Positions 1-64,000 of a stretch of 64,000 nt of DNA are shown here, piece after piece. The stretch covers positions 248,001 to 312,000 of the forward strand of contig NZ_RZHG01000007.1 in the NCBI RefSeq assembly GCF_003989795.1, read 5' to 3'. The DNA comes from Vreelandella andesensis (GTDB lineage: Bacteria > Pseudomonadota > Gammaproteobacteria > Pseudomonadales > Halomonadaceae). The translations under genes were made by a program, and so were the position numbers. Numbering within the stretch: position 1 is the first letter of the stretch; each line of letters starts with the position of its first letter. The notes below the pieces were generated by a model. That model had not been told where the DNA came from. It saw only the letters and a program-made list of their open reading frames with translations, and did not search any database.

Positions 1-2
1 TT

Positions 3-149
3 TCGGCAGCTTATCATCCAGAGGCTGAAAGCGGCTTGCGCTATAACGATGAACTTCTCGCGATCGATTGGCCGATTCCGCCCACGGTAGTGTCTGAAAA
101 AGACGCTAACTGGCCCTTAATCAGCGAGCGAAGCGAAGCCCTTTTTTAA
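3..149 (+). CDS. rfbC: dTDP-4-dehydrorhamnose 3,5-epimerase, C-terminal end (partial)
   Basis: Reading frame 3 is open from the window edge to a TAA at 147-149 and encodes the last 48 residues of a protein whose start lies upstream. The visible tail contains YHPEAESGLRYNDELLAIDW and later VVSEKDANWPL. This matches the conserved C-terminus of RmlC/RfbC enzymes (Y..P..E..L.WND..L.I.WP followed by LS.KD). The family epimerises C3 and C5 of dTDP-4-keto-6-deoxyglucose in dTDP-L-rhamnose synthesis for surface polysaccharide. Related rml genes would be expected just outside the window. The identification rests on a short fragment but the motif is distinctive. Confidence 0.82.
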   Translation, partial: SAAYHPEAESGLRYNDELLAIDWPIPPTVVSEKDANWPLISERSEALF

Positions 150-187
150 CCTTCAGGGACATTAGCAATCAGCCAAACCGTGCCCAC

Positions 188-217
188 AAAAAAAAGGGGC
201 AGCGTCATCGCTGCCCC
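188..217 (-). terminator. Rho-independent terminator of rnb
   Basis: Perfect 9-bp stem GGGGCAGCG/CGCTGCCCC (196-204 and 209-217) with a TCAT loop. Read on the minus strand it is followed by eight T residues (complement of the A-run 188-195). It lies 24 bp past the rnb stop codon. Confidence 0.9.
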
Positions 218-241
218 TTACTAGTGATGCCTAGCGATCGA

Positions 242-2191
242 CTAGGAATCAGCCGCCGTCGGCTTTGCCACCAGCGAGCGGGTCTCTTCACGGGCTTCGG
301 TGAGTACCACACGAAGCGGATCGCCCAACTTGTAGCGCTCTTTGCCTTCGATCTGAATGCGCCCCTCTTTGTCGTCAATCACCACTTTGGCTCGATCACT
401 GTGCATCAGTGGGGCGGGTACGAAAGCGGTGGCACCGTTCTCCAGTAGGCGAACCCGCATCCCTCCACGGTTGATCGCCATGATCTCCGCATCGAAGGTG
501 TCCTGATTCTGAGCAGCTGGCGTTAAGTAGCGCACGTAGAGCCAATCTTTTACGTCACGCTCTGCCATGCGGTTCAGGCGGCGACGCTCGGTAAGTTGCT
601 CAGTGAGCTGCTGGCTGGCTTCTGCAGGCGCCTGTTCACCTTTAAGCACGCGCTTAATCAAGCGGTGGTTGACCATATCGCCATATTTACGAATCGGCGA
701 CGTCCAGGTGGCGTAAGCCGGTAACCCTAGGCCAAAGTGCGGGCCAGGTTGGGCTGACATGCTGGTGAAGCCTTGGAAGCGACGCAGGCGGGCGTCCAAC
801 CAGGCATCATCACGGCTTTCCAGGGCGCGCTTGAGCTCTTTGTAATGAGCCAGCTCAGTCAGTGCTTCCTGAGCGACCTCGATTTCCTGGGTCGCCAAGA
901 ATTCTTGAGCAGATTCGGCTTTTTCTGGTTCAAAGGCGCGGTGCACATTGAAGATGCCGTGGCCGATATGTTTGGCGAGAAAATCCGCACAGCAAGCGTT
1001 GGCGGCAATCATCGACTCTTCAATCATACGGTTAGCGATACGGCGATCTTCGGTGCGAATTCCTAATACGTTGCCCGCGTCGTCCAGGTCGAAAGCGTAA
1101 TCAGGGCGATCTTTGAACACCAGGGCGTGTTCATTGCGCCACGCAGTCCGCGCCTCGGTCAAATCGCGCAGTGCTTTTAACTGTTCAGCGATATTGTCGG
1201 CGGGAGCCCAGTCACCTTGACCGTCAATCCAGTCGGAAACGCGGTCATAGGCGAGTTTGGCGTGGGATTTCACGTTAGCCGCAAAGAAACGGTAATCACC
1301 TAGGCTGCCATCGGCATTAATATCCAGCGAGCAGGCGAGAGCAGGGCGATCCTGACCTTCCCATAGCGAGCAGAGGTCATCTGCCAGCTGCTCAGGCAGC
1401 ATCGTCACGTTCTGGCCGGGCAAGTAAACCGTGAAAGCACGCGTACGCGCTTCAAGATCGGCCGCATGGCCTTCCTCAACGTAGGCCGTCGGGTCGGCGA
1501 TCGCAACGCTTAGTCGCCAGCCACTGTTTTCCAACGCTTCCACGTGTAACGCGTCGTCCATATCGCGGGTTTTTTCGCCATCAATGGTGAAGAAGGGCTG
1601 TGCCGTGAGGTCTTCACGCGTCAGTCCCTCGTCATGCAGTGGCCATTCGGTACCGGCATCAGGGCATTCCTGTTCCAGCGCATGGCGGGCAAGGGTGACG
1701 CGCCACGGAACAGCAGGGTCGTCTGACTTTGCCACCAGTTCATCAATTTGTGAAAAGAAGCCGCGATCTTTCTCTTTCAGCGGGTGGCGTACCAGCCGGG
1801 CGACAACCCAGTCACCATCAGCAATGGTGGCTTCATCCAAGCTGTTCTTAATGCGCGCCTTGAGCACGTTGCGAATCGACGGATGGTCGGGCACAACGGC
1901 TAAACGGTCTTCGCGCTTCTGAACACGGGCAACAAAGCGATCAAGCCCAGCTTCAATCAGCTTTTCAGGCTCAACGGACTTTTTATCGCCATTTTCATGG
2001 ATCACCGCCTCGACGCGATCGCCGTGCAGTACCTGCTTCATGGCGGGGGGCGGCACGAAATAGGATTCACCGCTATCGGTTTCAAGAAAACCGAACCCTT
2101 TCTCGGTGGCTTTAATCACCCCTTCAGCGCGTGGGGTGGTGTCACGGATCTGTTGCTTGAGCTGGGCAAGCAAGGAGTTGTTTTGCAGCAT
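242..2191 (-). CDS. rnb: Exoribonuclease II (RNase II)
   Basis: Cytoplasmic 3'-to-5' hydrolytic exoribonuclease that degrades single-stranded mRNA. The protein resembles E. coli RNase II over its whole length: N-terminal cold-shock domains (LLAQLKQQ then GVIKATEKGFGFLE), a central RNB catalytic domain and a C-terminal S1 domain. The magnesium-binding acidic cluster is intact as D204...D210-M-D212-D213, three residues offset from the E. coli catalytic aspartates. The longest open frame starts at 2251, but the second Met at 2191 gives MLQNNSLLAQ, which aligns with the E. coli start, so I use 2191; its ribosome binding site is weak either way. It ends in a strong terminator and appears to be transcribed alone. 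Confidence 0.95.
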   Translation of the reverse strand: MLQNNSLLAQLKQQIRDTTPRAEGVIKATEKGFGFLETDSGESYFVPPPAMKQVLHGDRVEAVIHENGDKKSVEPEKLIEAGLDRFVARVQKREDRLAVVPDHPSIRNVLKARIKNSLDEATIADGDWVVARLVRHPLKEKDRGFFSQIDELVAKSDDPAVPWRVTLARHALEQECPDAGTEWPLHDEGLTREDLTAQPFFTIDGEKTRDMDDALHVEALENSGWRLSVAIADPTAYVEEGHAADLEARTRAFTVYLPGQNVTMLPEQLADDLCSLWEGQDRPALACSLDINADGSLGDYRFFAANVKSHAKLAYDRVSDWIDGQGDWAPADNIAEQLKALRDLTEARTAWRNEHALVFKDRPDYAFDLDDAGNVLGIRTEDRRIANRMIEESMIAANACCADFLAKHIGHGIFNVHRAFEPEKAESAQEFLATQEIEVAQEALTELAHYKELKRALESRDDAWLDARLRRFQGFTSMSAQPGPHFGLGLPAYATWTSPIRKYGDMVNHRLIKRVLKGEQAPAEASQQLTEQLTERRRLNRMAERDVKDWLYVRYLTPAAQNQDTFDAEIMAINRGGMRVRLLENGATAFVPAPLMHSDRAKVVIDDKEGRIQIEGKERYKLGDPLRVVLTEAREETRSLVAKPTAADS

Positions 2192-2526
2192 GTGTTCAAT
2201 CAGTTGGCGAGAGTAGCCTGCCACTATACGGATTCCCAAAGGCTGCGCCAATCGTGGTTACCCTCAAGTTCGCTTTGGTTCAAAACTATCAACGGTCTAC
2301 GTTCACTCTTGTGAATGTGTTATCGCCTTTTTTAGCCGATGGCGTGATCATGGAAGTAGAGAAACGTTACCTGCCCGTCTCGGTGCTGCCCGCTCCGCTA
2401 ACCGTAGACACACAGTAGACACATCTCTTTATGCAGTGCTATGACAGCACCATAGGAACAAGACACTAGCAATATATAACCGCTGACCCACGGTTGTCGG
2501 GCAGCGATTGACTAAGGGAGTTCAGC
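2192..2526. other. Intergenic region between divergent rnb and the Cof-type phosphatase gene
   Basis: About 335 bp with no convincing gene. It must hold the rnb promoter (minus) and the phosphatase promoter (plus), but I cannot place either with confidence. A short direct repeat of GTAGACACA with an 11-bp period is present at 2404-2425. The ribosome binding site AAGGGAG sits just upstream of 2527. Confidence 0.5.
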
Positions 2527-3324
2527 ATGACCTCACGCCTTATCGTTTCCGATCTTGACGGTACGCTACTCGACAGCGACCACCAGCTGGATGAGCGTAC
2601 TGTGGATGTGCTGCGTGCGCTGGTAAAACAGGGCCACCATGTCGCGCTGGCGTCTGGCCGTCACTACCATGATATGCGTGTATTCCGGGACCAGCTGGAT
2701 ATTCCCGTACATTTAATCAGCACCAACGGGGCGTACACCCACGACCCGGATGGCAGGCTGCTGAGCGCAACACATCTTGATCCTTCCCATGCTAAAACGC
2801 TTATTAAGTTGCCGCGCTCGCCTCAGGTACGGCTCAGCCTCTACCGTGAAAACGGTTGGCATGTCGATGCCGAAGCACCACATCTGCTGTCATTGCATGC
2901 GTCGACAGGCTTCACTTACGAGGTCGTGCCGCCGGAAGAGATGGATGCCAACGGTGTTGGTAAAGTGCTCTATCTGGGCGACCCGGCGGCGTTAGCGCAA
3001 TTGGAGCATCAGGCCCAGAAAGCTCACGGTCTCGGCCTGCATATTACTTACTCAACGGCGAACGCGTTAGAAATCATGGCGGGAGGCGTCAATAAAGGGG
3101 TGGCCTTAACGGCACTGCTAGAGAGGCTAAAGCTGACGCCAGCAGAGTGCTTAGCATTTGGCGATAACCTGAACGACACTGAAATGCTTAATCTGGCAGG
3201 GGAGGCCCAGATCATGGCCAATGCCCACCCTGAGCTATTTGAACGTATCAACGGTGCTGAGCGTATTGGTCATCATGGCGAAACCGCCGTTGCTAAGTGG
3301 CTAGTAAAACGTTTCGCGCTATAG
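2527..3324 (+). CDS. Cof-type HAD-superfamily phosphatase
   Basis: A 265-residue haloacid-dehalogenase-type phosphohydrolase of the Cof/IIB subfamily. Motif I is DLDGT with nucleophile D9 and acid/base D11. Motif IV is GDNLND beginning at residue 212. Between them lies the large IIB cap (about residues 80-190). The sequence resembles E. coli Cof (HMP-pyrophosphate phosphatase) through the NGAY, NKG.AL and GDNLND.EML blocks, but such enzymes are promiscuous towards sugar phosphates and pyridoxal phosphate, so the substrate is not assigned. A good ribosome binding site (AAGGGAG) precedes the ATG. It is followed after 119 bp by the two-component pair on the same strand. Confidence 0.88.
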   Translation: MTSRLIVSDLDGTLLDSDHQLDERTVDVLRALVKQGHHVALASGRHYHDMRVFRDQLDIPVHLISTNGAYTHDPDGRLLSATHLDPSHAKTLIKLPRSPQVRLSLYRENGWHVDAEAPHLLSLHASTGFTYEVVPPEEMDANGVGKVLYLGDPAALAQLEHQAQKAHGLGLHITYSTANALEIMAGGVNKGVALTALLERLKLTPAECLAFGDNLNDTEMLNLAGEAQIMANAHPELFERINGAERIGHHGETAVAKWLVKRFAL

Positions 3325-3443
3325 CAACCCTTCTTGCTGCAACCTTGGTCTATGGCCGCTTGCGATAGAGTGGTCACTCCACCATCATCTAGCCCCGAAA
3401 ATGATAATAACGAGCGAAAATAACCCAGGGGTGCTTTGCTACC

Positions 3444-4169
3444 ATGACTACCACGCCTGCTACCTTGATGGTCGTTGATGACGACTCGGAAATCCGCGAA
3501 CTACTGGCAGACTATTTAGGGCGTCACGGTTATCACGTATTGACCGCTGATGGGGCTGAGTCGCTATATCAGCAACTGGTTGGGCAAACGCCAGACTTAT
3601 TGATTGTTGACGTTATGATGCCGGGAGATGACGGTTTTACTATTTGCCGGGAACTGCGCAAAACCAGCGACACGCCGATTATTATGCTCACTGCCAGTGC
3701 CGATGATACCGACCGTATTTTGGGGCTAGAATTAGGCGCTGATGACTATATAGGTAAGCCCTTTAACCCTCGCGAGCTGCTAGCGCGGATTAAAGCGGTA
3801 CTGCGTCGAATCCGTCCTGCCGCCACGGTTGCGTCAACTCAAGCGTCGCGCTGGGTTCGCTTTGGTGATTGGCGACTTGACCGCATGACGCGTGAACTGG
3901 TTGATCAGGCGGACATTCGCACCGCGCTGTCGGGAGCGGATTTTCAGTTGCTTCAGGTATTTTTAGAGCGTCCCGGTACAGTGATCACCCGCGACGACCT
4001 TTTTACCCTTTCCCGTGGGCGCGATGCGCCGCCGCTGGACCGCTCTATTGACGTACATGTATGCCGCTTGCGCCAGCGGTTGGGGGAAGATGCGCAGCAC
4101 TCTCAACTGATTCGTACCGTGCGCGGAGCTGGCTATGTGTTGACCGCCAGGGTTGAACCCGTTTCGTGA
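3444..4169 (+). CDS. gltR: OmpR-family response regulator, GltR-like
   Basis: DNA-binding response regulator of 241 residues. The receiver domain (about 8-122) has the acidic pocket D12-D13-D14, phospho-acceptor D56 in DVMMPGDDG, T83 and K105 in the GKPF motif. A winged-helix output domain follows (about 135-236), ending with the typical RTVRGAGYVL wing. Its stop overlaps the histidine kinase start (GTGA), so the pair is co-translated. The genes immediately downstream encode a glucose-type ABC importer, the same arrangement as GltR/GtrS next to gtsABCD in Pseudomonas. I therefore infer that it controls sugar uptake; the inducing ligand is not shown by the sequence. Confidence 0.85.
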   Translation: MTTTPATLMVVDDDSEIRELLADYLGRHGYHVLTADGAESLYQQLVGQTPDLLIVDVMMPGDDGFTICRELRKTSDTPIIMLTASADDTDRILGLELGADDYIGKPFNPRELLARIKAVLRRIRPAATVASTQASRWVRFGDWRLDRMTRELVDQADIRTALSGADFQLLQVFLERPGTVITRDDLFTLSRGRDAPPLDRSIDVHVCRLRQRLGEDAQHSQLIRTVRGAGYVLTARVEPVS

Positions 4170-5638
4170 AAAGCATAAAGCGCAAGCTCGCACGCTGGCT
4201 GCCCGGTAGCCTACGTGGACGCTTTGTGATCATTATGATTGCTGGTGTGCTGGCCGCTCAAACAGCCAGCTATGCACTGTGGACATCACAGGTGCGTGAC
4301 AGCCAGCTTGAACAGTTAGATGAGCTTTCCAGCAACATGGCGTTCAGTATTGCCTCGACCATGCGATTTTTCCGTTCGCTGCCGGTGGATTATCGCCATA
4401 TTGTGCTGGATCAGTTACGCAATATGGGCGGCACGCGCTTCTTTGTTAGTGTGAACGAGCGGCGCATTCCTGTGGAAGATATTGGCAGCGGCCCTGAAAA
4501 AGACGTTGTCGTGAATAATGTGCGCTCGATTCTGACCGAGCAGCTTTCCATTGATGACGTCGAGGTAGAGTTCTCCCGACCGGAAACGCTGCGCGTTTTT
4601 AATAACGAAGTATTACTGCGTGACCTGCCGCCTCGCTGGGGGCAGCACAGCCTGTTAATGGAGCCACTTTCGCCACCTATTTTAGTGGTGCAGCTGGAGC
4701 TAGCCCCTGATACTTGGCTTTACGTGGGCACACTGCTTGGCGTGCCGGATATTTTTAGCGGCTATCGCTGGCTTTCAGAAGAGCGCCTGTTGGTGGGTGT
4801 ACTGGTGTTACTCAGTGTCTTGGCGCTTTCCTTGCTCGGCATTACGAACGTGACCCGCCCGCTGGCGCGACTCTCCCGCGCGGCACGCCAGCTTGGCAAT
4901 GACTTGGATAGCCCGCCACTCAACGAGAGCGGGCCTAAAGAAGTGGCCGCCACTGCAGCGGCCTTTAATCGTATGCAGCGGCGAATTCGCGAACAGATTG
5001 ATGAGCGCGAGCGGCTGTTTTCAGCGATTTCTCATGATCTTAAAACCCCGATTACCCGCTTACGGCTGCGTGCCGAAATGCTCGATGACCCCGCTCAGCG
5101 TGAACGTTTTTGCGCCTCGCTGGATGAGCTGTCAGAACTGGTTAAAGGCGCGTTGGCCTCGGTGAAGGGGCTGGATCTGCATGAAGACCCGCAGCCCACG
5201 GACATTAGTGCGCTGCTGTTGGAGATCGCCGAAGAGCTGCGCCTGCACGGCGGTGAGGTGTCACTCGATGGCTCCGTGTCGCCACTTACCGTTAAGCCGC
5301 TGGCGTTGAAACGCTGCTTGGCCAACCTGCTTGAGAATGCAGTGTTTTATGGTCAGAAGGCGACCGTGACAGTGGCAGAGCAGGCGGATGTCGTGACGTT
5401 GCGCATTCATGATAACGGGCCAGGTATGCCTGACGCTCAGCTTTCCCGGGTATTTTCCCCTTTCGTGCGGTTGGAAGCCTCTCGAAGCCGTTACACCGGT
5501 GGAAGTGGCCTGGGGCTTGGTATTGCCAGGCATATTGCCCGTGCCCACGGGGGCGATATTGTCTTATCTAATCACCCGACAGGCGGGCTGGTAGCCACCT
5601 TAACGCTTCCACGTCAAACGAGTGTTACTGACTTGTAA
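4166..5638 (+). CDS. gtrS: Sensor histidine kinase, GtrS-like
   Basis: Membrane sensor kinase of 490 residues, partner of the preceding regulator. It starts at a GTG whose last bases overlap the regulator's TGA. Two hydrophobic segments (about 18-40 and 212-232) flank a periplasmic sensor region of about 170 residues. A HAMP linker (from TNVTRPLARL) is followed by the H-box SHDLKTPITRLR with phospho-accepting H290. The N-box NLLENAVFYG, G1 box DNGPGMP and G2 box GGSGLGLGIA complete an intact HATPase domain. In Pseudomonas GtrS senses glucose-derived ketogluconates; whether this protein senses the same compounds is inference from the neighbouring transporter. Confidence 0.86.
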   Translation: MKSIKRKLARWLPGSLRGRFVIIMIAGVLAAQTASYALWTSQVRDSQLEQLDELSSNMAFSIASTMRFFRSLPVDYRHIVLDQLRNMGGTRFFVSVNERRIPVEDIGSGPEKDVVVNNVRSILTEQLSIDDVEVEFSRPETLRVFNNEVLLRDLPPRWGQHSLLMEPLSPPILVVQLELAPDTWLYVGTLLGVPDIFSGYRWLSEERLLVGVLVLLSVLALSLLGITNVTRPLARLSRAARQLGNDLDSPPLNESGPKEVAATAAAFNRMQRRIREQIDERERLFSAISHDLKTPITRLRLRAEMLDDPAQRERFCASLDELSELVKGALASVKGLDLHEDPQPTDISALLLEIAEELRLHGGEVSLDGSVSPLTVKPLALKRCLANLLENAVFYGQKATVTVAEQADVVTLRIHDNGPGMPDAQLSRVFSPFVRLEASRSRYTGGSGLGLGIARHIARAHGGDIVLSNHPTGGLVATLTLPRQTSVTDL

Positions 5639-5766
5639 TAAATCACTAACACGTTTAATAAAGTGCTAAGACTATGCAGGACTCGGTAACTCCCGTTGTG
5701 TGGCTGGGTGGCGTACTCTGCTGTGAGTCGTTCAGCCGTTAACCGTTAGCGACATCTCATAAGCAC

Positions 5767-5794
5767 AATAACAACAGCTCAATAACAACAGCAG
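5767..5794 (+). repeat. 14-bp tandem duplication abutting the gtsA ribosome binding site
   Basis: Two adjacent copies of AATAACAACAGC(TC/AG) at 5767-5780 and 5781-5794. The second runs into the GCAGGAGC ribosome binding site of gtsA, so it lies in the 5' untranslated leader. Confidence 0.75.
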
Positions 5795-5803
5795 GAGCTA
5801 TTC

Positions 5804-7099
5804 ATGCCGAGTATCAATATGCCCGTTCTTAACGTACCGACGTTTAAAAAATCCGCATTCGCGTTGGCCCTGGTGGCTGGCACCACCATGGCGGCCAGCA
5901 CCACGCAAGCCAACGAAGTGGAAGTACTGCATTGGTGGACATCCGGCGGTGAAGCCCGCGCAGCTAACGTCCTCAAAGACTTAATGGAAGCCGAAGGTTA
6001 TGGCTGGCAAGATTTCGCCGTGGCGGGCGGCGGTGGTGAAACCGCCATGACGGTACTTAAATCCCGTGCCATGTCGGGCAACCCGCCTTCCGCAGCGCAA
6101 ATTAAAGGGCCTGAAATTCAAGAGTGGGGCGAGCTTGGCCTGTTGGGGAATCTGGATGAGGTTGCAACGGCAGAAGGCTGGAATGAACTGCTGCCCGAGC
6201 GGGTCGCTAACATCATGCGCCATGATGGCCAGTACGTGGCGGTACCGGTCAACGTGCATCGGGTGAACTGGCTATGGGCCAACCCGGAAGTACTGGACGC
6301 CGCTGGCGTTGAAATGCCGACCACGCTTGATGAACTGTTTGCGGCAGGTGAGGCAATTCGAGAAGCCGGTTTCGTACCGCTTGCCCACGGTGGCCAGGCT
6401 TGGCAGGACGCCACCATATTTGAAAGTGTCGTGTTGGGTAGCCAGGGCACTGAATTTTATCAGCAAGCGCTGGTAGAGCTGGACCCAGAGGCGCTAGGTG
6501 GGGAGCAGATGATTGCTGCGCTAGAAGACTTTAAACGCCTTCGCGAGCTGATGGATCAAGGTATGTCAGGCCGCGATTGGAACATTGCCACTGCGATGGT
6601 GATTGAAGGCGTTGCTGGCTTTCAGCTAATGGGTGACTGGGCCAAAGGTGAATTCACCGCCGCAGGCCTGACCGCCGGAGAAGACTACCTGTGTGCTGCT
6701 GCCCCGGGGACTCAGGATGCCTTCACCTTTAACATCGATAGCTTGGCAATGTTTCGTGTAACCGACGACGCCGAACGTGATGCCCAGCAAACCCTGGCGC
6801 GTTTAGTATTAGAGCCGACTTTTCAAGAAGCTTTTAACCTTGCCAAAGGCTCTATTCCCGCGCGGCCCGACCTGGATATGAGTGAGTTCGACAGCTGTGC
6901 CAAGCAGTCGCTCGCCGACTTCCAGCGCACCGCTGATGAAGGTGGTTTAGTTCCTAGTATGGCCCATGGGATGGCGGTACGCGCTGATGTTCAGGGGGCG
7001 ATTTTTGATGTCGTGACCAACTACTTCAACGATACCAATATGCCTGCCGAAGAAGCCGCCAAACGGATGGTGAGTGCGGCTGAAACCGCCTCGTTTTAA
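5804..7099 (+). CDS. gtsA: Glucose/mannose-type ABC transporter, periplasmic binding protein
   Basis: Solute-binding protein of 431 residues for a carbohydrate ABC importer. A signal peptide spans about residues 1-36 (basic n-region, hydrophobic core, then STTQA before NEVEVLHWWTSGGE). It resembles Pseudomonas GtsA throughout: HWWTSGGE, VAGGGGETAMTVLKSRA, IKGPEIQEW, VPVNVHRVNWLW, LAHGGQAWQD and FNIDSLA. That protein binds glucose (and mannose) and delivers it to the GtsBC permease. The start is fixed by the AGGAGC site and the signal sequence. It is first in a four-gene operon and is separated from gtsB by a stable hairpin, a common way to make more binding protein than permease. Confidence 0.92.
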   Translation: MPSINMPVLNVPTFKKSAFALALVAGTTMAASTTQANEVEVLHWWTSGGEARAANVLKDLMEAEGYGWQDFAVAGGGGETAMTVLKSRAMSGNPPSAAQIKGPEIQEWGELGLLGNLDEVATAEGWNELLPERVANIMRHDGQYVAVPVNVHRVNWLWANPEVLDAAGVEMPTTLDELFAAGEAIREAGFVPLAHGGQAWQDATIFESVVLGSQGTEFYQQALVELDPEALGGEQMIAALEDFKRLRELMDQGMSGRDWNIATAMVIEGVAGFQLMGDWAKGEFTAAGLTAGEDYLCAAAPGTQDAFTFNIDSLAMFRVTDDAERDAQQTLARLVLEPTFQEAFNLAKGSIPARPDLDMSEFDSCAKQSLADFQRTADEGGLVPSMAHGMAVRADVQGAIFDVVTNYFNDTNMPAEEAAKRMVSAAETASF

Positions 7100-7130
7100 G
7101 CCACCGCACACTTTTATAAGTGACTAAATG

Positions 7131-7153
7131 AGCGCTGCCGCAACGGCGGCGCT
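7131..7153 (+). promoter_or_regulatory. Intercistronic RNA hairpin between gtsA and gtsB
   Basis: Ten-base-pair stem AGCGCTGCCG/CGGCGGCGCT (one G-T wobble) around a CAA loop, 31 bp after the gtsA stop. There is no T-run behind it, so it is more likely an mRNA-stabilising or attenuating structure than a full terminator. Differential expression is inference. Confidence 0.6.
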
Positions 7154-7180
7154 AGCGGTTGACCGGTGAGGAATTATCTC

Positions 7181-8095
7181 ATGAGTGAATCCACGACGCG
7201 CACTGCTGTGCGGCCGACGGCATCTGGCTGGCTGCAAGCTTGGCTGCCACGCTTGGTGCTTGCGCCTTCTATAGCGGTGTCTCTATTTTTTGTTTACGGC
7301 TTCATGCTGTGGACTTTTGTGCTGTCGCTAACCAGCTCACGCATGCTGCCAAGCTACGATTTCGTTGGCTTTGGCCAGTATTCTCGGCTGATGGCCAACG
7401 AACGCTGGTGGGTCGCATCCACCAACCTGATGCTGTTTGGCACGCTGTTTATTGTGATCTGTCTGGTGATTGGCGTTTTGCTGGCGATGCTGCTGGATCA
7501 GAAAATCCGTCAGGAAGGCGCTTTGCGGACGATTTATCTCTACCCGATGGCACTGTCGTTTATCGTCACCGGTGTGGTGTGGAAGTGGTTACTCAACCCG
7601 CAGTTGGGCATTCAGGCCATGGTGCAGGGGTGGGGATTCGAGTCATTTCGCTTTGACTGGATCGTTGACTCGGACATGGCGATTTATACCCTGGTCATCG
7701 CCGCAGTTTGGCAGGCATCTGGCTTTGTGATGGCGCTGTTTCTTGCCGGGCTGAGGGGTGTCGACGACAGCATTGTCAAAGCGGCCCAGTTGGATGGCGC
7801 TAGCCTGCCGCGCATCTACTGGCGAGTGGTGATGCCATGCCTGCGCCCGGTGGTGTTTAGCGCGGTGATGATTCTGGCTCACATCGCCATCAAAAGCTTT
7901 GATTTAGTGGTGGCGCTTACCGGCGGCGGGCCTGGCTATGCCACCGACCTGCCAGCAACCTTTATGTACACCCATGCCTTTAACCGTGCCCAGATCGGGC
8001 TTGGCTCGGCCAGCGCCATGTTAATGCTTGGCGGCGTTTTGGCTATCTTGATTCCTTACCTCTACTCCGAACTAAGGAGCCGTAAACATGGCTAA
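7181..8095 (+). CDS. gtsB: Glucose-type ABC transporter, permease 1
   Basis: Inner-membrane permease of the MalF type, 304 residues from the chosen ATG, with about six hydrophobic segments. The cytoplasmic EAA loop is visible as QLDGASLPRIYWRVVMPCLRP. The open frame extends back to a GTG at 7166, but GAGGAA at 7168-7173 is ideally spaced for the ATG at 7181 (MSESTTRTAV), so I prefer that start. Its 3' end overlaps gtsC by 8 bp, indicating translational coupling. With gtsC it forms the transmembrane channel served by GtsA and GtsD. Confidence 0.9.
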   Translation: MSESTTRTAVRPTASGWLQAWLPRLVLAPSIAVSLFFVYGFMLWTFVLSLTSSRMLPSYDFVGFGQYSRLMANERWWVASTNLMLFGTLFIVICLVIGVLLAMLLDQKIRQEGALRTIYLYPMALSFIVTGVVWKWLLNPQLGIQAMVQGWGFESFRFDWIVDSDMAIYTLVIAAVWQASGFVMALFLAGLRGVDDSIVKAAQLDGASLPRIYWRVVMPCLRPVVFSAVMILAHIAIKSFDLVVALTGGGPGYATDLPATFMYTHAFNRAQIGLGSASAMLMLGGVLAILIPYLYSELRSRKHG

Positions 8096-8969
8096 CGTGA
8101 TTCGTCGGCAAACCCCCGCCGCACGGCTGTTGCGTGCCGTGCTTTATAGCGTACTTATTATCGCGGGGCTGTTTTATATCCTGCCGCTGGTGGTCATGCT
8201 GATGACCTCTATCAAGCCGTTAAGTGAAATCAGCGCGGGAACGTTGCTGTCGCTGCCGCAAAATCCAACCCTTGAACCCTGGACCAAAGCCTGGGGAGAA
8301 GCCTGCACCGGGATGCGCTGTGAAGGGGTTGGCGGCTATTTTTGGAACTCCTTTGCGATTGTGATTCCGGCGGTGCTGATCTCCACCACGGTAGGAGCGC
8401 TAAATGGCTATGCGTTAACTAAATGGCGCTTTAAAGGTTCTGAATTGGTTTTTGCGCTGATGCTGTTTGGCTGCTTTATCCCGTTTCAGGTGGTGTTGCT
8501 GCCCATGGCGCAAACCCTAGGCTGGTTGGGGCTATCGAGCTCACGTGCAGGGCTGATTCTGGTTCACGTGGTGTTTGGCATTGCCTTTACCACGCTATTT
8601 TTCCGCAATTTTTATGTTGGGATTCCTAACGAACTGGTGTCGGCGGCGAAGCTTGATGGTGCCGGGTTCTTCCGAATTTTCTGGCGCATTCTATTGCCGG
8701 TTTCCGCCCCGATTATCGTGGTGTCGGTGATTTGGCAGTTCACTCAGATTTGGAACGACTTTTTATTCGGCGTGGCGTTCTCGGCGCACAACACACAGCC
8801 GGTCACGGTGGCGCTGAATAACCTGGTCAATACCTCAACTGGCGTGCGCGAGTACAACGTCGATATGGCGGCCGCCATGATGATTGCGGCATTGCCGACG
8901 CTGTTGGTTTACGTACTGGCGGGTAAATATTTTGTGCGTGGTTTAACCGCAGGCTCCGTGAAGGGTTAA
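8088..8969 (+). CDS. gtsC: Glucose-type ABC transporter, permease 2
   Basis: MalG-type permease of 293 residues with six predicted membrane segments. The EAA-loop region is SAAKLDGAGFFRIFWRILLP, where the ATPase docks. The ATG lies within the last codons of gtsB and is preceded by AAGGAG. The loop containing CTGMRCEGVGGYFWNS after the first segment is periplasmic by topology. It heterodimerises with GtsB. A 35-bp spacer with no terminator separates it from gtsD. Confidence 0.9.
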   Translation: MANVIRRQTPAARLLRAVLYSVLIIAGLFYILPLVVMLMTSIKPLSEISAGTLLSLPQNPTLEPWTKAWGEACTGMRCEGVGGYFWNSFAIVIPAVLISTTVGALNGYALTKWRFKGSELVFALMLFGCFIPFQVVLLPMAQTLGWLGLSSSRAGLILVHVVFGIAFTTLFFRNFYVGIPNELVSAAKLDGAGFFRIFWRILLPVSAPIIVVSVIWQFTQIWNDFLFGVAFSAHNTQPVTVALNNLVNTSTGVREYNVDMAAAMMIAALPTLLVYVLAGKYFVRGLTAGSVKG

Positions 8970-9004
8970 GGTTTTAAAAGCCTAATAACAATAGGATTTT
9001 CATT

Positions 9005-10126
9005 ATGGCAGCATTAGAAATTCACAATGTGCGCAAAGAGTTCGGCAACGAGCGAGTACTAAAAGACGTCAGTATTTCAATTGATTCCGGTGAGTTCCTG
9101 ATTTTGGTGGGGCCATCCGGCTGTGGTAAATCCACGTTAATGAACGCCATCGCCGGGCTTGAACCCGTCACCAGCGGCAATATCTATATCGATGGCGAAG
9201 ACGTCACCTGGCGTACGCCTGCAGAACGGGATATTGCCATGGTGTTTCAGTCCTACGCTCTGTACCCCAGCATGACCGTGCGGCAAAACATCAGCTTTGG
9301 TCTTGAAATGCGCAAGGTGCCCAAAGCCGAGCGAGTCGCCGCCGTAGAGCGGGTGGCCGATCTGCTGCAGATATTCCCCCTCCTGGAACGTAAACCGGCC
9401 CAGCTTTCCGGTGGCCAACGCCAGCGGGTGGCGATGGGGCGGGCGCTGGCCCGCGAGCCTAAGGTGTATCTGTTTGATGAGCCGCTATCCAACCTGGACG
9501 CAAAGCTGCGGGTGGATATGCGCACCGAGATTAAAAAGCTCCACCAGCGCCTGGGCACCACGATTGTTTACGTCACCCACGACCAAGTTGAAGCAATGAC
9601 GCTGGCCGACTGTATTGCCGTGATGCGTGATGGTCATATCCTGCAACTTGGCAGCCCCGATGAGGTGTATAACAACCCGGTTGATATGTTTGTGGCGGGT
9701 TTTATGGGGTCACCGTCGATGAACTTTATTCGCGCAACGCTGGAAGCTGCGGGCGATGGCTATGCACTGCGTATTGCCACGCCTGATGAAGATAATGTTT
9801 TGTTGCCATGGCCCTCAGAACGCAATGCAGCGGGGCTGGTGGAACAGCTGAACAAGCCGATAATTCTTGGTCTGCGACCAGAACACTTCAGCGAAGAGGA
9901 TGTGCGGCTGAGCGAGCAGGCGGAAGGGACGTTAATGGAGGCCAAGGTTAGCGTCGTCGAACCAACGGGTGCCGATATTCTGCTACGCCTGCCGCTAGGC
10001 GAGCAGGAAATTACCGCCAGGGTAGGGCCTAAATGCGCAATTGCCCCCGGCGAACGCTTGTCGCTACGAGTCGATATGGCCCGCGCAGTGCTGTTTGACG
10101 CCGAGACGGAAAAGCGTTTGGCGTAA
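9005..10126 (+). CDS. gtsD: Glucose-type ABC transporter, ATP-binding protein (MalK/UgpC type)
   Basis: ATPase subunit of 373 residues that powers GtsABC. Walker A is GPSGCGKST (36-44), followed by the Q-loop (VFQSYALYP), signature LSGGQRQRVAMG, Walker B VYLFDEPLSNLD and the H-loop YVTHDQ. A C-terminal regulatory region of about 130 residues has the TOBE/OB fold of MalK-like proteins, including LGLRPEHF. This family often serves several sugar importers, so cross-use with other permeases is possible. It ends the operon; no OprB-type sugar porin gene follows, unlike the usual Pseudomonas layout. Confidence 0.92.
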   Translation: MAALEIHNVRKEFGNERVLKDVSISIDSGEFLILVGPSGCGKSTLMNAIAGLEPVTSGNIYIDGEDVTWRTPAERDIAMVFQSYALYPSMTVRQNISFGLEMRKVPKAERVAAVERVADLLQIFPLLERKPAQLSGGQRQRVAMGRALAREPKVYLFDEPLSNLDAKLRVDMRTEIKKLHQRLGTTIVYVTHDQVEAMTLADCIAVMRDGHILQLGSPDEVYNNPVDMFVAGFMGSPSMNFIRATLEAAGDGYALRIATPDEDNVLLPWPSERNAAGLVEQLNKPIILGLRPEHFSEEDVRLSEQAEGTLMEAKVSVVEPTGADILLRLPLGEQEITARVGPKCAIAPGERLSLRVDMARAVLFDAETEKRLA

Positions 10127-10132
10127 TCGATC

Positions 10133-10173
10133 ACCTTCCCACAACGGCATTCAGCGCTACTTTGTGGGAGGGT
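10133..10173. terminator. Hairpin between convergent gtsD and ycjF
   Basis: Twelve-base-pair stem built from ACCTTCCCACAA (10133-10144) and TTGTGGGAGGGT (10162-10173) with a 17-nt loop, in the only spacer between two convergent genes. It has no clear T-run on either strand, so termination is probable rather than certain. Confidence 0.5.
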
Positions 10174-10193
10174 GGTCGGCTTGGCAAATGTGT

Positions 10194-11231
10194 TTACTGT
10201 TGAGAGCGTGTGGCGGGGGCCGTGTCTTTATCGAGCCGTTTGATTTGCCGCCACAGGTCTTGTCGCAGATCGGCCAGCTTGGGTTGCTCTTCCTCTGTAA
10301 AGGCCACGGGGCGGCACAGGCGCTGGGCGCGCAGTCCTAAACGGGCACTCAGCAGGCCGGTGGCCAAGCCTTGACCCGCGCGGGCGGAAAGCCTGCCTGC
10401 TAAATCAAGTGACAGCATATCCATGCTGGCATCGGTGGCTAATTCACTGGCCCCGGCAAAGGCCATGTTATGCAGCACATTGCGGAACAGCCGTAGACGG
10501 CTGGCGTAACCAAGCTCTAATCCGTAAAGGCGACACAATCTGTCGACCATGGCAAGGCTGCGCCAGGCCACCAGTGCCATATCAACCAAGGTCAGTGGGC
10601 TGATAGCCACCATAATGGCGGTTTCGCCAGACATGCGGGTGATCAGGCGTTGAGCTTCCCGGTCGCGTGGCGCTAGCAAATGATAGCGCAGCAACATTTG
10701 TATCTCTTCACCGCTATGGTGGGGCTGGCTAGCACGCTGAAATGCCAGCCAGTGTGGGTCATCATCACTCAGTTTTAGCTGGCGCTTCAGCTGCTCTGCC
10801 ATGGCCTGAGCCTGCTTCGTAGAGCGCTGTGGCAGTTCGGCTAAGTCGTGGCGTAACCGGTCGTGGCGTTTCAAGCGGCGAAGGCGGCTTAGCTCTTTCA
10901 ACAATGATATGCCTCCTAAACCAATCAAGCTAATGCCAAACAGTTGCCAAGCCATGGTCATCCACTGTGATTGGGATAAAGCGTCTGGAATGCCGGTGGC
11001 CAATTCTACGGTGCCCAAAGTGGCACCGCCCGCGAGGGCAAACATCAACCCCCAGCGGCGTTTGCGAGGAGTGCTCAGGCTCGTTTCTGGAAGCGCTTTG
11101 ATGTCTGCTTGGGTGGTCAACGGCTGATGGGATTCCGTCGCGGCAAAGCTCTCACGCTGACGCAGCTGTTCAGCGCTGGGGGCGGGTGTTTCATCCGACT
11201 TGAAATCTTGGCGCGGCTGAGGGTTACTCAT
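10194..11231 (-). CDS. ycjF: YcjF family (TIGR01620/DUF697) inner-membrane protein
   Basis: Membrane protein of 345 residues. A charged, probably cytoplasmic N-terminus (about 1-58) precedes two hydrophobic segments (about 60-82 and 90-112). A long DUF697-type domain follows, containing GETAIMVAISPLTLVDMALV and further hydrophobic helices. The start codon overlaps the ycjX stop as ATGA, so translation is coupled. The ycjX-ycjF pair is conserved in proteobacteria and is induced by phage-shock or heat stress in enterics; the molecular role is unknown. Assignment is by overall pattern and the invariant pairing. Confidence 0.85.
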   Translation of the reverse strand: MSNPQPRQDFKSDETPAPSAEQLRQRESFAATESHQPLTTQADIKALPETSLSTPRKRRWGLMFALAGGATLGTVELATGIPDALSQSQWMTMAWQLFGISLIGLGGISLLKELSRLRRLKRHDRLRHDLAELPQRSTKQAQAMAEQLKRQLKLSDDDPHWLAFQRASQPHHSGEEIQMLLRYHLLAPRDREAQRLITRMSGETAIMVAISPLTLVDMALVAWRSLAMVDRLCRLYGLELGYASRLRLFRNVLHNMAFAGASELATDASMDMLSLDLAGRLSARAGQGLATGLLSARLGLRAQRLCRPVAFTEEEQPKLADLRQDLWRQIKRLDKDTAPATRSQQ

Positions 11232-12616
11232 ATCAATTTATCTCCAATCAGCCAGTCGATAGCAGCGTCCATGCGTATGTGCGAAAGCGCTTCGCTGTCA
11301 ACGGACATCGGGCGAAAGCTGGGGAAATCGAATCCCTGCTGTTGCCAAAAGTCGGGTTTCGGTAGGCGGTTGGGCACGTCACCTGGATAGACCAGTACGT
11401 CTTCGCCTTCTAGCGTGGTGCCTTTTAGCGCCGGTGTGCGCTTACCTTCGTGAAGTACTTCTCTGGCGTCAGTGGCGCGTATGGCCGCCAGAGATAACGC
11501 CTTGACCGGAATGTCAGCGAAGCGTAGGTCTTTTAGCGGCTCAGCCAGTAACGCCTCTAGCAGCTGCACAACATTGCCGTGCTGGTCCGGTGTCACGTGG
11601 TCGGCTTTGGTCGCGGCAATGGCGAGGCGATCAATTTTCGGTGCAAATATGCGTGTTAGCAGACTGCGCTTGCCATAATCGAAGCTTTGCATGAGCTGAC
11701 GCAGCGCGCGAGAAAGGTCTTCAAAGCGCTCAGGCCCGGCATTAAGCGCGCCAAGTACATCTACCAACACAATTTGGCGATCAAAGCGGCGAAAATGGTC
11801 ACGATAAAAGGGCCTGACCACTTGCTGTTGGTAGTAGCGAAAGCGAGCAGCAAGCGTGGCGTAAATACTGGTGTTGGGTAGGGCTTCTAGGACCTCTTTA
11901 GGCGCACTCAATTCAGGTAGCGGAAAAAACTGCAGTACCGGGGCACCTTCTAACTCGCCTGGCAAGAGAAAGCGGCCTGGCTGTAAATCAGAAAATCCGG
12001 CCTTTTTTGCCCGGCGAAGGCCTTGGGCATAGGCATCAGCAAGGGCTGCTAGTTTTGCTTCATCGGCTTCGGCAGCAGGGTCTAGTTGTTCAACCTCTGA
12101 TAACCATTCGCTGAACAGTATTTTCCGATGCGGCCCTTCATGCAGTGACTGCGCCTGGCACCAGCTATAAAAATCGTGCTGTAACAGGGGTAAGTCCAGC
12201 AGCCACTCGCCGGGGTAGTCGAACAAGTCGAGGGTTAAGTGGGCAATATCTGTGGTGAACCAGCCTTGTCGGGCAGGGCGGTAGCGCAGTTGTAAGCGTA
12301 GTTCGCTAATGCCGCGAGTGGGTTCTGGCCAACGCGGTGGGGTATCACGCAGCGCTGCCATGCCTGGGTCATAGGGGAAACGCGGCACGCCAAGGTCGGG
12401 TTGGTTTAACCGCTGTGCGCCTAGCAATCGCCCTTCACGGGCAGCTGGCAGTAAATCAAGTTGAGCTTCTACCCCGGCATGGCGTAGCTGGTTAACAAGC
12501 GACGTTAGAAACGCGGTTTTCCCTGCTTGAGACAGCCCCGTTACGGCCAGCCTTAACTGCCGGTCACGGCCTCGCTCAAATAAATTGCTCAGTTCGCGAC
12601 TTAACGGCTGGCGCAT
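11228..12616 (-). CDS. ycjX: YcjX family (DUF463) P-loop GTPase-like protein
   Basis: Protein of 462 residues with a P-loop GLSQAGKT (27-34) near the N-terminus, then LDLFDYPGEWLLDLPLL, which fits the DxxG switch region, and IAATKADHV, which fits the guanine-specificity region. This is the YcjX/DUF463 family, a stress-associated nucleotide-binding protein of unknown precise role. It follows the 62-residue membrane protein by 4 bp and overlaps ycjF by 4 bp, making a three-gene operon on the minus strand. Confidence 0.88.
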   Translation of the reverse strand: MRQPLSRELSNLFERGRDRQLRLAVTGLSQAGKTAFLTSLVNQLRHAGVEAQLDLLPAAREGRLLGAQRLNQPDLGVPRFPYDPGMAALRDTPPRWPEPTRGISELRLQLRYRPARQGWFTTDIAHLTLDLFDYPGEWLLDLPLLQHDFYSWCQAQSLHEGPHRKILFSEWLSEVEQLDPAAEADEAKLAALADAYAQGLRRAKKAGFSDLQPGRFLLPGELEGAPVLQFFPLPELSAPKEVLEALPNTSIYATLAARFRYYQQQVVRPFYRDHFRRFDRQIVLVDVLGALNAGPERFEDLSRALRQLMQSFDYGKRSLLTRIFAPKIDRLAIAATKADHVTPDQHGNVVQLLEALLAEPLKDLRFADIPVKALSLAAIRATDAREVLHEGKRTPALKGTTLEGEDVLVYPGDVPNRLPKPDFWQQQGFDFPSFRPMSVDSEALSHIRMDAAIDWLIGDKLI

Positions 12617-12620
12617 CCTA

Positions 12621-12809
12621 TCAATTCCTTAGTAATACAACCTGGGAAAGCATGGGTAAGGTAGCGATGATAAACCCGACAACAGCGATGCTATACCCTG
12701 GCCAGCGGCGCTGCATTTTTTGCGCAAGTGTTAAGCCACCTAAGCATACCACCATGCCAATCAGGTTGAAGGCAAGCGTGGCAGCCTCCAGCCATTGCTG
12801 TGGATCCAT
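12621..12809 (-). CDS. Small membrane protein of unknown function, first gene of the ycjXF operon
   Basis: A 62-residue protein with two hydrophobic helices (about 10-28 and 40-59) joined by a short basic loop (QKMQRRWPG), so both ends probably lie on the same side of the membrane. An AGGG-type ribosome binding site lies at a suitable distance before the ATG. The stop is only 4 bp from ycjX, so I judge it a real gene rather than a chance frame. I do not recognise a family. By position it may assist or anchor YcjX/YcjF, but this is inference. Confidence 0.7.
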   Translation of the reverse strand: MDPQQWLEAATLAFNLIGMVVCLGGLTLAQKMQRRWPGYSIAVVGFIIATLPMLSQVVLLRN

Positions 12810-12857
12810 TATGTTTCCCTTAAAAGCATTAACTGCATTGATGATGACGAAGCGATA

Positions 12858-12891
12858 ATGATAACAAAGCGTTTATGATAACAAAGCGTTG
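12858..12891. repeat. 17-bp tandem duplication
   Basis: ATGATAACAAAGCGTT(T/G) occurs twice head to tail at 12858-12874 and 12875-12891, with a weaker third match (ATGATGACGAAGCG) just before. It fills the spacer between the mutarotase gene end and the small membrane protein start. Confidence 0.8.
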
Positions 12892-12903
12892 ATGAACCGA
12901 GGA

Positions 12904-13773
12904 TTAACCGCGGCTTAATGTCGTACCTAACAAGTGTTGTGCACCGGGAACTAGCCATACCGGATCCAAGCGGGTGTTGGCAGCTTCGACGCAAAAAAAG
13001 TGACGTGCCGCCTCGGTAGGCGTATCGCTGGGCAACTCGCTGTCGGGGTGCCACACCACGGTGGAGTCGCTGGATTGTTTGGCAATACGAAGTGTACGTT
13101 GCCCGTCGTTCAACACGACGGTTTCGTTGGTGTGATAGATACGGTCTACGGCTCCACGAATGGCCAATATGCCCTGTTGTTCGTCTTCGGCAAAGCCGCG
13201 TAGTTTGTCTAGATAACGTGCTCCTGCCAATCCCTCCAAGCGGCATTGGTGTACATCATTAACAGCCAAGTAGGTATGCAGTGCACCGCTGGTTTTGACC
13301 GGTGTTTCGCCAATGTTTTCGCTGATTAACTCGACGTTCAAGCGTTGAGCATTCGCTTGAACAACTACCCGTGCGGTTAGCTGGCTGTGCAGGGAATCAA
13401 CAGGAGATAGATGAACTTCAATGCCTTCAGCATGATCATCAACTGCGTCTAAGCGCCACTGAGCGTGACGAGCAAGTCCGTGGAAAGGACCGCTACGATC
13501 AGGGCTTTCATCGGCATAACGCTCGTCGCCAAACCAGGGCCAGCATAGCGGAATGCCGCCACGAATTGCTCCTGGAAGTGCCTGTGGTGTTGGAGTGACC
13601 CAAAGCCAGCCAGTGTCGTCAGTGGGTTGGAAATGCAGCACCTGGGCACCCTGTAAGCTAATCGCCATTTCTCCCCAGGCCATTTTGAATAGCACGATGT
13701 CGCGCCCTTGCCAGGTTATCTGTTGTTGGCCGTCTACGTTGAGCAGACATTGCTTGAGAGAATCGGGAATCAT
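12904..13773 (-). CDS. D-hexose-6-phosphate mutarotase (YeaD-type aldose epimerase)
   Basis: Aldose-1-epimerase-fold protein of 289 residues, the YeaD-like branch that interconverts alpha and beta anomers of glucose-6-phosphate and related hexose-6-phosphates. Diagnostic blocks are AIRGGIPLCWPWFG near residue 70, the FHGLARHAQW segment and ALHTYLAVNDV. The full length fits the family. It is transcribed alone on the minus strand behind its own region; a role in sugar phosphate handling fits the glucose importer a few kilobases away, although the two are not in one operon. Confidence 0.88.
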   Translation of the reverse strand: MIPDSLKQCLLNVDGQQQITWQGRDIVLFKMAWGEMAISLQGAQVLHFQPTDDTGWLWVTPTPQALPGAIRGGIPLCWPWFGDERYADESPDRSGPFHGLARHAQWRLDAVDDHAEGIEVHLSPVDSLHSQLTARVVVQANAQRLNVELISENIGETPVKTSGALHTYLAVNDVHQCRLEGLAGARYLDKLRGFAEDEQQGILAIRGAVDRIYHTNETVVLNDGQRTLRIAKQSSDSTVVWHPDSELPSDTPTEAARHFFCVEAANTRLDPVWLVPGAQHLLGTTLSRG

Positions 13774-13904
13774 AGGGTTTCCTTGTAAAGGCGGGCATCA
13801 AGTGGGCAGAACAGTATCGCCGTGTGCTATGGTAGGACAAGCATCAGTTGTAGGTAAAACGTTGCAGTTAAAACCCTTACTAAAGTGAAATTCAAGGAGG
13901 CACT

Positions 13905-14147
13905 ATGGGCTTTATTGCGTGGTTGATCATTGGTGGTTTAGCTGGCTGGATCGCCGGCAACATTATGCGTGGCGGCGGTTTTGGTATATTGGGTAATATT
14001 GGCGTCGGTGTTGTTGGTGCAGTGCTTGGCGGGTTTTTATTCAGTTTGTTAGGTCTGCAAGCGGGTGGCTTTATCGGATCGTTGGTGACAGCAATCGTCG
14101 GTGCGGTCGTACTGTTATGGATAATTAGTAAAGTAAAAAGCGCATAG
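13905..14147 (+). CDS. GlsB/YeaQ/YmgE family stress-response membrane protein
   Basis: An 80-residue, almost wholly hydrophobic protein with three glycine-rich membrane helices: GFIAWLIIGGLAGWIAGNIM, then GNIGVGVVGAVLGGFLFSLLG, here written in parts as its GNIGVGVVGAVLGG and FLFSLLG segments, and a last helix ending in WIISKVKSA. These are hallmarks of the family formerly called transglycosylase-associated proteins. It has a strong AAGGAGG ribosome binding site. Members respond to envelope or acid stress; the mechanism is unknown. It is a single-gene unit closed by a clear terminator. Confidence 0.9.
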   Translation: MGFIAWLIIGGLAGWIAGNIMRGGGFGILGNIGVGVVGAVLGGFLFSLLGLQAGGFIGSLVTAIVGAVVLLWIISKVKSA

Positions 14148-14171
14148 TCTAGCCAAACTAGCGGATTATTT

Positions 14172-14204
14172 GCTGCCCGGCCCTGTGCCGGGCAGCGTTG
14201 TTTT
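14172..14204 (+). terminator. Rho-independent terminator after the GlsB-like gene
   Basis: Ten-base-pair perfect stem GCTGCCCGGC/GCCGGGCAGC (14172-14181, 14187-14196), loop CCTGT, followed by GTTGTTTT. Confidence 0.9.
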
Positions 14205-14284
14205 AAATGCGCGGTTTTAGCGCTGTTTTAACATTTCTTCTCTATCGGCCTTAGCGCCACTTTCCGTTACACTATGTTGCTTTG

Positions 14285-14340
14285 AAGGCGTCACTTTAAA
14301 GGCGTCATTTTAGTGATGTCATTATATCGGCGTCTTTTTT
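14285..14340. repeat. Degenerate 14-bp tandem repeat, four units, upstream of the DUF1266 gene
   Basis: Units AAGGCGTCACTTTA, AAGGCGTCATTTTA, GTGATGTCATTATA and TCGGCGTCTTTTTT lie back to back. The first two differ by one base and the later ones have diverged, keeping a GNNGTC core. It sits 75 bp before the next start codon. Confidence 0.7.
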
Positions 14341-14415
14341 TAAGCGGCCTCGTTTTGTAGGCTGCTCTTTTTATTTTGCCTTCATCAATAGCTTCCTGTT
14401 TCTTAGAGGTGTCTT

Positions 14416-16881
14416 TTGGCCGATGCACTGAATGCCTGGTGGGCTCAACAGCTCGTACTGTGTGATTGGGCCTTTACGCCACATCCGCTGTCGGTGGATG
14501 CGGGAGCGGCCGAACAGCGCCTGCTACAGCTGGGAATTGCACACCGTGGCGAATTGGCTGATCAGCTCTTTTTTGCGCTGGATGCCCCAGCCAGTGAAGC
14601 CGACCGACTACTGGGAGCGCTAGAGTGGGCGGCGCTAGCGGGCGCGGCAGGCTGGCTAACACAATCCCAGGCGCAAACATGGGCGCATCACATCACGCGC
14701 CGAATTACGTCTGATTACAGCGACTTGCGGGCGTGGCTTTCCGACCTGCGTCGAGCGCTGGGTGTGAAAGGGTGGGAAACCGGTGCTGATGATCGCTTTA
14801 TTGATGCCTGCCAAGCGTTAGCGGATTTAGAAAGTGAAGGTGAAGGCATTACGTGGCAAGCCCTTGAAGCCGCATTGGCGCGCTTGCCCAGCCCAGAGGC
14901 GCTATGGCCACCGCTCCCATCAGCGCAGCCATGGCGCTTATGTGCACTATTTCGCTCAGTGCTCAGCTATCCGGCAAGCGCTGCTGACTGGCCAGATGCC
15001 CCGCAGTGGCTAGCGCGTATCTGGCAAGTTCACGATCGTGATCAGTTGCTTGAAGTGATGCTATGGTTAAGTGCCCAGGGTGAGCGTCAGAACTGGGATA
15101 TCGAAGCTCGTGAGCTACTCACCATGGATCATGCTCAGCGCCAGGAGTGGCAGCGGAGTGCTGTTGCAGATGCACCCTATGCGCCGGTACTGACCACGTT
15201 TGTCAGCCAAGGCGAGCCACTGGAGTGGGCTGCCTGGGACTGGCTACGACTGGTAGAGTTAGCGTGGGCGGGGGCTTGCTGTGGTTGGTTGAGCCAAGTC
15301 GAGGCCGATGATCTCGCCGCGCATGCCGCTGACTTGATAAATCGGCGCTACCACGATTGGTACGCAGTGTTGAAAGCCTACATGCGTGGCCAAAGTCTGT
15401 TTGAAGGGGTCGATCGGCGGGGTATGACGCCCAGTAAACGGCATAAGTTGCTCATGCAAGCACCTCATAGTCCGTGGAAATGTCAGTTGAGTTTGCTGTT
15501 AGATGAGACAACGCTGAGCGCATCCCGAGAGCGTATTAAACAGTGGAGAAATACATCGCATCATTGGTTGCTGGCCCTGGCTAGCGTGAGAGAGCCTGAT
15601 GTGATGCTACGTCAATTGAATCCATCAGCACCGATTTCTGAGCAACGTCGAGCTGATGCGGCGGTTTATCTTCAGGATTCGTTAGATCTGCATGCTGACG
15701 AGGGGCATCCAGCGCTAGCGCGTTACTGGTTGCCTGCTCAAGCGCACCATCTTAATCAGCTTGCCGCCGATGCTGTGCACGGCGTTATGCCACCTTCTCA
15801 AACACCTTTTGGTCAGCCGACACCTGACGAGCTAAAACAGCGTAATGCGGTAAAAGGCGTTAGCCGTCATGCCGCCACTATTCATATGGCAGAGAAGTTC
15901 GCGTTCTACCTGCATATGGCGCTAGATAGCAGCCTGTTTGAGCGTGAGCCGCTAATGACACATGCCAGCGCGCTGCGCAGCTGCCTGTGCCGCTTTTATG
16001 CCACCCCAAAGCGCTTATTAGAAGCATGGTTTGCCTGGGAGAGCTGTCTACCAGAGCCAGAGCACGACTCGCTTATTAACGAAATTGCCTGGCATTTAGA
16101 AGATCCCGGTAGCCTTTTTCATTGGTTGAATTGGCGTTCTGATGCCTGGTGTGAACCTGGCGAAAGGCCAACGCTAAGTCACTTCACCGCTATGTCGCTG
16201 GTTGGGCCGCTCAATAGCGCTGTGTGGAGTGAACCCCAAGTGGAAAGCCCCAGAGAGTGCGCCGATATCCGTGAGTGGGTGGAGAGTCATTACCATTTAA
16301 CCAGTGCTGGCGATATGCAAGAATTTTTGAGCTTCATGCTCGAGTCTGGGGATCGTCAGGAGTACCAGATTAACTATGCGCCCTACACCCTGAACCCTGA
16401 ACGCTTAGACGCCGAAATTGCAATTCTAGAGTCGGGGGAGTGCGCTGAAGAGGAGCGCCATCACTTGCTACGCTTGCACCGGGTGCAAAGCAATGAAGAT
16501 GGCTGCAACGATGTGGATATGGCTGCCTGGGATATTGCTCAGCTCGTCGATCTCGCGATTGCCGCGCGCCAGCTTGGTTGGTTAGACCGGCAAGCTTTTG
16601 CTGACATATTGGATCGCGCTTATAAGCTGGCGGCTGATCATTATTCCGGCTGGCAAGAGTATTCCGCAGGAATGTACGCCGGTTTTTCGTTTTTTATGGG
16701 TGAAACACCTGAGCGAGAAAGTTTTTTGGCTGGATTTCGACAAGCGTTAGTCGCGTGGTTGTGTGGTGCCCCCATATTGGCTGGGCCTTGGGCGAGCCTT
16801 GATTTTCCTGGCAATAAACCACGTCACTTTGCTCCGCTGCATATCGATACATTACCGGGCGACCAGCGAGTATTACATTGA
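14416..16881 (+). CDS. Large DUF1266-type protein with three related modules, function unknown
   Basis: Soluble, tryptophan-rich protein of 821 residues with no signal peptide or membrane segment. Three stretches resemble each other and the DUF1266 pattern (hydrophobic helix, GWL, then an A-rich helix, Y..W, and a G-containing helix). They start near residue 66 (LEWAALAGAAGWLTQ), 274 (LVELAWAGACCGWLSQ) and 705 (LVDLAIAARQLGWLDR). DUF1266 proteins include E. coli YbeU/YbeR and have no established biochemical role. The TTG start is supported by AGAGGTG at a good distance; no upstream ATG is in frame. It stands alone between a GlsB-like gene and an NlpC/P60 gene. I do not assign a function. Confidence 0.78.
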   Translation: MADALNAWWAQQLVLCDWAFTPHPLSVDAGAAEQRLLQLGIAHRGELADQLFFALDAPASEADRLLGALEWAALAGAAGWLTQSQAQTWAHHITRRITSDYSDLRAWLSDLRRALGVKGWETGADDRFIDACQALADLESEGEGITWQALEAALARLPSPEALWPPLPSAQPWRLCALFRSVLSYPASAADWPDAPQWLARIWQVHDRDQLLEVMLWLSAQGERQNWDIEARELLTMDHAQRQEWQRSAVADAPYAPVLTTFVSQGEPLEWAAWDWLRLVELAWAGACCGWLSQVEADDLAAHAADLINRRYHDWYAVLKAYMRGQSLFEGVDRRGMTPSKRHKLLMQAPHSPWKCQLSLLLDETTLSASRERIKQWRNTSHHWLLALASVREPDVMLRQLNPSAPISEQRRADAAVYLQDSLDLHADEGHPALARYWLPAQAHHLNQLAADAVHGVMPPSQTPFGQPTPDELKQRNAVKGVSRHAATIHMAEKFAFYLHMALDSSLFEREPLMTHASALRSCLCRFYATPKRLLEAWFAWESCLPEPEHDSLINEIAWHLEDPGSLFHWLNWRSDAWCEPGERPTLSHFTAMSLVGPLNSAVWSEPQVESPRECADIREWVESHYHLTSAGDMQEFLSFMLESGDRQEYQINYAPYTLNPERLDAEIAILESGECAEEERHHLLRLHRVQSNEDGCNDVDMAAWDIAQLVDLAIAARQLGWLDRQAFADILDRAYKLAADHYSGWQEYSAGMYAGFSFFMGETPERESFLAGFRQALVAWLCGAPILAGPWASLDFPGNKPRHFAPLHIDTLPGDQRVLH

Positions 16882-16987
16882 GGCTCGCCAAACATAGGGG
16901 AATTAGCTTATAGTCTTGGTTCGAAAAAGGTGAGTTATTTCATACGTTATTTCCATTAAACATTTTTAATATTAAGAGGTTAGCCGC

Positions 16988-17626
16988 ATGGTTGCGTTGC
17001 CACACCCCGCTGTGACCGCTGTCCGTGTTGTAAGTGTTTGTGCTGCAGTCGCTATTTTAACTGGTTGTGCAGGCTCTGCCTCAGGCCAGAGCATGGAGCC
17101 ACCCGAGGATTATTTCTCAATGGCGCTGCCGGGATTGGCAAAAGGTGAAAGCCTCGCCATGTCCCCGGTCAGTAACGCCACTGGCCAACTGCGTAGCCTT
17201 CAGACGCCGCCACCTACGATCATTCGTCAAGCGCTTTTAGAACAGCATCAGCGATGGGCGGGGACGCCGTACCGAATTGGTGGTACCTCGAAACAAGGCA
17301 TTGATTGTTCTGCTTTGGTAAGAAATGTTTTCCGTGACTCGTTTAATTTAGAGTTGCCACGCACCACGTATGATCAAGTAAATGAGGGACGCCCGATCGA
17401 CCGCCAAGAGCTGCAGGCGGGCGATCTGGTTTTCTTCCGCCCTCCAGGCCAATATAACCATGTGGGTATTTATGTAGGGGATGGTCGTTTTTTACATGCA
17501 TCCTCTTCCAGAGGGGTGATGATTTCCCGTTTGGATAACAGCTACTGGCAGCGCTACTATTGGCAGTCTCGACGCGCGCTAGAGCCGACCAATCTTGCTC
17601 AGCTGAGCAGCCGCTATACGCCGTAA
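16988..17626 (+). CDS. NlpC/P60 family peptidoglycan endopeptidase lipoprotein
   Basis: Outer-membrane-type lipoprotein of 212 residues. The signal peptide ends in the lipobox LTGC with lipidated C27. After a short linker the C-terminal NlpC/P60 domain (about 85-200) carries the catalytic triad: C107 in GIDCSALV, H158 in NHVGIYVG and H170 in FLHASS. The family cleaves D-Glu-meso-DAP or D,D-crosslink bonds in murein; the closest well-known relative by layout is MepS/Spr. An AAGAGG site precedes the ATG. The MFS gene follows after 36 bp on the same strand, possibly co-transcribed. Confidence 0.9.
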   Translation: MVALPHPAVTAVRVVSVCAAVAILTGCAGSASGQSMEPPEDYFSMALPGLAKGESLAMSPVSNATGQLRSLQTPPPTIIRQALLEQHQRWAGTPYRIGGTSKQGIDCSALVRNVFRDSFNLELPRTTYDQVNEGRPIDRQELQAGDLVFFRPPGQYNHVGIYVGDGRFLHASSSRGVMISRLDNSYWQRYYWQSRRALEPTNLAQLSSRYTP

Positions 17627-17662
17627 ACGTTTGCGATCAGCTTCGCATAATATGGACATCGC

Positions 17663-18850
17663 ATGATCCAGGCCAGAACGCGCGCCTGGTGGCGCGCCAC
17701 AGCGGCCCTATGCTTAGGGTCGTTTCTTGTTTTTATCAATCTGTATGTTCCGCAACCGCTGCTGCCTGGGCTGAAAGACACCTATGGAGTCTCGACTTTA
17801 GGTGTTAGCTTTTTGATGTCCGCATCCACGCTTTCCCTTGCCTTTTCGTTACTTGTGTTTGGACCCCTTTCTGATGCGATTGGCCGTGAGGCTATTATGC
17901 GCATCACGTTGCTAATCGCAGGCGGTCTTTCCCTCGCGCTAGCGTTTGCACCTACGTTCGAAAGCTTATTGCTGCTGCGTTTACTGCAGGGTTTTGTGCT
18001 GGGAGGATTGCCAGCCGTTGCGATTGCTTGGATGGGCGATGAGTTTGAAAAGCCCGCCTTGCTGAGCGCGGTCGGCTTATACATTGGTGCCAATTCATTG
18101 GGGGGCATTAGTGGTCGAATTGTAGGCGGTGGAGCAGCAGACTTAGGTGGCCCCTCGGCGGCGTTTATAGCCGTAGGAATGATGACGGTGGTGGGGTGCG
18201 CGGTTTTTTGGCGGTTGTTGCCCAATAGTCGAGCTTTTACCCCCAAGCGTTTCAAGTTACGCCAAGCGCTCGGAGACCTGCTCGGGCATCTGCGCGCGCC
18301 GGTACTGTTGGCGGCTTATTGCTTGGGCGGAATTAACTTCCTAATTTTTATCAATCAGTACAGCTATATTACGTTTCGCTTGGCTGGTGAACCTTATCAA
18401 TTAGCGGCGAGCAGCTTGGGGTTGATCTTCCTGACATATCTGGGTGGTACGTTTGGCTCTACGCTATCAGGCCGATTAGCAGGACGTTTTTCACCCGCGA
18501 GCTGTATGAGTGTTGGCATCGTTATTTTGATGTTAGGCACGGCGGTGACGCTGGCCAACTCTCTGTGGATGATTGTCGTTGGCCTAACCATTAACGCGTT
18601 TGGGTTTTTCTTGGCACATTCATTGGCCTCTAGCTGGGTGGGCCGCTATGCCCAAGGTGCAAGGGGCAGTGCCTCGGCGCTTTACTTGGTATTTTACTAC
18701 CTGGGGGCAAGTGTTGGCGGGTTTTGGTTAGAGCCATTTTGGCGCTGGGCGCAGTGGCAGGGCGTCGCGGTGGGGTCTTGGTTACTGCTTGGTATTACGT
18801 TGGCCATTAGCGTTGGTTTATGGCGTTTCGAGCGTCGTGACCATTGCTAA
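17663..18850 (+). CDS. MFS transporter, YnfM-like
   Basis: Major facilitator superfamily protein of 395 residues with about twelve hydrophobic segments. The loop 2-3 signature is GPLSDAIGRE, and the N-terminal QPLLPGLKDTYGVS segment is typical of the YnfM/arabinose-efflux-like DHA1 group, which exports small molecules. The substrate cannot be told from sequence. Its last 33 bp overlap the 3' end of nikE on the opposite strand, so transcription of the two units collides. Confidence 0.82.
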   Translation: MIQARTRAWWRATAALCLGSFLVFINLYVPQPLLPGLKDTYGVSTLGVSFLMSASTLSLAFSLLVFGPLSDAIGREAIMRITLLIAGGLSLALAFAPTFESLLLLRLLQGFVLGGLPAVAIAWMGDEFEKPALLSAVGLYIGANSLGGISGRIVGGGAADLGGPSAAFIAVGMMTVVGCAVFWRLLPNSRAFTPKRFKLRQALGDLLGHLRAPVLLAAYCLGGINFLIFINQYSYITFRLAGEPYQLAASSLGLIFLTYLGGTFGSTLSGRLAGRFSPASCMSVGIVILMLGTAVTLANSLWMIVVGLTINAFGFFLAHSLASSWVGRYAQGARGSASALYLVFYYLGASVGGFWLEPFWRWAQWQGVAVGSWLLLGITLAISVGLWRFERRDHC

Positions 18851-19450
18851 CGTGCCTTGTGCTAAATGAAGGCGTTGCGTACACAATCGCTCTAACAGCG
18901 CCGTGTCATGGCTGATGACTAACACGCCAAGGTGGTGTTGGTCGGCAACTTTTCGCACTGCCCGCCATAGTTCCAATTGGGTGATAGGGTCGAGCATGGT
19001 CGAGATTTCATCAGCAATTAGATAGCGCACACCGGGGGCTAACGCCCGTAATACGCATACCCGCTGTAATTCTCCGCCAGATAAAGCGCTTGGCAAGCGA
19101 GATAACCAATCAGGTTGAATGCCAAAGTCCTGCATCAATGACTCGGAAGGATGCCATGCTTCGCAGAGCAGTTTCTTTACTCGCCAACGTGGGTTGACGG
19201 CCAACTCAGGTGACTGTGGTAACCACTGTACCGGCCGCAGTCCTTGAGAGGGCAATGGTTTGCTGTCGATGCAAATCTCGCCTTGTTGCGGTTGCAGTAA
19301 ACCCGCCAAGAGTTTGCCCAGCGTAGACTTGCCCATCCCTGAGTCACCGCTTAACCCCAGCCATTCACCTCGTTCAAGCTGTAGCGAAAGTTGCGAGAAT
19401 AGCGGTGTTTGTGAACGGAAGCCAAAGCTGATTTTTCGTGCATCAAGCAA
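18818..19450 (-). CDS. nikE: Nickel ABC transporter, ATP-binding protein NikE
   Basis: Second ATPase of the nickel importer, 210 residues, rather short for the family (about 260). Walker A is GDSGMGKST, the signature LSGGELQR and Walker B YLIADEISTMLD, where the usual proline after DE is isoleucine. The H-loop is VISHDTALL. The start overlaps the end of nikD by 8 bp. It lacks the C-terminal oligopeptide-transporter extension. Assignment to nickel comes from the complete nikABCDE order plus nikR; in isolation it could only be called a Dpp/Opp-type ATPase. Confidence 0.85.
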   Translation of the reverse strand: MLDARKISFGFRSQTPLFSQLSLQLERGEWLGLSGDSGMGKSTLGKLLAGLLQPQQGEICIDSKPLPSQGLRPVQWLPQSPELAVNPRWRVKKLLCEAWHPSESLMQDFGIQPDWLSRLPSALSGGELQRVCVLRALAPGVRYLIADEISTMLDPITQLELWRAVRKVADQHHLGVLVISHDTALLERLCTQRLHLAQGTLAMVTTLETP

Positions 19451-20345
19451 TTCTTGTCTCCTTTATTGTCTCCTTCGGTAGGACGGTGACGTTAGTATGG
19501 GCAGTACGCTTGCTGTCATTCTTGTTGACACTCTCGTTGTCATTCTCAATGGCAATCGCATCACTTTCAAAGGCGTTGTCGGGCAAGGCGTTCCATAGCG
19601 CTCTGGCATAGGCGCTTTTAAGCTGTTCCCCATGACCTCGAAAGGCACTCGCGTAGGTGGTTTCAATGCATTGCCCTTGACGCAATATTGTTACGTGGTC
19701 GGAAATAGGTAACGCATGACGCAAGTCATGGGTAATTAGCATGACCGCTTTCCCCTCTAGTGCGAGCGCCTTAATGGAAGCCAATACACGGTCGCGCTGT
19801 TGAGGGTCCAGGCCTACGCTTGGTTCGTCGGCAATTATCAGGCTGGCGTTACCTATCCGTGCCATAGCGGCTAAAACGCGCCTCGCCATACCGCCTGAAA
19901 GCTGGTGAGGGTAAGCCCGGTGGGCGTGTTGATCGAGCTGATAATGATTTAATGCGTGCTCCGCACTGTGCCAAGCAACCGTTTTGCTTTGCCCTGCTCG
20001 GCGAGCTGCCCAGCTTACTTGGCGCTGGCTGCTAACGAGCGGGTCTAGGGCATTCAGTGATTGCGGAATAAGAGCTAACTGACGGCCTCTTAGCTGTCGT
20101 TGGCGCTCAGTGGTCAACGGTGCTTTTTTAAAAAAAAGCTGACCGCTGATTCTGGCACCTTCAGGCAGTAATCCCATAATTGCGGAGGCTAGCAGGCTTT
20201 TGCCTGCTCCGGATGCGCCGATCACCGCGTGTATTTCACCGGGTTGTATGCTTAACGAAAGGTTATCAAGGCAGGTAATCCATTCTCTTTGGAACCAGCG
20301 CCTGTAGTAGGGCAGTTGCAGCGTAAGGTTTTCTATATGCAGCAT
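19443..20345 (-). CDS. nikD: Nickel ABC transporter, ATP-binding protein NikD
   Basis: First ATPase of the nickel importer, 300 residues. Walker A is GASGAGKSLLA, signature LSGGMARRVLAA, Walker B IIADEPSVGLD and H-loop LITHDLRHA. The body matches NikD/DppD proteins of about 255 residues; roughly the last 45 are an extra polar tail rich in Asn, Asp, Glu, Lys and Thr (NDNESVNKNDSKRT) that is not part of the ATPase fold. It is 15 bp downstream of nikC and overlaps nikE. Confidence 0.87.
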   Translation of the reverse strand: MLHIENLTLQLPYYRRWFQREWITCLDNLSLSIQPGEIHAVIGASGAGKSLLASAIMGLLPEGARISGQLFFKKAPLTTERQRQLRGRQLALIPQSLNALDPLVSSQRQVSWAARRAGQSKTVAWHSAEHALNHYQLDQHAHRAYPHQLSGGMARRVLAAMARIGNASLIIADEPSVGLDPQQRDRVLASIKALALEGKAVMLITHDLRHALPISDHVTILRQGQCIETTYASAFRGHGEQLKSAYARALWNALPDNAFESDAIAIENDNESVNKNDSKRTAHTNVTVLPKETIKETRIA

Positions 20346-20360
20346 GCTAACGTTCTCCCG

Positions 20361-21161
20361 CTATAGAGCGCGACGTAATTGTGCCGCTAAACGATCAATA
20401 GATAGCACCATTAGCAGTAAACCCAGGCCTGGGAATACTCCTAGCCACCAAAAGCCCCCGGTTAAGTACCGCATCGCATCAGCGAGCAATACCCCAATAG
20501 CGGGCTGAGTGGGGTCTAAACCCACGCCTAGAAAAGTGAGCGCGGCTTCATGCAAAATGGCGTGGGGAAACAGCAGCAGCGCGCCAACCATGCACTGGGG
20601 TAATACGTGAGGGAGTAAGTGATGTACCAGAATAAAACGACGGCTTTTTCCAAGTGCTCGAGAAATAGCGACATAGGGAACATGGCGTAGAGAAAAGAGT
20701 TCCGCCCGCAGTATCCTGGCCAAGCTAGGCCAGTGAGTAACCGCCACTGCAATAATCACCGCTTGTGTGCCGCCGCCTAAAGCAAAGGCTACCAGCAGTA
20801 GTAATATCAGGTGCGGTACGCTGAGTAACGTGTCAATCAGTAAACTGACAAGCGCATCTAAGGTGGTTGAAAGCGTGGCAAGCGTCGCTAACGTTAGTGC
20901 AATCAGTGTGCCGAGCAGGGCAGCGCTTAGCCCAACCCAGAAGCTGATCCTTAGCCCCGCCAGGGTTCGCGCCCATAGCTCACGACCCAGCGCATCGGTG
21001 CCTAGCCAGTGGCTGGCACTCGGTGGCATCAGGCGAGCGTCAAACTGCATTTGTGCTGCGCTACTACCTGCCCACCATGGGCTGCTCATCAACACAACTA
21101 ACAGGATGAGCAAAAGGCTAATGTAGCCAGTTGCCGCTAAGCGTGGCTGTGCCACTCTCAT
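20361..21161 (-). CDS. nikC: Nickel ABC transporter, permease NikC
   Basis: Inner-membrane permease of 266 residues, DppC/NikC type, with five to six hydrophobic segments. Family features are WLGTDALGRELWAR after the first helix, the EAA-loop region AISRALGKSRRFILVHHLLP, and the later ALTFLGVGLDP motif. The start overlaps nikB's stop by 4 bp. It pairs with NikB to form the nickel-complex channel. Confidence 0.9.
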   Translation of the reverse strand: MRVAQPRLAATGYISLLLILLVVLMSSPWWAGSSAAQMQFDARLMPPSASHWLGTDALGRELWARTLAGLRISFWVGLSAALLGTLIALTLATLATLSTTLDALVSLLIDTLLSVPHLILLLLVAFALGGGTQAVIIAVAVTHWPSLARILRAELFSLRHVPYVAISRALGKSRRFILVHHLLPHVLPQCMVGALLLFPHAILHEAALTFLGVGLDPTQPAIGVLLADAMRYLTGGFWWLGVFPGLGLLLMVLSIDRLAAQLRRAL

Positions 21162-22150
21162 GGTTGTTCCTGCGTCATGCGCGGGTCGATAAGTGGATGC
21201 AGGCTATCTGCGATTAGGTTACCGACACTTACAAATAACGCGGTAAACAGCGCTATTCCAAGCAGTAAGGGAACATCGCTGCGCAGCCCCGCTTCAACGG
21301 TAGCTTGTCCAAGCCCAGGGTAGGCAAATACCTGTTCAATTAATATGGAACCGCCAAATAACTCACCCAGCGAAGCGAAGGCCAGTGTTAGCGCGGGAAG
21401 GCTGGCATGGCGTAGACCATGACGCCAAGCGATATCTGAGCGGCTGGCGCCTTGGGCAAAGGCGTGAAGGGCAATCTCGGAGTTCATCAGCACTCTCATG
21501 CGTGCGCGGGTATGAAGGGTGATCGTGGCAATGCCCAGCAGGGCCAGTGTTATCACCGGCAGTGCTAAGTGGTGTAATCGAGTCAGCGTGCTGACGTCTT
21601 GGTTTAAAACGCCCACAGGTCCGGCGCAGCAGGTCGGTGTCCAGCCGAGGTGGACGGAGAACAGCAACACGGCCAGTATCCCTAACCAAAAAGCAGGCGT
21701 TGAGGCCGTTACATAGGCGTAGCCACTAATCAGCCGGTCAAGCAGTGAGCCTTCTTTAGCGCCCGCGATAACGCCCAGCGCAAAGCCGACAAGCAAGGAG
21801 AGTAGCCAAGCGCTGCCCAGCAAGATAAAAGAGCGTTGGAAACGCTGGCTGATAATTTCGCTAACCGGTTGATTGTAGATGTGGCTCCAACCTAACTCAC
21901 CAGTTAGCAGTTGGCTGAGCCAATGACTAAATTGAACGGCAGGCGAGGCGTCAAAGCTCCATCTTTCGGCGATCAGAGCGCGCTGTTCGGGGCTTACCTG
22001 TGCCATTTGTGGACCAAGATAGGCATCCACAGGATCAATGGGTGAGAGCATGACTAATCCAAACGACACTGCTGCAACGCACAGCAATACCAGCGCAAGC
22101 TTTATTAGGCGACTTGCCAGTAGCCAGATCAATCGCACGTCCAGCGCCAT
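21158..22150 (-). CDS. nikB: Nickel ABC transporter, permease NikB
   Basis: DppB/NikB-type permease of 330 residues with about six membrane segments. Typical blocks are an N-terminal helix with SFGLVMLSPIDPVDAYLG, the GELGWSHIYNQPV periplasmic region and SILIEQVFAYPGLGQ near the end. It overlaps the 3' end of nikA by 22 bp and the start of nikC by 4 bp, consistent with one polycistronic mRNA. Confidence 0.9.
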   Translation of the reverse strand: MALDVRLIWLLASRLIKLALVLLCVAAVSFGLVMLSPIDPVDAYLGPQMAQVSPEQRALIAERWSFDASPAVQFSHWLSQLLTGELGWSHIYNQPVSEIISQRFQRSFILLGSAWLLSLLVGFALGVIAGAKEGSLLDRLISGYAYVTASTPAFWLGILAVLLFSVHLGWTPTCCAGPVGVLNQDVSTLTRLHHLALPVITLALLGIATITLHTRARMRVLMNSEIALHAFAQGASRSDIAWRHGLRHASLPALTLAFASLGELFGGSILIEQVFAYPGLGQATVEAGLRSDVPLLLGIALFTALFVSVGNLIADSLHPLIDPRMTQEQP

Positions 22151-23709
22151 TCAAGCAGATTGGCAGTAATCGGCCAGCCGTGGCCGTGGGGAGCAACGCC
22201 TAACTCCCCAAGATCCAGGCAGGTGTTGGCTGCATAGACATGGGCTAGGTTAACCATCCATGCCCAGCTAGCATCGCCTCTAAATCCATAGCCTGTATTG
22301 CCGTCCCACTGGGCGGCTTGCCAGTGATGATTAGCGTCTTCTGCCCCTGAAGCTGCTTGAGCGGCCTCTAAATGGCTATCCACCGTCGCGTTTGAGTATA
22401 AACCACTGTTATAAAAACCAAACCCCGCGTGCTGGCTATGAAACAGGTAGTACACTTCTTGCGGGCTGTGACTGCCAAAGCCGAACACAATGGCGTCTTG
22501 GTGCAATGCTTCACGCTGTATTTCGTCCCAGTGACGGCTTGTTGGCTGCATTTCAATGCCCAAGGGGCGCACCATTTCGGCGCTTACCTGAGCAAGCAAT
22601 TGGCGAGTGGTGTCGCTGGCAGGGTAGGTTAAGCGAAAGCGTGCGGGCTGGTCGTTTTTGTAGCGCAGCCCGTCATTGCGGCGCTTCCAGCCTGCAGCAT
22701 CAAGTATTGCATTGGCGCGTTCACTATCAGGTGATGCAAAAGCTTCATCATCCAGGCTCCAGGGCATCCCATCTGCAGGGCCAAACGCGGGACGTCCAAA
22801 GCCATTTAAAGCGACGTTAACGAGGGTGCTTCGGTCTAGGGCTAAGTTAATGGCTTGCCGTATCGCGCGATCTGCGGTGACGTTGTTGCCGATAGGAGCA
22901 CCGGATGAAGCGAGCTCCCCTGTGACAGGCTGCATGGGAAACAAAATACCACGATTATCAACACTCTCCATTACGATTCGCTTCATGTGACTAGGCAGGT
23001 TGGTGGCTAGCGCTGGTGGCACGGCAGCAAGGTCGAGTTGCCCGGCATGGGCCGCGCTTAACGTAGACGCCTCTGTGGTAAACAGGAACACCAACCGCTC
23101 AAAGGTTGGCAAGGGGCCATGGAAATAAGGATTCCGCTCAACGATCAGCTGCTCGCCTTCCTGCCACTCAATTAGCCGATAAGGGCCTGAGCCAAGCGGC
23201 TGTCTGCCATAACCTTCTCGATAACCATGTGTTCTGCTAGCGTTAGGAACAATGCCAAGCGTCATCAGTTGATCGAGAAAGGTAATGCGCGGCACGCTTA
23301 AAGTGAGTTCCACTGTTGTGTTATCGAGGACGTTTGCTTTATTCAGTGCGCTTAAATCGGCCCGACCGCCAGCTTGCTTTGCGGCATTAAACGTGTAAGC
23401 AACATCCTCAGCAGTTAGCGGTGTGCCGTCGCTAAAGCGGGCATCGTCGCGAAGGGTAAGTGTCCAGGTGAGTCGGTCTGCTGACAGCGTCCACGCGGTA
23501 GCCAAGCCTGCTTCTGGGGTGAGATCACGTCCACGGGTCAGTAGCGTCGATTGAAAAAGCGGGCTACCGTACTGGCCCCAGCCAAGTAGAGGGTCGAATC
23601 CCTGTTCGGGTTCGCCGCCGATTGCCAAAATCAATTGCTCTTTGCTGAGGGCGGGGGAGCTAAACGCTATGCAAGTAGCCGCCAGACCCAGTAAGAAAAT
23701 GCGGCGCAT
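22129..23709 (-). CDS. nikA: Nickel ABC transporter, periplasmic binding protein NikA
   Basis: Cluster-5 solute-binding protein of 526 residues with a signal peptide (MRRIFLLGLAATCIAFSSPA then LSKEQLILAIGGE). The fold markers of the DppA/NikA group are present: LATAWTLSADRLTWTLTLRD, FSDGTPLTAEDVAYTFN and LGSGPYRLIEW. NikA binds nickel with an organic chelator such as histidine. A strong AAGGGGGG ribosome binding site precedes the ATG. The NikR-type operator lies 22-49 bp upstream of the start. Specificity for nickel is inferred from the operator and regulator; the sequence alone shows a metal- or peptide-type binding protein. Confidence 0.87.
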   Translation of the reverse strand: MRRIFLLGLAATCIAFSSPALSKEQLILAIGGEPEQGFDPLLGWGQYGSPLFQSTLLTRGRDLTPEAGLATAWTLSADRLTWTLTLRDDARFSDGTPLTAEDVAYTFNAAKQAGGRADLSALNKANVLDNTTVELTLSVPRITFLDQLMTLGIVPNASRTHGYREGYGRQPLGSGPYRLIEWQEGEQLIVERNPYFHGPLPTFERLVFLFTTEASTLSAAHAGQLDLAAVPPALATNLPSHMKRIVMESVDNRGILFPMQPVTGELASSGAPIGNNVTADRAIRQAINLALDRSTLVNVALNGFGRPAFGPADGMPWSLDDEAFASPDSERANAILDAAGWKRRNDGLRYKNDQPARFRLTYPASDTTRQLLAQVSAEMVRPLGIEMQPTSRHWDEIQREALHQDAIVFGFGSHSPQEVYYLFHSQHAGFGFYNSGLYSNATVDSHLEAAQAASGAEDANHHWQAAQWDGNTGYGFRGDASWAWMVNLAHVYAANTCLDLGELGVAPHGHGWPITANLLEWRWTCD

Positions 23710-23730
23710 TAGCCCCCCCTTAGATTACCT

Positions 23731-23758
23731 GTATGATGTTTTTACAATAACATCATAC
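23731..23758. promoter_or_regulatory. NikR operator between nikA and nikR
   Basis: Perfect inverted repeat GTATGATGTT (23731-23740) and AACATCATAC (23749-23758) with an 8-bp centre. It contains the established NikR consensus GTATGA-N16-TCATAC with exact half-sites and exact spacing. Its position just upstream of nikA and within the divergent nikR control region predicts nickel-dependent repression of nikABCDE and possibly autoregulation of nikR. Confidence 0.95.
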
Positions 23759-23814
23759 TTTCAGGGCGGGAAGACGCTGCAGTGCCACGCTGTCGGGGGA
23801 GTTAAGGAGAGAGT

Positions 23815-24216
23815 ATGCAACGGATAACGGTAACGCTGGATGAGGAACTGGTGAGCGAGGTCGATGCATTAATGCATGCACGCGGCTACCAAAACCGCTC
23901 AGAGGCGATTCGTGATTTAACCCGCAGTGGGCTAAAACAGGCCAATGAAGAGGTTGCGCCAGAAGCACTTTGCATGGGAGCGCTAGTCTACGTGTACGAT
24001 CACGCAGCGCGAGACTTATCAAAACGCTTAACCCGACACTCCCATGATCATCACGATCTAACGCTATCGACGCTTCATGTGCATATTAATCATGAAAGCT
24101 GTCTGGAAGTGGCGCTATTGAAGGGGCAGGGTCGTGCGTTAAAGCAGTTTTCCGACGAGGTGACATCGTCACGCAGCGTGCGCTATGGACAATTAGTGAT
24201 TATTCCTGAGGAGTGA
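23815..24216 (+). CDS. nikR: Nickel-responsive transcriptional repressor NikR
   Basis: Regulator of 133 residues with an N-terminal ribbon-helix-helix DNA-binding domain (QRITVTLDEELVSEVDAL, RSEAIRDL) and a C-terminal ACT-like nickel-binding domain. All four high-affinity nickel ligands are conserved: H77, H88, H90 and C96 (HVHINHESC), equivalent to E. coli H76, H87, H89 and C95. AAGGAGA precedes the ATG. It is divergent from nikABCDE and shares the intergenic region that carries its operator. Confidence 0.96.
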   Translation: MQRITVTLDEELVSEVDALMHARGYQNRSEAIRDLTRSGLKQANEEVAPEALCMGALVYVYDHAARDLSKRLTRHSHDHHDLTLSTLHVHINHESCLEVALLKGQGRALKQFSDEVTSSRSVRYGQLVIIPEE

Positions 24217-24228
24217 GGAGCGCCCATT

Positions 24229-24253
24229 AAAAAGGGCGGCTCTAGGCCGCCCT
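24229..24253 (-). terminator. Terminator of slyD
   Basis: Eight-base-pair stem AGGGCGGC/GCCGCCCT (24233-24240, 24246-24253), loop TCTAG. On the minus strand it is followed by a T-run (complement of 24229-24233). It lies between convergent nikR and slyD. Confidence 0.85.
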
Positions 24254-24273
24254 ATAGACATACGTTAAGCAAC

Positions 24274-24756
24274 TTAATGCTCTACGCCGCCTTCGCCGTG
24301 TACATGACCATGCTCGGCTTCTTCCTGGCTCGCTTCACGAACAGTCGCAATCTCAACATCGAAGTTGAGGTGCTGACCAGCCAGTGGGTGGTTGCCGTCA
24401 ACCACGACCGTATCGCCTTCGACTTTCTTGACGGTCACCATCAGTGGGCCGCCTTGAGTCTGGGCTTGGAACTGCATGCCTGGCTCAATACTTTCAACAC
24501 CTTGGAACGCATCGCGAGGTACTTCTTGCATCAGCTGTTCTTGAACTTCACCGTAGCCCTCTTCAGGGGTTACTTTCACGTTCAGCTTATCGCCTTCGGC
24601 ACGGCCTTCGAGTTCTTTTTCCAGACCCGGAATAATGTTGCCGGCGCCGTGTAGATACGTCAGCGGCTCACGGCCTTCGGAACTGTCTAGCACTTCACCT
24701 GCATCGTTGGTCAGGGTGTAGTGGAACGCGACAACCGAGTTTTGCGCAATTTGCAT
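24274..24756 (-). CDS. slyD: FKBP-type peptidyl-prolyl isomerase SlyD
   Basis: Chaperone and prolyl isomerase of 160 residues. The FKBP domain is split by the insert-in-flap domain as in SlyD (LHGAGNIIPGLEKELEG, then EEGYGEVQEQLMQEVPRDAF, then GNHPLAGQHLNFDVEI). The C-terminal metal-binding tail is short: HGHVHGEGGVEH with four His and no Cys, compared with the long His/Cys-rich tail of E. coli SlyD. In E. coli SlyD delivers nickel to hydrogenase, so its place next to nikR is suggestive, though SlyD is also a general folding factor. AAAGG lies before the ATG. Confidence 0.92.
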   Translation of the reverse strand: MQIAQNSVVAFHYTLTNDAGEVLDSSEGREPLTYLHGAGNIIPGLEKELEGRAEGDKLNVKVTPEEGYGEVQEQLMQEVPRDAFQGVESIEPGMQFQAQTQGGPLMVTVKKVEGDTVVVDGNHPLAGQHLNFDVEIATVREASQEEAEHGHVHGEGGVEH

Positions 24757-24847
24757 TTAATAACCTTTCGGTGAGTGCATGTCCCAACATGGTAACGCGT
24801 GAGAGCTTACTTGTCAGGGGGTAAGCAGGCTTTTTCCATCTCCCACT

Positions 24848-24871
24848 CCTTTGGCGCTATTGCGCCAAGGG
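24848..24871. other. Hairpin/inverted repeat between divergent slyD and the 93-residue protein gene
   Basis: Stem TTGGCGC/GCGCCAA (24851-24857, 24862-24868) with a TATT loop, extendable by CCT/GGG to ten pairs. No T-run follows. It may be a regulatory inverted repeat or an RNA structure in the leader of the downstream gene; I cannot decide. Confidence 0.45.
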
Positions 24872-24935
24872 TTAACCGGGGATACCCTACGACAACCTCT
24901 TTTCCCCCTTAAGACAACATTCACTGGAGCTGGTT

Positions 24936-25217
24936 ATGACGATCTTATTGATTTGGGTTATCGCCTTTTTGCTAATTGCTTACTTTGCGAACAAACGCTG
25001 GGACAGCAGTGTTAGCCCGGGGCTGGATAAAATGCTGCCAGAGGTATTAAAAACGCAGGGTGAAAACCGCTATTTATGGGTGGCTGCATTGGCTGTGATG
25101 GGTGCTACCACGTTAGTTCGCCCTGTTGACATCTTATTGGTTGTTATCCTGCTGGTCATTATCGGTTTAATTATCGCCAAGCTGGCAAACTGGGCGAGCA
25201 ATAAAGCGACTCACTAA
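24936..25217 (+). CDS. Small membrane protein of unknown function
   Basis: A 93-residue protein with an N-terminal hydrophobic helix (about 2-18), a soluble stretch with ANKRWDSSVSPGLDKMLPEV, and two more hydrophobic helices (about 47-62 and 65-84). TGGAGC lies before the ATG and a strong bidirectional terminator follows, so it is a genuine single-gene unit. I do not recognise the family and assign no function. Confidence 0.72.
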   Translation: MTILLIWVIAFLLIAYFANKRWDSSVSPGLDKMLPEVLKTQGENRYLWVAALAVMGATTLVRPVDILLVVILLVIIGLIIAKLANWASNKATH

Positions 25218-25250
25218 ATCATACGTGGTTAGTCAGTGACGAAAGTGACG

Positions 25251-25286
25251 AAAATGCCCGGCCAAGGTTACTTGGCCGGGCATTTT
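25251..25286. terminator. Bidirectional terminator between convergent genes
   Basis: Perfect 16-bp stem AAAATGCCCGGCCAAG/CTTGGCCGGGCATTTT with a GTTA loop. The A-run at one end and the T-run at the other let it serve both the 93-residue protein gene and the SlyB-like gene. Confidence 0.92.
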
Positions 25287-25352
25287 CTATTACGGCGCTA
25301 CCTACGTTATTTTGCGAGTAGCGCTTGGTAAGGCGTGCTTAATGAGGCGTGA

Positions 25353-25820
25353 TTAGTAGGGAGCTACACTCAAGTTAGCGCCGCTACCGATCAGGCGAAC
25401 ACGTTGGCCAGCTTGATATTGACGGTCAGCGCTCTGAACCACGATGACGTCTGTGCCGTCATCGCGGCGAATTTCCATTTCTAACGCGTTAATGCGGTTT
25501 GCGCGGTCTTCCGCTGCGGTACCGGCAATCGCGCCACCTAATGCGCCCGCTACGGTTGCCAACTGACGACCAGAACCGCCACCAACTTGATTGCCCAGCA
25601 GACCGCCGATGACAGCACCGCCACCACCGCCTAGCAGGTTACCTGTACGGCTATCTGCCTGGATTTGTACGGGACGAACGGCCACCACGGTGCCATAAGC
25701 CACGCTTTGGCTTGTTTTTGCTTGATTGCCACGGTACACATCACCTGAATAAGGTGCAGTGTTGGCACAGCCCGCCAGAGTGAGAATGCTTAATGCGGCA
25801 ATAGGTAGTAAACGTTTCAT
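25353..25820 (-). CDS. SlyB/Pcp family outer-membrane glycine-zipper lipoprotein
   Basis: Lipoprotein of 155 residues. The signal peptide ends in the lipobox LAGC (C18). The middle contains two glycine-zipper helices (GGGGGAVIGGLLGNQVGGG and LATVAGALGGAIAGTAAE), the hallmark of SlyB/Pcp. The C-terminal domain has a QAGQRVRLIG motif. SlyB proteins stabilise the outer membrane, forming oligomers around beta-barrel proteins under stress in enterics. The gene is monocistronic, with a good purine-rich ribosome binding site. Confidence 0.88.
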   Translation of the reverse strand: MKRLLPIAALSILTLAGCANTAPYSGDVYRGNQAKTSQSVAYGTVVAVRPVQIQADSRTGNLLGGGGGAVIGGLLGNQVGGGSGRQLATVAGALGGAIAGTAAEDRANRINALEMEIRRDDGTDVIVVQSADRQYQAGQRVRLIGSGANLSVAPY

Positions 25821-26068
25821 TGAAACCTCCAGTGTGTCTTGTCCCGCATGTCTGCTAAGCAGCAGCGGCGATAATCCGTAAGCTGGTTATAGAACAGCGT
25901 TCGCCAAAGATAACCTAAGCGACTAGATTTGACTAGCCATTAATAAGAAAGATCATGAACTAAAGTGTAGACAAGTATTAAGAAAGCAATGTGTAAAAGT
26001 GTGCACAATGCTTGATAGAGAGGGGGGAGAAAGAGAGAAAGAAGTGGAGAGAGGTGGAAAGACGCTAT

Positions 26069-26095
26069 AAAAAAACAGGGAGCCTTAGCTCCCTG
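26069..26095 (-). terminator. Terminator of aceA
   Basis: Stem CAGGGAGC/GCTCCCTG (26076-26083, 26088-26095), loop CTTA, followed on the minus strand by seven T residues. It lies 23 bp past the aceA stop. Between it and the SlyB-like gene is purine-rich sequence with no gene. Confidence 0.9.
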
Positions 26096-26117
26096 CTCGG
26101 TATTGCTAATTAGATGA

Positions 26118-27716
26118 TTAGCCGAACTGGTTCATGGTGTTGTCTTTACCACCGGCTTTAAGTGCTGCATCGCCGTGGAAAAACTCTTTATGGTCGTCGC
26201 CAATGTTAGAGCCGGCCATGTCTTGGTGTCTTACAGTAGCGATACCTTGGCGAATTTCTTGGCGCTGTACGCCTGCAACGTAAGCAAGCATGCCTTCATC
26301 ACCAAAGTAGCCTTTAGCCAAGTTATCTGTAGATAGCGCCGCTGTGTGGTAAGTGGGCAGTGTGATCAAGTGGTGGAAAATACCGGCTTCACGAGCGCCA
26401 TCACGCTGGAAGTTACGTGTCCACTCATCTGCTAGCTGACCGAGATCAGTGTTGTCGTATTCAACACCCATTAGCTTGTCACGCTGGTAAGCGGACACAT
26501 CTTTGCCTTCTTTTTCCCATGCATCAAATACTTGCTGACGGAAGTTCAGCGTCCAGTTAAACGACGGTGAGTTGTTGTAAACCAGCTTGGCATCGGGCAC
26601 TACGTCGCGGATGCGGTTTACCATGCTAGCAATTTGGCCGACGTGAGGTTTCTCAGTCTCAATCCATAGCAGGTCAGCACCGTTTTGCAGGCTGGTGATG
26701 CAGTCAAGTATCACACGGTCTTCACCAGTACCCGGTTTGAACTGGTAGAGACCCGACGCTAAACGTTTCGGCTTAACCAGTTTGCCATTTTGCTTGATGA
26801 CGACATCGCCGTTATTGATGTCGTTAGCATTTTCGATGACATCGCCATCTAAGAAGCTGTTGTACTGATCACCTAAATCGCCGGGTTCGTTAGTCACCGC
26901 GATTTTCTGGGTTAGGCCAGCGCCCAGCGAGTCGGTGCGCGCTACGATAACGCCGTCTTCGATACCAAGTTCTAGGAAGGCGTAGCGCACCGCATTGATT
27001 TTTGCCAGGAAGTCTTCGTGGGGAACTGTGACTTTACCATCTTGGTGGCCGCACTGTTTCTCATCAGAAACCTGGTTTTCAAGCTGGATGCAGCAAGCAC
27101 CAGCCTGGATGAATTTTTTGGCAAGTAGGTAAGTCGCTTCAGCATTACCAAAGCCAGCATCGATATCAGCGATGATCGGTACTATGTGGGTCTCGTGGTT
27201 ATCGATTTTGCTGATCAGTTCCTGCTCTTTGACGCTGTCGCCGGCCTCTTTAGCATCATCCAGCGCGCGGAACAGGTGGTTAAGTTCCCATGCATCGGCC
27301 TGCTTCAAAAAGGTGTAAAGCTCTTCAATTAGATCAGCAACGGATGTTTTTTCATGCATCGACTGATCGGGTAGTGGGCCAAATTCAGAGCGTAAAGCGG
27401 CTACCATCCAGCCTGATAGGTAGAGATAGCTGCGCTTAGTCGTGCCAAAGTGCTTCTTAATGGAAATCAGTTTTTGTTGACCAATAAAACCATGCCAGCA
27501 CCCCAGAGACTGCGTGTACTTAGATGTATCGGCATCATAGGCCGCCATATCTTCACGCATAATTTTTGCCGTGTAGCGTGCAATATCCAAACCGGTGTGA
27601 AAACGGTTCTGAGCGCGCATGCGTGCAGCGTATTCAGGTTTGATGGCTTCCCATTTGCCGCCTTGAGCTTCGCGCAGTTGGGCCATTGCTTTGATATCGT
27701 CGAGCAGTCCTGACAT
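26118..27716 (-). CDS. aceA: Isocitrate lyase (long form)
   Basis: Glyoxylate-shunt enzyme that cleaves isocitrate to succinate and glyoxylate, allowing growth on acetate or fatty acids. At 532 residues it is the long form found in Pseudomonas and relatives, not the 434-residue E. coli type. The catalytic loop is KQCGH with active-site C222, and the metal/substrate region includes PIIADIDAGFGNAEATYLL. GGAGGAAAC lies before the ATG. It is monocistronic, with about 450 bp of non-coding DNA upstream that should contain its control region. No malate synthase or isocitrate dehydrogenase kinase gene is nearby. Confidence 0.97.
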   Translation of the reverse strand: MSGLLDDIKAMAQLREAQGGKWEAIKPEYAARMRAQNRFHTGLDIARYTAKIMREDMAAYDADTSKYTQSLGCWHGFIGQQKLISIKKHFGTTKRSYLYLSGWMVAALRSEFGPLPDQSMHEKTSVADLIEELYTFLKQADAWELNHLFRALDDAKEAGDSVKEQELISKIDNHETHIVPIIADIDAGFGNAEATYLLAKKFIQAGACCIQLENQVSDEKQCGHQDGKVTVPHEDFLAKINAVRYAFLELGIEDGVIVARTDSLGAGLTQKIAVTNEPGDLGDQYNSFLDGDVIENANDINNGDVVIKQNGKLVKPKRLASGLYQFKPGTGEDRVILDCITSLQNGADLLWIETEKPHVGQIASMVNRIRDVVPDAKLVYNNSPSFNWTLNFRQQVFDAWEKEGKDVSAYQRDKLMGVEYDNTDLGQLADEWTRNFQRDGAREAGIFHHLITLPTYHTAALSTDNLAKGYFGDEGMLAYVAGVQRQEIRQGIATVRHQDMAGSNIGDDHKEFFHGDAALKAGGKDNTMNQFG

Positions 27717-28166
27717 AAGCTGTTTCCTCCAGGGTAATGATAGCTATTCGCAAGTTAGCTTATTCTTATGCTGCACCTGCGAAGATGTGTCCAGCATTAT
27801 CGAAAATGGTTGCGCTGTCTCTACGCCAATTGTCTCTAAGCAAAAAGTCTCTTAATCAAACGTCGTAGATGGAGAGTGCTGGGTGCTGAGACGCTGATTA
27901 AAACATCAGGAACACCTTTTCCAGCTTGGCTATATTGAATGTTGTGCCATAACGCTGCGGTGCAATAACTATCAACGAGATTAACGCGTTCAACAATTGT
28001 CACTTGGGGGCAGAAGGGGTTGTAGCTCGACTACAGAAGCCTCGCAAAATGCTCTGTTTGTGTAGTCGTTTTTCGTCAGGTGGGCTGATGAGAGAGTAAA
28101 AAAAGCGCCACATAATGAATGGCGCCCTGAGAGTGATTGATTATAAATAGTGGCGAAAAAAGCAAA
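27717..28166. other. Non-coding region upstream of aceA
   Basis: About 450 bp between aceA and the GNAT gene, both on the minus strand. It contains the GNAT-gene terminator at 28098-28125. The rest is presumably the aceA promoter and control region. I see no RNA gene or convincing small reading frame, and cannot place the promoter reliably. Confidence 0.6.
28098..28125 (-). terminator. Terminator at the end of the purB-roxA-GNAT block
   Basis: Stem GCGCCA/TGGCGC (28105-28110, 28120-28125) with a 9-nt loop, followed on the minus strand by seven T residues. Confidence 0.7.
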
Positions 28167-28589
28167 CTATAGTGTTAGCAGCATCTCCCGATGCGGTATT
28201 CCTGCATCCATAAACGTGCCTCCATGCGCTACAAACCCTAAGCGCTCGTAAAAGGCGAGGGCATGTAACTGGGCGCTCAGCGCAACGTGTGCATGGCCTG
28301 CTTCTTGAGCAGCCTGTATGGCAGCTTCCATGAGCTGATAGCCAATGCCAGCACCGCGCGCGCTAACGAGCACTGCAACGCGCCCAATATGGCCGTCGGG
28401 CAGCAATCGAGCAGTGCCCACTGGCTGCTCCTCAAGGTAGGCTATAAAGTGGCTAGATTCATCGTCACGGCCATCCCATTCCTCTTCTTGGGGCACGCAC
28501 TGTTCTTCGATAAAGACCACGCGGCGGATCTCGGAGGCTACGTCTTTTAGCGTACTCCAATCACCGCTAACGATCGTTGTCGTCGACAC
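28167..28589 (-). CDS. GNAT family N-acetyltransferase
   Basis: Acetyl-CoA-dependent acyltransferase of 140 residues. It has the ElaA/YjdJ-like core: VFIEEQCVPQEEEWDGRDDE near the start, the acetyl-CoA motif GRVAVLVSARGAGIGYQLM (R..G.G dipole) and AFYERLGFVAHG near the end. The substrate is unknown. It begins at GTG, which shares a base with the roxA stop TAG, so it is translationally coupled to roxA. It ends the minus-strand block. Confidence 0.86.
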   Translation of the reverse strand: MSTTTIVSGDWSTLKDVASEIRRVVFIEEQCVPQEEEWDGRDDESSHFIAYLEEQPVGTARLLPDGHIGRVAVLVSARGAGIGYQLMEAAIQAAQEAGHAHVALSAQLHALAFYERLGFVAHGGTFMDAGIPHREMLLTL

Positions 28590-29770
28590 TACTCCTCCTC
28601 ATCCTCTTCGCCCATAAAGCCCAAGCTTCCAGCGTTGACTAACTGTGTTATCAGCGTCGCTGCCTCATCAATGGCAAGGACGTCTTCATACATAGGAGTT
28701 GGGTCGGCAAGCCGCTTGGCTAGTACGAGTGGGCAGATATGTCCGTCACCATCCACAAACAGTGTGGTGCTAGAGGCATCGCTGCGCCAGGCAAAGCGGG
28801 AACCTGGCATATGAAACAGGGGTTCACCGTCTTGTAGTTGCGCAACAAGGTCAGCTTCACTCATTGGCACTTCAAGGGGAGCTACTTGATCAATATACTT
28901 CGGTTGAGTCATGACGCGACCGAACCACTGTGCTATTTGTTCAGGATTATCCAGCGTGGAAAGCATAAGTTGGCGCATACGCTCGACGGCAGCATCGTCC
29001 AATTCACCGACTTGGCTAGCAGGGGCCATGCCTGCATCGCTATAACGCTGAGAATCAGAAAGTTGCTCTCCGAGGTAGTCGGCATAAGAGGTGATGGCTT
29101 CATCCGCTGATGGTGCCCTAAACCCTACCGATATCGTCATGCAGTCATCGGTTTGGCTAACACCATGATGTGCCCAGCCAGGAGGAAGATAAAGCATATC
29201 GCCTGGTGCCAATGTCCAATCAGAATCGACTTCAATCTCGAAAGTTTCAAGGATGCGCAGGTCGACCCCTTGGATAATGGGCGCGTTGTCTGGCTGTTTG
29301 CCGCCTAGCTGCCAGCGCCGGTGACCGCTAGCTTGTAATAGAAAAACATCGTATTGGTCGATATGTGGGCCGACGCTACCGCCGGGGGGGGCATAGCTAA
29401 CCATGATGTCGTCCAACCGCCAGCGGGGTAGGAAATCAAATTCATCCATGAGTGCCGCAATAGGCGGCACGTAATGATCGACGGCTTGAACCAGCAGGCT
29501 CCAGTTGCCTTCCGGTAACCGCTCAAAGGTTGCATCGTCAAACGGGCCATGGGACACCTGCCAAGGTCCGTCAGCCCCATTTTCTTCTACTAAACGCGCT
29601 TCTACACCGGGTTCGCAGGCTAGACCGGCGAGTTCATCTGGATCTATAGGACTAATAAAGTCGGGGATAGCGCCACGAATCAGCAGCGGCTTCCGTTGCC
29701 AGTAATTGGCTAGGAAGTCTTCGGGCGTTAAATCGCCAAGCAGTGTGAGTGGCTTATCGTGTTGGCTCAT
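28589..29770 (-). CDS. roxA: Ribosomal oxygenase RoxA (YcfD), JmjC/cupin type
   Basis: Fe(II)/2-oxoglutarate-dependent oxygenase of 393 residues. The JmjC-like core has the iron-binding H-x-D in GPHIDQYDVFLLQ and the third histidine region YLPPGWAHHGVS. The N-terminal FLANYWQRKPLLIRGAIP is typical of YcfD. E. coli YcfD hydroxylates an arginine of ribosomal protein L16. The acidic tail (EEDEEE) is notable. It lies 54 bp after purB and overlaps the GNAT gene. Confidence 0.9.
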   Translation of the reverse strand: MSQHDKPLTLLGDLTPEDFLANYWQRKPLLIRGAIPDFISPIDPDELAGLACEPGVEARLVEENGADGPWQVSHGPFDDATFERLPEGNWSLLVQAVDHYVPPIAALMDEFDFLPRWRLDDIMVSYAPPGGSVGPHIDQYDVFLLQASGHRRWQLGGKQPDNAPIIQGVDLRILETFEIEVDSDWTLAPGDMLYLPPGWAHHGVSQTDDCMTISVGFRAPSADEAITSYADYLGEQLSDSQRYSDAGMAPASQVGELDDAAVERMRQLMLSTLDNPEQIAQWFGRVMTQPKYIDQVAPLEVPMSEADLVAQLQDGEPLFHMPGSRFAWRSDASSTTLFVDGDGHICPLVLAKRLADPTPMYEDVLAIDEAATLITQLVNAGSLGFMGEEDEEE

Positions 29771-29824
29771 GGCGTTATCCTAGTTCAAATGAGCGTTGCG
29801 CTTTCTAACAGCGCAGTGCGTCGA

Positions 29825-31273
<1,449 letters not shown>

Positions 31274-31912
31274 TTAGCCGAGGCTATCAAGCGCGCGTCT
31301 CAACGCTTTGCGCTGAAAAACAAGCTTCCAGCGACGGCCGCCTTGTTGATGCCATAGCAGCGCAAAACGAATTCCCGCCATCAAGCAGGCGCGCACTCGC
31401 TCGGGCATCATGCGGGTTTGTAGTAAAGAGGGGTCGCCTTGTACCACAATGCGGGTTTTAAACGTCGAAAGGGTTTCTTGATAGGCGTCACCAAGACTGG
31501 CAATCACATTTTCATGGGTGCTGCCGAAGTGTTCTGCTTGCCCCTGCACATGGGACAGCTTTTGACCGAGTAAATCCATCATATGGCGGTCAGTACGTAG
31601 TTTGTTCATCAACAGCAGTAGTGAAAAGCCGTAGCGGAGCACCACAGGGTTGGCTTGTTTGCGACCGACCAGGGCTTCGAGGGTTTCTAACCCACGGCGT
31701 AAATTGTTGGGGTGACCACCATAAATAGCTTCAAAGCTTTCGGGATTGGTATCTACGGTTGCATTAATCAGCGTTTCCCAAGCGCGGGGGTCAACCTGTC
31801 CTGTGCGTGCCAGCTCATCTACTAAGCTAGCGGATTGAAATACGCCCGCCAGTGCCAACGCTTGACGAGCGGCTTGCGAGTCCGGCGCGCGGTGAATAGG
31901 GGTAGCACTCAT
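31274..31912 (-). CDS. hflD: High-frequency lysogenisation protein HflD homologue
   Basis: Membrane-associated helical protein of 212 residues of the HflD family, named for its effect on phage lambda lysogeny in E. coli; its housekeeping role is unclear. Recognised by the [18 protein letters not shown] start, FEAIYGG and the RYGFSLLLL segment. The long frame begins at 31966, but the ATG at 31912 has a GGAGG site and overlaps the mnmA stop as ATGA, so it is preferred. The mnmA-hflD-purB order is conserved in gammaproteobacteria. Confidence 0.92.
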
Positions 31913-33066
31913 GCAGCGGCCTCCATCGTGTTCCAAGTGGCGCGAATAACACCGCCGCCTAAGCAAATATCACCATCATAAAGTACCAGTGACTGGCCAG
32001 GTGTCACCGCCCATTGAGGGTCATCAAACACCACCTCAACCGTACCATCGGGCAGCGCGCGAATTTCACACGGGCAATCACTTTGACGATAGCGGGTTTT
32101 AGCGGTGTAACGGCCGTGCTTGGCAGGCGATTCGCCTGCGACCCAATCCATGGCTTCAGTGGCCAAAGCATTGGTGAACAGCAGATGATGATGCTTGCCT
32201 TGAACGGCAATCAGCACATTGCGCTCCAGGTCTTTGGCCGCTACATACCATGGATCTTCCGAGTAACTGGCTAAGCCGCCAATGCCTAGCCCTTGACGCT
32301 GCCCAAGGGTGTAGTACATCAGCCCCATATGCTTGCCAATGACATCACCCTCGGGTGTTTCGATGGTGCCGGGCTGTGCAGGCAAGTATTGCTGCAAAAA
32401 GTCGCGGAAGCGGCGTTCGCCAATAAAACAAATGCCGGTAGAGTCTTTTTTCTTTGCCGTGATGAGGTCGTGTTGTTCGGCTAATGCTCGAACAGCTGGT
32501 TTTTCCAGCTCGCCAACAGGAAACAAGGTGCGAGCAATCGCAGCTTCAGGCACCGCGTGCAGGAAATAGCTTTGATCTTTATTGCTATCTAAGCCTTTGA
32601 GCAGGCGTGGGCGACCTTCACGAACCCCTTGACGAACATAATGTCCAGTAGCGATCTTATCGGCACCCAGCATTTCGGCGTATTCCAGAAAGACTTTAAA
32701 TTTGATCTCTCGATTGCACAGAATATCGGGATTGGGCGTTCTGCCCGCTTTGTATTCAGCCAAAAAATGCTCGAAAACGTTGTCCCAATATTCGGCTGCA
32801 AAATTGGCCGTATGCAATTTAATGCCCAGTTTCGCACATACGGCCTCTGCATCAGCAAGATCTTCCTTCGCCGTGCAGTATTCGGTGCCGTCGTCTTCAT
32901 CCCAGTTTTTCATAAACAAGCCCTCAACTTCGTACCCCTGCTGGAGTAAAAGGAGAGCTGAAACCGACGAATCAACGCCGCCCGACATGCCAACAATTAC
33001 TTTTTGGGTGGCGGGCGCGTTGGCGTCGGATGCTTCGGGGATAGACGTGCCATGAGTGGATGTCAT
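31909..33066 (-). CDS. mnmA: tRNA-specific 2-thiouridylase MnmA
   Basis: Catalyses ATP-dependent 2-thiolation of U34 in tRNA Lys, Glu and Gln. The PP-loop is [15 protein letters not shown]. The first catalytic Cys lies in [12 protein letters not shown] and the second in [13 protein letters not shown]. Two in-frame Met codons lie three codons apart at the start; GAGG is spaced six bases from the second (33066), which I choose, whereas it abuts the first (33072). Length about 385 residues fits the family. It overlaps hflD by 4 bp. Confidence 0.96.
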
Positions 33067-33139
33067 TGGCATCCTCAGTTGAAGTGGTGTGCAATTAGGC
33101 GCTGATTATACACGATGGAGGCTTGGTGCTTCGAGTGCT

Positions 33140-33601
33140 TCACTCGTGAATCACCGTCAAGGGATAGCAATGGCCGCTAAGCGCGTTTTCGATGCGCATA
33201 AGCACCAAGGGGCTGCGCAATCGGTCAGCATCGTTAAGGGCTTTGATATCCTTCAGCGTGAGCCAGTGCGTGGCGGTGATATCGCTATCAATCGGCGACG
33301 AGAGCATGAGGTCGGGTGTCGCTATAAAACCATGGCTATGAAAGGTAAGGCCTTCTGGCGTGTGAAATACGTAAAGGCCTAAATAGTCGGTTAACGTTAC
33401 CTGCAAAGCGGTTTCTTCTTGCACTTCACGCAAGATAGCGGCCATCGGCCCTTCGCCTGGCTCTACATGCCCAGCAGGTTGGTTAAAAACGGTCTGTCTA
33501 CCGTCACGAGCTTCTTCCACCATCAAAAAGCGATTGTTGCGCTGAATCACGCAGGCAGCAGTACTTCGTATAGCGGTGTTTTTAATCATCTCGCTGCTCA
33601 T
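33140..33601 (-). CDS. nudJ: NUDIX hydrolase NudJ (phosphatase)
   Basis: NUDIX protein of 153 residues. The Nudix box runs from GHVEPGE through REVQEETAL, keeping the metal-binding REVxEE core, with Ala where the consensus usually has Gly. E. coli NudJ dephosphorylates HMP-pyrophosphate and nucleoside tri- and diphosphates. The rluE-nudJ-mnmA order is the same as in other gammaproteobacteria and supports the assignment. Its start overlaps the rluE stop by 4 bp. Confidence 0.9.
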   Translation of the reverse strand: MSSEMIKNTAIRSTAACVIQRNNRFLMVEEARDGRQTVFNQPAGHVEPGEGPMAAILREVQEETALQVTLTDYLGLYVFHTPEGLTFHSHGFIATPDLMLSSPIDSDITATHWLTLKDIKALNDADRLRSPLVLMRIENALSGHCYPLTVIHE

Positions 33602-34200
33602 TTGGAATGCCTGTGCCGAGGAGTACTGCTGCGTTTGGTCGCCTTAGTTGGTCGTGGCGCGTGGAGTATTTCTTTGCGCCACTTGCCGGGGGCAAGGTTG
33701 CCAAGTTGCCATGGGCCAATGGCCGCACGTACCAATCTTAACGTAGGAAAACCCACGTGAGCAGTCATGCGCCGTACTTGGCGGTTGCGGCCTTCATTGA
33801 TCGTTAGCTCCAGCCAGCTGGTGGTTGGGTGGCGTTTGGGGTCGATTCTTGGGTCTTGTTGCGCAATGGTAGGTGGCTCAATGCGCCGCGCTTTTGCGGG
33901 TTTGGTTGGACCATCTTTTAAGATGATGCCGTTTTTCAGAGCGCTAATTGCCTCGTCGTCAATATACCCTTCTAGCTGAACCCAGTATGTTTTTGGCTGC
34001 TTATGGCGAGGGTGGGCGATGCGGTGAATGAGACTACCGTCATCACTTAATAACAGCAGGCCCTCGGAATCATAATCGAGGCGTCCTGCGGCATACACGC
34101 CAGGCACATCGATAACATCGGCTAATGTGGCACGGCCTTGTTTATCGGTAAACTGAGAGAGCATACGATAGGGCTTATGCAGTAAATATAAAGTGCTCAT
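33598..34200 (-). CDS. rluE: 23S rRNA pseudouridine synthase RluE
   Basis: RsuA/RluE-type pseudouridine synthase of about 200 residues that modifies U2457 of 23S rRNA. Catalytic motif GRLDYDSEGLLLLSDDG holds the nucleophilic Asp; the terminal motif is LTINEGRNRQVRRM. No S4 domain, as expected for RluE. The longest frame starts at a TTG (34236), but the ATG at 34200 gives MSTLYLLHKPYRML, the normal family start, so I use it. It is the first gene of the seven-gene minus-strand block and diverges from icd. Confidence 0.92.
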   Translation of the reverse strand: MSTLYLLHKPYRMLSQFTDKQGRATLADVIDVPGVYAAGRLDYDSEGLLLLSDDGSLIHRIAHPRHKQPKTYWVQLEGYIDDEAISALKNGIILKDGPTKPAKARRIEPPTIAQQDPRIDPKRHPTTSWLELTINEGRNRQVRRMTAHVGFPTLRLVRAAIGPWQLGNLAPGKWRKEILHAPRPTKATKRSSTPRHRHSK

Positions 34201-34576
34201 AATCTCTTTGGAGGGGTGCCCTTGATTTGTCGACAATCTCTCATGCGATTAAAATGCAGCGCTGGTATACTTCGAAGCTAATCTTTCAAAGGCAATTCTT
34301 GAAAGGCAGCCTTTTAATATCGTCTACGTCGTGCCGGAGTTGTCGTAATTATCACTGATAAAACTGTCGTAAGAACTGTCGTAAGTGCTTTCGTAAGTAC
34401 CTTCGTAAGTACCTTCGTAAGTACCTTCGTCAGCACTACCGTAAAAAACACCGATTGATAACCGGTAAAGCCAATTGAAATGGCCCCGCCTGCTTCGCGG
34501 CATGGTCTCTGGTTGAATGAGTCGCGTCGCTCAGGATCTTATAATCACAGCGATAGAAAAAAGAGGTTAACGCAAA
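34201..34576. other. Divergent control region between rluE and icd, with tandem repeats
   Basis: About 375 bp with no gene. It contains the 12-bp tandem repeat at 34368-34439 and must hold the promoters of both rluE and icd. An AAGAGG ribosome binding site lies before the icd start. No promoter could be placed with confidence. Confidence 0.6.
34368..34439. repeat. 12-bp tandem repeat, six units, upstream of icd
   Basis: Consecutive units CGTAAGAACTGT, CGTAAGTGCTTT, three identical CGTAAGTACCTT (34392-34427) and a decayed CGTCAGCACTAC, followed by another CGTAA. The identical central units suggest recent expansion. It is non-coding. Confidence 0.9.
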
Positions 34577-36814
34577 ATGTCTAAAACGCCGAAGATCATT
34601 TACACGCTCACCGACGAAGCGCCTGCGCTCGCGACATATTCTTTGTTACCGATTATTGACGCTTTTACCGATGCTGCCGGCATCGAAGTAGAAACCCGGG
34701 ATATCTCTCTGGCGGCTCGCGTTCTCTCTTTATTTCCCGACTATTTGACCGAAGAACAGCGTATTGAAGACCACTTGGCCGGATTGGGTGCGCTGGCCAA
34801 GGTTCCAGAAGCCAATATCATCAAGCTACCGAACATCAGCGCGTCTATGCCGCAGCTGCGGGCAGTCATCAAGGAGCTGCAAGAGCAGGGCTACAAATTG
34901 CCTGAGTACCCTGACGAGCCAAGCAGCGACGAAGAGAAAGATATCCAAGCACGCTACGATAAAGTCAAAGGCAGTGCTGTTAACCCTGTATTGCGTGAAG
35001 GTAACTCAGATCGTCGTGCACCGAAGGCTGTCAAAGAGTACGCGCGCAAATACCCCCACTCAATGGGTGAGTGGAGTCAGGCCTCGCGCAGCCACGTTTC
35101 CCACATGCACAAGGGCGACTTCTACGACGGCGAGAAGTCGATAACGCTTGACCGCGCTCGCAATATAAAAATGGAGCTGATCACGAAAAGTGGTCAGACC
35201 CACGTGCTCAAGCCTCAGATTTCGCTACTCGAAGGCGAGATCATTGACAGTATGTTTATGAGCAAAAAAGCGCTGTGTGACTTCTACGAGCGGGAAATAG
35301 AAGATGCTCGTAAGTCTGGCGTCATGTTTTCGTTGCATGTGAAAGCGACGATGATGAAGGTCTCCCATCCGATCGTGTTTGGACACTGCATCAAGATTTT
35401 TTACAAAGATGCCTTTGAGAAACACGGTGAGTTGTTCAAAGAGTTGGGTGTCGATGTCAACAATGGTATCGCGAATCTCTACGACAAGATTGCGACGTTG
35501 TCTGAATCACAGCGTGATGAAATTATCAGTGACTTGCATGCGTGTCATGACGAACGCCCAGAGTTGGCAATGGTTGATTCCGCTCGAGGTATCACCAACT
35601 TCCATTCGCCCAGCGATGTGATTGTAGACGCCTCAATGCCCGCGATGATTCGGGCCGGGGGCAAGATGTACGGTGCCGACGGTCGTCTCAAGGACGTTAA
35701 GGCGGTCATGCCCGAGTCCACGTTCGCGCGTATTTACCAGGAAATGATCAATTTCTGTAAATGGCACGGTGCTTTTGATCCGGCCACCATGGGTACTGTC
35801 CCCAACGTTGGCTTGATGGCACAAAAAGCCGAGGAGTACGGTTCTCACGACAAGACTTTCGAAATTTCGGAAGATGGTGTAGCCAACATCACTGATCTGG
35901 ACACGGGCGAAGTGCTGCTGTCACAAAATGTGGAGCAGGGCGATATCTGGCGGATGTGTCAAGTCAAAGACGCGCCAATTCGCGACTGGGTGAAGTTGGC
36001 CGTCGAGCGTTGCCGCGATTCTGGTATGCCGACAGTGTTCTGGCTCGACCCTTACCGCCCGCACGAAAACGAGTTGATCAAGAAGGTCAAAACGTACCTT
36101 AAAGATCACGACACGGATGGGCTCGAAATCCACATCATGTCTCAGGTTCGGGCGATGCGTTTCACTCTAGAGCGTGTGATTCGTGGTCTTGATACTATTT
36201 CGGTGACGGGCAATATCCTCCGCGATTACCTGACAGACCTGTTCCCCATCCTAGAATTGGGCACTAGCGCTAAAATGCTATCTATCGTTCCACTGATGGA
36301 TGGCGGCGGCCTGTTTGAAACCGGCGCCGGTGGTTCTGCACCTAAGCACGTTCAGCAGTTGCTTGAAGAAAACCACCTACGTTGGGATAGCCTTGGTGAA
36401 TTCCTGGCTTTGGTTGCGTCTTTGGAGCATCTCGCCAAACGTTTTGATAATGACCGTGCTAAGCTGTTGGCCAAAGCGTTAGATGAAGCGAATGGCCAGT
36501 TCCTCGAAAGCAACAAATCACCTTCCCGGAAAGTAGGCGAGCTTGATAACCGAGGAAGCCATTTCTATTTAGCACTCTATTGGGCTGAAGCATTGGCGGC
36601 TCAGGATCAAGATGCTGAACTGAAAACACGCTTTGCTCGTCTTGCAGAAACGTTGAAGGCCAATGAAGCCACTATTATTGATGAATTGAATAGCGTGCAA
36701 GGCCAGCCAGTTGATCTTAAAGGCTATTATCATCCGAACGGTGAGTTGGCCAGCCAAACTATGCGTCCGAGCAAAACGCTAAACGAAGCGCTTGCGATGG
36801 TCGCTAATAACTAG
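34577..36814 (+). CDS. icd: Isocitrate dehydrogenase, NADP-dependent, monomeric type
   Basis: TCA-cycle enzyme converting isocitrate to 2-oxoglutarate with NADPH formation. At 745 residues it belongs to the monomeric IDH-II class (Azotobacter, Corynebacterium, Vibrio, Halomonas), unrelated in length to the 416-residue dimeric E. coli enzyme. Family blocks include [17 protein letters not shown] at the start, [40 protein letters not shown] and [18 protein letters not shown]. It is a single-gene unit closed by a strong terminator. It competes with AceA for isocitrate. Confidence 0.97.
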
Positions 36815-36884
36815 TGTTTAATGAAGACGTTTCACAAGCAGTTTGCGTAGCCGTTAGGTAACGCGCATGAAAACGCTGTGATAT

Positions 36885-36916
36885 CCCTCGCCCGCCTTGG
36901 TGGGCGAGGGTTTTTT
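36885..36916 (+). terminator. Terminator of icd
   Basis: Nine-base-pair stem CCCTCGCCC/GGGCGAGGG (36885-36893, 36902-36910) followed by TTTTTT (36911-36916). Confidence 0.92.
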
Positions 36917-37094
36917 GTCTTATTTAGTATGCTAATTTTGTATTTTTCATGAACCCTTGCTGGTATTGGACGTCTTACCGTGGTGAGTAAAGCTTGAGGA
37001 CACATCCAAAGCATCTACATTTCTGGCTACTAACGCCATGATGGTCGATTCAAGCGCTGTAAGACATTACCCGCTAGCTAAGAGAAGATAAACC

Positions 37095-37475
37095 TTGCTG
37101 CTTATGCCAAACACAGACAGCCTATGCATTACGGCTACCCTGCACGCAGGAATGACTCGGCCCAATGCGCCTGAATATGATGATGATTTAGCTGTTCAAC
37201 CGGCTGAGCCTGAACTCGCTCGGCCACCACTATACAAAGTGGTACTTCACAACGATGATTTCACGCCGATGGAGTTTGTTGTTGAGGTATTACAGGGTTT
37301 TTTCAACATGGATAGTGAGCAAGCGGTACAGGTAATGCTTGCGGTACACACCCAGGGAAAAGCAACGTGCGGTATCTTTACACGGGATATTGCAGAAACG
37401 AAAAGTTACCAAGTCAATGAATATGCCCGCGAATGCGAGCATCCTTTAATGTGTGATATCGAAGCTGCTGACTGA
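37095..37475 (+). CDS. clpS: ATP-dependent Clp protease adaptor ClpS
   Basis: N-recognin that delivers proteins with N-terminal Leu, Phe, Tyr or Trp to ClpAP. The conserved fold reads [20 protein letters not shown], then [20 protein letters not shown] and [11 protein letters not shown], with the substrate-pocket residues of the NDD and H positions present. The frame allows TTG 37095, ATG 37104 or ATG 37152 as starts; none has a decisive ribosome binding site, and the shortest (107 residues) is closest to the usual family length. It precedes clpA by about 140 bp on the same strand. Confidence 0.93.
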
Positions 37476-37566
37476 AAGCGTTGAAAAAAATTAGCGATGG
37501 GCCTTGCAAGTGCGTCATTTGTACCCGATGTTGAAAGTGCCGGTCGATTAAACTGATCCGACGCAA

Positions 37567-37600
37567 GCCCTAGGTGGTGACACGCCCTAGGTAGTAGCGA
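37567..37600. repeat. 17-bp imperfect tandem duplication in the clpS-clpA spacer
   Basis: GCCCTAGGTGGTGACAC (37567-37583) followed directly by GCCCTAGGTAGTAGCGA (37584-37600), which ends 13 bp before the clpA start. Each copy contains the palindrome CCTAGG. Confidence 0.6.
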
Positions 37601-37613
37601 AAAGGGGACTGCC

Positions 37614-39890
37614 ATGCTGAGCAAAGAACTTGAACTTACCCTGAACACGGCCTTCACCGTGGCTCGCTCAAAGCGCCACGAGTTTATGACCGTCGAGCAC
37701 CTGCTCCTGGCATTGCTGGATAATGCGTCAGCAGTTGACGTGCTTAAGGCGTGTGGGGCGAATCTCGATAAGCTGCGGTCCGATCTGCAGGGTTTTATTA
37801 ATTCGACCACGCCATTAATCCCTGAGAGCCAAGCGGATCGCGAAACACAACCAACGCTTGGGTTTCAGCGTGTATTGCAACGTGCGGTTTTCCACGTACA
37901 GTCATCTGGAAAGAGTGAAGTCACTGGCGCCAACGTGCTGGTCGCCATCTTCTCTGAGCAAGAAAGCCAAGCCGTTTATTTTCTTAAGCAACAAAGCGTT
38001 GCACGTGTAGACGCGGTCAACTATATCGCTCACGGTATTTCTAAGGTATCCGGCCATGGCCCTACGCCATCGCCATCTTCTCATGACAGTGAAGATGCCG
38101 AAGAGGGTACTACTGAAGGCGCAGCTCACCCATTAACGGGTTACGCGACCAATCTGAATGAGCAGGCGCGCCAAGGTAAAATAGATCCGTTAATTGGCCG
38201 CGATCATGAGCTTGAGCGCGTAGTACAAATTCTTGCTCGCCGTCGTAAGAATAATCCGCTGCTGGTCGGTGAAGCCGGTGTTGGTAAAACCGCTATTGCT
38301 GAAGGTTTGGCGAAGCGCATTGTTGAAGAGGATGTGCCAGAAGTAATTGCTGATGCAGTGGTCTACTCGCTTGATATGGGGGCGTTGCTGGCGGGAACTA
38401 AATACCGTGGTGATTTCGAGAAGCGCTTGAAAAGCTTGCTGAGTGAATTACGTAAGCAGCCTAACGCCGTGCTCTTTATTGACGAAATTCATACCGTAAT
38501 AGGGGCGGGTGCTGCCTCAGGTGGTGTGATGGATGCGTCTAATCTGCTGAAGCCTTTGCTTTCTTCCGGTGAATTGCGTTGCATCGGCTCGACAACGTTC
38601 CAAGAATTTCGTGGCATTTTTGAGAAAGATCGCGCTCTGGCTCGTCGGTTTCAGAAAGTGGATGTTATGGCACCTTCTGTGGACGACACCATCAAAATCC
38701 TCAAGGGGTTACGTTCGCGCTTTGAAGAACATCATGAGCTTAAGTACACCGATGGTGCGCTAGAAAGCGCTGCGCGGTTGGCTGACCGCTACATTAACGA
38801 TCGCTATCTACCCGATAAAGCCATCGACGTGATCGATGAGGCTGGTGCGCACCAGCGTATGCTGCCCCCAGAGGTAAGGACTAACACCATTGATGTTGAG
38901 CAGGTTGAAGCAGTCGTGGCATCGATTGCGCGTATTCCGCCGAAGAGTGTTTCAAGTTCTGATCGTAAATTACTTGAGAAGCTCGACCGCGATCTGAAAA
39001 TGCTGGTGTTTGGTCAAGATGAGGCCATCGATACTCTCTCTGCTGCTATTAAGCTTTCCCGTGCTGGCTTGAAATCGCCAGACAAGCCAGTGGGTAGTTT
39101 CTTGTTTGCTGGCCCAACGGGTGTTGGTAAAACTGAAGTAGCTAAGCAGCTGGCACATATCATGGGTATCGAGCTAGTACGCTTTGATATGTCGGAATAT
39201 ATGGAGCGTCATACGGTTTCACGCTTGATTGGTGCACCTCCAGGTTATGTGGGCTATGACCAAGGTGGACTGTTAACCGAAGCCGTCACCAAACAGCCGC
39301 ACTGTGTGTTGTTGCTAGATGAAATCGAGAAGGCGCATCCTGAAGTATTTAACTTGCTACTGCAGGTGATGGACCACGGTCGCTTGACTGATAACAATGG
39401 CCGCGAGGCAGATTTCCGTCACGTCATCCTGATTATGACCTCTAACGCGGGAGCAGAGCAGGCATCTCGGCGCTCAATCGGTTTCCAAAGCCAAGACCAC
39501 TCAACGGATGCGATGGAAGTGATTCGGCGCACTTTCTCGCCTGAGTTCCGCAACCGTTTGGACGGTATTATCCAGTTCCATGCGCTGCAAATGTCTGTTG
39601 TGCGTAACGTTGTCGATAAGTTCTTGATCGAGTTACAAGCACAGCTTGACGAAAAGCGCGTGCAGCTTGAAGTCGATGATACTGCGAGAGATTGGTTAGC
39701 GGAGAAAGGATACGATCCTGACATGGGTGCCCGCCCAATGGCCCGCTTGATCCAAGAGAAACTGAAGAAGCCGTTGGCTGAGATGATTCTATTTGGCGAG
39801 CTGGCTGATCAAGGTGGCATCGTGCACGTTAACCTTGAAGAAGGTGAGCTGCATTTATCCACTGAATCTGAGATGGCAGATGCGCCCTGA
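37614..39890 (+). CDS. clpA: ATP-dependent Clp protease ATP-binding subunit ClpA
   Basis: AAA+ unfoldase of 758 residues that feeds substrates to ClpP. The N-domain ([20 protein letters not shown]) binds ClpS. Two ATPase modules follow: D1 with Walker [10 protein letters not shown] and D2 with GPTGVGKTE, plus the pore loop [13 protein letters not shown] and the sensor and arginine-finger regions. The IGFQ motif for ClpP docking is present as [15 protein letters not shown] precedes the ATG. It ends with a hairpin terminator and faces infA. Confidence 0.97.
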
Positions 39891-39954
39891 AAAGGGCGCT
39901 AAGACCACCTAAGTCCCCACGCACATGATCTCATGACCATTTGCACTAAAGCGC

Positions 39955-39987
39955 AGCGCCCTGTCATCCGACGGGGCGTTGTCGTTT
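39955..39987 (+). terminator. Probable terminator of clpA
   Basis: Eleven-pair stem AGCGCCCTGTC/GACGGGGCGTT (two wobbles) with an ATCC loop, followed by the T-rich GTCGTTT. Confidence 0.7.
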
Positions 39988-40074
39988 CCAGAGATCGGCG
40001 CCGTACTTACGCTATATTTGCAGCCATGATGCGTGCATTCGCGGGCAGTGTTTGCTTAAAGGCGTTACCAAGAC

Positions 40075-40293
40075 TTAGCGCGAGCGATAAACAATACGGC
40101 CTTTTGACAGATCGTAGGGCGTCAGCTCTACTTTCACCTTGTCGCCTGTCAGGATACGGATGTAGTTTTTACGCATCTTTCCGGAAATATGAGCGGTAAC
40201 GACGTGGCCGTTTTCCAGCTCAACTCGGAACATGGTGTTAGGAAGGGTATCAACAATAACGCCTTCCATTTCAATATGATCTTCGCGTGCCAT
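40075..40293 (-). CDS. infA: Translation initiation factor IF-1
   Basis: A 72-residue OB-fold protein that occupies the ribosomal A site during initiation. It is the standard IF-1 length and sequence: [20 protein letters not shown], then [20 protein letters not shown] and the [11 protein letters not shown] end. It sits between clpA and bpt/aat, a gene order conserved in many gammaproteobacteria, though it is separated from bpt by 139 bp that probably carry its own promoter. That spacer contains a small inverted repeat, GTCGTCA/TGACGAC, at 40354-40369. Confidence 0.98.
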
Positions 40294-40432
40294 ATAGGCA
40301 GATCCTCACTTATTTAACGTAATGGTTTGGTCTAATGAGTCACTTCAATGGGCGTCGTCAAGTGACGACTACCCAGTAAGCAGCGCTATATTGTGCCGTA
40401 AGCCTGCCATCAAGGCAAAAAAGCTGACAAGT

Positions 40433-41167
40433 TTAGCAAATTAAAGGCCGCCAATGGCGCCCGTCGAGTACCTCTATGGGAGTGAACGCGCGCTTATAGC
40501 GCATCTTACGACACTCCTCAATCCAATACCCAAGATACAAATGAGGGAGTGACTTTTCACCGCACAGCTCAATAAGCTTGAGAATAGCGTAGGTTCCTAA
40601 GGATCGCTTTTCAAGGGCCTTATCGACACTGAAAAACGTATAAATGGCCGACAAGCCATGCTCAAGTTGATCAAATGCTGCTACTACCACGAGTTTTCCA
40701 TCTAAGCGCATTTCTAAAAGATACGCATAGGGTTCTTCTAGCGTTAAAAACGTACGATACTGCTCCCTGCTCGGCGGATACATGTCACCATCAGCATGGC
40801 GTAAACGAATATAGTCAGCATAGAGCGCATAATGATCTGCTTCATAGCGTGCAGGCACTACGCGTATAGAAAGATCAGCATTGAGACGCCGGAGTTTGCG
40901 TTGGGTACGATTAGCGCTAAAGCCGTCTATTGGAATGCGTACTGAGCGACAAGCATCGCAACCCTCACAGTGGGGGCGGTATAAATGACGACCGCTACGA
41001 CGGAAGCCCAGCAACGACAGTGAGTCATAAACGCCGGGAACGGGCGATTCCTGGGGATCCAGAAACAGCGTGGTTGCCTCTTTGCCAGGAAGATAGCTGC
41101 AGGCATGAGGAACAGTTAGGAAGAAGCGCAAATCCCGCACAGGGCGGCGAGGAGCGTTACTACTCAC
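40433..41167 (-). CDS. bpt: Aspartate/glutamate leucyltransferase (Bpt/Ate)
   Basis: Aminoacyl-tRNA protein transferase of 244 residues that adds Leu to N-terminal Asp or Glu, making them substrates for ClpS-ClpAP. Family features are the Cys cluster in HCEGCDACRSVRIP, the preceding YLPGKEATTLF, and DGDMYPPSREQY and YLGYWIEECRKMRYK. Bacterial Bpt is related to eukaryotic Ate1 but uses leucyl-tRNA. It follows aat by 30 bp, forming the aat-bpt operon. Confidence 0.95.
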   Translation of the reverse strand: MSSNAPRRPVRDLRFFLTVPHACSYLPGKEATTLFLDPQESPVPGVYDSLSLLGFRRSGRHLYRPHCEGCDACRSVRIPIDGFSANRTQRKLRRLNADLSIRVVPARYEADHYALYADYIRLRHADGDMYPPSREQYRTFLTLEEPYAYLLEMRLDGKLVVVAAFDQLEHGLSAIYTFFSVDKALEKRSLGTYAILKLIELCGEKSLPHLYLGYWIEECRKMRYKRAFTPIEVLDGRHWRPLIC

Positions 41168-41197
41168 GGCTTGCCTCCTTGGTTAATCTGAATACGT

Positions 41198-41950
41198 TTA
41201 CCATTCTGGATGATGGGTCGAGGCAATGGCACCAAGCCATGGTGATCCAGGTACAGTAGGCGTTTCATTAGTCGTATTCGTTGAGTTAAATGCCTTGTTA
41301 GGCAACCACTTTTTAAGATAGTTGATGAATGTCTCGCGAGCGACTGTTGTTGCACCCAGGCTTGCCAAGTGAGGGGTGTGCATCTGGCAGTCGATCAGTT
41401 TACCCTCGTGGTATTGCATGGCGTGGGCCAAGTGAGCAAGGGCAATTTTAGACGCATCAGGCACTTTCGAGAACATTGACTCACCAAAGAAGACAGGCCC
41501 CATTGCTAATCCATAAAGCCCGCCAACCAGTTGGCCTTTAAGGTGAACTTCAATGCTATGCGCGATTCCTAGCGTGTGGAGACGTTGGTAAGCGTGGCGC
41601 ATATCTTGATTGATCCAAGTGCCGGGTTCACCAGGGCGCGGTGCAGCGCATGCTTTAACAATGTTTTCAAACTGTTGATCCAACGTGACGATAAAGCCAC
41701 CATGACGCAACCGCTTAACAAGGCTACGCCGTCTTTTAAACTGTTCTGGTTGCAATACCATGCGTGGGTCGGGGCTCCACCACAAAATAGGTTCATCATC
41801 GCTATACCATGGAAAAATACCTTTCCGGTAGGCGTGGATTAGCCAGTAAGGGGAGAGCTCTCCACCCGCGGCAAGAAGGCCGTTAGGTGAGTCGAGAGCA
41901 AGGTCGGTAGAAGGGAAAATAGGCTGTGGCGATGAAAGCCAAGGTAGCAT
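41198..41950 (-). CDS. aat: Leucyl/phenylalanyl-tRNA protein transferase
   Basis: Transfers Leu or Phe from tRNA to proteins beginning with Lys or Arg, creating N-degrons. Typical blocks are LLAAGGELSPYWLIHAYRKG, FPWYSDDEPILWWSPDPRMV, SIEVHLKGQLVGGLYGLAMG and FFGESMFSKVPDASKIALAH. At 250 residues it has a C-terminal extension of about 25 residues beyond the usual end, rich in Asn, Thr and Pro (STNTTNETPTVPG). It heads the aat-bpt unit; ftsK is divergent. Confidence 0.95.
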   Translation of the reverse strand: MLPWLSSPQPIFPSTDLALDSPNGLLAAGGELSPYWLIHAYRKGIFPWYSDDEPILWWSPDPRMVLQPEQFKRRRSLVKRLRHGGFIVTLDQQFENIVKACAAPRPGEPGTWINQDMRHAYQRLHTLGIAHSIEVHLKGQLVGGLYGLAMGPVFFGESMFSKVPDASKIALAHLAHAMQYHEGKLIDCQMHTPHLASLGATTVARETFINYLKKWLPNKAFNSTNTTNETPTVPGSPWLGAIASTHHPEW

Positions 41951-42068
41951 TGTTTGCTCCTGTTACTGAACGCTTCGATAGAAGCGCTGTGACGGCGAAA
42001 GGATGCTCGGTATGATGCAAACTCGCAAGTGGATTAAAGACACCATTGAGGTGTAAAGGGAGAATCGC

Positions 42069-45000
42069 TTGAAAGTAAACAAGGCGGAAGACAAGCGAAC
42101 GCAACGTAACTCGCGTCAACCATCATCAACGGCCCCTACGGGGCGAGTTAAAGCCGTTAAGGATAAAGCTCGTCGGTTTGGGCTGCGCTTGCAGGGCTCG
42201 GCGCGCGAAGGCGTGGTTGTGGTGCTGCTTGCGCTGTGCGTATTTCTGTTACTGGCACTGTTTAGTTATGACCCTGCCGACCCTGGTTGGTCTTACCAAG
42301 GGCCGGAAACAGAAGTTCAAAACTGGATGGGGCCTGTTGGTGCTTGGCTAGCGGACGTGCTTTATTCGCTGTTGGGAGCAAGCGCCTTATGGTGGCCGGG
42401 CATGTTTGGTTATGCAGCCTGGTGGCTAATGAGGTCACGTCAAGTACGGTTTGAAATTGATCCGGTAGCGATTGCTGTCCACACCGGCGGGTTAGTGCTG
42501 CTTATCTTTGGCACCACGATGCTGGGTGCGCTCCATTTTTATCATCCTGACAGCATTTTGCCATACGCCTCTGGCGGGATATTGGGCGAAGGATTAGTAA
42601 GTACCCTGAAGCCACTGGTCAGTAGCGGTGGTGTTGGCCTTATTTCTGCGGCACTAATATTGATCGGGTTTCCGCTGTTTAGCGGTATGTCATGGTTACA
42701 GGTGGCTGACGAGCTTGGACGTCGTTTGTGTAAAGTAGGTGGCTGGCTTAGCGCGCGCCGTGCTAAAGCGCGAGAGAAGCGTGCCCAGCGTGCTGCTGTG
42801 AATGCCGCTGCGAAGGCTGCATCTCAAAAAGTAAAAGAGAAGCCCCTCGCTGAATTTAAGGCAACTAAGCAAGAGAGTGAACCACAGCGACCAACTCCAA
42901 AAGAAAATCGTCCCCAGCAGGAGCCTGCCCAAGAAAGCAGCCGTGTACGTCGTGAGCCTAGTTTTTCAACCACGACAGATACCTCTATCCCTTGGGCAGC
43001 TGCTGCATTTTCGGGTGCGTTGCCAGCGGAAGACATGCCTAAACGTGCATCGTCAGCCGCGCCTGAGGAGCCTCAAGACAAGCCAACAGAAGAGCCTGTT
43101 GGGGAAAGCGGTGCAGCGAGCGCCGCAGAAAGGCCGACCAATGCGCCACGTGAAGATGCCTTTGCGGTGCGCATTAATGACGGAGAAAGCGAGCCAGCGC
43201 CTTCGGTACCCCTTTCCACTAAAGAGGCTGAGCCTGAGTTTGATAAGTCAGCGTTCGGTAAACCGGAGTTTGATAAGCCTGAGTTTGATAAGCCTGAGTC
43301 TGGTAAACCTGAGCTCAATGAGCCCGATGTTAATAAGCCACGCTTTGAAGAACCTGCTTTTGAAGTACCCAAGCATGAAGAGCCAACGATTGAAGAGCCA
43401 ACGCTTAATGAACCAGCACATGAACAGCTAGCTTCTGAAACTGTTTCTGGTGTCGATTCGGCAGATAAGCAGTCAGTTAATTTATCCCCAAACGCATTAC
43501 ACGACGAATCGGGGCATCAAGCTACGCCTCAGGTGATGTCTCAAACAACGGCTCAAACAGCGCATGAAATAAAGCAGGATGATGCAAGCACAAGTAAGTG
43601 GGGCGATGACACTGAGCGCGAAATAACGCCTGTTTCCGCAAACGTACCCAGCCCTGCAGCTGAAGAGTCGCCCGCTGTCACGCCGCGAGATGAAGGTCAT
43701 ACTCGCTCAGTACATGCGTCATCTCCCGAGCCCCGTTTCGAGCGAGTCCCTGAAGTTGTACCAGAGCCCGTGTGGGACGATGAGGAGGATGATTTGCCCG
43801 CAGCGCGGCCAGCCGTCACGGTAGCGCGCCAGGAGCCAGCGTTCTCAACGTCGCTAGACGCTCACTCGTCCAACACTGAATCTTCCCAGCCTGAGCCTAG
43901 TGCAGAGAACGCTGAGAAAGAACCAGACAGCGCTCCTACTCTGTGGACCGTTGAGCATCTACAGAGTCAGCGTCCTGCGTTTGAAACATTTGATGAGCCA
44001 GAGGGGGATGTCCCCAGTCTTCAACTGCTGACGCCTCCTGAGCCGCATGAGCCGAATTATACGGACGAGCAGCTTGCGGATATGGCGGAGCTCTTGGAAG
44101 TGCGGCTGCGTGAGTATGGTGTTAAGGCGGAAGTGGTTGATACATGGCCCGGACCGGTTATCACTCGATTTGAAATTAAACCGGCGGCTGGGGTGAAAGT
44201 TTCTAAAATCAGTAACCTTGCCAAAGACTTGGCGCGCTCGTTAATGGTTAAAAGTGTACGAGTGGTTGAGGTGATTCCTGGCCGTCCAACGGTCGGTATT
44301 GAAATACCTAACCCCCATCGAGCGATGATTCGTCTGCGTGAAGTGATCGACTCTGATCGTTATCAACAGGAAAGCTCCCCGCTAACCATGGCGTTGGGGC
44401 AAGACATTGGGGGCGGGCCCGTTGTCGCTAATTTAGGTAAGATGCCCCACCTTCTGGTCGCCGGTACGACGGGGTCAGGTAAGTCAGTGGGTGTTAACGC
44501 GATGCTGATTTCCATGCTGCTAAAAGCAACGCCGGATGAGCTCAAGTTGATCATGGTCGACCCTAAAATGTTGGAGCTGTCGGTTTACGATGGCATTCCG
44601 CACCTGTTGGCGCCGGTCGTCACTGATATGAAAGAAGCCGCTAACAGCCTGCGCTGGTGTGTTGCGGAGATGGAGCGACGCTACAAATTAATGGCGGCGA
44701 TGGGGGTGCGTAACATAGCAGGCTTCAATGGGCGTTTAGATGAGGCGAAAAGTGCAGGGGCGCAAGTTGCCGACCCGCTCTGGGAGCCGCAGCCTTGGGA
44801 AATGCACCAAACGCCGCCAATTCTTGAAAAGCTGCCCTACATCGTCGTGGTGATCGACGAATTCGCCGACATGTTTATGATCGTCGGGAAAAAAGTGGAA
44901 GAACTGATTGCCCGCTTGGCTCAAAAGGCGCGTGCCGCGGGTATCCACCTGATTTTGGCGACTCAGCGACCTTCCGTTGATGTGGTAACGGGTCTGATTA

Positions 45001-45506
45001 AAGCGAATATTCCGTCGCGGATGGCCTTCCAGGTATCGTCGCGGATTGATTCGCGAACCATCCTGGATCAGGGCGGCGCAGAAAGCCTGCTAGGCCATGG
45101 TGATATGTTATACCTGCCAGCGGGCTCAGGGCCGCCTAATCGGATTCATGGTGCCTTTGTAGATGATGACGAAGTGCACCGGGTCGTGGACGATTGGAAG
45201 CGGCGTGGCGCGCCTGAATACATTGAAGAAATTTTGTCAGGCGGCGTAACTGCCGATGCGCTGGCGGGGCTTGAGGCTGAGGGCGTAGACGGCGATGATG
45301 CTGAGCAGGACGCGCTCTACGATGAGGCGGTGCAGTTTGTTACCGAAACTCGTAAAGCCTCGATATCTGCCGTTCAGCGTCGCTTCAAAATAGGCTATAA
45401 CCGCGCAGCACGCTTGGTAGAAGCAATGGAAGGAGCGGGGGTGGTAACATCTATGGGGTCTAACGGTGCACGTGACGTACTGGCGCCGCCTCCAATAGGC
45501 CACTAA
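42069..45506 (+). CDS. ftsK: DNA translocase FtsK
   Basis: Cell-division protein of 1145 residues that anchors at the septum and pumps chromosome-dimer DNA toward dif sites. The N-terminal region (about 50-220) has four hydrophobic segments. A long acidic/proline linker (about 230-660) includes a degenerate pentapeptide repeat of the form (E/D)(F/x)xKPE around residues 388-452. The C-terminal motor has Walker A GTTGSGKS (799-806), Walker [13 protein letters not shown] and the gamma winged helix at the end ([20 protein letters not shown]). The start is TTG, preceded by AAGGGAGAA at good spacing. Confidence 0.96.
43231..43425 (+). repeat. Coding repeat in the FtsK linker
   Basis: Thirteen or so degenerate 15-bp units encode pentapeptides such as [25 protein letters not shown] and EPTIE. 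The DNA units (GAGTTTGATAAGCCT and relatives) are nearly identical at 43267-43296 and diverge further on. Confidence 0.8.
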
Positions 45507-45562
45507 CGCATCCGTAAATGTGCGCTGGCGCTTTGGTTCAATAATGCAATAAGCGTGAAAGT

Positions 45563-45594
45563 CGCGCCGTAGGTGAAACCCTGCGGCGCGTTTT
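45563..45594 (+). terminator. Terminator of ftsK
   Basis: Eleven-pair stem beginning CGCGCCG and ending CGGCGCG (45563-45573, 45580-45590), followed by TTTT. Confidence 0.85.
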
Positions 45595-45674
45595 GCGTCT
45601 GAGAGGCTACATGGATCGTCTTAACGCTCCTTGCCTTGCACGTTATCCGGCAATGACTGCCTAGGGAGAAAATA

Positions 45675-46328
45675 ATGCGCGATACACATATTCGACGCTC
45701 ATCATCGTTGGTATTAGCAGCCAGCGCGCTAGGACTAGCCTTTGCGGCGCCTGTTGCGTGGGCAAACGACGCCGCAGAGCGTCTTACCGAGCGGCTTGAC
45801 CCGCTTGAGAATTATCAAGCGACGTTTGAGCAGCAAATATTGGACGGTGGTGGCGAACGTTTACAAAGCGCACGCGGGGAAATGTGGCTCTCGCGTCCTG
45901 GCATGCTGCGTTGGGAAGTAGATGCACCTTACACACAAATCGTCGTATCTGATGGTGAAGAAGTTTATCTTTATGACCCTGACCTTGAGCAAGTTACTGT
46001 TCAAGCGATGGATGACCGGGTCACGCATACCCCCGCGCTGTTGCTGTCAGGCAGCTCAAACAATATAACTGCCAGCTATGATGTTTTTCATGAGCAGCAG
46101 GACGGCGCTGACGTGTTTACGTTGATTCCTATTTCAGCGGATACGCTTTTCGAAGAGCTGAGCATGGTATTTGACGATCAGACCTTAACTGAACTGTGGA
46201 TGATGGATAGTACTGGCCAGCGCACGTCGATTATGTTCAGCGACATTATCCGTAACGGTAACGTTGACCGCAGCCTGTACGATTTTGATATCCCTGAAGG
46301 CACTGATGTCATCCGTGAAGGGCTGTAA
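45675..46328 (+). CDS. lolA: Outer-membrane lipoprotein carrier protein LolA
   Basis: Periplasmic chaperone of 217 residues that carries lipoproteins from LolCDE to LolB. A signal peptide spans about 1-30 (SLVLAASALGLAFAAPVAWA then NDAAERL). LolA landmarks include LENYQATFEQQILDGGGERL, GEMWLSRPGMLRWEVDAPY and VSDGEEVYLYDPDLEQ. The ftsK-lolA-rarA neighbourhood is conserved in gammaproteobacteria, although here rarA is convergent rather than co-directional. Confidence 0.95.
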   Translation: MRDTHIRRSSSLVLAASALGLAFAAPVAWANDAAERLTERLDPLENYQATFEQQILDGGGERLQSARGEMWLSRPGMLRWEVDAPYTQIVVSDGEEVYLYDPDLEQVTVQAMDDRVTHTPALLLSGSSNNITASYDVFHEQQDGADVFTLIPISADTLFEELSMVFDDQTLTELWMMDSTGQRTSIMFSDIIRNGNVDRSLYDFDIPEGTDVIREGL

Positions 46329-46384
46329 GAAACGTTATATGAAGCGCTATTAACTGCTCGTCACAACGCGCTTCAGTGTGACTG

Positions 46385-46410
46385 GATCAGGCACCCTAGG
46401 GTGCCTGATC
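46385..46410. terminator. Perfect 26-bp palindrome between convergent lolA and rarA
   Basis: GATCAGGCACCCT and its exact reverse complement abut with no spacer. The last 15 bases lie inside rarA and include its stop codon. It has no adjacent T-run on either strand. It probably ends both transcripts as a hairpin, but the lack of a U-tract makes this uncertain. Confidence 0.6.
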
Positions 46411-47730
46411 TGCTTCCTGGTCACGTTGTTCCCGCCACGTCATTATCTCACCAAAGCGTTTCTCCTGACCAAAGACGCTTGGTTCGTAAAAGCGCGTTTT
46501 AGGTAAGCCGTCTGGCCAGCAGTCATGAGCGCTGCCAGCAGGGTAGCCATAGGCTTCGTTATGCGCGTAGCGGTACCCTTCACCATGCCCTAGCTGCTCC
46601 ATTAACTTGGTAGGGGCGTTGCGCAGGTAGCTGGGGACCTCTAGCTGGGGTTGCTGCTGTACATACTGCTGGGCAGCTTTCCAGGCGCGGTCGATGCGAT
46701 TACTTTTTGGAGCAACCGCTAAATGAATGGCGGCGTGGGCAATCGCCCGCTGACCCTCATAATCACCTAGCCGTAAGTAGGCATCCCAGGCAGCAATGAC
46801 CAATGGCAGTGCCCGTGGGTCCGCATTGCCTACATCTTCTGAGGCAATTGCCGTTAAGCGACGCACAATATCAAGTGGATCGCCGCCCCCCTGTAAGAAG
46901 CGTGCCATATAAAGTAGGGCGGCATCAGGGCGTGACGAGCGTATCGACTTATGAAGTGCCGACAATAAGTCGTAGTAAGCGTCGCCCTGCTTATCAAAAG
47001 CGCTTGATTGATGCCCAACGACATCGGCTAGCACCGCTTTATGAAGCACTTCGCTATCACCACGTTGTTCAGTGAAGTCGCAGGCCGTTTCTAGCAGTCC
47101 CAGCGCGCGACGTGCGTCGCCAGCGCTGGCATGGGCAAGTACATCTAACACGCCCTCTTCTATTTCAATGCGGCGCTTCCCCAGGCCTTGCTGCGCGTCG
47201 TTCAATGCCTGAGTTAACACCTGGATAAGTTCTTCATGACTCAACGGTTTTAGTACATAGACTCGGGCACGTGAGAGGAGCGCCGAGTTAACCTCAAAAG
47301 AGGGGTTTTCTGTGGTTGCGCCGATCAGTGTGAGTAGTCCCGACTCTACATGGGGTAGCAACGCGTCCTGCTGGCTCTTATTCAGTCGGTGGATTTCATC
47401 TAAGAATAGGAGAGTCGTCGATGTGCGTTGCTGGGCTCGCTCAACGGCTGAACGAATGTCTTTTACGCCAGCCATCACAGCGCTTAAATGCTCAAGGTGG
47501 GCGCCTGAGGCACGTGCTAATAGCTCTGCCAGCGTGGTTTTCCCCACGCCAGGCGGCCCCCATAAAATCATTGAACGCACAACACCGGATTCTGCCATTC
47601 GGCGTAGAGGTTTATCAGGCCCGACTAATGCTTGCTGACCGACGTAATCGTTAAGGGTTAGTGGTCGCATACGGTAGGCAAGCGGCACGTCTTCACTCGT
47701 GGTGACCGACGCGCGGTCAAAAAGATCCAT
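46396..47730 (-). CDS. rarA: Replication-associated recombination protein A (RarA/MgsA)
   Basis: AAA+ ATPase of 444 residues related to clamp loaders, acting at stalled replication forks. Walker A is GPPGVGKTT, Walker B LLFLDEIHRLNKSQQD and sensor 1 IGATTENPSFEVN. The C-terminal tetramerisation region with AHAAIHLAVAPKSNR and GYRYAHNE is intact. The open frame begins at 47781, but MDLFDRASVTTSEDVPLAYR at 47730 is the family's normal start with AGAGA upstream, so I use that. Confidence 0.95.
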   Translation of the reverse strand: MDLFDRASVTTSEDVPLAYRMRPLTLNDYVGQQALVGPDKPLRRMAESGVVRSMILWGPPGVGKTTLAELLARASGAHLEHLSAVMAGVKDIRSAVERAQQRTSTTLLFLDEIHRLNKSQQDALLPHVESGLLTLIGATTENPSFEVNSALLSRARVYVLKPLSHEELIQVLTQALNDAQQGLGKRRIEIEEGVLDVLAHASAGDARRALGLLETACDFTEQRGDSEVLHKAVLADVVGHQSSAFDKQGDAYYDLLSALHKSIRSSRPDAALLYMARFLQGGGDPLDIVRRLTAIASEDVGNADPRALPLVIAAWDAYLRLGDYEGQRAIAHAAIHLAVAPKSNRIDRAWKAAQQYVQQQPQLEVPSYLRNAPTKLMEQLGHGEGYRYAHNEAYGYPAGSAHDCWPDGLPKTRFYEPSVFGQEKRFGEIMTWREQRDQEADQAP

Positions 47731-47985
47731 ATAAACGTTCTCTATAAATGTCCATCGTAAATCCAGCCGTTGAACAATCAACGATTAACATGTGTCTGTG
47801 GTAAATATTGTAACGTCGGGCTACCTTTGGGCATATCCGATTGATAAGCGTCTGCTTGCCTAGGTAATGTCAAAGGCGCATGGTAACGATTAACACCAGT
47901 GTAGTTGAACCCCGCTCATACTCACGTGCCCAAGCGTTGGTAGGGAATGGGCGAAAGGTAAGGCACTTACAAAGGAGACGGCAAG

Positions 47986-48531
47986 ATGTTAAACCAACTG
48001 CGTCTAGACCATGCCAACATGGCGCGAATGCTCCATGTGCTACAGCTTAAACACAAAACACTCGCGAGCGGTGAACGACCCGATTTCCAGTTGATGCGTG
48101 AGGTGGTGGACTACATTTTGTCCTATATGGATGGTTTTGCTTCACCGCTGGAAAAAATTTGCGTGGAGCGCCTGGAGCAGCAGGCCCCAGAGCACCTGCC
48201 ATTGATGGAGCAAATGGCAAGCGACTATCGTAAATTAAAGCCTCGTCTGTCCCGCTTATCCAACGATATCGACATGATTCTAATGGATAACGTGCTGCCC
48301 ATGGATCGCTTTGCAGAAGCATTGAAAGCGTACCTCGATGCACACCGTGCCTACCTTCGCCACGAGAGAGAAGGCCTGTTTCCGCTGATAGATAAACATT
48401 TTAGCGAAGACGATATGGAAGAGCTTCGTCAAGCGTTGCCCGAAGGGGCTGAAAAAGAGTTAGAGCGCCTACAGCAAGCATATCCAGAACTCTATGCTGA
48501 ATTACGTGGCGCCGAAGTGCCCTCAATGTAG
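47986..48531 (+). CDS. Hemerythrin-like four-helix protein with degenerate iron site
   Basis: A 181-residue helical cytoplasmic protein aligned by pattern with hemerythrin HHE proteins (MLNQLRLDHANMARML, then Y...(F)..P.E.....ERL, and ...E..LFPLIDKHF). The first ligand H9 is present, but the helix-2 HHPxE motif reads A52-S53-P54-L55-E56, the helix-3 His is Y81 and the helix-4 His is Y123. Only E56 and E127 of the later ligands remain. A typical diiron or oxygen-binding site is therefore unlikely. AAAGGAGA precedes the ATG, and a terminator follows, so it is an expressed single gene. Function unknown. Confidence 0.8.
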   Translation: MLNQLRLDHANMARMLHVLQLKHKTLASGERPDFQLMREVVDYILSYMDGFASPLEKICVERLEQQAPEHLPLMEQMASDYRKLKPRLSRLSNDIDMILMDNVLPMDRFAEALKAYLDAHRAYLRHEREGLFPLIDKHFSEDDMEELRQALPEGAEKELERLQQAYPELYAELRGAEVPSM

Positions 48532-48556
48532 CGTGCAAGCGGATCACTCAATGAGT

Positions 48557-48589
48557 AACGGGGCGTGTTAGACTAACGGCCCGTTTTTT
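48557..48589 (+). terminator. Terminator after the hemerythrin-like gene
   Basis: Outer stem AACGGG/CCCGTT (48557-48562, 48580-48585) enclosing a further GTTAG/CTAAC pairing, followed by a T-run to 48589. Confidence 0.8.
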
Positions 48590-48644
48590 ATTGGCGGCTT
48601 GAGAGGGATGGCGTGCACAAAGCGTATTGGATGGGTGAGCAGTG

Positions 48645-49442
48645 ATGTCAGGGCCTGTACTACTGTTTGATTCCGGTGTGGGCGGTCTTTCTGTGGCCCG
48701 TGCGCTTCGCCAACATTATCCGCGATTGTCAATGTGTTATGCCTGTGATAACGCGTGGCTACCCTATGGCCTGCGCGATGATGTGACGCTCTCTAAGCGT
48801 ATCGTCTCGGTATGCAAAGCGGCGGTGGCTGCCAGTCAGGCAAGTGTTTTAGTTGTTGCCTGCAATACTGCCAGCACCCTAGCGTTAGAAGGGTTGCGTG
48901 CAACGCTTGATATTCCGGTGATTGGAACGGTTCCTGCCATTAAGCCCGCTGCGTTGAATAGCCGGACACGCCATATCGGTTTGCTTGCCACAACGGCGAC
49001 CGTCAACAGGCCATATACTCAGGCGCTGATTAATAGCTTCGCAAGTGATTGCGTGGTCACTAAAGTGGCGGCGGATGCACTGGTCACTGAAGCGGAAGCA
49101 TGGCTTTCAGGCACACCGATCGATGAGCAGCGATTAAACCTAGCGCTAACGCCTTTATGGCAAGCGACCCAAGCCACGCCTGCGCTAGATACGGTAGTAC
49201 TGGGTTGTACCCATTTTCCGCTGTTGAAGCCTGAGTTAATTCGGCTCTCGCCGGTGCCCCTGGTATGGGTGGATTCTGGCGATGCCATTGCCCGTCGAGT
49301 AGGGCAGGTGGCGCCCACCTTAGTTAACGGCACCCAAGATGGACGTTGCTTCACGACAGCGCCAGCATTGCCGCTCATTAAAGGGTTAGCTCGCTTTGGC
49401 TTTCAAGCCCCGCAACGATTAACGATTCCTGACGCAGTGTAG
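48645..49442 (+). CDS. murI: Glutamate racemase
   Basis: Supplies D-glutamate for peptidoglycan. Cofactor-independent racemase of about 265 residues with both catalytic cysteines: VACNTAST and LGCTHFPLL. The start DSGVGGLSVARAL holds the catalytic Asp region. The frame also has a GTG three bases earlier; I choose the ATG at 48645. It lies between the hemerythrin-like gene and trmA on the same strand; trmA follows after 57 bp and could be co-transcribed. Confidence 0.95.
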   Translation: MSGPVLLFDSGVGGLSVARALRQHYPRLSMCYACDNAWLPYGLRDDVTLSKRIVSVCKAAVAASQASVLVVACNTASTLALEGLRATLDIPVIGTVPAIKPAALNSRTRHIGLLATTATVNRPYTQALINSFASDCVVTKVAADALVTEAEAWLSGTPIDEQRLNLALTPLWQATQATPALDTVVLGCTHFPLLKPELIRLSPVPLVWVDSGDAIARRVGQVAPTLVNGTQDGRCFTTAPALPLIKGLARFGFQAPQRLTIPDAV

Positions 49443-49499
49443 GCTGCTCTTTTAGTTTGCTGTTTTTAAAAAAGTTACTTATTCCAAAGAGGAACCACC

Positions 49500-50615
49500 T
49501 TGGCGATCCCCACTGTAGAACCCGAACGCTACGCAGAACAGCTTGCTGAAAAGCAAGCCTACGTGGAGAAGACCTTTGCGGCGTTTACCACCCCCGCGCT
49601 TGAAGTCTACCCCTCGCCGCCAAGCCACTACCGGCAGCGCTGCGAGTTTCGCATTTGGCATGAAGATGATGACCTGTTTTATGCCATGTTTGAGGTCGAT
49701 TCAGATAACCCCAACAACAAGCGCATTGTGCGTTTGGATCAGTTCCCTGTCGCCAGTGAACATATCAATGCGCTAATGCCGCGTCTGCGTGAAGCGTTCC
49801 TTGCCAGCGATGAACTGCGCCGCCGCTTGTTTCAAGTTGAATTCTTAACCACCTTGTCCGGCGAAGCCCTGGTAACGTTGATTTACCACCGTCCATTAGG
49901 CGAGGCCTGGGAAGCTGAGGCTCGCGCACTGGAAGAGGCGCTTGGCATCATGATTATTGGACGCTCTCGCAAGCAGCGTCTGGTGCTCACTCGGGATCAT
50001 GTGTGGGAGCGCTTAACGGTTGATGGCCGCGAACTGGTTTATCAGCAGGTTGAAAACAGTTTTACTCAGCCAAACGCATATATCTGTCAGACCATGCTTA
50101 GCTGGGCTAAAGAGGCCACTGCCGGACATCAGCGTGAAGACTTGGTGGAGCTATACTGTGGTAACGGCAATTTTACTATTGCGCTAGCGGATAACTTTCG
50201 CCGCGTATTAGCGACTGAAATTTCTCGCACCTCGGTGGCCAGTGCAAACGTCAACCTGGATGCTAACGGTGTGACCAATGCGCAGGTAGCAAGAATGTCC
50301 GCTGAAGAGTTCGCCCTGGCGTTAAAAGGTGAGAAAACTGGCCGCCGAGTGACAGAAATGGCGTTGGATACGTATGCGTTTTCCACGGTGTTGGTGGACC
50401 CGCCGAGAGCAGGTTTGGATGTTCAAAGTTGCCATCAAATCAGCGAATACGCTCAAATCGTCTATATTTCATGCAACCCAGCTACGCTTGCTGAAAACTT
50501 AACCCTACTAACTAACACCCATCACATTGAACGGTTCGCGCTTTTTGATCAGTTTCCGTTTACTGAGCATTGTGAGTGCGGTGTATTGCTCTCACGGAAA
50601 AGCATTGAGCAATAG
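49500..50615 (+). CDS. trmA: tRNA (uracil-5-)-methyltransferase TrmA
   Basis: Makes 5-methyluridine at position 54 of tRNAs (and one site in tmRNA). Of 371 residues, aligned along the full length with E. coli TrmA: SHYRQRCEFRIWHE near the start, QVENSFTQPNAY, the SAM-binding LYCGNGNFTIALA and catalytic Cys in ISCNPATLAENL, then HCECGVLL. The start codon is TTG with GAGGAA upstream at suitable spacing; there is no in-frame ATG nearby. Confidence 0.95.
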   Translation: MAIPTVEPERYAEQLAEKQAYVEKTFAAFTTPALEVYPSPPSHYRQRCEFRIWHEDDDLFYAMFEVDSDNPNNKRIVRLDQFPVASEHINALMPRLREAFLASDELRRRLFQVEFLTTLSGEALVTLIYHRPLGEAWEAEARALEEALGIMIIGRSRKQRLVLTRDHVWERLTVDGRELVYQQVENSFTQPNAYICQTMLSWAKEATAGHQREDLVELYCGNGNFTIALADNFRRVLATEISRTSVASANVNLDANGVTNAQVARMSAEEFALALKGEKTGRRVTEMALDTYAFSTVLVDPPRAGLDVQSCHQISEYAQIVYISCNPATLAENLTLLTNTHHIERFALFDQFPFTEHCECGVLLSRKSIEQ

Positions 50616-50763
50616 AGAGCTTTTCAGTTGTGTTTAAGAGAACTTGTCAATAGTGCTTATGATGCACAAGCGGCATACACCATGAATAACCTGTCAGATG
50701 GTTAGGGAGACAAGCATTGGTAGCGTAAGCTAGTGGGTAGTGTGGCCTAAAAGCCTATTGTCC

Positions 50764-50797
50764 TTCGTTTTTTGGCCTAATTCGTTTTTTGGCTTAA
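50764..50797. repeat. 17-bp tandem duplication upstream of gdhB
   Basis: TTCGTTTTTTGGCCTAA (50764-50780) is followed by TTCGTTTTTTGGCTTAA (50781-50797), one mismatch, about 30 bp before the gdhB start. Confidence 0.85.
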
Positions 50798-50826
50798 ATA
50801 GTGGCCCCAGGTAGTCGAGGTGATGG

Positions 50827-53800
50827 ATGCATTACGTTGCGATTGAAGAGAGTCGGCGGGATCTTTTGAAGCAGCTACAAGAGCGATTGGACGCGCGACT
50901 GGAGCCTGAACGAGCGGCAGATGTTGAAGCCTTTGCTCGCCACTTCTATGCCACTGTACCGGTGGAAGACTTGGTTGACCGACGCCTGGACGACTTGTAT
51001 GGAGCCACGCTGTCGATTTGGCAGTTTTTACAGCATCACGATCCCCAAAGCCCCAAGGTGCGCATTTTCAACCCTGATTTTGAAGAGCATGGCTGGCAGT
51101 CAACTCACACCTTCGTTGCCGTTCTGCACGAAGATATGCCATTTTTAGTTGATTCAGTACGGATTGAGCTTAATCGTCGCGGACTGACGGTTCATGCTAT
51201 TCAAAACGCTGTGTTTGCCGTGGCTCGTGATGGCCAACACCAGCTCAACGAACTTGTATCGCCAAGAGATGAAAACGCGCCGGAAGCGCGTGAATCACTG
51301 ATGGTCATTGAAGTGGATCGACACTCGGATCCTGAATCGCTGACTAAAATTGAGAACAATCTGCAAGAAGTGCTGCGCGACGTTAGAACGGCAGTCAGCG
51401 ATTTCGACGAGATGTGTGGTCAAATTACGTCGGCTATTCACGAGTTAGAGAAAAACTGCCCGCCGCAAATTGATCCTGATGATCATGAAGAAGCCATCGC
51501 GTTTTTAGAGTGGTTGCTTAAGGATAACTTTACGTTCCTGGGTTACGACGAGTACCTACTGGAAGGTAAAGAGCTGCAGCGCGATCCCAACAGTGTTCTG
51601 GGTGTTTTCCGCCTTGATCAGCCGCGTTACCGCGAGCGTATCCGCACTGAAGAAGGTATTGATGAGAATGACAACTACGTGCTGGTGCCCCAGCTACTGT
51701 CATTTGCTAAAAGCGCTCATCACTCTCGAGTGCATCGTCCCACGTATCCGGATTACATTACCGTTGACCGCTATGACGACGACGGCAATGTGATCGGCGA
51801 ACGACGCTTCTTTGGCCTGTTCACTGCCACGGTTTACAACGAATCGCCACGCAACATCCCGCTGCTGCGGCGCAAGCTAAAAGCCGTGATGGATATTGCT
51901 GGCTTTAACCCACAGGGGCATAACGGCAAGCAGCTGTTGCAGGTGTTGGAAGTATATCCCCGTGATGACCTGTTTCAGATCAGCACGGAGTCCTTGGCCA
52001 GCACGGCACTTGGTATTCTCAATATCCGCGAACGTCGTCAAGTGCGCTTGTTTATTCGCGCGGACGTCAGCGGTAAGTTCTACTCCTGCTTAGTATTTGT
52101 ACCAAGAGACGTGTTCTCTACCGACCTGCGTCAGCGTGCACAAGCGATGTTGTGCGATGAGCTAGACGCTCATTTTGGTGACTTTAATACTTATTTATCC
52201 GAGTCGGTACTGGCGCGTATTCAGCTTATTCTGCGCTTTAATGGCGAAGGGCCAAGCCAATATGATCTTAAGCGCTTAGAAATCAAAGTGGCTCGTTTGG
52301 CCCGCAGTTGGCGTGATGAGCTCCAAGAAGCCATGATCGAAGGCTTTGGTGAAGAGCGCGCCAACCACCAGATGGATCATTTTCATGATGCATTCTCGGC
52401 CAGTTATCGAGAAGATTTCAATGCCCGCACGGCGGTGTTCGATGTTCAGCATCTACTGACCCTCGATAATGGTGACGACCTCTCGCTGTCACTTTATCGG
52501 CCCCTGGAAGAGCAGGCAGGCGGTATGAACCTGAAGCTTTTCCATCGCGAAACACAGATTCCGTTGTCTGATGTGTTACCGATGATGGAAAACTTGGGAC
52601 TGCGCGTTATCGGCGAGCGCCCCTATGACATCAATGCCCCGCAGCAGCGCTATTGGATCCACGACTTTGAGCTTGAACACAGCCGTGAAGGCGTAAATTT
52701 AAGCGAAATGCGTGACACCTTCAGCGAAGCGTTTAAGCGTATATGGGCTGGTGAGGCAGATAACGATTCCTTTAACCGATTGATTATTGGTGCTGGTCTC
52801 GATTGGCGCGAAGTGGCCATGCTGCGCGGGTACGCCCGTTACCTTAAGCAGATTCGCTTTGGTATGTCGCAGGACTATATTGCGGCAACGTTGGCTAATT
52901 ACCCCGCCATCACCAAGACGCTTGTTGAACTTTTCCGGCTGCGTTTTGATCCTGAGCAACAGCCAAGCAGTGTAGATGGCTGTATTGCTCGTTTAAACGA
53001 GCACCTGGAAGGTGTTGCAAGTCTCAATGATGATCAGTTGCTGCGCCGCTTTATGGAGCTTATCCAAGCGACCCTGCGGACCAACTACTACCAGAAAGCT
53101 GATGACGGCCGCTTTAAAGACTACATTTCTTATAAATTGGAGCCGTCGAAAGTCACGGGCATGCCCAAGCCCCGTCCGGCGTTTGAGATTTTTGTTTGTT
53201 CGCCTCGCGTAGAAGGTGTTCACCTGCGCGGCGGAAAAGTCGCTCGTGGTGGCTTGCGTTGGTCTGATCGCCACGAAGATTACCGCACCGAGGTGTTGGG
53301 CCTGGTAAAAGCCCAGCAGGTGAAGAACGCGGTTATCGTGCCTGTGGGTGCTAAAGGCGGTTTCGTATGTAAACGCATGCCGGAAAATGCTGATCGTGAA
53401 ACTCAGCAGAAAGAAGGTATCGCTTGTTACAAAATCTTTATCCGCGCGTTGCTAGATGTCACCGACAATCTAGTGGGTGGTGAGGTAGTGCCGCCACAGA
53501 GTGTGGTTCGCCATGATGGCGATGATAGCTACCTCGTAGTTGCTGCAGATAAAGGCACAGCAACCTTCTCGGACATCGCGAACGAGATATCTGTCGAGTA
53601 CGGCCATTGGCTTGGAGATGCCTTTGCCTCCGGCGGTGAGAACGGTTACGACCATAAGAAAATGGCGATTACCGCACGGGGTGCCTGGGAGTCTGTTAAG
53701 CGTCACTTCAAAAACCTCGATGTGAATACCCAGCAGGATCTGTTCACGGTAGTGGGTATTGGCGATATGGCCGGTGACGTCTTCGGCAACGGCATGCTGC

Positions 53801-55650
53801 TGTCGGATAAAATTCAGCTAGTGGGCGCGTTTAACCACCTGCATATTTTTGTCGATCCGAACCCTGATGCGGCGGCTGCCTTTGCCGAGCGCCAGCGCAT
53901 GTTTAATCTTCCCCGTTCAAGCTGGGAAGACTACAGCACTGAACTGATTTCACAGGGGGGCGGTGTCTTTAGCCGCAGCGCTAAATCAATTCCTATTACC
54001 CCTGAAATGCAACAGGTGTTTGGTATCGAAGAATCGCGCCTTTCACCCAACGATCTCATTCGCGCTTTGTTGAAGGCTAAGATTGATCTGTTGTGGAATG
54101 GGGGTATCGGTACCTATGTGAAGAGCTCTGACGAAACCGACGCTGACGTAGGTGACAAAGCCAACGATGCGCTGCGTATTAACGGCACTGAATTGAACTG
54201 CCGCGTCGTCGGTGAGGGCGGTAACTTGGGCTTGACCCAGCGTGGCCGTATGGAAGCCTCCGCTAAAGGTGTGCGCGTTTATACTGACTTTATCGATAAT
54301 GCCGGTGGTGTTAACTGCTCTGACCACGAGGTCAATATCAAGATATTGATCGATGAAGTGGTTAAGCGCGGTGATATGACTGATAAGCAGCGTAACCAGC
54401 TGTTGGCAGATATGACTGAGGAGGTGGCCGACTTAGTTATTCTTGATAACTATCGCCAAACCCAGGCGTTGGATCTGTCAGAAATACTGTCTCACCAAGG
54501 CATGGGCCCATACCGCCGCTTTATCAGTGAACTTGAGTCAGCCGGTCAAATTGATCGTGAGTTAGAGTTCTTGCCTGCTGATGACGTGCTTAAAGAGCGC
54601 GCCAGTCACGACCAAGGTATGCGTTTGCCAGAACTATCGGTGCTGATTTCTTACGCGAAAAGCACTCTGAAAGGCGATTTGATTAACTCAGATGTGCCGG
54701 ATGATCTTTACATTCATCGCCATCTTGAACGCTTGTTCCCAGGGGTGTTGACGGAACGCTACCAGACAGAGATGTATGACCACCGTCTGAAGCGTGAAAT
54801 TGTTGCTACGCAGGTGGCCAACGATTTGGTTGATCACATGGGTATTGTGTTTGTTCGTCGCCTAATGGACTCTACCGGCGCAGGACGAGCCGATATTGCT
54901 CGCGCTTACGTAGTTGCTCGTGATGCATTTAATCTCACGGCTCTGTGGGAGCAGATTGAGGCACTCGATAACCAGGTGCCGAACCGTGTGCAATACTCGA
55001 TGATGCTGGACCTGATGCGCATGATTCGCCGTGCGACGCGTTGGTTCCTGCGCCAGCACATGGGGCTGTCTACCCAAGATACGATCGAGTACTTCGGCCC
55101 ACGTCTTGCTCAGCTACAAGAAGGGATTGGTGAGTTGCTCAGCGGCGAAGAGCAGGCGGCCTGGCGTGTGCGTTTTGAGGAGCTAGTAGCGGCGGGTGTG
55201 CCTGAAGCACTGGCCTCTACAGTGGCCGCTGCACCTAGTCTCTATGCGGGTTTGGGAATCATTCATGCCGCGCGAGTCACCAATGAGAAACCTCAGCGTG
55301 TGGCCGAAGTGTTCTACGAAATCGGCAGCCGTCTAGAACTACCCTGGATGATCCAGCAGGTGACGCAGCTTGAAGTGCGCGATGCGTGGCAGGCACAAGC
55401 GCGAGAAACCTTCCGTGACGATATTGATCGCCAGCAACTGGCGCTGACTACCAGTGTCCTGAAATTGGAAGCGGGTAGCCGTGACACCCAAGAGCGTGTC
55501 GCCCAGTGGCTTGACCAGCACGCCGAGTTGCACCGCCGCTGGTGCCGCTTGATTGACGAAGTTCGCGGTGGCAGTGAAGGAGGCTTTGCACTCTTTGCCG
55601 TCGCTATCCGTGAACTGGTGGATCTAGCTGAAAGTGATAGCGAGTCGTAA
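50827..55650 (+). CDS. gdhB: NAD-specific glutamate dehydrogenase, 180-kDa class
   Basis: Very large NAD-dependent enzyme (1607 residues) that oxidatively deaminates glutamate to 2-oxoglutarate and ammonia, mainly catabolic. About 700 residues of N-terminal regulatory ACT-like domains precede the catalytic core, where RGGLRWSDRHEDYRTEVLGL (around residue 808) and KNAVIVPVGAKGGF carry substrate-binding and catalytic lysine residues. The nucleotide-binding domain follows (GIGDMAGDVFGNGML), then a C-terminal helical region. GAGG is six bases before the ATG. It is a single-gene unit with a terminator. Confidence 0.96.
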   Translation: MHYVAIEESRRDLLKQLQERLDARLEPERAADVEAFARHFYATVPVEDLVDRRLDDLYGATLSIWQFLQHHDPQSPKVRIFNPDFEEHGWQSTHTFVAVLHEDMPFLVDSVRIELNRRGLTVHAIQNAVFAVARDGQHQLNELVSPRDENAPEARESLMVIEVDRHSDPESLTKIENNLQEVLRDVRTAVSDFDEMCGQITSAIHELEKNCPPQIDPDDHEEAIAFLEWLLKDNFTFLGYDEYLLEGKELQRDPNSVLGVFRLDQPRYRERIRTEEGIDENDNYVLVPQLLSFAKSAHHSRVHRPTYPDYITVDRYDDDGNVIGERRFFGLFTATVYNESPRNIPLLRRKLKAVMDIAGFNPQGHNGKQLLQVLEVYPRDDLFQISTESLASTALGILNIRERRQVRLFIRADVSGKFYSCLVFVPRDVFSTDLRQRAQAMLCDELDAHFGDFNTYLSESVLARIQLILRFNGEGPSQYDLKRLEIKVARLARSWRDELQEAMIEGFGEERANHQMDHFHDAFSASYREDFNARTAVFDVQHLLTLDNGDDLSLSLYRPLEEQAGGMNLKLFHRETQIPLSDVLPMMENLGLRVIGERPYDINAPQQRYWIHDFELEHSREGVNLSEMRDTFSEAFKRIWAGEADNDSFNRLIIGAGLDWREVAMLRGYARYLKQIRFGMSQDYIAATLANYPAITKTLVELFRLRFDPEQQPSSVDGCIARLNEHLEGVASLNDDQLLRRFMELIQATLRTNYYQKADDGRFKDYISYKLEPSKVTGMPKPRPAFEIFVCSPRVEGVHLRGGKVARGGLRWSDRHEDYRTEVLGLVKAQQVKNAVIVPVGAKGGFVCKRMPENADRETQQKEGIACYKIFIRALLDVTDNLVGGEVVPPQSVVRHDGDDSYLVVAADKGTATFSDIANEISVEYGHWLGDAFASGGENGYDHKKMAITARGAWESVKRHFKNLDVNTQQDLFTVVGIGDMAGDVFGNGMLLSDKIQLVGAFNHLHIFVDPNPDAAAAFAERQRMFNLPRSSWEDYSTELISQGGGVFSRSAKSIPITPEMQQVFGIEESRLSPNDLIRALLKAKIDLLWNGGIGTYVKSSDETDADVGDKANDALRINGTELNCRVVGEGGNLGLTQRGRMEASAKGVRVYTDFIDNAGGVNCSDHEVNIKILIDEVVKRGDMTDKQRNQLLADMTEEVADLVILDNYRQTQALDLSEILSHQGMGPYRRFISELESAGQIDRELEFLPADDVLKERASHDQGMRLPELSVLISYAKSTLKGDLINSDVPDDLYIHRHLERLFPGVLTERYQTEMYDHRLKREIVATQVANDLVDHMGIVFVRRLMDSTGAGRADIARAYVVARDAFNLTALWEQIEALDNQVPNRVQYSMMLDLMRMIRRATRWFLRQHMGLSTQDTIEYFGPRLAQLQEGIGELLSGEEQAAWRVRFEELVAAGVPEALASTVAAAPSLYAGLGIIHAARVTNEKPQRVAEVFYEIGSRLELPWMIQQVTQLEVRDAWQAQARETFRDDIDRQQLALTTSVLKLEAGSRDTQERVAQWLDQHAELHRRWCRLIDEVRGGSEGGFALFAVAIRELVDLAESDSES

Positions 55651-55978
55651 TTCACACGTTAGCTCTACCTTGTTCGATAAATAACACCACCTACCGCGCC
55701 CTTAATCGGAGCGCGGTTTTTTTGCGGTTTTGTTTTGCGGTATTTTTAGAGGAACGTTCTTTTGGAATAGATTTTTGGAACAGTTCTTTGTGAGGTGGTT
55801 TTTGGAGATGATTCTGGCAAATAGCCCGTTCACTGCAGCGCCTTTTTCACCGCCCAGCGCTGCGAAGATAAACTGATTTACGCTATACTCTGCGCGCCAC
55901 GCGCAATGGCGTCTGTTTTTTCACATGTATTGTGCTTGTTCGTATGCTTGATGCCCACTGCTCTGGAGAGCCTCGACG
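55651..55978. other. Intergenic region gdhB-pyrD
   Basis: About 330 bp. It begins with the gdhB terminator and then a T/G-rich stretch containing GGTTTTGTTTTGCGG and several GGAA/GGTTTTTGG-like repeats. TATACT at 55884-55889 is a plausible pyrD -10 box without a clear -35. No gene is seen. Confidence 0.5.
55694..55723 (+). terminator. Terminator of gdhB
   Basis: Stem CCGCGC/GCGCGG (55694-55699, 55711-55716) followed by seven T residues. Confidence 0.85.
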
Positions 55979-56998
55979 ATGTATAACTTCGCCAGTTCGC
56001 TGCTGTTTCGACTCGACCCAGAAACATCCCACGGGCTAGCGCTGGGGGCGTTAGATACATTGCATCGTGTGGGCGGTGTGCAGCGGGTATATGGTGCGCC
56101 AGTGAATGATCCTGTCGAGCTAATGGGGCTACGTTTTAGTAATCGGGTAGGCCTTGCTGCAGGGTTAGATAAAAACGCCGATCACTTGGATGCGCTAGGG
56201 GCGTTGGGCTTTGGGTTTGTAGAAGTAGGTACTGTGACACCCAAAGCGCAGCCAGGCAACCCGAAGCCGCGCCTGTTCCGGCTTGCGAATCACGAAGCGA
56301 TCATTAACCGCTTTGGATTCAATAACAAAGGGGTTGAGCACCTTGTCGCCCAGGTAAAAAAGCGCCACTACAACGGCGTTGTGGGGATTAATATTGGTAA
56401 GAATTTGACCACCGCTGTGGAAGACGCACTCGATGATTACTTGCTTTGTTTAGAGGCGGTGCACGGTGTGGCTGATTATATTGCGGTTAATATTTCCTCC
56501 CCCAATACCCCCGGGCTGCGGACACTTCAGTTCGGTGAACAGCTGGATGCGTTGCTAGGGCCGATTCGTTCGCGTAGCCAAACACTGGACGACGCGCTAG
56601 GCCGCAAGGTGCCGCTACTAGTTAAAATCGCCCCGGATATGAGCGAGGAAGAGGTTGTTCTGGTGGCCGGAAGTATTGCGCGCAATGCGTTGGATGGCGT
56701 GATTGCGACCAATACCACGATCGCTCGCGAGGCAGTAGAGAGCGACCCACAATCACAAGAAGCAGGCGGGCTTTCCGGAAAACCTGTTTTTGAAGCATCA
56801 AATAGGGTGATTCGCCTGCTACGTGAGCAATTGCCAGCGCTGCCTATTATCGGTGTGGGTGGGATTGATAGCGGTGAGGCAGCTGCCGCTAAAATTGCCG
56901 CTGGCGCAGACCTCGTTCAGCTTTATTCAGGACTGATCTATCAAGGGCCTGGGTTAGTGAAAGCGTGTGTCTCGGCCCTTAAAAACCTTGGCTCTTAA
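55979..56998 (+). CDS. pyrD: Dihydroorotate dehydrogenase (quinone), class 2
   Basis: FMN enzyme of pyrimidine synthesis, bound to the inner face of the membrane and passing electrons to quinone. 339 residues. The N-terminal amphipathic helix of class 2 is present (YNFASSLLFRLDPETSHGLA). Key blocks are GLAAGLDKNADHLDALGALG, INISSPNTPGLRTLQ with catalytic Ser, and IGVGGIDSGEAAAAKIAAGA with phosphate-binding glycines. It ends inside the first unit of a 16-bp tandem repeat. Confidence 0.97.
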   Translation: MYNFASSLLFRLDPETSHGLALGALDTLHRVGGVQRVYGAPVNDPVELMGLRFSNRVGLAAGLDKNADHLDALGALGFGFVEVGTVTPKAQPGNPKPRLFRLANHEAIINRFGFNNKGVEHLVAQVKKRHYNGVVGINIGKNLTTAVEDALDDYLLCLEAVHGVADYIAVNISSPNTPGLRTLQFGEQLDALLGPIRSRSQTLDDALGRKVPLLVKIAPDMSEEEVVLVAGSIARNALDGVIATNTTIAREAVESDPQSQEAGGLSGKPVFEASNRVIRLLREQLPALPIIGVGGIDSGEAAAAKIAAGADLVQLYSGLIYQGPGLVKACVSALKNLGS

Positions 56999-57049
56999 AA
57001 GCTTTGGCTCTTAAAAGCTTTGGCTCTTAAAAACTCTGGCTCTTCAAAA
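56986..57049. repeat. 16-bp tandem repeat spanning the pyrD stop codon
   Basis: Four units: CCTTGGCTCTTAAAAG (56986-57001), CTTTGGCTCTTAAAAG (57002-57017), CTTTGGCTCTTAAAAA (57018-57033) and CTCTGGCTCTTCAAAA (57034-57049). The pyrD TAA is inside the first unit, so the coding end was duplicated downstream. Confidence 0.9.
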
Positions 57050-57074
57050 CCTGGGAGTTTTTAAAAAAAGTAAT

Positions 57075-57098
57075 AAAAAAGCCCGTTGTCAGCGGGCT
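57075..57098 (-). terminator. Terminator of rmf
   Basis: Stem AGCCCG/CGGGCT (57080-57085, 57093-57098), followed on the minus strand by a T-run (complement of 57075-57080). Confidence 0.8.
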
Positions 57099-57132
57099 CA
57101 GTACTCCAAATGTAATGTTTAAAAGGTAACTA

Positions 57133-57342
57133 CTAGGTCATCACCATGGGGTTTTTATGAATGCCGGAGACGCCGGTCATTCCATCCCACTGATCCCCGC
57201 GACCTTCACGCCAACCACTCATCCAATACTCGCGTAAATTGATATCTTGACTAGGGCAATCATCTCGGGAGCGACCCGAAATGCCCGCTTTATAGCCGTG
57301 AACATAAGCCCGTTGGATGCGATCACGTTTTTGTCGTTTCAT
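57133..57342 (-). CDS. rmf: Ribosome modulation factor
   Basis: Small basic protein of 69 residues that dimerises 70S ribosomes into inactive 100S particles in stationary phase. MKRQKRDRIQRAYVHGYKAG is almost the E. coli RMF start, followed by GRSRDDCPSQ and WMSGWREGRGD. It is longer than E. coli RMF (55 residues) by a C-terminal tail of about 15 residues (GMTGVSGIHKNPMVMT). The upstream GAGGTTAGCC gives a ribosome binding site. Growth-phase control is expected but no regulatory site is visible. Confidence 0.95.
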   Translation of the reverse strand: MKRQKRDRIQRAYVHGYKAGISGRSRDDCPSQDINLREYWMSGWREGRGDQWDGMTGVSGIHKNPMVMT

Positions 57343-57696
57343 TGGCTAACCTCTTTTCACGAAAGCCTTTGATAAGAAAAGCAGACTGGGCAAAAATGCT
57401 ACATTTGCAGCAGTGCTATTTCGATAGATGACTTCTACTTCTACGAGTACGAGCCGCCACTCAGCACTAGTGCCTAGCACTCACGTGCTGAACGGGCAGA
57501 GCGGCAGGCTCGACAAGCTAGGAATCTTGAAAGCAAATTGCTAGCAGAATCCTGACAAACAACGCATGCGTTTTTCAGTAGCTACACTCTTATTGTTAGC
57601 TCATGATGGGGTCACTTGTCGACCATCAAATTGTCATAAGACGTAAACTCATTTGCCATATATAGGAATATCGCGCTCTTACGCGCGGCGATAAAC
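57343..57696. other. Divergent control region between rmf and rlmKL
   Basis: About 350 bp without a convincing gene. A 38-codon frame at 57428-57544 lacks a ribosome binding site and begins with a Thr/Ser microsatellite, so I discount it. Self-complementary CAGCAC/GTGCTG segments near 57455-57490 could fold. The AT-rich 57640-57675 stretch before rlmKL is a likely promoter area. Confidence 0.5.
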
Positions 57697-59925
57697 ATGA
57701 CCGAGTCGAGCCAAACTGTCCCCTTAAACCTCCTTGCCACCTGTCCTAAAGGCATTGAAGGCCTTTTAGCTGATGAGCTTTCAGCACTAGGTGCCGAGCC
57801 AGGTAAAACTACCGTGGCGGGCGTTTATTTTTCCGCCAATTTAGATACTGCCTATCGCGTATGTTTATGGTCGCGATTGGCTAACCGCATTGTTTTGCTG
57901 CTGGCCCGGGAGCCGATGATTGAAACAGCCGAACAGGTGCGTGATGTGGTTGCCCGACTTCCCTGGACGCAACACTTAGCCCCTGGCAAAACCTTGACGG
58001 TGGATTTCCATGGCCGCAGCGACCACATTCGCCACACCCGGTTTGGTGCTCAAACGGTAAAAGACGGTGTTGTTGATTCCCTGCAGTTGGCTGGCCAGGA
58101 GCGCCCGAATGTCGATACGAAAACGCCCGACCTGCGCATCTATGCCCACCTACATCGTGCTAACTTAAGCCTGGGTATCGACCTGTCTGGTGAAAGTTTG
58201 CACCGCCGTGGCTACCGTCGTGATGTTGGTCATGCACCGCTAAAAGAGAACTTGGCAGCTGCGTTGCTGGTGCGTGCAGGTTGGCCCGAACGAGCAAAAG
58301 CCGGTGAGCCGCTGATCGACCCCTTATGCGGTGCAGGCACGTTGCTAATTGAAGCGGCGCTAATGGCCGCCGACCAAGCGCCTAACCTCAATCGAGAGCG
58401 CTTTGGTTTTCAGGGCTGGGCAGGGCACGACGAGCCGCTGTGGAAAGAGCTGCAGCGCGAAGCACAGGCGCGGGCTTCTATTGGCCGTAAACGCTGTAAA
58501 ACAACGCTAGTAGGCTTTGATCAAAGCCCAGCGGCGCTGACTGCGGCAAACGCTAACGCCATGCGTGCGGGCATTCCTGCGCTAATTACCTTGCATGGGC
58601 AGAGCCTCAGCCAGTTAACAAGGCCAGAGACAATGACCGCCGAGCGTGGGTTATTGATCACCAACCCGCCTTATGGCGAGCGCTTAGGTGAATTGCCCGA
58701 ATTGGTGCGTTTGTATGCCCAGTTAGGGGAAAAGGCGAAAGCACTGTTTCCAGGCTGGACGCTGGCGCTGTTTACTGGCAACCCCGACTTGGGCCACCGC
58801 CTGGGGCTACGTGCGCATAAACAGTATGCGCTGAAAAACGGTGCGTTGGATGCCAAGCTGCTGTTGATGGAGATTGCCAATCACGGGGCAAACCAGACAG
58901 ATAATGACAGCGACTCAACAACGTCAGAAAGCGCTGGAGTGGCGCAGAAAGAGCGTGTTGGCGCTAAGGCGTCTGTGACTGAAAATGCCCAAATGTTTGC
59001 CAATCGTCTGGCAAAAAACCAAAAACGTCTAAAAAAGTGGCTTAAGACGAGCGGTGTAACGTGCTACCGTGTTTACGATGCAGATATGCCGGAATACGCG
59101 CTGGCAGTCGACCGTTACGGTGACCGAGTGCACGTTCAAGAGTATGCGGCACCAAGCTCAATCAATCCCGCCCAGGCCCAAAAGCGCCTGTTTGATGCCC
59201 TGGAAGTACTGCCAGACGCTCTCGACGTTAATCCAAGTAATATTTATATAAAGCGTCGTGAGCGGCAAACTGGCAATGCTCAGTATCAGAAGCGTGATGC
59301 CAGTGGCGAACGCTTTGAAGTGCAAGAAGGAGACGCCCGATTGTGGGTGAATCTGCGTGACTACTTGGATACTGGTCTGTTTTTAGACCATCGGCCAGTG
59401 CGTCGGATGCTCAACGAAATGGCCAGCGGTAAGCGCTTCCTAAACCTATTTTGCTACACTGCGACGGCAACCGTGCAGGCAGCTTTAGGGGGAGCAAGCG
59501 ACAGCGTCAGCGTTGATATGTCCAATACCTATCTTGAGTGGGCGAGAGATAACTTTGCCCTGAACAAGCTCGATCTAAGGCTGCACCGCGTGGTGCGCGA
59601 TGACTGTTTCCGCTGGCTGGAAACAGCTAACGCTGAGTTTGACCTGATCTTTATGGATCCGCCGACGTTTTCTAACTCCAAGAAAATGCGCGATACCCTG
59701 GATGTGCAGCGTGATCACCCACGGTTAGTAGAGCTCGCCATGGCACGCCTTGCCCCCGGCGGTACGCTGGTATTCTCAAACAACCAGCGACGCTTCAAGC
59801 TGGATGAGGCGCTTAGCGAGCGTTACGCCGTGGACGATATTACGTCGCGCACCTTTGATCCGGATTTCCAGCGCCGAACTAATCTGCATCATGTGTTTTT
59901 GCTACGCCATAAAGCGCAAGGGTAA
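57697..59925 (+). CDS. rlmKL: Bifunctional 23S rRNA methyltransferase RlmKL
   Basis: Fused enzyme of 742 residues making m7G2069 (RlmK) and m2G2445 (RlmL) in 23S rRNA. The N-terminal half has a THUMP domain (about 50-160) and the RlmL methyltransferase with DPLCGAGTLLIEAAL and N323-PPYGE. A charged linker rich in Asn, Asp, Ser and Thr near residues 400-425 leads to the C-terminal RlmK domain with LNLFCYTATATVQAALGG and DPPTF at residue 654. The fusion is typical of gammaproteobacteria. The glutaredoxin-like gene follows after 14 bp. Confidence 0.96.
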   Translation: MTESSQTVPLNLLATCPKGIEGLLADELSALGAEPGKTTVAGVYFSANLDTAYRVCLWSRLANRIVLLLAREPMIETAEQVRDVVARLPWTQHLAPGKTLTVDFHGRSDHIRHTRFGAQTVKDGVVDSLQLAGQERPNVDTKTPDLRIYAHLHRANLSLGIDLSGESLHRRGYRRDVGHAPLKENLAAALLVRAGWPERAKAGEPLIDPLCGAGTLLIEAALMAADQAPNLNRERFGFQGWAGHDEPLWKELQREAQARASIGRKRCKTTLVGFDQSPAALTAANANAMRAGIPALITLHGQSLSQLTRPETMTAERGLLITNPPYGERLGELPELVRLYAQLGEKAKALFPGWTLALFTGNPDLGHRLGLRAHKQYALKNGALDAKLLLMEIANHGANQTDNDSDSTTSESAGVAQKERVGAKASVTENAQMFANRLAKNQKRLKKWLKTSGVTCYRVYDADMPEYALAVDRYGDRVHVQEYAAPSSINPAQAQKRLFDALEVLPDALDVNPSNIYIKRRERQTGNAQYQKRDASGERFEVQEGDARLWVNLRDYLDTGLFLDHRPVRRMLNEMASGKRFLNLFCYTATATVQAALGGASDSVSVDMSNTYLEWARDNFALNKLDLRLHRVVRDDCFRWLETANAEFDLIFMDPPTFSNSKKMRDTLDVQRDHPRLVELAMARLAPGGTLVFSNNQRRFKLDEALSERYAVDDITSRTFDPDFQRRTNLHHVFLLRHKAQG

Positions 59926-59939
59926 AAAGGGCACCGGTT

Positions 59940-60275
59940 ATGATTCAGCTGTCGATTTATACAACGTTGGGCTGCCATTTATGCGCTCAGTTAGAAGCGC
60001 TGGTGGTAACGTTGGCGAACCAAAAAGTATTGCTTCATCATATTGAAATAAGCGACGACGATACGCTGGTAGAGCGCTACGGCGTTCGCATTCCGGTCTT
60101 AGTGGATAGTAACGGAGAAGAGCTGGATCGAGGCTTCGACCTTGAGCGGCTAAGCGCTTGGTTACGAGCGCGCGGCTGGTTGGATGACACTGCGCTTGCT
60201 GCACTCACGACACCGCCAGAAAATGCGCCGCCAGTTGGCACGCATCAGCGTAATGGGCGGCGTTTCCTGGGATAG
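59940..60275 (+). CDS. Glutaredoxin-family protein (DUF836)
   Basis: Thioredoxin-fold protein of 111 residues. LSIYTTLGCHLCAQLEALV carries a CxxC redox motif (CHLC), and RYGVRIPVLVD the cis-proline. The DUF836 group (YrkL/YbbN-like short glutaredoxins) commonly follows rlmKL or uup-like genes in Halomonas and Pseudomonas relatives. The C-terminal tail (TTPPENAPPVGTHQRNG) is disordered. Redox partner unknown; probably co-transcribed with rlmKL. Confidence 0.85.
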   Translation: MIQLSIYTTLGCHLCAQLEALVVTLANQKVLLHHIEISDDDTLVERYGVRIPVLVDSNGEELDRGFDLERLSAWLRARGWLDDTALAALTTPPENAPPVGTHQRNGRRFLG

Positions 60276-60278
60276 CCC

Positions 60279-60298
60279 TTGAGAGTTCTTGAGAGTTC
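60279..60298. repeat. 10-bp tandem duplication
   Basis: TTGAGAGTTC occurs twice at 60279-60288 and 60289-60298, between the glutaredoxin-like and WGR-protein stops. Confidence 0.75.
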
Positions 60299-60299
60299 T

Positions 60300-60322
60300 T
60301 TGATGCGCTTAAAGCGCATCAA
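60300..60322. terminator. Palindrome between convergent glutaredoxin-like and WGR-protein genes
   Basis: TTGATGCGCTT/AAGCGCATCAA with a single central base. It covers the last codons and stop of the WGR gene. No U-tract on either side, so its role as a terminator is uncertain. Confidence 0.5.
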
Positions 60323-60590
60323 GTAGCGATAACTGCCGCATGGCCTCTTGTCCCTCGGGTGTATGATCCGCTGCCTCTAGCACCTTGCGAAAACCCCGCG
60401 AGGTCTGGATGGTGGCTTCATCTTTCATCCACATTTGTGCTTGCTCCAGGGTGTCTGCCAGCTGGTGCTTAAGTCCGCCAAACTGGGTGCCTATTTGCCC
60501 CCAGGCGCGGCTGAAAATCCAGTCGCCAAACATATCCTGGTGAATGTGCACCAACACATAGTCATGGTCGGTTTCCCAGCGTACGATCAC
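60309..60590 (-). CDS. Small stand-alone WGR-domain protein
   Basis: A 93-residue protein that is little more than one WGR domain: VRWETDHDYVLVHIHQDMFG, then DWIFSRAWGQIGTQFGG with the W-G-x-x-G core, and ADTLEQAQMWMKDEA. A longer open frame runs to 60887, but its first 99 codons are antisense to pdxB, so I place the start at GTG 60590, which has AGGGAG six bases upstream. WGR domains in PARPs and MolR-type proteins bind nucleic acid; the function of single-domain bacterial forms is not known. It is divergent from pdxB across 84 bp. Confidence 0.75.
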   Translation of the reverse strand: MIVRWETDHDYVLVHIHQDMFGDWIFSRAWGQIGTQFGGLKHQLADTLEQAQMWMKDEATIQTSRGFRKVLEAADHTPEGQEAMRQLSLLDAL

Positions 60591-60674
60591 ACCTATCTCC
60601 CTAACTGTTGCTTGATCACGCCTGCGCAGCAAGACGTTGCGGGCGTATTGTAAAGCCCGGATACGAAAACGCCT

Positions 60675-61850
60675 ATGAAACTTGTTGTCGACGCCAATAT
60701 ACCCGCTGCTGAGGCCTGCTTTGGGCGTGCTGGCACGTTGCACCGTTTGCCAGGGCGTGACATTCGTCCCGCTGATGTCGCCGATGCCGATGCGCTGATC
60801 GTGCGCTCGATTACTCAGGTAAACCAAGCGCTGCTGGCACAAAGCGCGGTTCGCTTTGTCGGTACTTGCACCATTGGCACCGACCATATTGATCGCGCTT
60901 TATTAAGCGAGCGTGGCATCGGCTTTGCCAGTGCCCCCGGCTGCAATGCCGACGCCGTGGTGGATTACGTGCTGAGCAGCCTGCTGTTGGTGAGTGAGCG
61001 AGAAGGGTGGTCGTTGCTGGAACGCAAGATCGGTATCGTGGGAGCTGGCAATGTGGGCAGCCGTTTGCAGCAGCGCTTGCAAGCACTAGATGTGGAAACC
61101 TTAGTGTGTGATCCACCTCGCGCAGAAACAGAGCGCGCTCAAAAAGAACGTGTTGCCGCTGGAAGAGCGAGTCAGTTTGTCTCGTTGGATAGCGTGATCG
61201 AACACTGCGATGTAGTGTGCTTGCATACGCCCCTGGTGAAAGAAGGCCCCCATGCCACGTATCAACTGCTTAATGCCGAGCGCATTAATGACCTATCCCC
61301 AGGAACAGTGCTGCTAAACGCTGGGCGCGGCGACTGCATTGACGGGCTAGCACTACGCAGCCGCTTAGCGGGTAAAGGCGATATCACCGCTATTCTGGAT
61401 GTCTGGGAAGATGAACCGGAGATAGACGCAGCGCTGCGCGACCTGGCGGCGATGGCGACACCGCATATTGCAGGGCATAGCCTTGATGGCAAGTTGCGCG
61501 GTACGTGGATGATTCAGCAGGCGCTGTCCCAACATGTTGGTCTCACTAGTGACATTGACTTTAATATACTCTGTCCATCACCTGCATTGTCAGCGATAAC
61601 GCTGCAACAAGCGCTGCCAATAGAAGACGCGCTTCGGCTATGCACCCGCGCGGTTTACGATGTGCGCCGTGACCACGATGCGTTGCAGCGGCAAGTCATT
61701 CATCTCGGCGTTAAAAAAGGCTTTGACCACTGCCGAGCAAACTACCCATTACGTCGAGAGTTTGCCACGTTGCGCGTCTTTTTAGAAAACGACGCGGCGG
61801 TATTAGAAGCACCGTTGCTAGCGGCGGGTTTTCAAGTGCGCTGTGTCTAG
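60675..61850 (+). CDS. pdxB: Erythronate-4-phosphate dehydrogenase
   Basis: NAD-dependent D-2-hydroxyacid dehydrogenase family enzyme of 391 residues, second step of the DXP-dependent pyridoxal phosphate pathway. The start MKLVVDANIPAAEACFGRAG, the Rossmann motif GIVGAGNVGSRL, and the catalytic region with HTPLVKEG and HIAGHSLDGKLRG (catalytic His) match PdxB. The extra C-terminal dimerisation domain after residue 280 distinguishes it from SerA-type enzymes. It faces htpX across a long hairpin. Confidence 0.96.
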   Translation: MKLVVDANIPAAEACFGRAGTLHRLPGRDIRPADVADADALIVRSITQVNQALLAQSAVRFVGTCTIGTDHIDRALLSERGIGFASAPGCNADAVVDYVLSSLLLVSEREGWSLLERKIGIVGAGNVGSRLQQRLQALDVETLVCDPPRAETERAQKERVAAGRASQFVSLDSVIEHCDVVCLHTPLVKEGPHATYQLLNAERINDLSPGTVLLNAGRGDCIDGLALRSRLAGKGDITAILDVWEDEPEIDAALRDLAAMATPHIAGHSLDGKLRGTWMIQQALSQHVGLTSDIDFNILCPSPALSAITLQQALPIEDALRLCTRAVYDVRRDHDALQRQVIHLGVKKGFDHCRANYPLRREFATLRVFLENDAAVLEAPLLAAGFQVRCV

Positions 61851-61863
61851 TTGTGTAATGATT

Positions 61864-61901
61864 TAACCAACAAGACCCGCCAATGCGGGCCTTGTTGGTT
61901 A
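61864..61901. terminator. Long hairpin between convergent pdxB and htpX
   Basis: TAACCAACAAG pairs with CTTGTTGGTTA, then one A/C mismatch, then CCCGC with GCGGG around a CAAT loop (17 of 18 pairs). It is symmetrical and sits in the only spacer between the two genes; no strong U-tract is present. Confidence 0.7.
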
Positions 61902-61921
61902 CGTGTCTAGCGAAAATGCGT

Positions 61922-62827
61922 TTACTGACGGTAAGCCGCTTCTTTTAAAGCGCGAATACGATCGTCCAACGGCGGGTGGCTGGCAAACAGCTGCTCAACC
62001 AACGAGCGGGTTTGGCCTTTGGTGATCGCCATTGCGCGAAGGGTGTCGGGCATTTGGTCAGGCATTTCAGTTTCTGCTTTTAGACGTGCCAATGCATTCA
62101 CCATCGCGCCGGTGCCCGCCAAGCGTGCGCCTGCCTCATCAGCGCGGTATTCACGATAACGTGAGAACCAGGCAACGATGGCCGAGGCAACAATGCCAAA
62201 GACGATTTCTGCCACGATAACTACGGCAAAGTAACCCATGAACCCTAGGCCGCCTTCGCCGTCAGTGCGGCTTTTCAAGAAACCATCGATCAACTGGGCA
62301 ACGACTCGAGCAAAGAACATAACAAAGGTATTCACCACGCCTTGAATTAGCGCCAGCGTTACCATATCGCCGTTGGCCACGTGGCCAATTTCATGGGCCA
62401 GCACCGCGCGTACTTCTTCAGGGCGCATACGGTTAAGTAGGCCCGCAGATACCGCGACGAGCGCATCGTCTTTGTTCCATCCAGTGGCAAAGGCATTAGA
62501 CTGCTGCGCGGGGAAAATACCCACTTCTGGTGTTTTAATGCCCGCTTCGCGTGAAAGTTCGGCCACTGTATCCAACAGCCATTGCTCTGTTGAATTTGAT
62601 GGTGTTTCAATAATTACGGTGCCGGTCGAGCGCTTTGCCATCCACTTGGAAATAAACAGCGATATCAGCGAGCCAACCATGCCAAAGATAAAGCAGAAGA
62701 TCAGCAGGCTAGTAAAGTTGATGCCCTGACTGCTCAGGTAACTTTCTACCCCAAACAGTCGCAGCGTTAAGCTGGCCACCAGCAACACCGCTAAGTTAGT
62801 GGCTAAAAACAGCACAATTCGCATCAT
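61922..62827 (-). CDS. htpX: Membrane zinc metalloprotease HtpX
   Basis: Heat-shock-inducible M48 protease of 301 residues that degrades damaged inner-membrane proteins with FtsH. Two N-terminal membrane segments (about 4-24 and 36-56) precede the zinc site HEIGH (145-149), and two more (about 160-180 and 195-220) follow. The third zinc ligand lies in [15 protein letters not shown]. The length is standard. Same strand as alaA, 91 bp away. Confidence 0.96.
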
Positions 62828-62918
62828 GGTGTGGGTTCTCCCTCAAAGGTCATTAAAAAGCGTTAGTGGAATGACGTTTTAGATACGTGCTGTTAATGAC
62901 AGTTTCAAGTCACCGTTT

Positions 62919-64000
62919 TTATTGGCGATAGCGTGACAAGAAATTAGCAAAGCGATCAAGCGCATCACCGAGCTGGTCAGCCCATGGTAAGGTGACAATG
63001 CGTACGTGATCCGGTTCGGGCCAGTTAAACGCAGTGCCTTGCACCAGTAGAATTTTTTCCTGGAGCAGTAAGTCCAGCACCAGCTGTTGGTCATCCTTAA
63101 TGTTAAACACCTTGGGGTCTAAGCGGGGGAAGGCGTAGAGCGCACCTTTAGGTGTCACGCAAGAAACACCGGGAATGGCGTTAAGCTTTTCGACCGTGAT
63201 GTCCCGCTGAGCCAATAGTCGGCCGCCAGGCAGAATCAAATCATTGATTGATTGATAACCACCCAGTGCGGTTTGGATGGCATGCTGAGCAGGCACGTTT
63301 GCGCACAGGCGCATCGAGGCCAGCATCGTTAGCCCCTGTATAAAATCTTTTGCGCGCTGCTTGGCAAGCGTGCCGGAAATGGTCATCCAACCTGAACGAA
63401 AGCCTGCACAGCGATAACTTTTTGATAACCCATTCATGGTAATGACCAGTTGGTCATCATCAGCCAATGCCCCGGTGGCTGTATGTTCTACACCGTCGTA
63501 GAGAATCTTGTCGTAGATTTCATCAGAAAAAACGACGAGATTGTGCTCTTTGGCAATATCCAGTACTTCCCGCACTACTTCAGGCGGGTAAACCGCGCCG
63601 GTAGGGTTGTTTGGGTTGATAATTACAATGGCCCGGGTGCGGCTGGTAACGTTGGCGCGAATATCCGCCATATCAGGTGCCCAGTCAGCCTGCTCATCGC
63701 AAAGGTAATGAACACCGTGCCCGCCGGATAAATGCGCTGCAGCGGTCCATAGCGGGTAGTCGGGGGCAGGAATCAGAACCTCATCGCCATCGTTTAACAA
63801 CGCCTGCATGGCCATCACGATCAGCTCGGAAACGCCATTGCCGATATAAATATCTTCGATACCGACCCCAGGGATTTGTTTACGTTGGCACTCTTGCATG
63901 ATCGCCTTACGTGCCGAGTAAAGACCTTTAGAATCACAGTAGCCCTGGGCGGTGGGCAGGTTGCGCATCACGTCTTGAAGGATTTCTTCCGGTGCTTCAA
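62919..64000 (-). CDS. alaA: Glutamate-pyruvate aminotransferase AlaA (partial, 5' end outside window)
   Basis: PLP-dependent class I aminotransferase making alanine from pyruvate and glutamate. The visible frame continues to the window edge as EAPEEILQDVMRNLPTAQGY, so about 40-45 N-terminal residues are missing. The body aligns along its length with E. coli AlaA: YIGNGVSELIVMAMQALLN, INPNNPTGAVYPPEVV, FSDEIYDKILYDG, PLP lysine in NGLSKSYRCAGFR, and CANVPAQHAIQTALGGYQSI. The internal GTG at 63971 is not the true start. Confidence 0.95.
   Translation of the reverse strand, partial: EAPEEILQDVMRNLPTAQGYCDSKGLYSARKAIMQECQRKQIPGVGIEDIYIGNGVSELIVMAMQALLNDGDEVLIPAPDYPLWTAAAHLSGGHGVHYLCDEQADWAPDMADIRANVTSRTRAIVIINPNNPTGAVYPPEVVREVLDIAKEHNLVVFSDEIYDKILYDGVEHTATGALADDDQLVITMNGLSKSYRCAGFRSGWMTISGTLAKQRAKDFIQGLTMLASMRLCANVPAQHAIQTALGGYQSINDLILPGGRLLAQRDITVEKLNAIPGVSCVTPKGALYAFPRLDPKVFNIKDDQQLVLDLLLQEKILLVQGTAFNWPEPDHVRIVTLPWADQLGDALDRFANFLSRYRQ

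Follow-up and report, generated by a model that had tools for sequence, protein, structure and literature searches.

Oxygen-binding hemerythrins are described as carrying the motif H-HxxxE-HxxxH-HxxxxD (PMC9388753), and 106 of them are reported with variant iron residues (PMC4919030). This motif was absent from the protein described here, a 181-aa member of the hemerythrin (HHE) family. Hemerythrin bundles with few ligands are already known. The second hemerythrin motif (H2) of Arabidopsis BTSL2 was demonstrated to lack a diiron centre (PMC12022348, PMC6717287). Like our protein, H2 of BTSL1/2 appears in these sources as a hemerythrin bundle that lost ligands and is still kept; it differs in lying within a three-bundle plant E3 ligase and in lacking the four conserved His (PMC6717287). 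A figure legend further presents BTSL H2 as devoid of the Fe-binding His and Glu (PMC6381054), whereas our protein keeps H9, E56, and E127. PG_0686 of Porphyromonas gingivalis is called non-canonical as well, and one His in it has a predicted part in diiron binding, but that protein is multi-domain, a reported diguanylate cyclase, and similar to the bacteriohemerythrin DcrH (PMC10101095). Meanwhile, the hemerythrin-like protein of Mycobacterium kansasii resembles ours in its four-helix bundle with a fifth helix and in a Tyr at the metal site, and differs in keeping four His and binding two irons. Its described ligand set comprises four His, two Glu, and one Tyr (PMC8913304), whereas three of the four His at ligand positions are missing from our protein.

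With the PF01814 proteins of the HHPxE type that end in a DPLFG..Y..LY tail, our protein shares the profile, the length, an ungapped alignment over residues 1–159, the residues H9, E56, and E127, an FP after helix 4, and the Y..LY part of the tail. It differs from them in the absence of H52, H81, H123, and DPLFG, and in the presence of invariant or nearly invariant H17, R38, H120, and R128. We found no publication on this derived relative of hemerythrin from the Halomonadaceae in the open-access literature. What is unusual here is the combination of a likely single loss, close preservation, a retained half-site, and a constraint that moved.

A hemerythrin-family gene lacking three of four ligand histidines

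The gene lies in a window of 64,000 nucleotides (the whole stretch of DNA that was analysed), which belongs to a genome of 3.9 Mb. Its open reading frame runs from an ATG to a stop codon at 48529–48531, and its features are collected in Table 1. The hairpin located 3′ of the frame has AACGGG..CCCGTT arms followed by a T run; the folded stretch 48548–48592 had a dG of −17.2 kcal/mol and a z of −3.55, and 0 of 200 shuffles were equally stable, though the hairpin was not among the matches of a simple terminator scan. The promoter scan listed no sigma70-like promoter for this frame. Among the named orthologues listed, the closest were those of Halomonas alkaliantarctica and Vreelandella alkaliphila (97%). 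Each of the 80 named orthologues is an open frame 180–181 aa long; together with the 118 distinct sequences introduced below, they rule out a sequencing or frame error.

Table 1. Positions, in the window, of the hemerythrin-family gene, its flanking signals, its diagnostic codons, and its neighbours
Feature	Position	Strand	Basis
rarA-like gene, divergent neighbour	46396..47781	-	adjoins in 80/80 named loci; start codon as listed
Shine-Dalgarno-like AAGGAG, ATG 8 nt further on	47972..47977	+	read from sequence
ORF, 181-aa hemerythrin-family protein (P0001)	47986..48531	+	ORF, Pfam match, orthologues
Codon H9, kept ligand of helix A	48010..48012	+	118/118 distinct orthologues
Codon H17, nearly fixed in clade	48034..48036	+	117/118; His in 0/30 intact relatives
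A52-S53-P54-L55-E56 in place of HHPxE, E56 kept	48139..48153	+	orthologue counts, ungapped register
Codon Y81 replacing helix-3 His	48226..48228	+	Y 118/118; H in 30/30 intact relatives
Codon H120, invariant in clade	48343..48345	+	118/118; intact relatives Q17 E7 L3 N1 T1 H1 (n=30)
Codon Y123 replacing helix-4 His	48352..48354	+	Y114 V4 of 118; H in 30/30 intact relatives
Codons E127 (kept ligand) and R128	48364..48369	+	118/118 each; intact position 128 E24 N5 Q1 (n=30)
Intrinsic-terminator-like hairpin and T run	48557..48592	+	RNA folding
murI-like gene, downstream neighbour	48642..49442	+	adjoins in 80/80 named loci

The Pfam Hemerythrin profile (PF01814) matched residues 2–135 of the protein with 33.7 bits (cut-off 25.3), as well as 56/56 members of alignment A2 at E<=0.1. 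An Apolipoprotein profile also matched 27 of these 56 members at E<=0.1, which we take as a sign of their shared helical make-up. There was no match in NCBIfam at E<=1, nor in PADLOC below an E of 0.04. Compared by profile with eight intact relatives, residues 1–159 aligned without gaps (probability 99.9, E 1.7e-34), which rules out that the ligands were displaced by misalignment.

AlphaFold2, run on 56 aligned orthologues, predicted the protein with a pLDDT of 84 and a pTM of 0.80 (residues 172–181 below 50). The model consists of long helices at 2–27, 34–66, 68–99, and 106–138 plus short C-terminal helices, and forms a four-helix up-down bundle like that of the HHE family. Foldseek with this model returned no match at E<=0.001; its best rows were 2p0n (0.012) and 3cax (0.05), which carry titles of uncharacterised proteins, followed by the FBXL5 hemerythrin domain (0.11). 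Both are presumably HHE proteins; their entries name no family. VIA-align placed these two above the rest (3cax, Z 15.8, rmsd 2.5, 156 aligned; 2p0n_B, Z 15.4, rmsd 2.9, 154 aligned), while the FBXL5 hemerythrin domain (Z 11.7, rmsd 3.4, 144 aligned) scored like unrelated bundles such as 8w6e (11.8). A sequence search of solved structures gave no match for our protein, for alignments A2 and A3, or for two intact relatives. Membership in the HHE family thus follows from the profile match and the ungapped alignment with intact members, to which the model adds a compatible bundle.

We presume, partly from the alignment of the HHPxE motif, that the canonical ligand positions correspond to H9, H52, E56, H81, H123, and E127. 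All six were invariant in 30/30 intact relatives, which served as the outgroup and were found with the derived clade's own profile, so that they do not form a random sample. Weaker or fused matches (L121–L124 and L187–L190) were left out before this count: L121–L123 read HHPKE, L187–L190 are ABC ATPase fusions without HHPxE, while L124 matched weakly and is unrelated. Our protein has lost H52, H81, and H123, all of them His, and keeps H9, E56, and E127; the HHE diiron set H..HxxxE..H..HxxxE is therefore not present.

The same substitutions recurred throughout the derived clade, represented by 118 distinct proteins drawn from 146 matches with profile E<=1e-40 among the loci collected. Position 52 was A59 T43 I9 S4 M2 V1, with H52 in 0/118, and E56 was replaced by D in a single protein. 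The most altered member, L177 (genome G754), reads FSKLLDE at 51–57, with P54L and E56D, and sits on an end branch of 0.79. Among the residues characteristic of the clade, R38 was found in 2/30 intact rows, H120 in 1/30, and H17 and R128 in 0/30, while D42, D96, and Y116 were also common in the intact rows (15, 10, and 16 of 30, respectively). H120 lies two helical turns ahead of E127 (about 10 Å along the axis by idealised helix geometry) and about one turn ahead of position 123, and may in part compensate for the missing helix-4 His.

These results agree in most respects with the initial annotation, which had reported an intact frame with a good ribosome binding site and a terminator, a helical framework (here a predicted one) fitting the HHE family, and ASPLE at 52–56 with Tyr at 81 and 123; all were recovered, the residues exactly as read, with ligands in register and substitutions shared by orthologues. 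Its statement that most iron ligands were lost holds for the His, three of four being gone, but not for the set as a whole, of which only three of six are missing.

Distribution and origin of the derived form

The clade profile matched 242 of the 250 genomes sampled in the GTDB family. The derived type, assigned by score, occurred in 232/250 genomes and in 18 of the 24 genera sampled; the residue-by-residue reading covered part of these 232 genomes, namely the 118 distinct sequences. The ten other matching genomes comprised six of genus g338, of which five were fetched (L182–L186, all HHPLE), and four of g337, in which the HHE domain precedes an ABC ATPase (Pfam covered one of them). The profile search of the 250 genomes gave no match in eight: four further genomes of g337 and a single genome from each of g348, g349, g352, and g354. 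A single match per genome was the rule (241/242), with two in G718.

In a careful tree, from which 15 trait columns were removed and seven long rows were left out, a branch supported at 100/100 separated the 43 derived rows from all others, on a stem of 2.33 changes per column. The next join, of the derived clade with g338 and f37, had a support of 92/77, and that of g338 with f37 had 93/61; this part of the tree carries a warning of long branches meeting, and the named outgroup did not form a clean side, one row being misplaced. A quick tree of all rows and columns likewise put the derived rows on one side (100) and left the sister open. The likeliest history suggested by these sequences is a single loss of the ligand His on the stem of the core Halomonadaceae, while an ancient paralogue, rather than a loss in an orthologue, is possible. 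Recent paralogy with the second HHE gene of the genome was not supported. That gene, L081 (146 aa), is the only other PF01814 match of the genome; it has the canonical ligand pattern, matches the solved HHE structure 6q09 at 1.6e-6, and gave no match to the clade profile at E<=0.001.

The gene order was rarA-like (-), hemerythrin-family gene (+), and murI-like (+) in all 80 named loci; the names of both neighbours are presumed from their sequences. In g338, which belongs to the same GTDB family, the intact HHE gene follows a rarA-like gene on the same strand in 5/5 loci. This same-strand arrangement also occurred in the derived loci L093–L095, L171, L174, and L181, while none of the eight f37 loci showed a rarA-like neighbour within about 1.5 kb. 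Identity to the rarA-like protein of the window was 50–54% in the same-strand loci (50–52% in g338) versus 72–94% in the 80 named loci, and the place may therefore not have been inherited whole. Position thus provides moderate evidence for the orthology of the intact gene of g338. The neighbouring genes give no hint of a function for the hemerythrin-family protein.

One derived copy (L092) was found in a genome of another family (G230, family f20). It is nested among Halomonadaceae copies and lies beside a heavy-metal P-type ATPase gene; it probably reflects a horizontal transfer or a misassigned contig.

Selection and displacement of the constraint

The dN/dS ratio was 0.017–0.050 in the seven of 11 relative pairs in which it could be computed, with dS below 1 in three of these and near saturation in the rest. 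Such values indicate that the hemerythrin-family gene is under purifying selection. Along with the same place in 80/80 named loci, they support the initial view of a maintained rather than decaying gene.

We compared conservation along the bundle, using an axis coordinate on an idealised scale of 1.5 Å per residue with the metal layer at zero. The difference in entropy between site and top was +0.13 in the derived clade (43 rows, mean identity 59%; draws of eight rows, −0.10 to 0.23), and −0.43 and −0.25 in the intact f37 (eight rows, mean identity 57%) and g338 (five rows), respectively. The constraint was thus greatest at the metal layer in the intact f37 family, but not in the derived clade. 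A difference between the derived and the 13 intact rows as large as observed was reached in 3/5000 position permutations, and in 70/5000 when the ligand columns and position 53 were excluded. Polar residues that face inward and are nearly invariant in the derived clade comprised R6, H9, E56, Y81, and E127 at the old site and, in the layer above, R38, D42, D96, Y116, and H120. Meanwhile, outward positions at the top of the bundle were no more conserved than in the intact family, so that a large partner interface is unsupported. Judging by these conservation patterns, the constraint has moved from the metal layer into the adjoining interior.

The derived clade can be regarded as a clean natural experiment: its diiron site was probably lost only once, intact relatives occupy a similar place in another genus of the family, and many descendants are preserved. 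Together with a shift of constraint that can be measured inside the bundle, this makes the fate of a diiron fold after the loss of its metal site testable.

Proposed role and alternatives

We propose that an ordinary HHE protein lost three of its four ligand His on the Halomonadaceae stem, amid much other change, and that the altered places then hardly changed, as the residues and the tree suggest. With one His and two Glu left, the assembly of a diiron pair would most likely be impossible; a diiron centre is unlikely because three of the four His are gone and position 52 is free to vary. The old cavity would be held by a polar network, H9-E56-Y81-H120-(Y123)-E127, under a layer formed by R38, D42, D96, and Y116, whose burial is suggested by idealised helix geometry. 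The protein would then most likely act as a helical-bundle binding or regulatory protein, in which the polar core either accommodates a small ligand or fixes a conformation. To the reading of a Halomonadaceae form of HHE that lost its ligand His, holds a polar network, and most likely performs no iron-oxygen chemistry, we assign a probability of about 0.55. The network is the most economical reading because H9, E56, and E127 stay, whereas a mere scaffold should have tended to shed its buried charges along with H52. Since the altered form was closely preserved after an old loss of three of six ligands, the protein probably does something other than handle an iron pair.

If the core had only a structural role, H9, E56, and E127 should drift; their retention is thus also compatible with a metal site that persists. 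The non-metal variant of the initial annotation goes beyond this evidence, since one His and two Glu are kept and an altered single-metal site is possible. It can be put forward only tentatively that the diiron centre was converted, in an ancestor of the core Halomonadaceae, into a new buried His/Glu/Tyr site (H9, E56, Y81, H120, E127, and perhaps R38, D42, and D96 above them) for one metal or a small ligand, which would give the hemerythrin fold a new activity. The main rival to the network is a rebuilt site in which H9, E56, and E127, together with H120 and/or a tyrosinate at Y81, would coordinate one metal (Fe, Mn, or Zn), and we hold it to be possible but the less likely case. The invariance of H9, Y81, H120, and E127 in 118/118 proteins, and of E56 in 117/118, while H52 relaxed, speaks for it, as does the position of H120, where 24/30 intact relatives carry Gln or Glu; a Tyr ligand is, moreover, described in the hemerythrin-like diiron site of M. 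kansasii (PMC8913304). Yet Y123 is Val in 4/118 proteins, one member combines E56D with P54L, and idealised helix geometry spaces H120 and E127 about 10 Å apart along the axis; His120 in one of the 30 intact relatives also need not signal a new one. That a diiron centre is still held, with Tyr81 and Tyr123 replacing two His, seems very doubtful. Both ligand carboxylates are kept and the M. kansasii protein accepts a Tyr ligand, but it is described with four His besides that Tyr (PMC8913304), whereas ours lacks three; all 118 proteins carry Ala, Thr, Ile, Ser, Met, or Val at position 52, and Y123 is not fixed.

A protein-binding regulator that works like Rsd/AlgQ (PF04353) is improbable. Rsd/AlgQ proteins are helical bundles. 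They bind sigma70 (PMC3089606), and their family overlaps in sequence with ligand-poor HHE proteins: L278 passes both cut-offs (PF04353, 38.0 bits, cut-off 35; PF01814, 32.8 bits, cut-off 25.3), and L260 passes the PF01814 cut-off and has a sub-cut-off Rsd_AlgQ match. From these sequence overlaps, the Rsd/AlgQ anti-sigma family and the ligand-poor HHE proteins may share an origin. However, our protein had no Rsd_AlgQ match at E<=1, and the conservation of its outward surface is not raised. That it replaces a missing Rsd was ruled out, as an Rsd_AlgQ gene is present at another place in the genome (151 bits). It is hardly credible that the gene is dispensable or decaying, or that an error of sequencing or alignment is involved: the further altered L177 and the eight of 250 genomes without a match would agree with decay, but this is contradicted by the 242 matching genomes, by the 80 named frames of even length at the same place, and by the low dN/dS in seven of 11 pairs.

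Ligand-poor HHE proteins in the wider sample and their annotation

At the level of the class, 61 of the 81 PF01814 matches from 66 genomes contained a loose H..HxxxE/D..H..HxxxE/D pattern, and 20, our protein included, did not. A column-by-column count of ligands was not used, since it loses register on distant HHE types (L081 was misread). Visual inspection of the 20 showed at least five to be fragments, cut by the flank, or in the wrong frame (L229, L254, L268, L286, and L288), while about 14 more have the look of genuine variants, so that HHE proteins poor in ligands are not rare. Pfam-based annotation would name our protein a cation-binding hemerythrin, yet the motif behind that name is absent from it; by score, this concerns 232/250 genomes of the family.

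The collected loci also included PF01814 domains fused to an ABC ATPase. In L187 (706–2118 on the minus strand, 471 aa), the one member searched, the ATPase is most similar to LivF; L188–L190 and L121 are HHE–ABC ATPase fusions as well. The HHPxE region of L187–L190 reads HSQPxE and their helix-3 His is apparently Tyr, representing a second, separate degenerate HHE, while L121 reads HHPKE.
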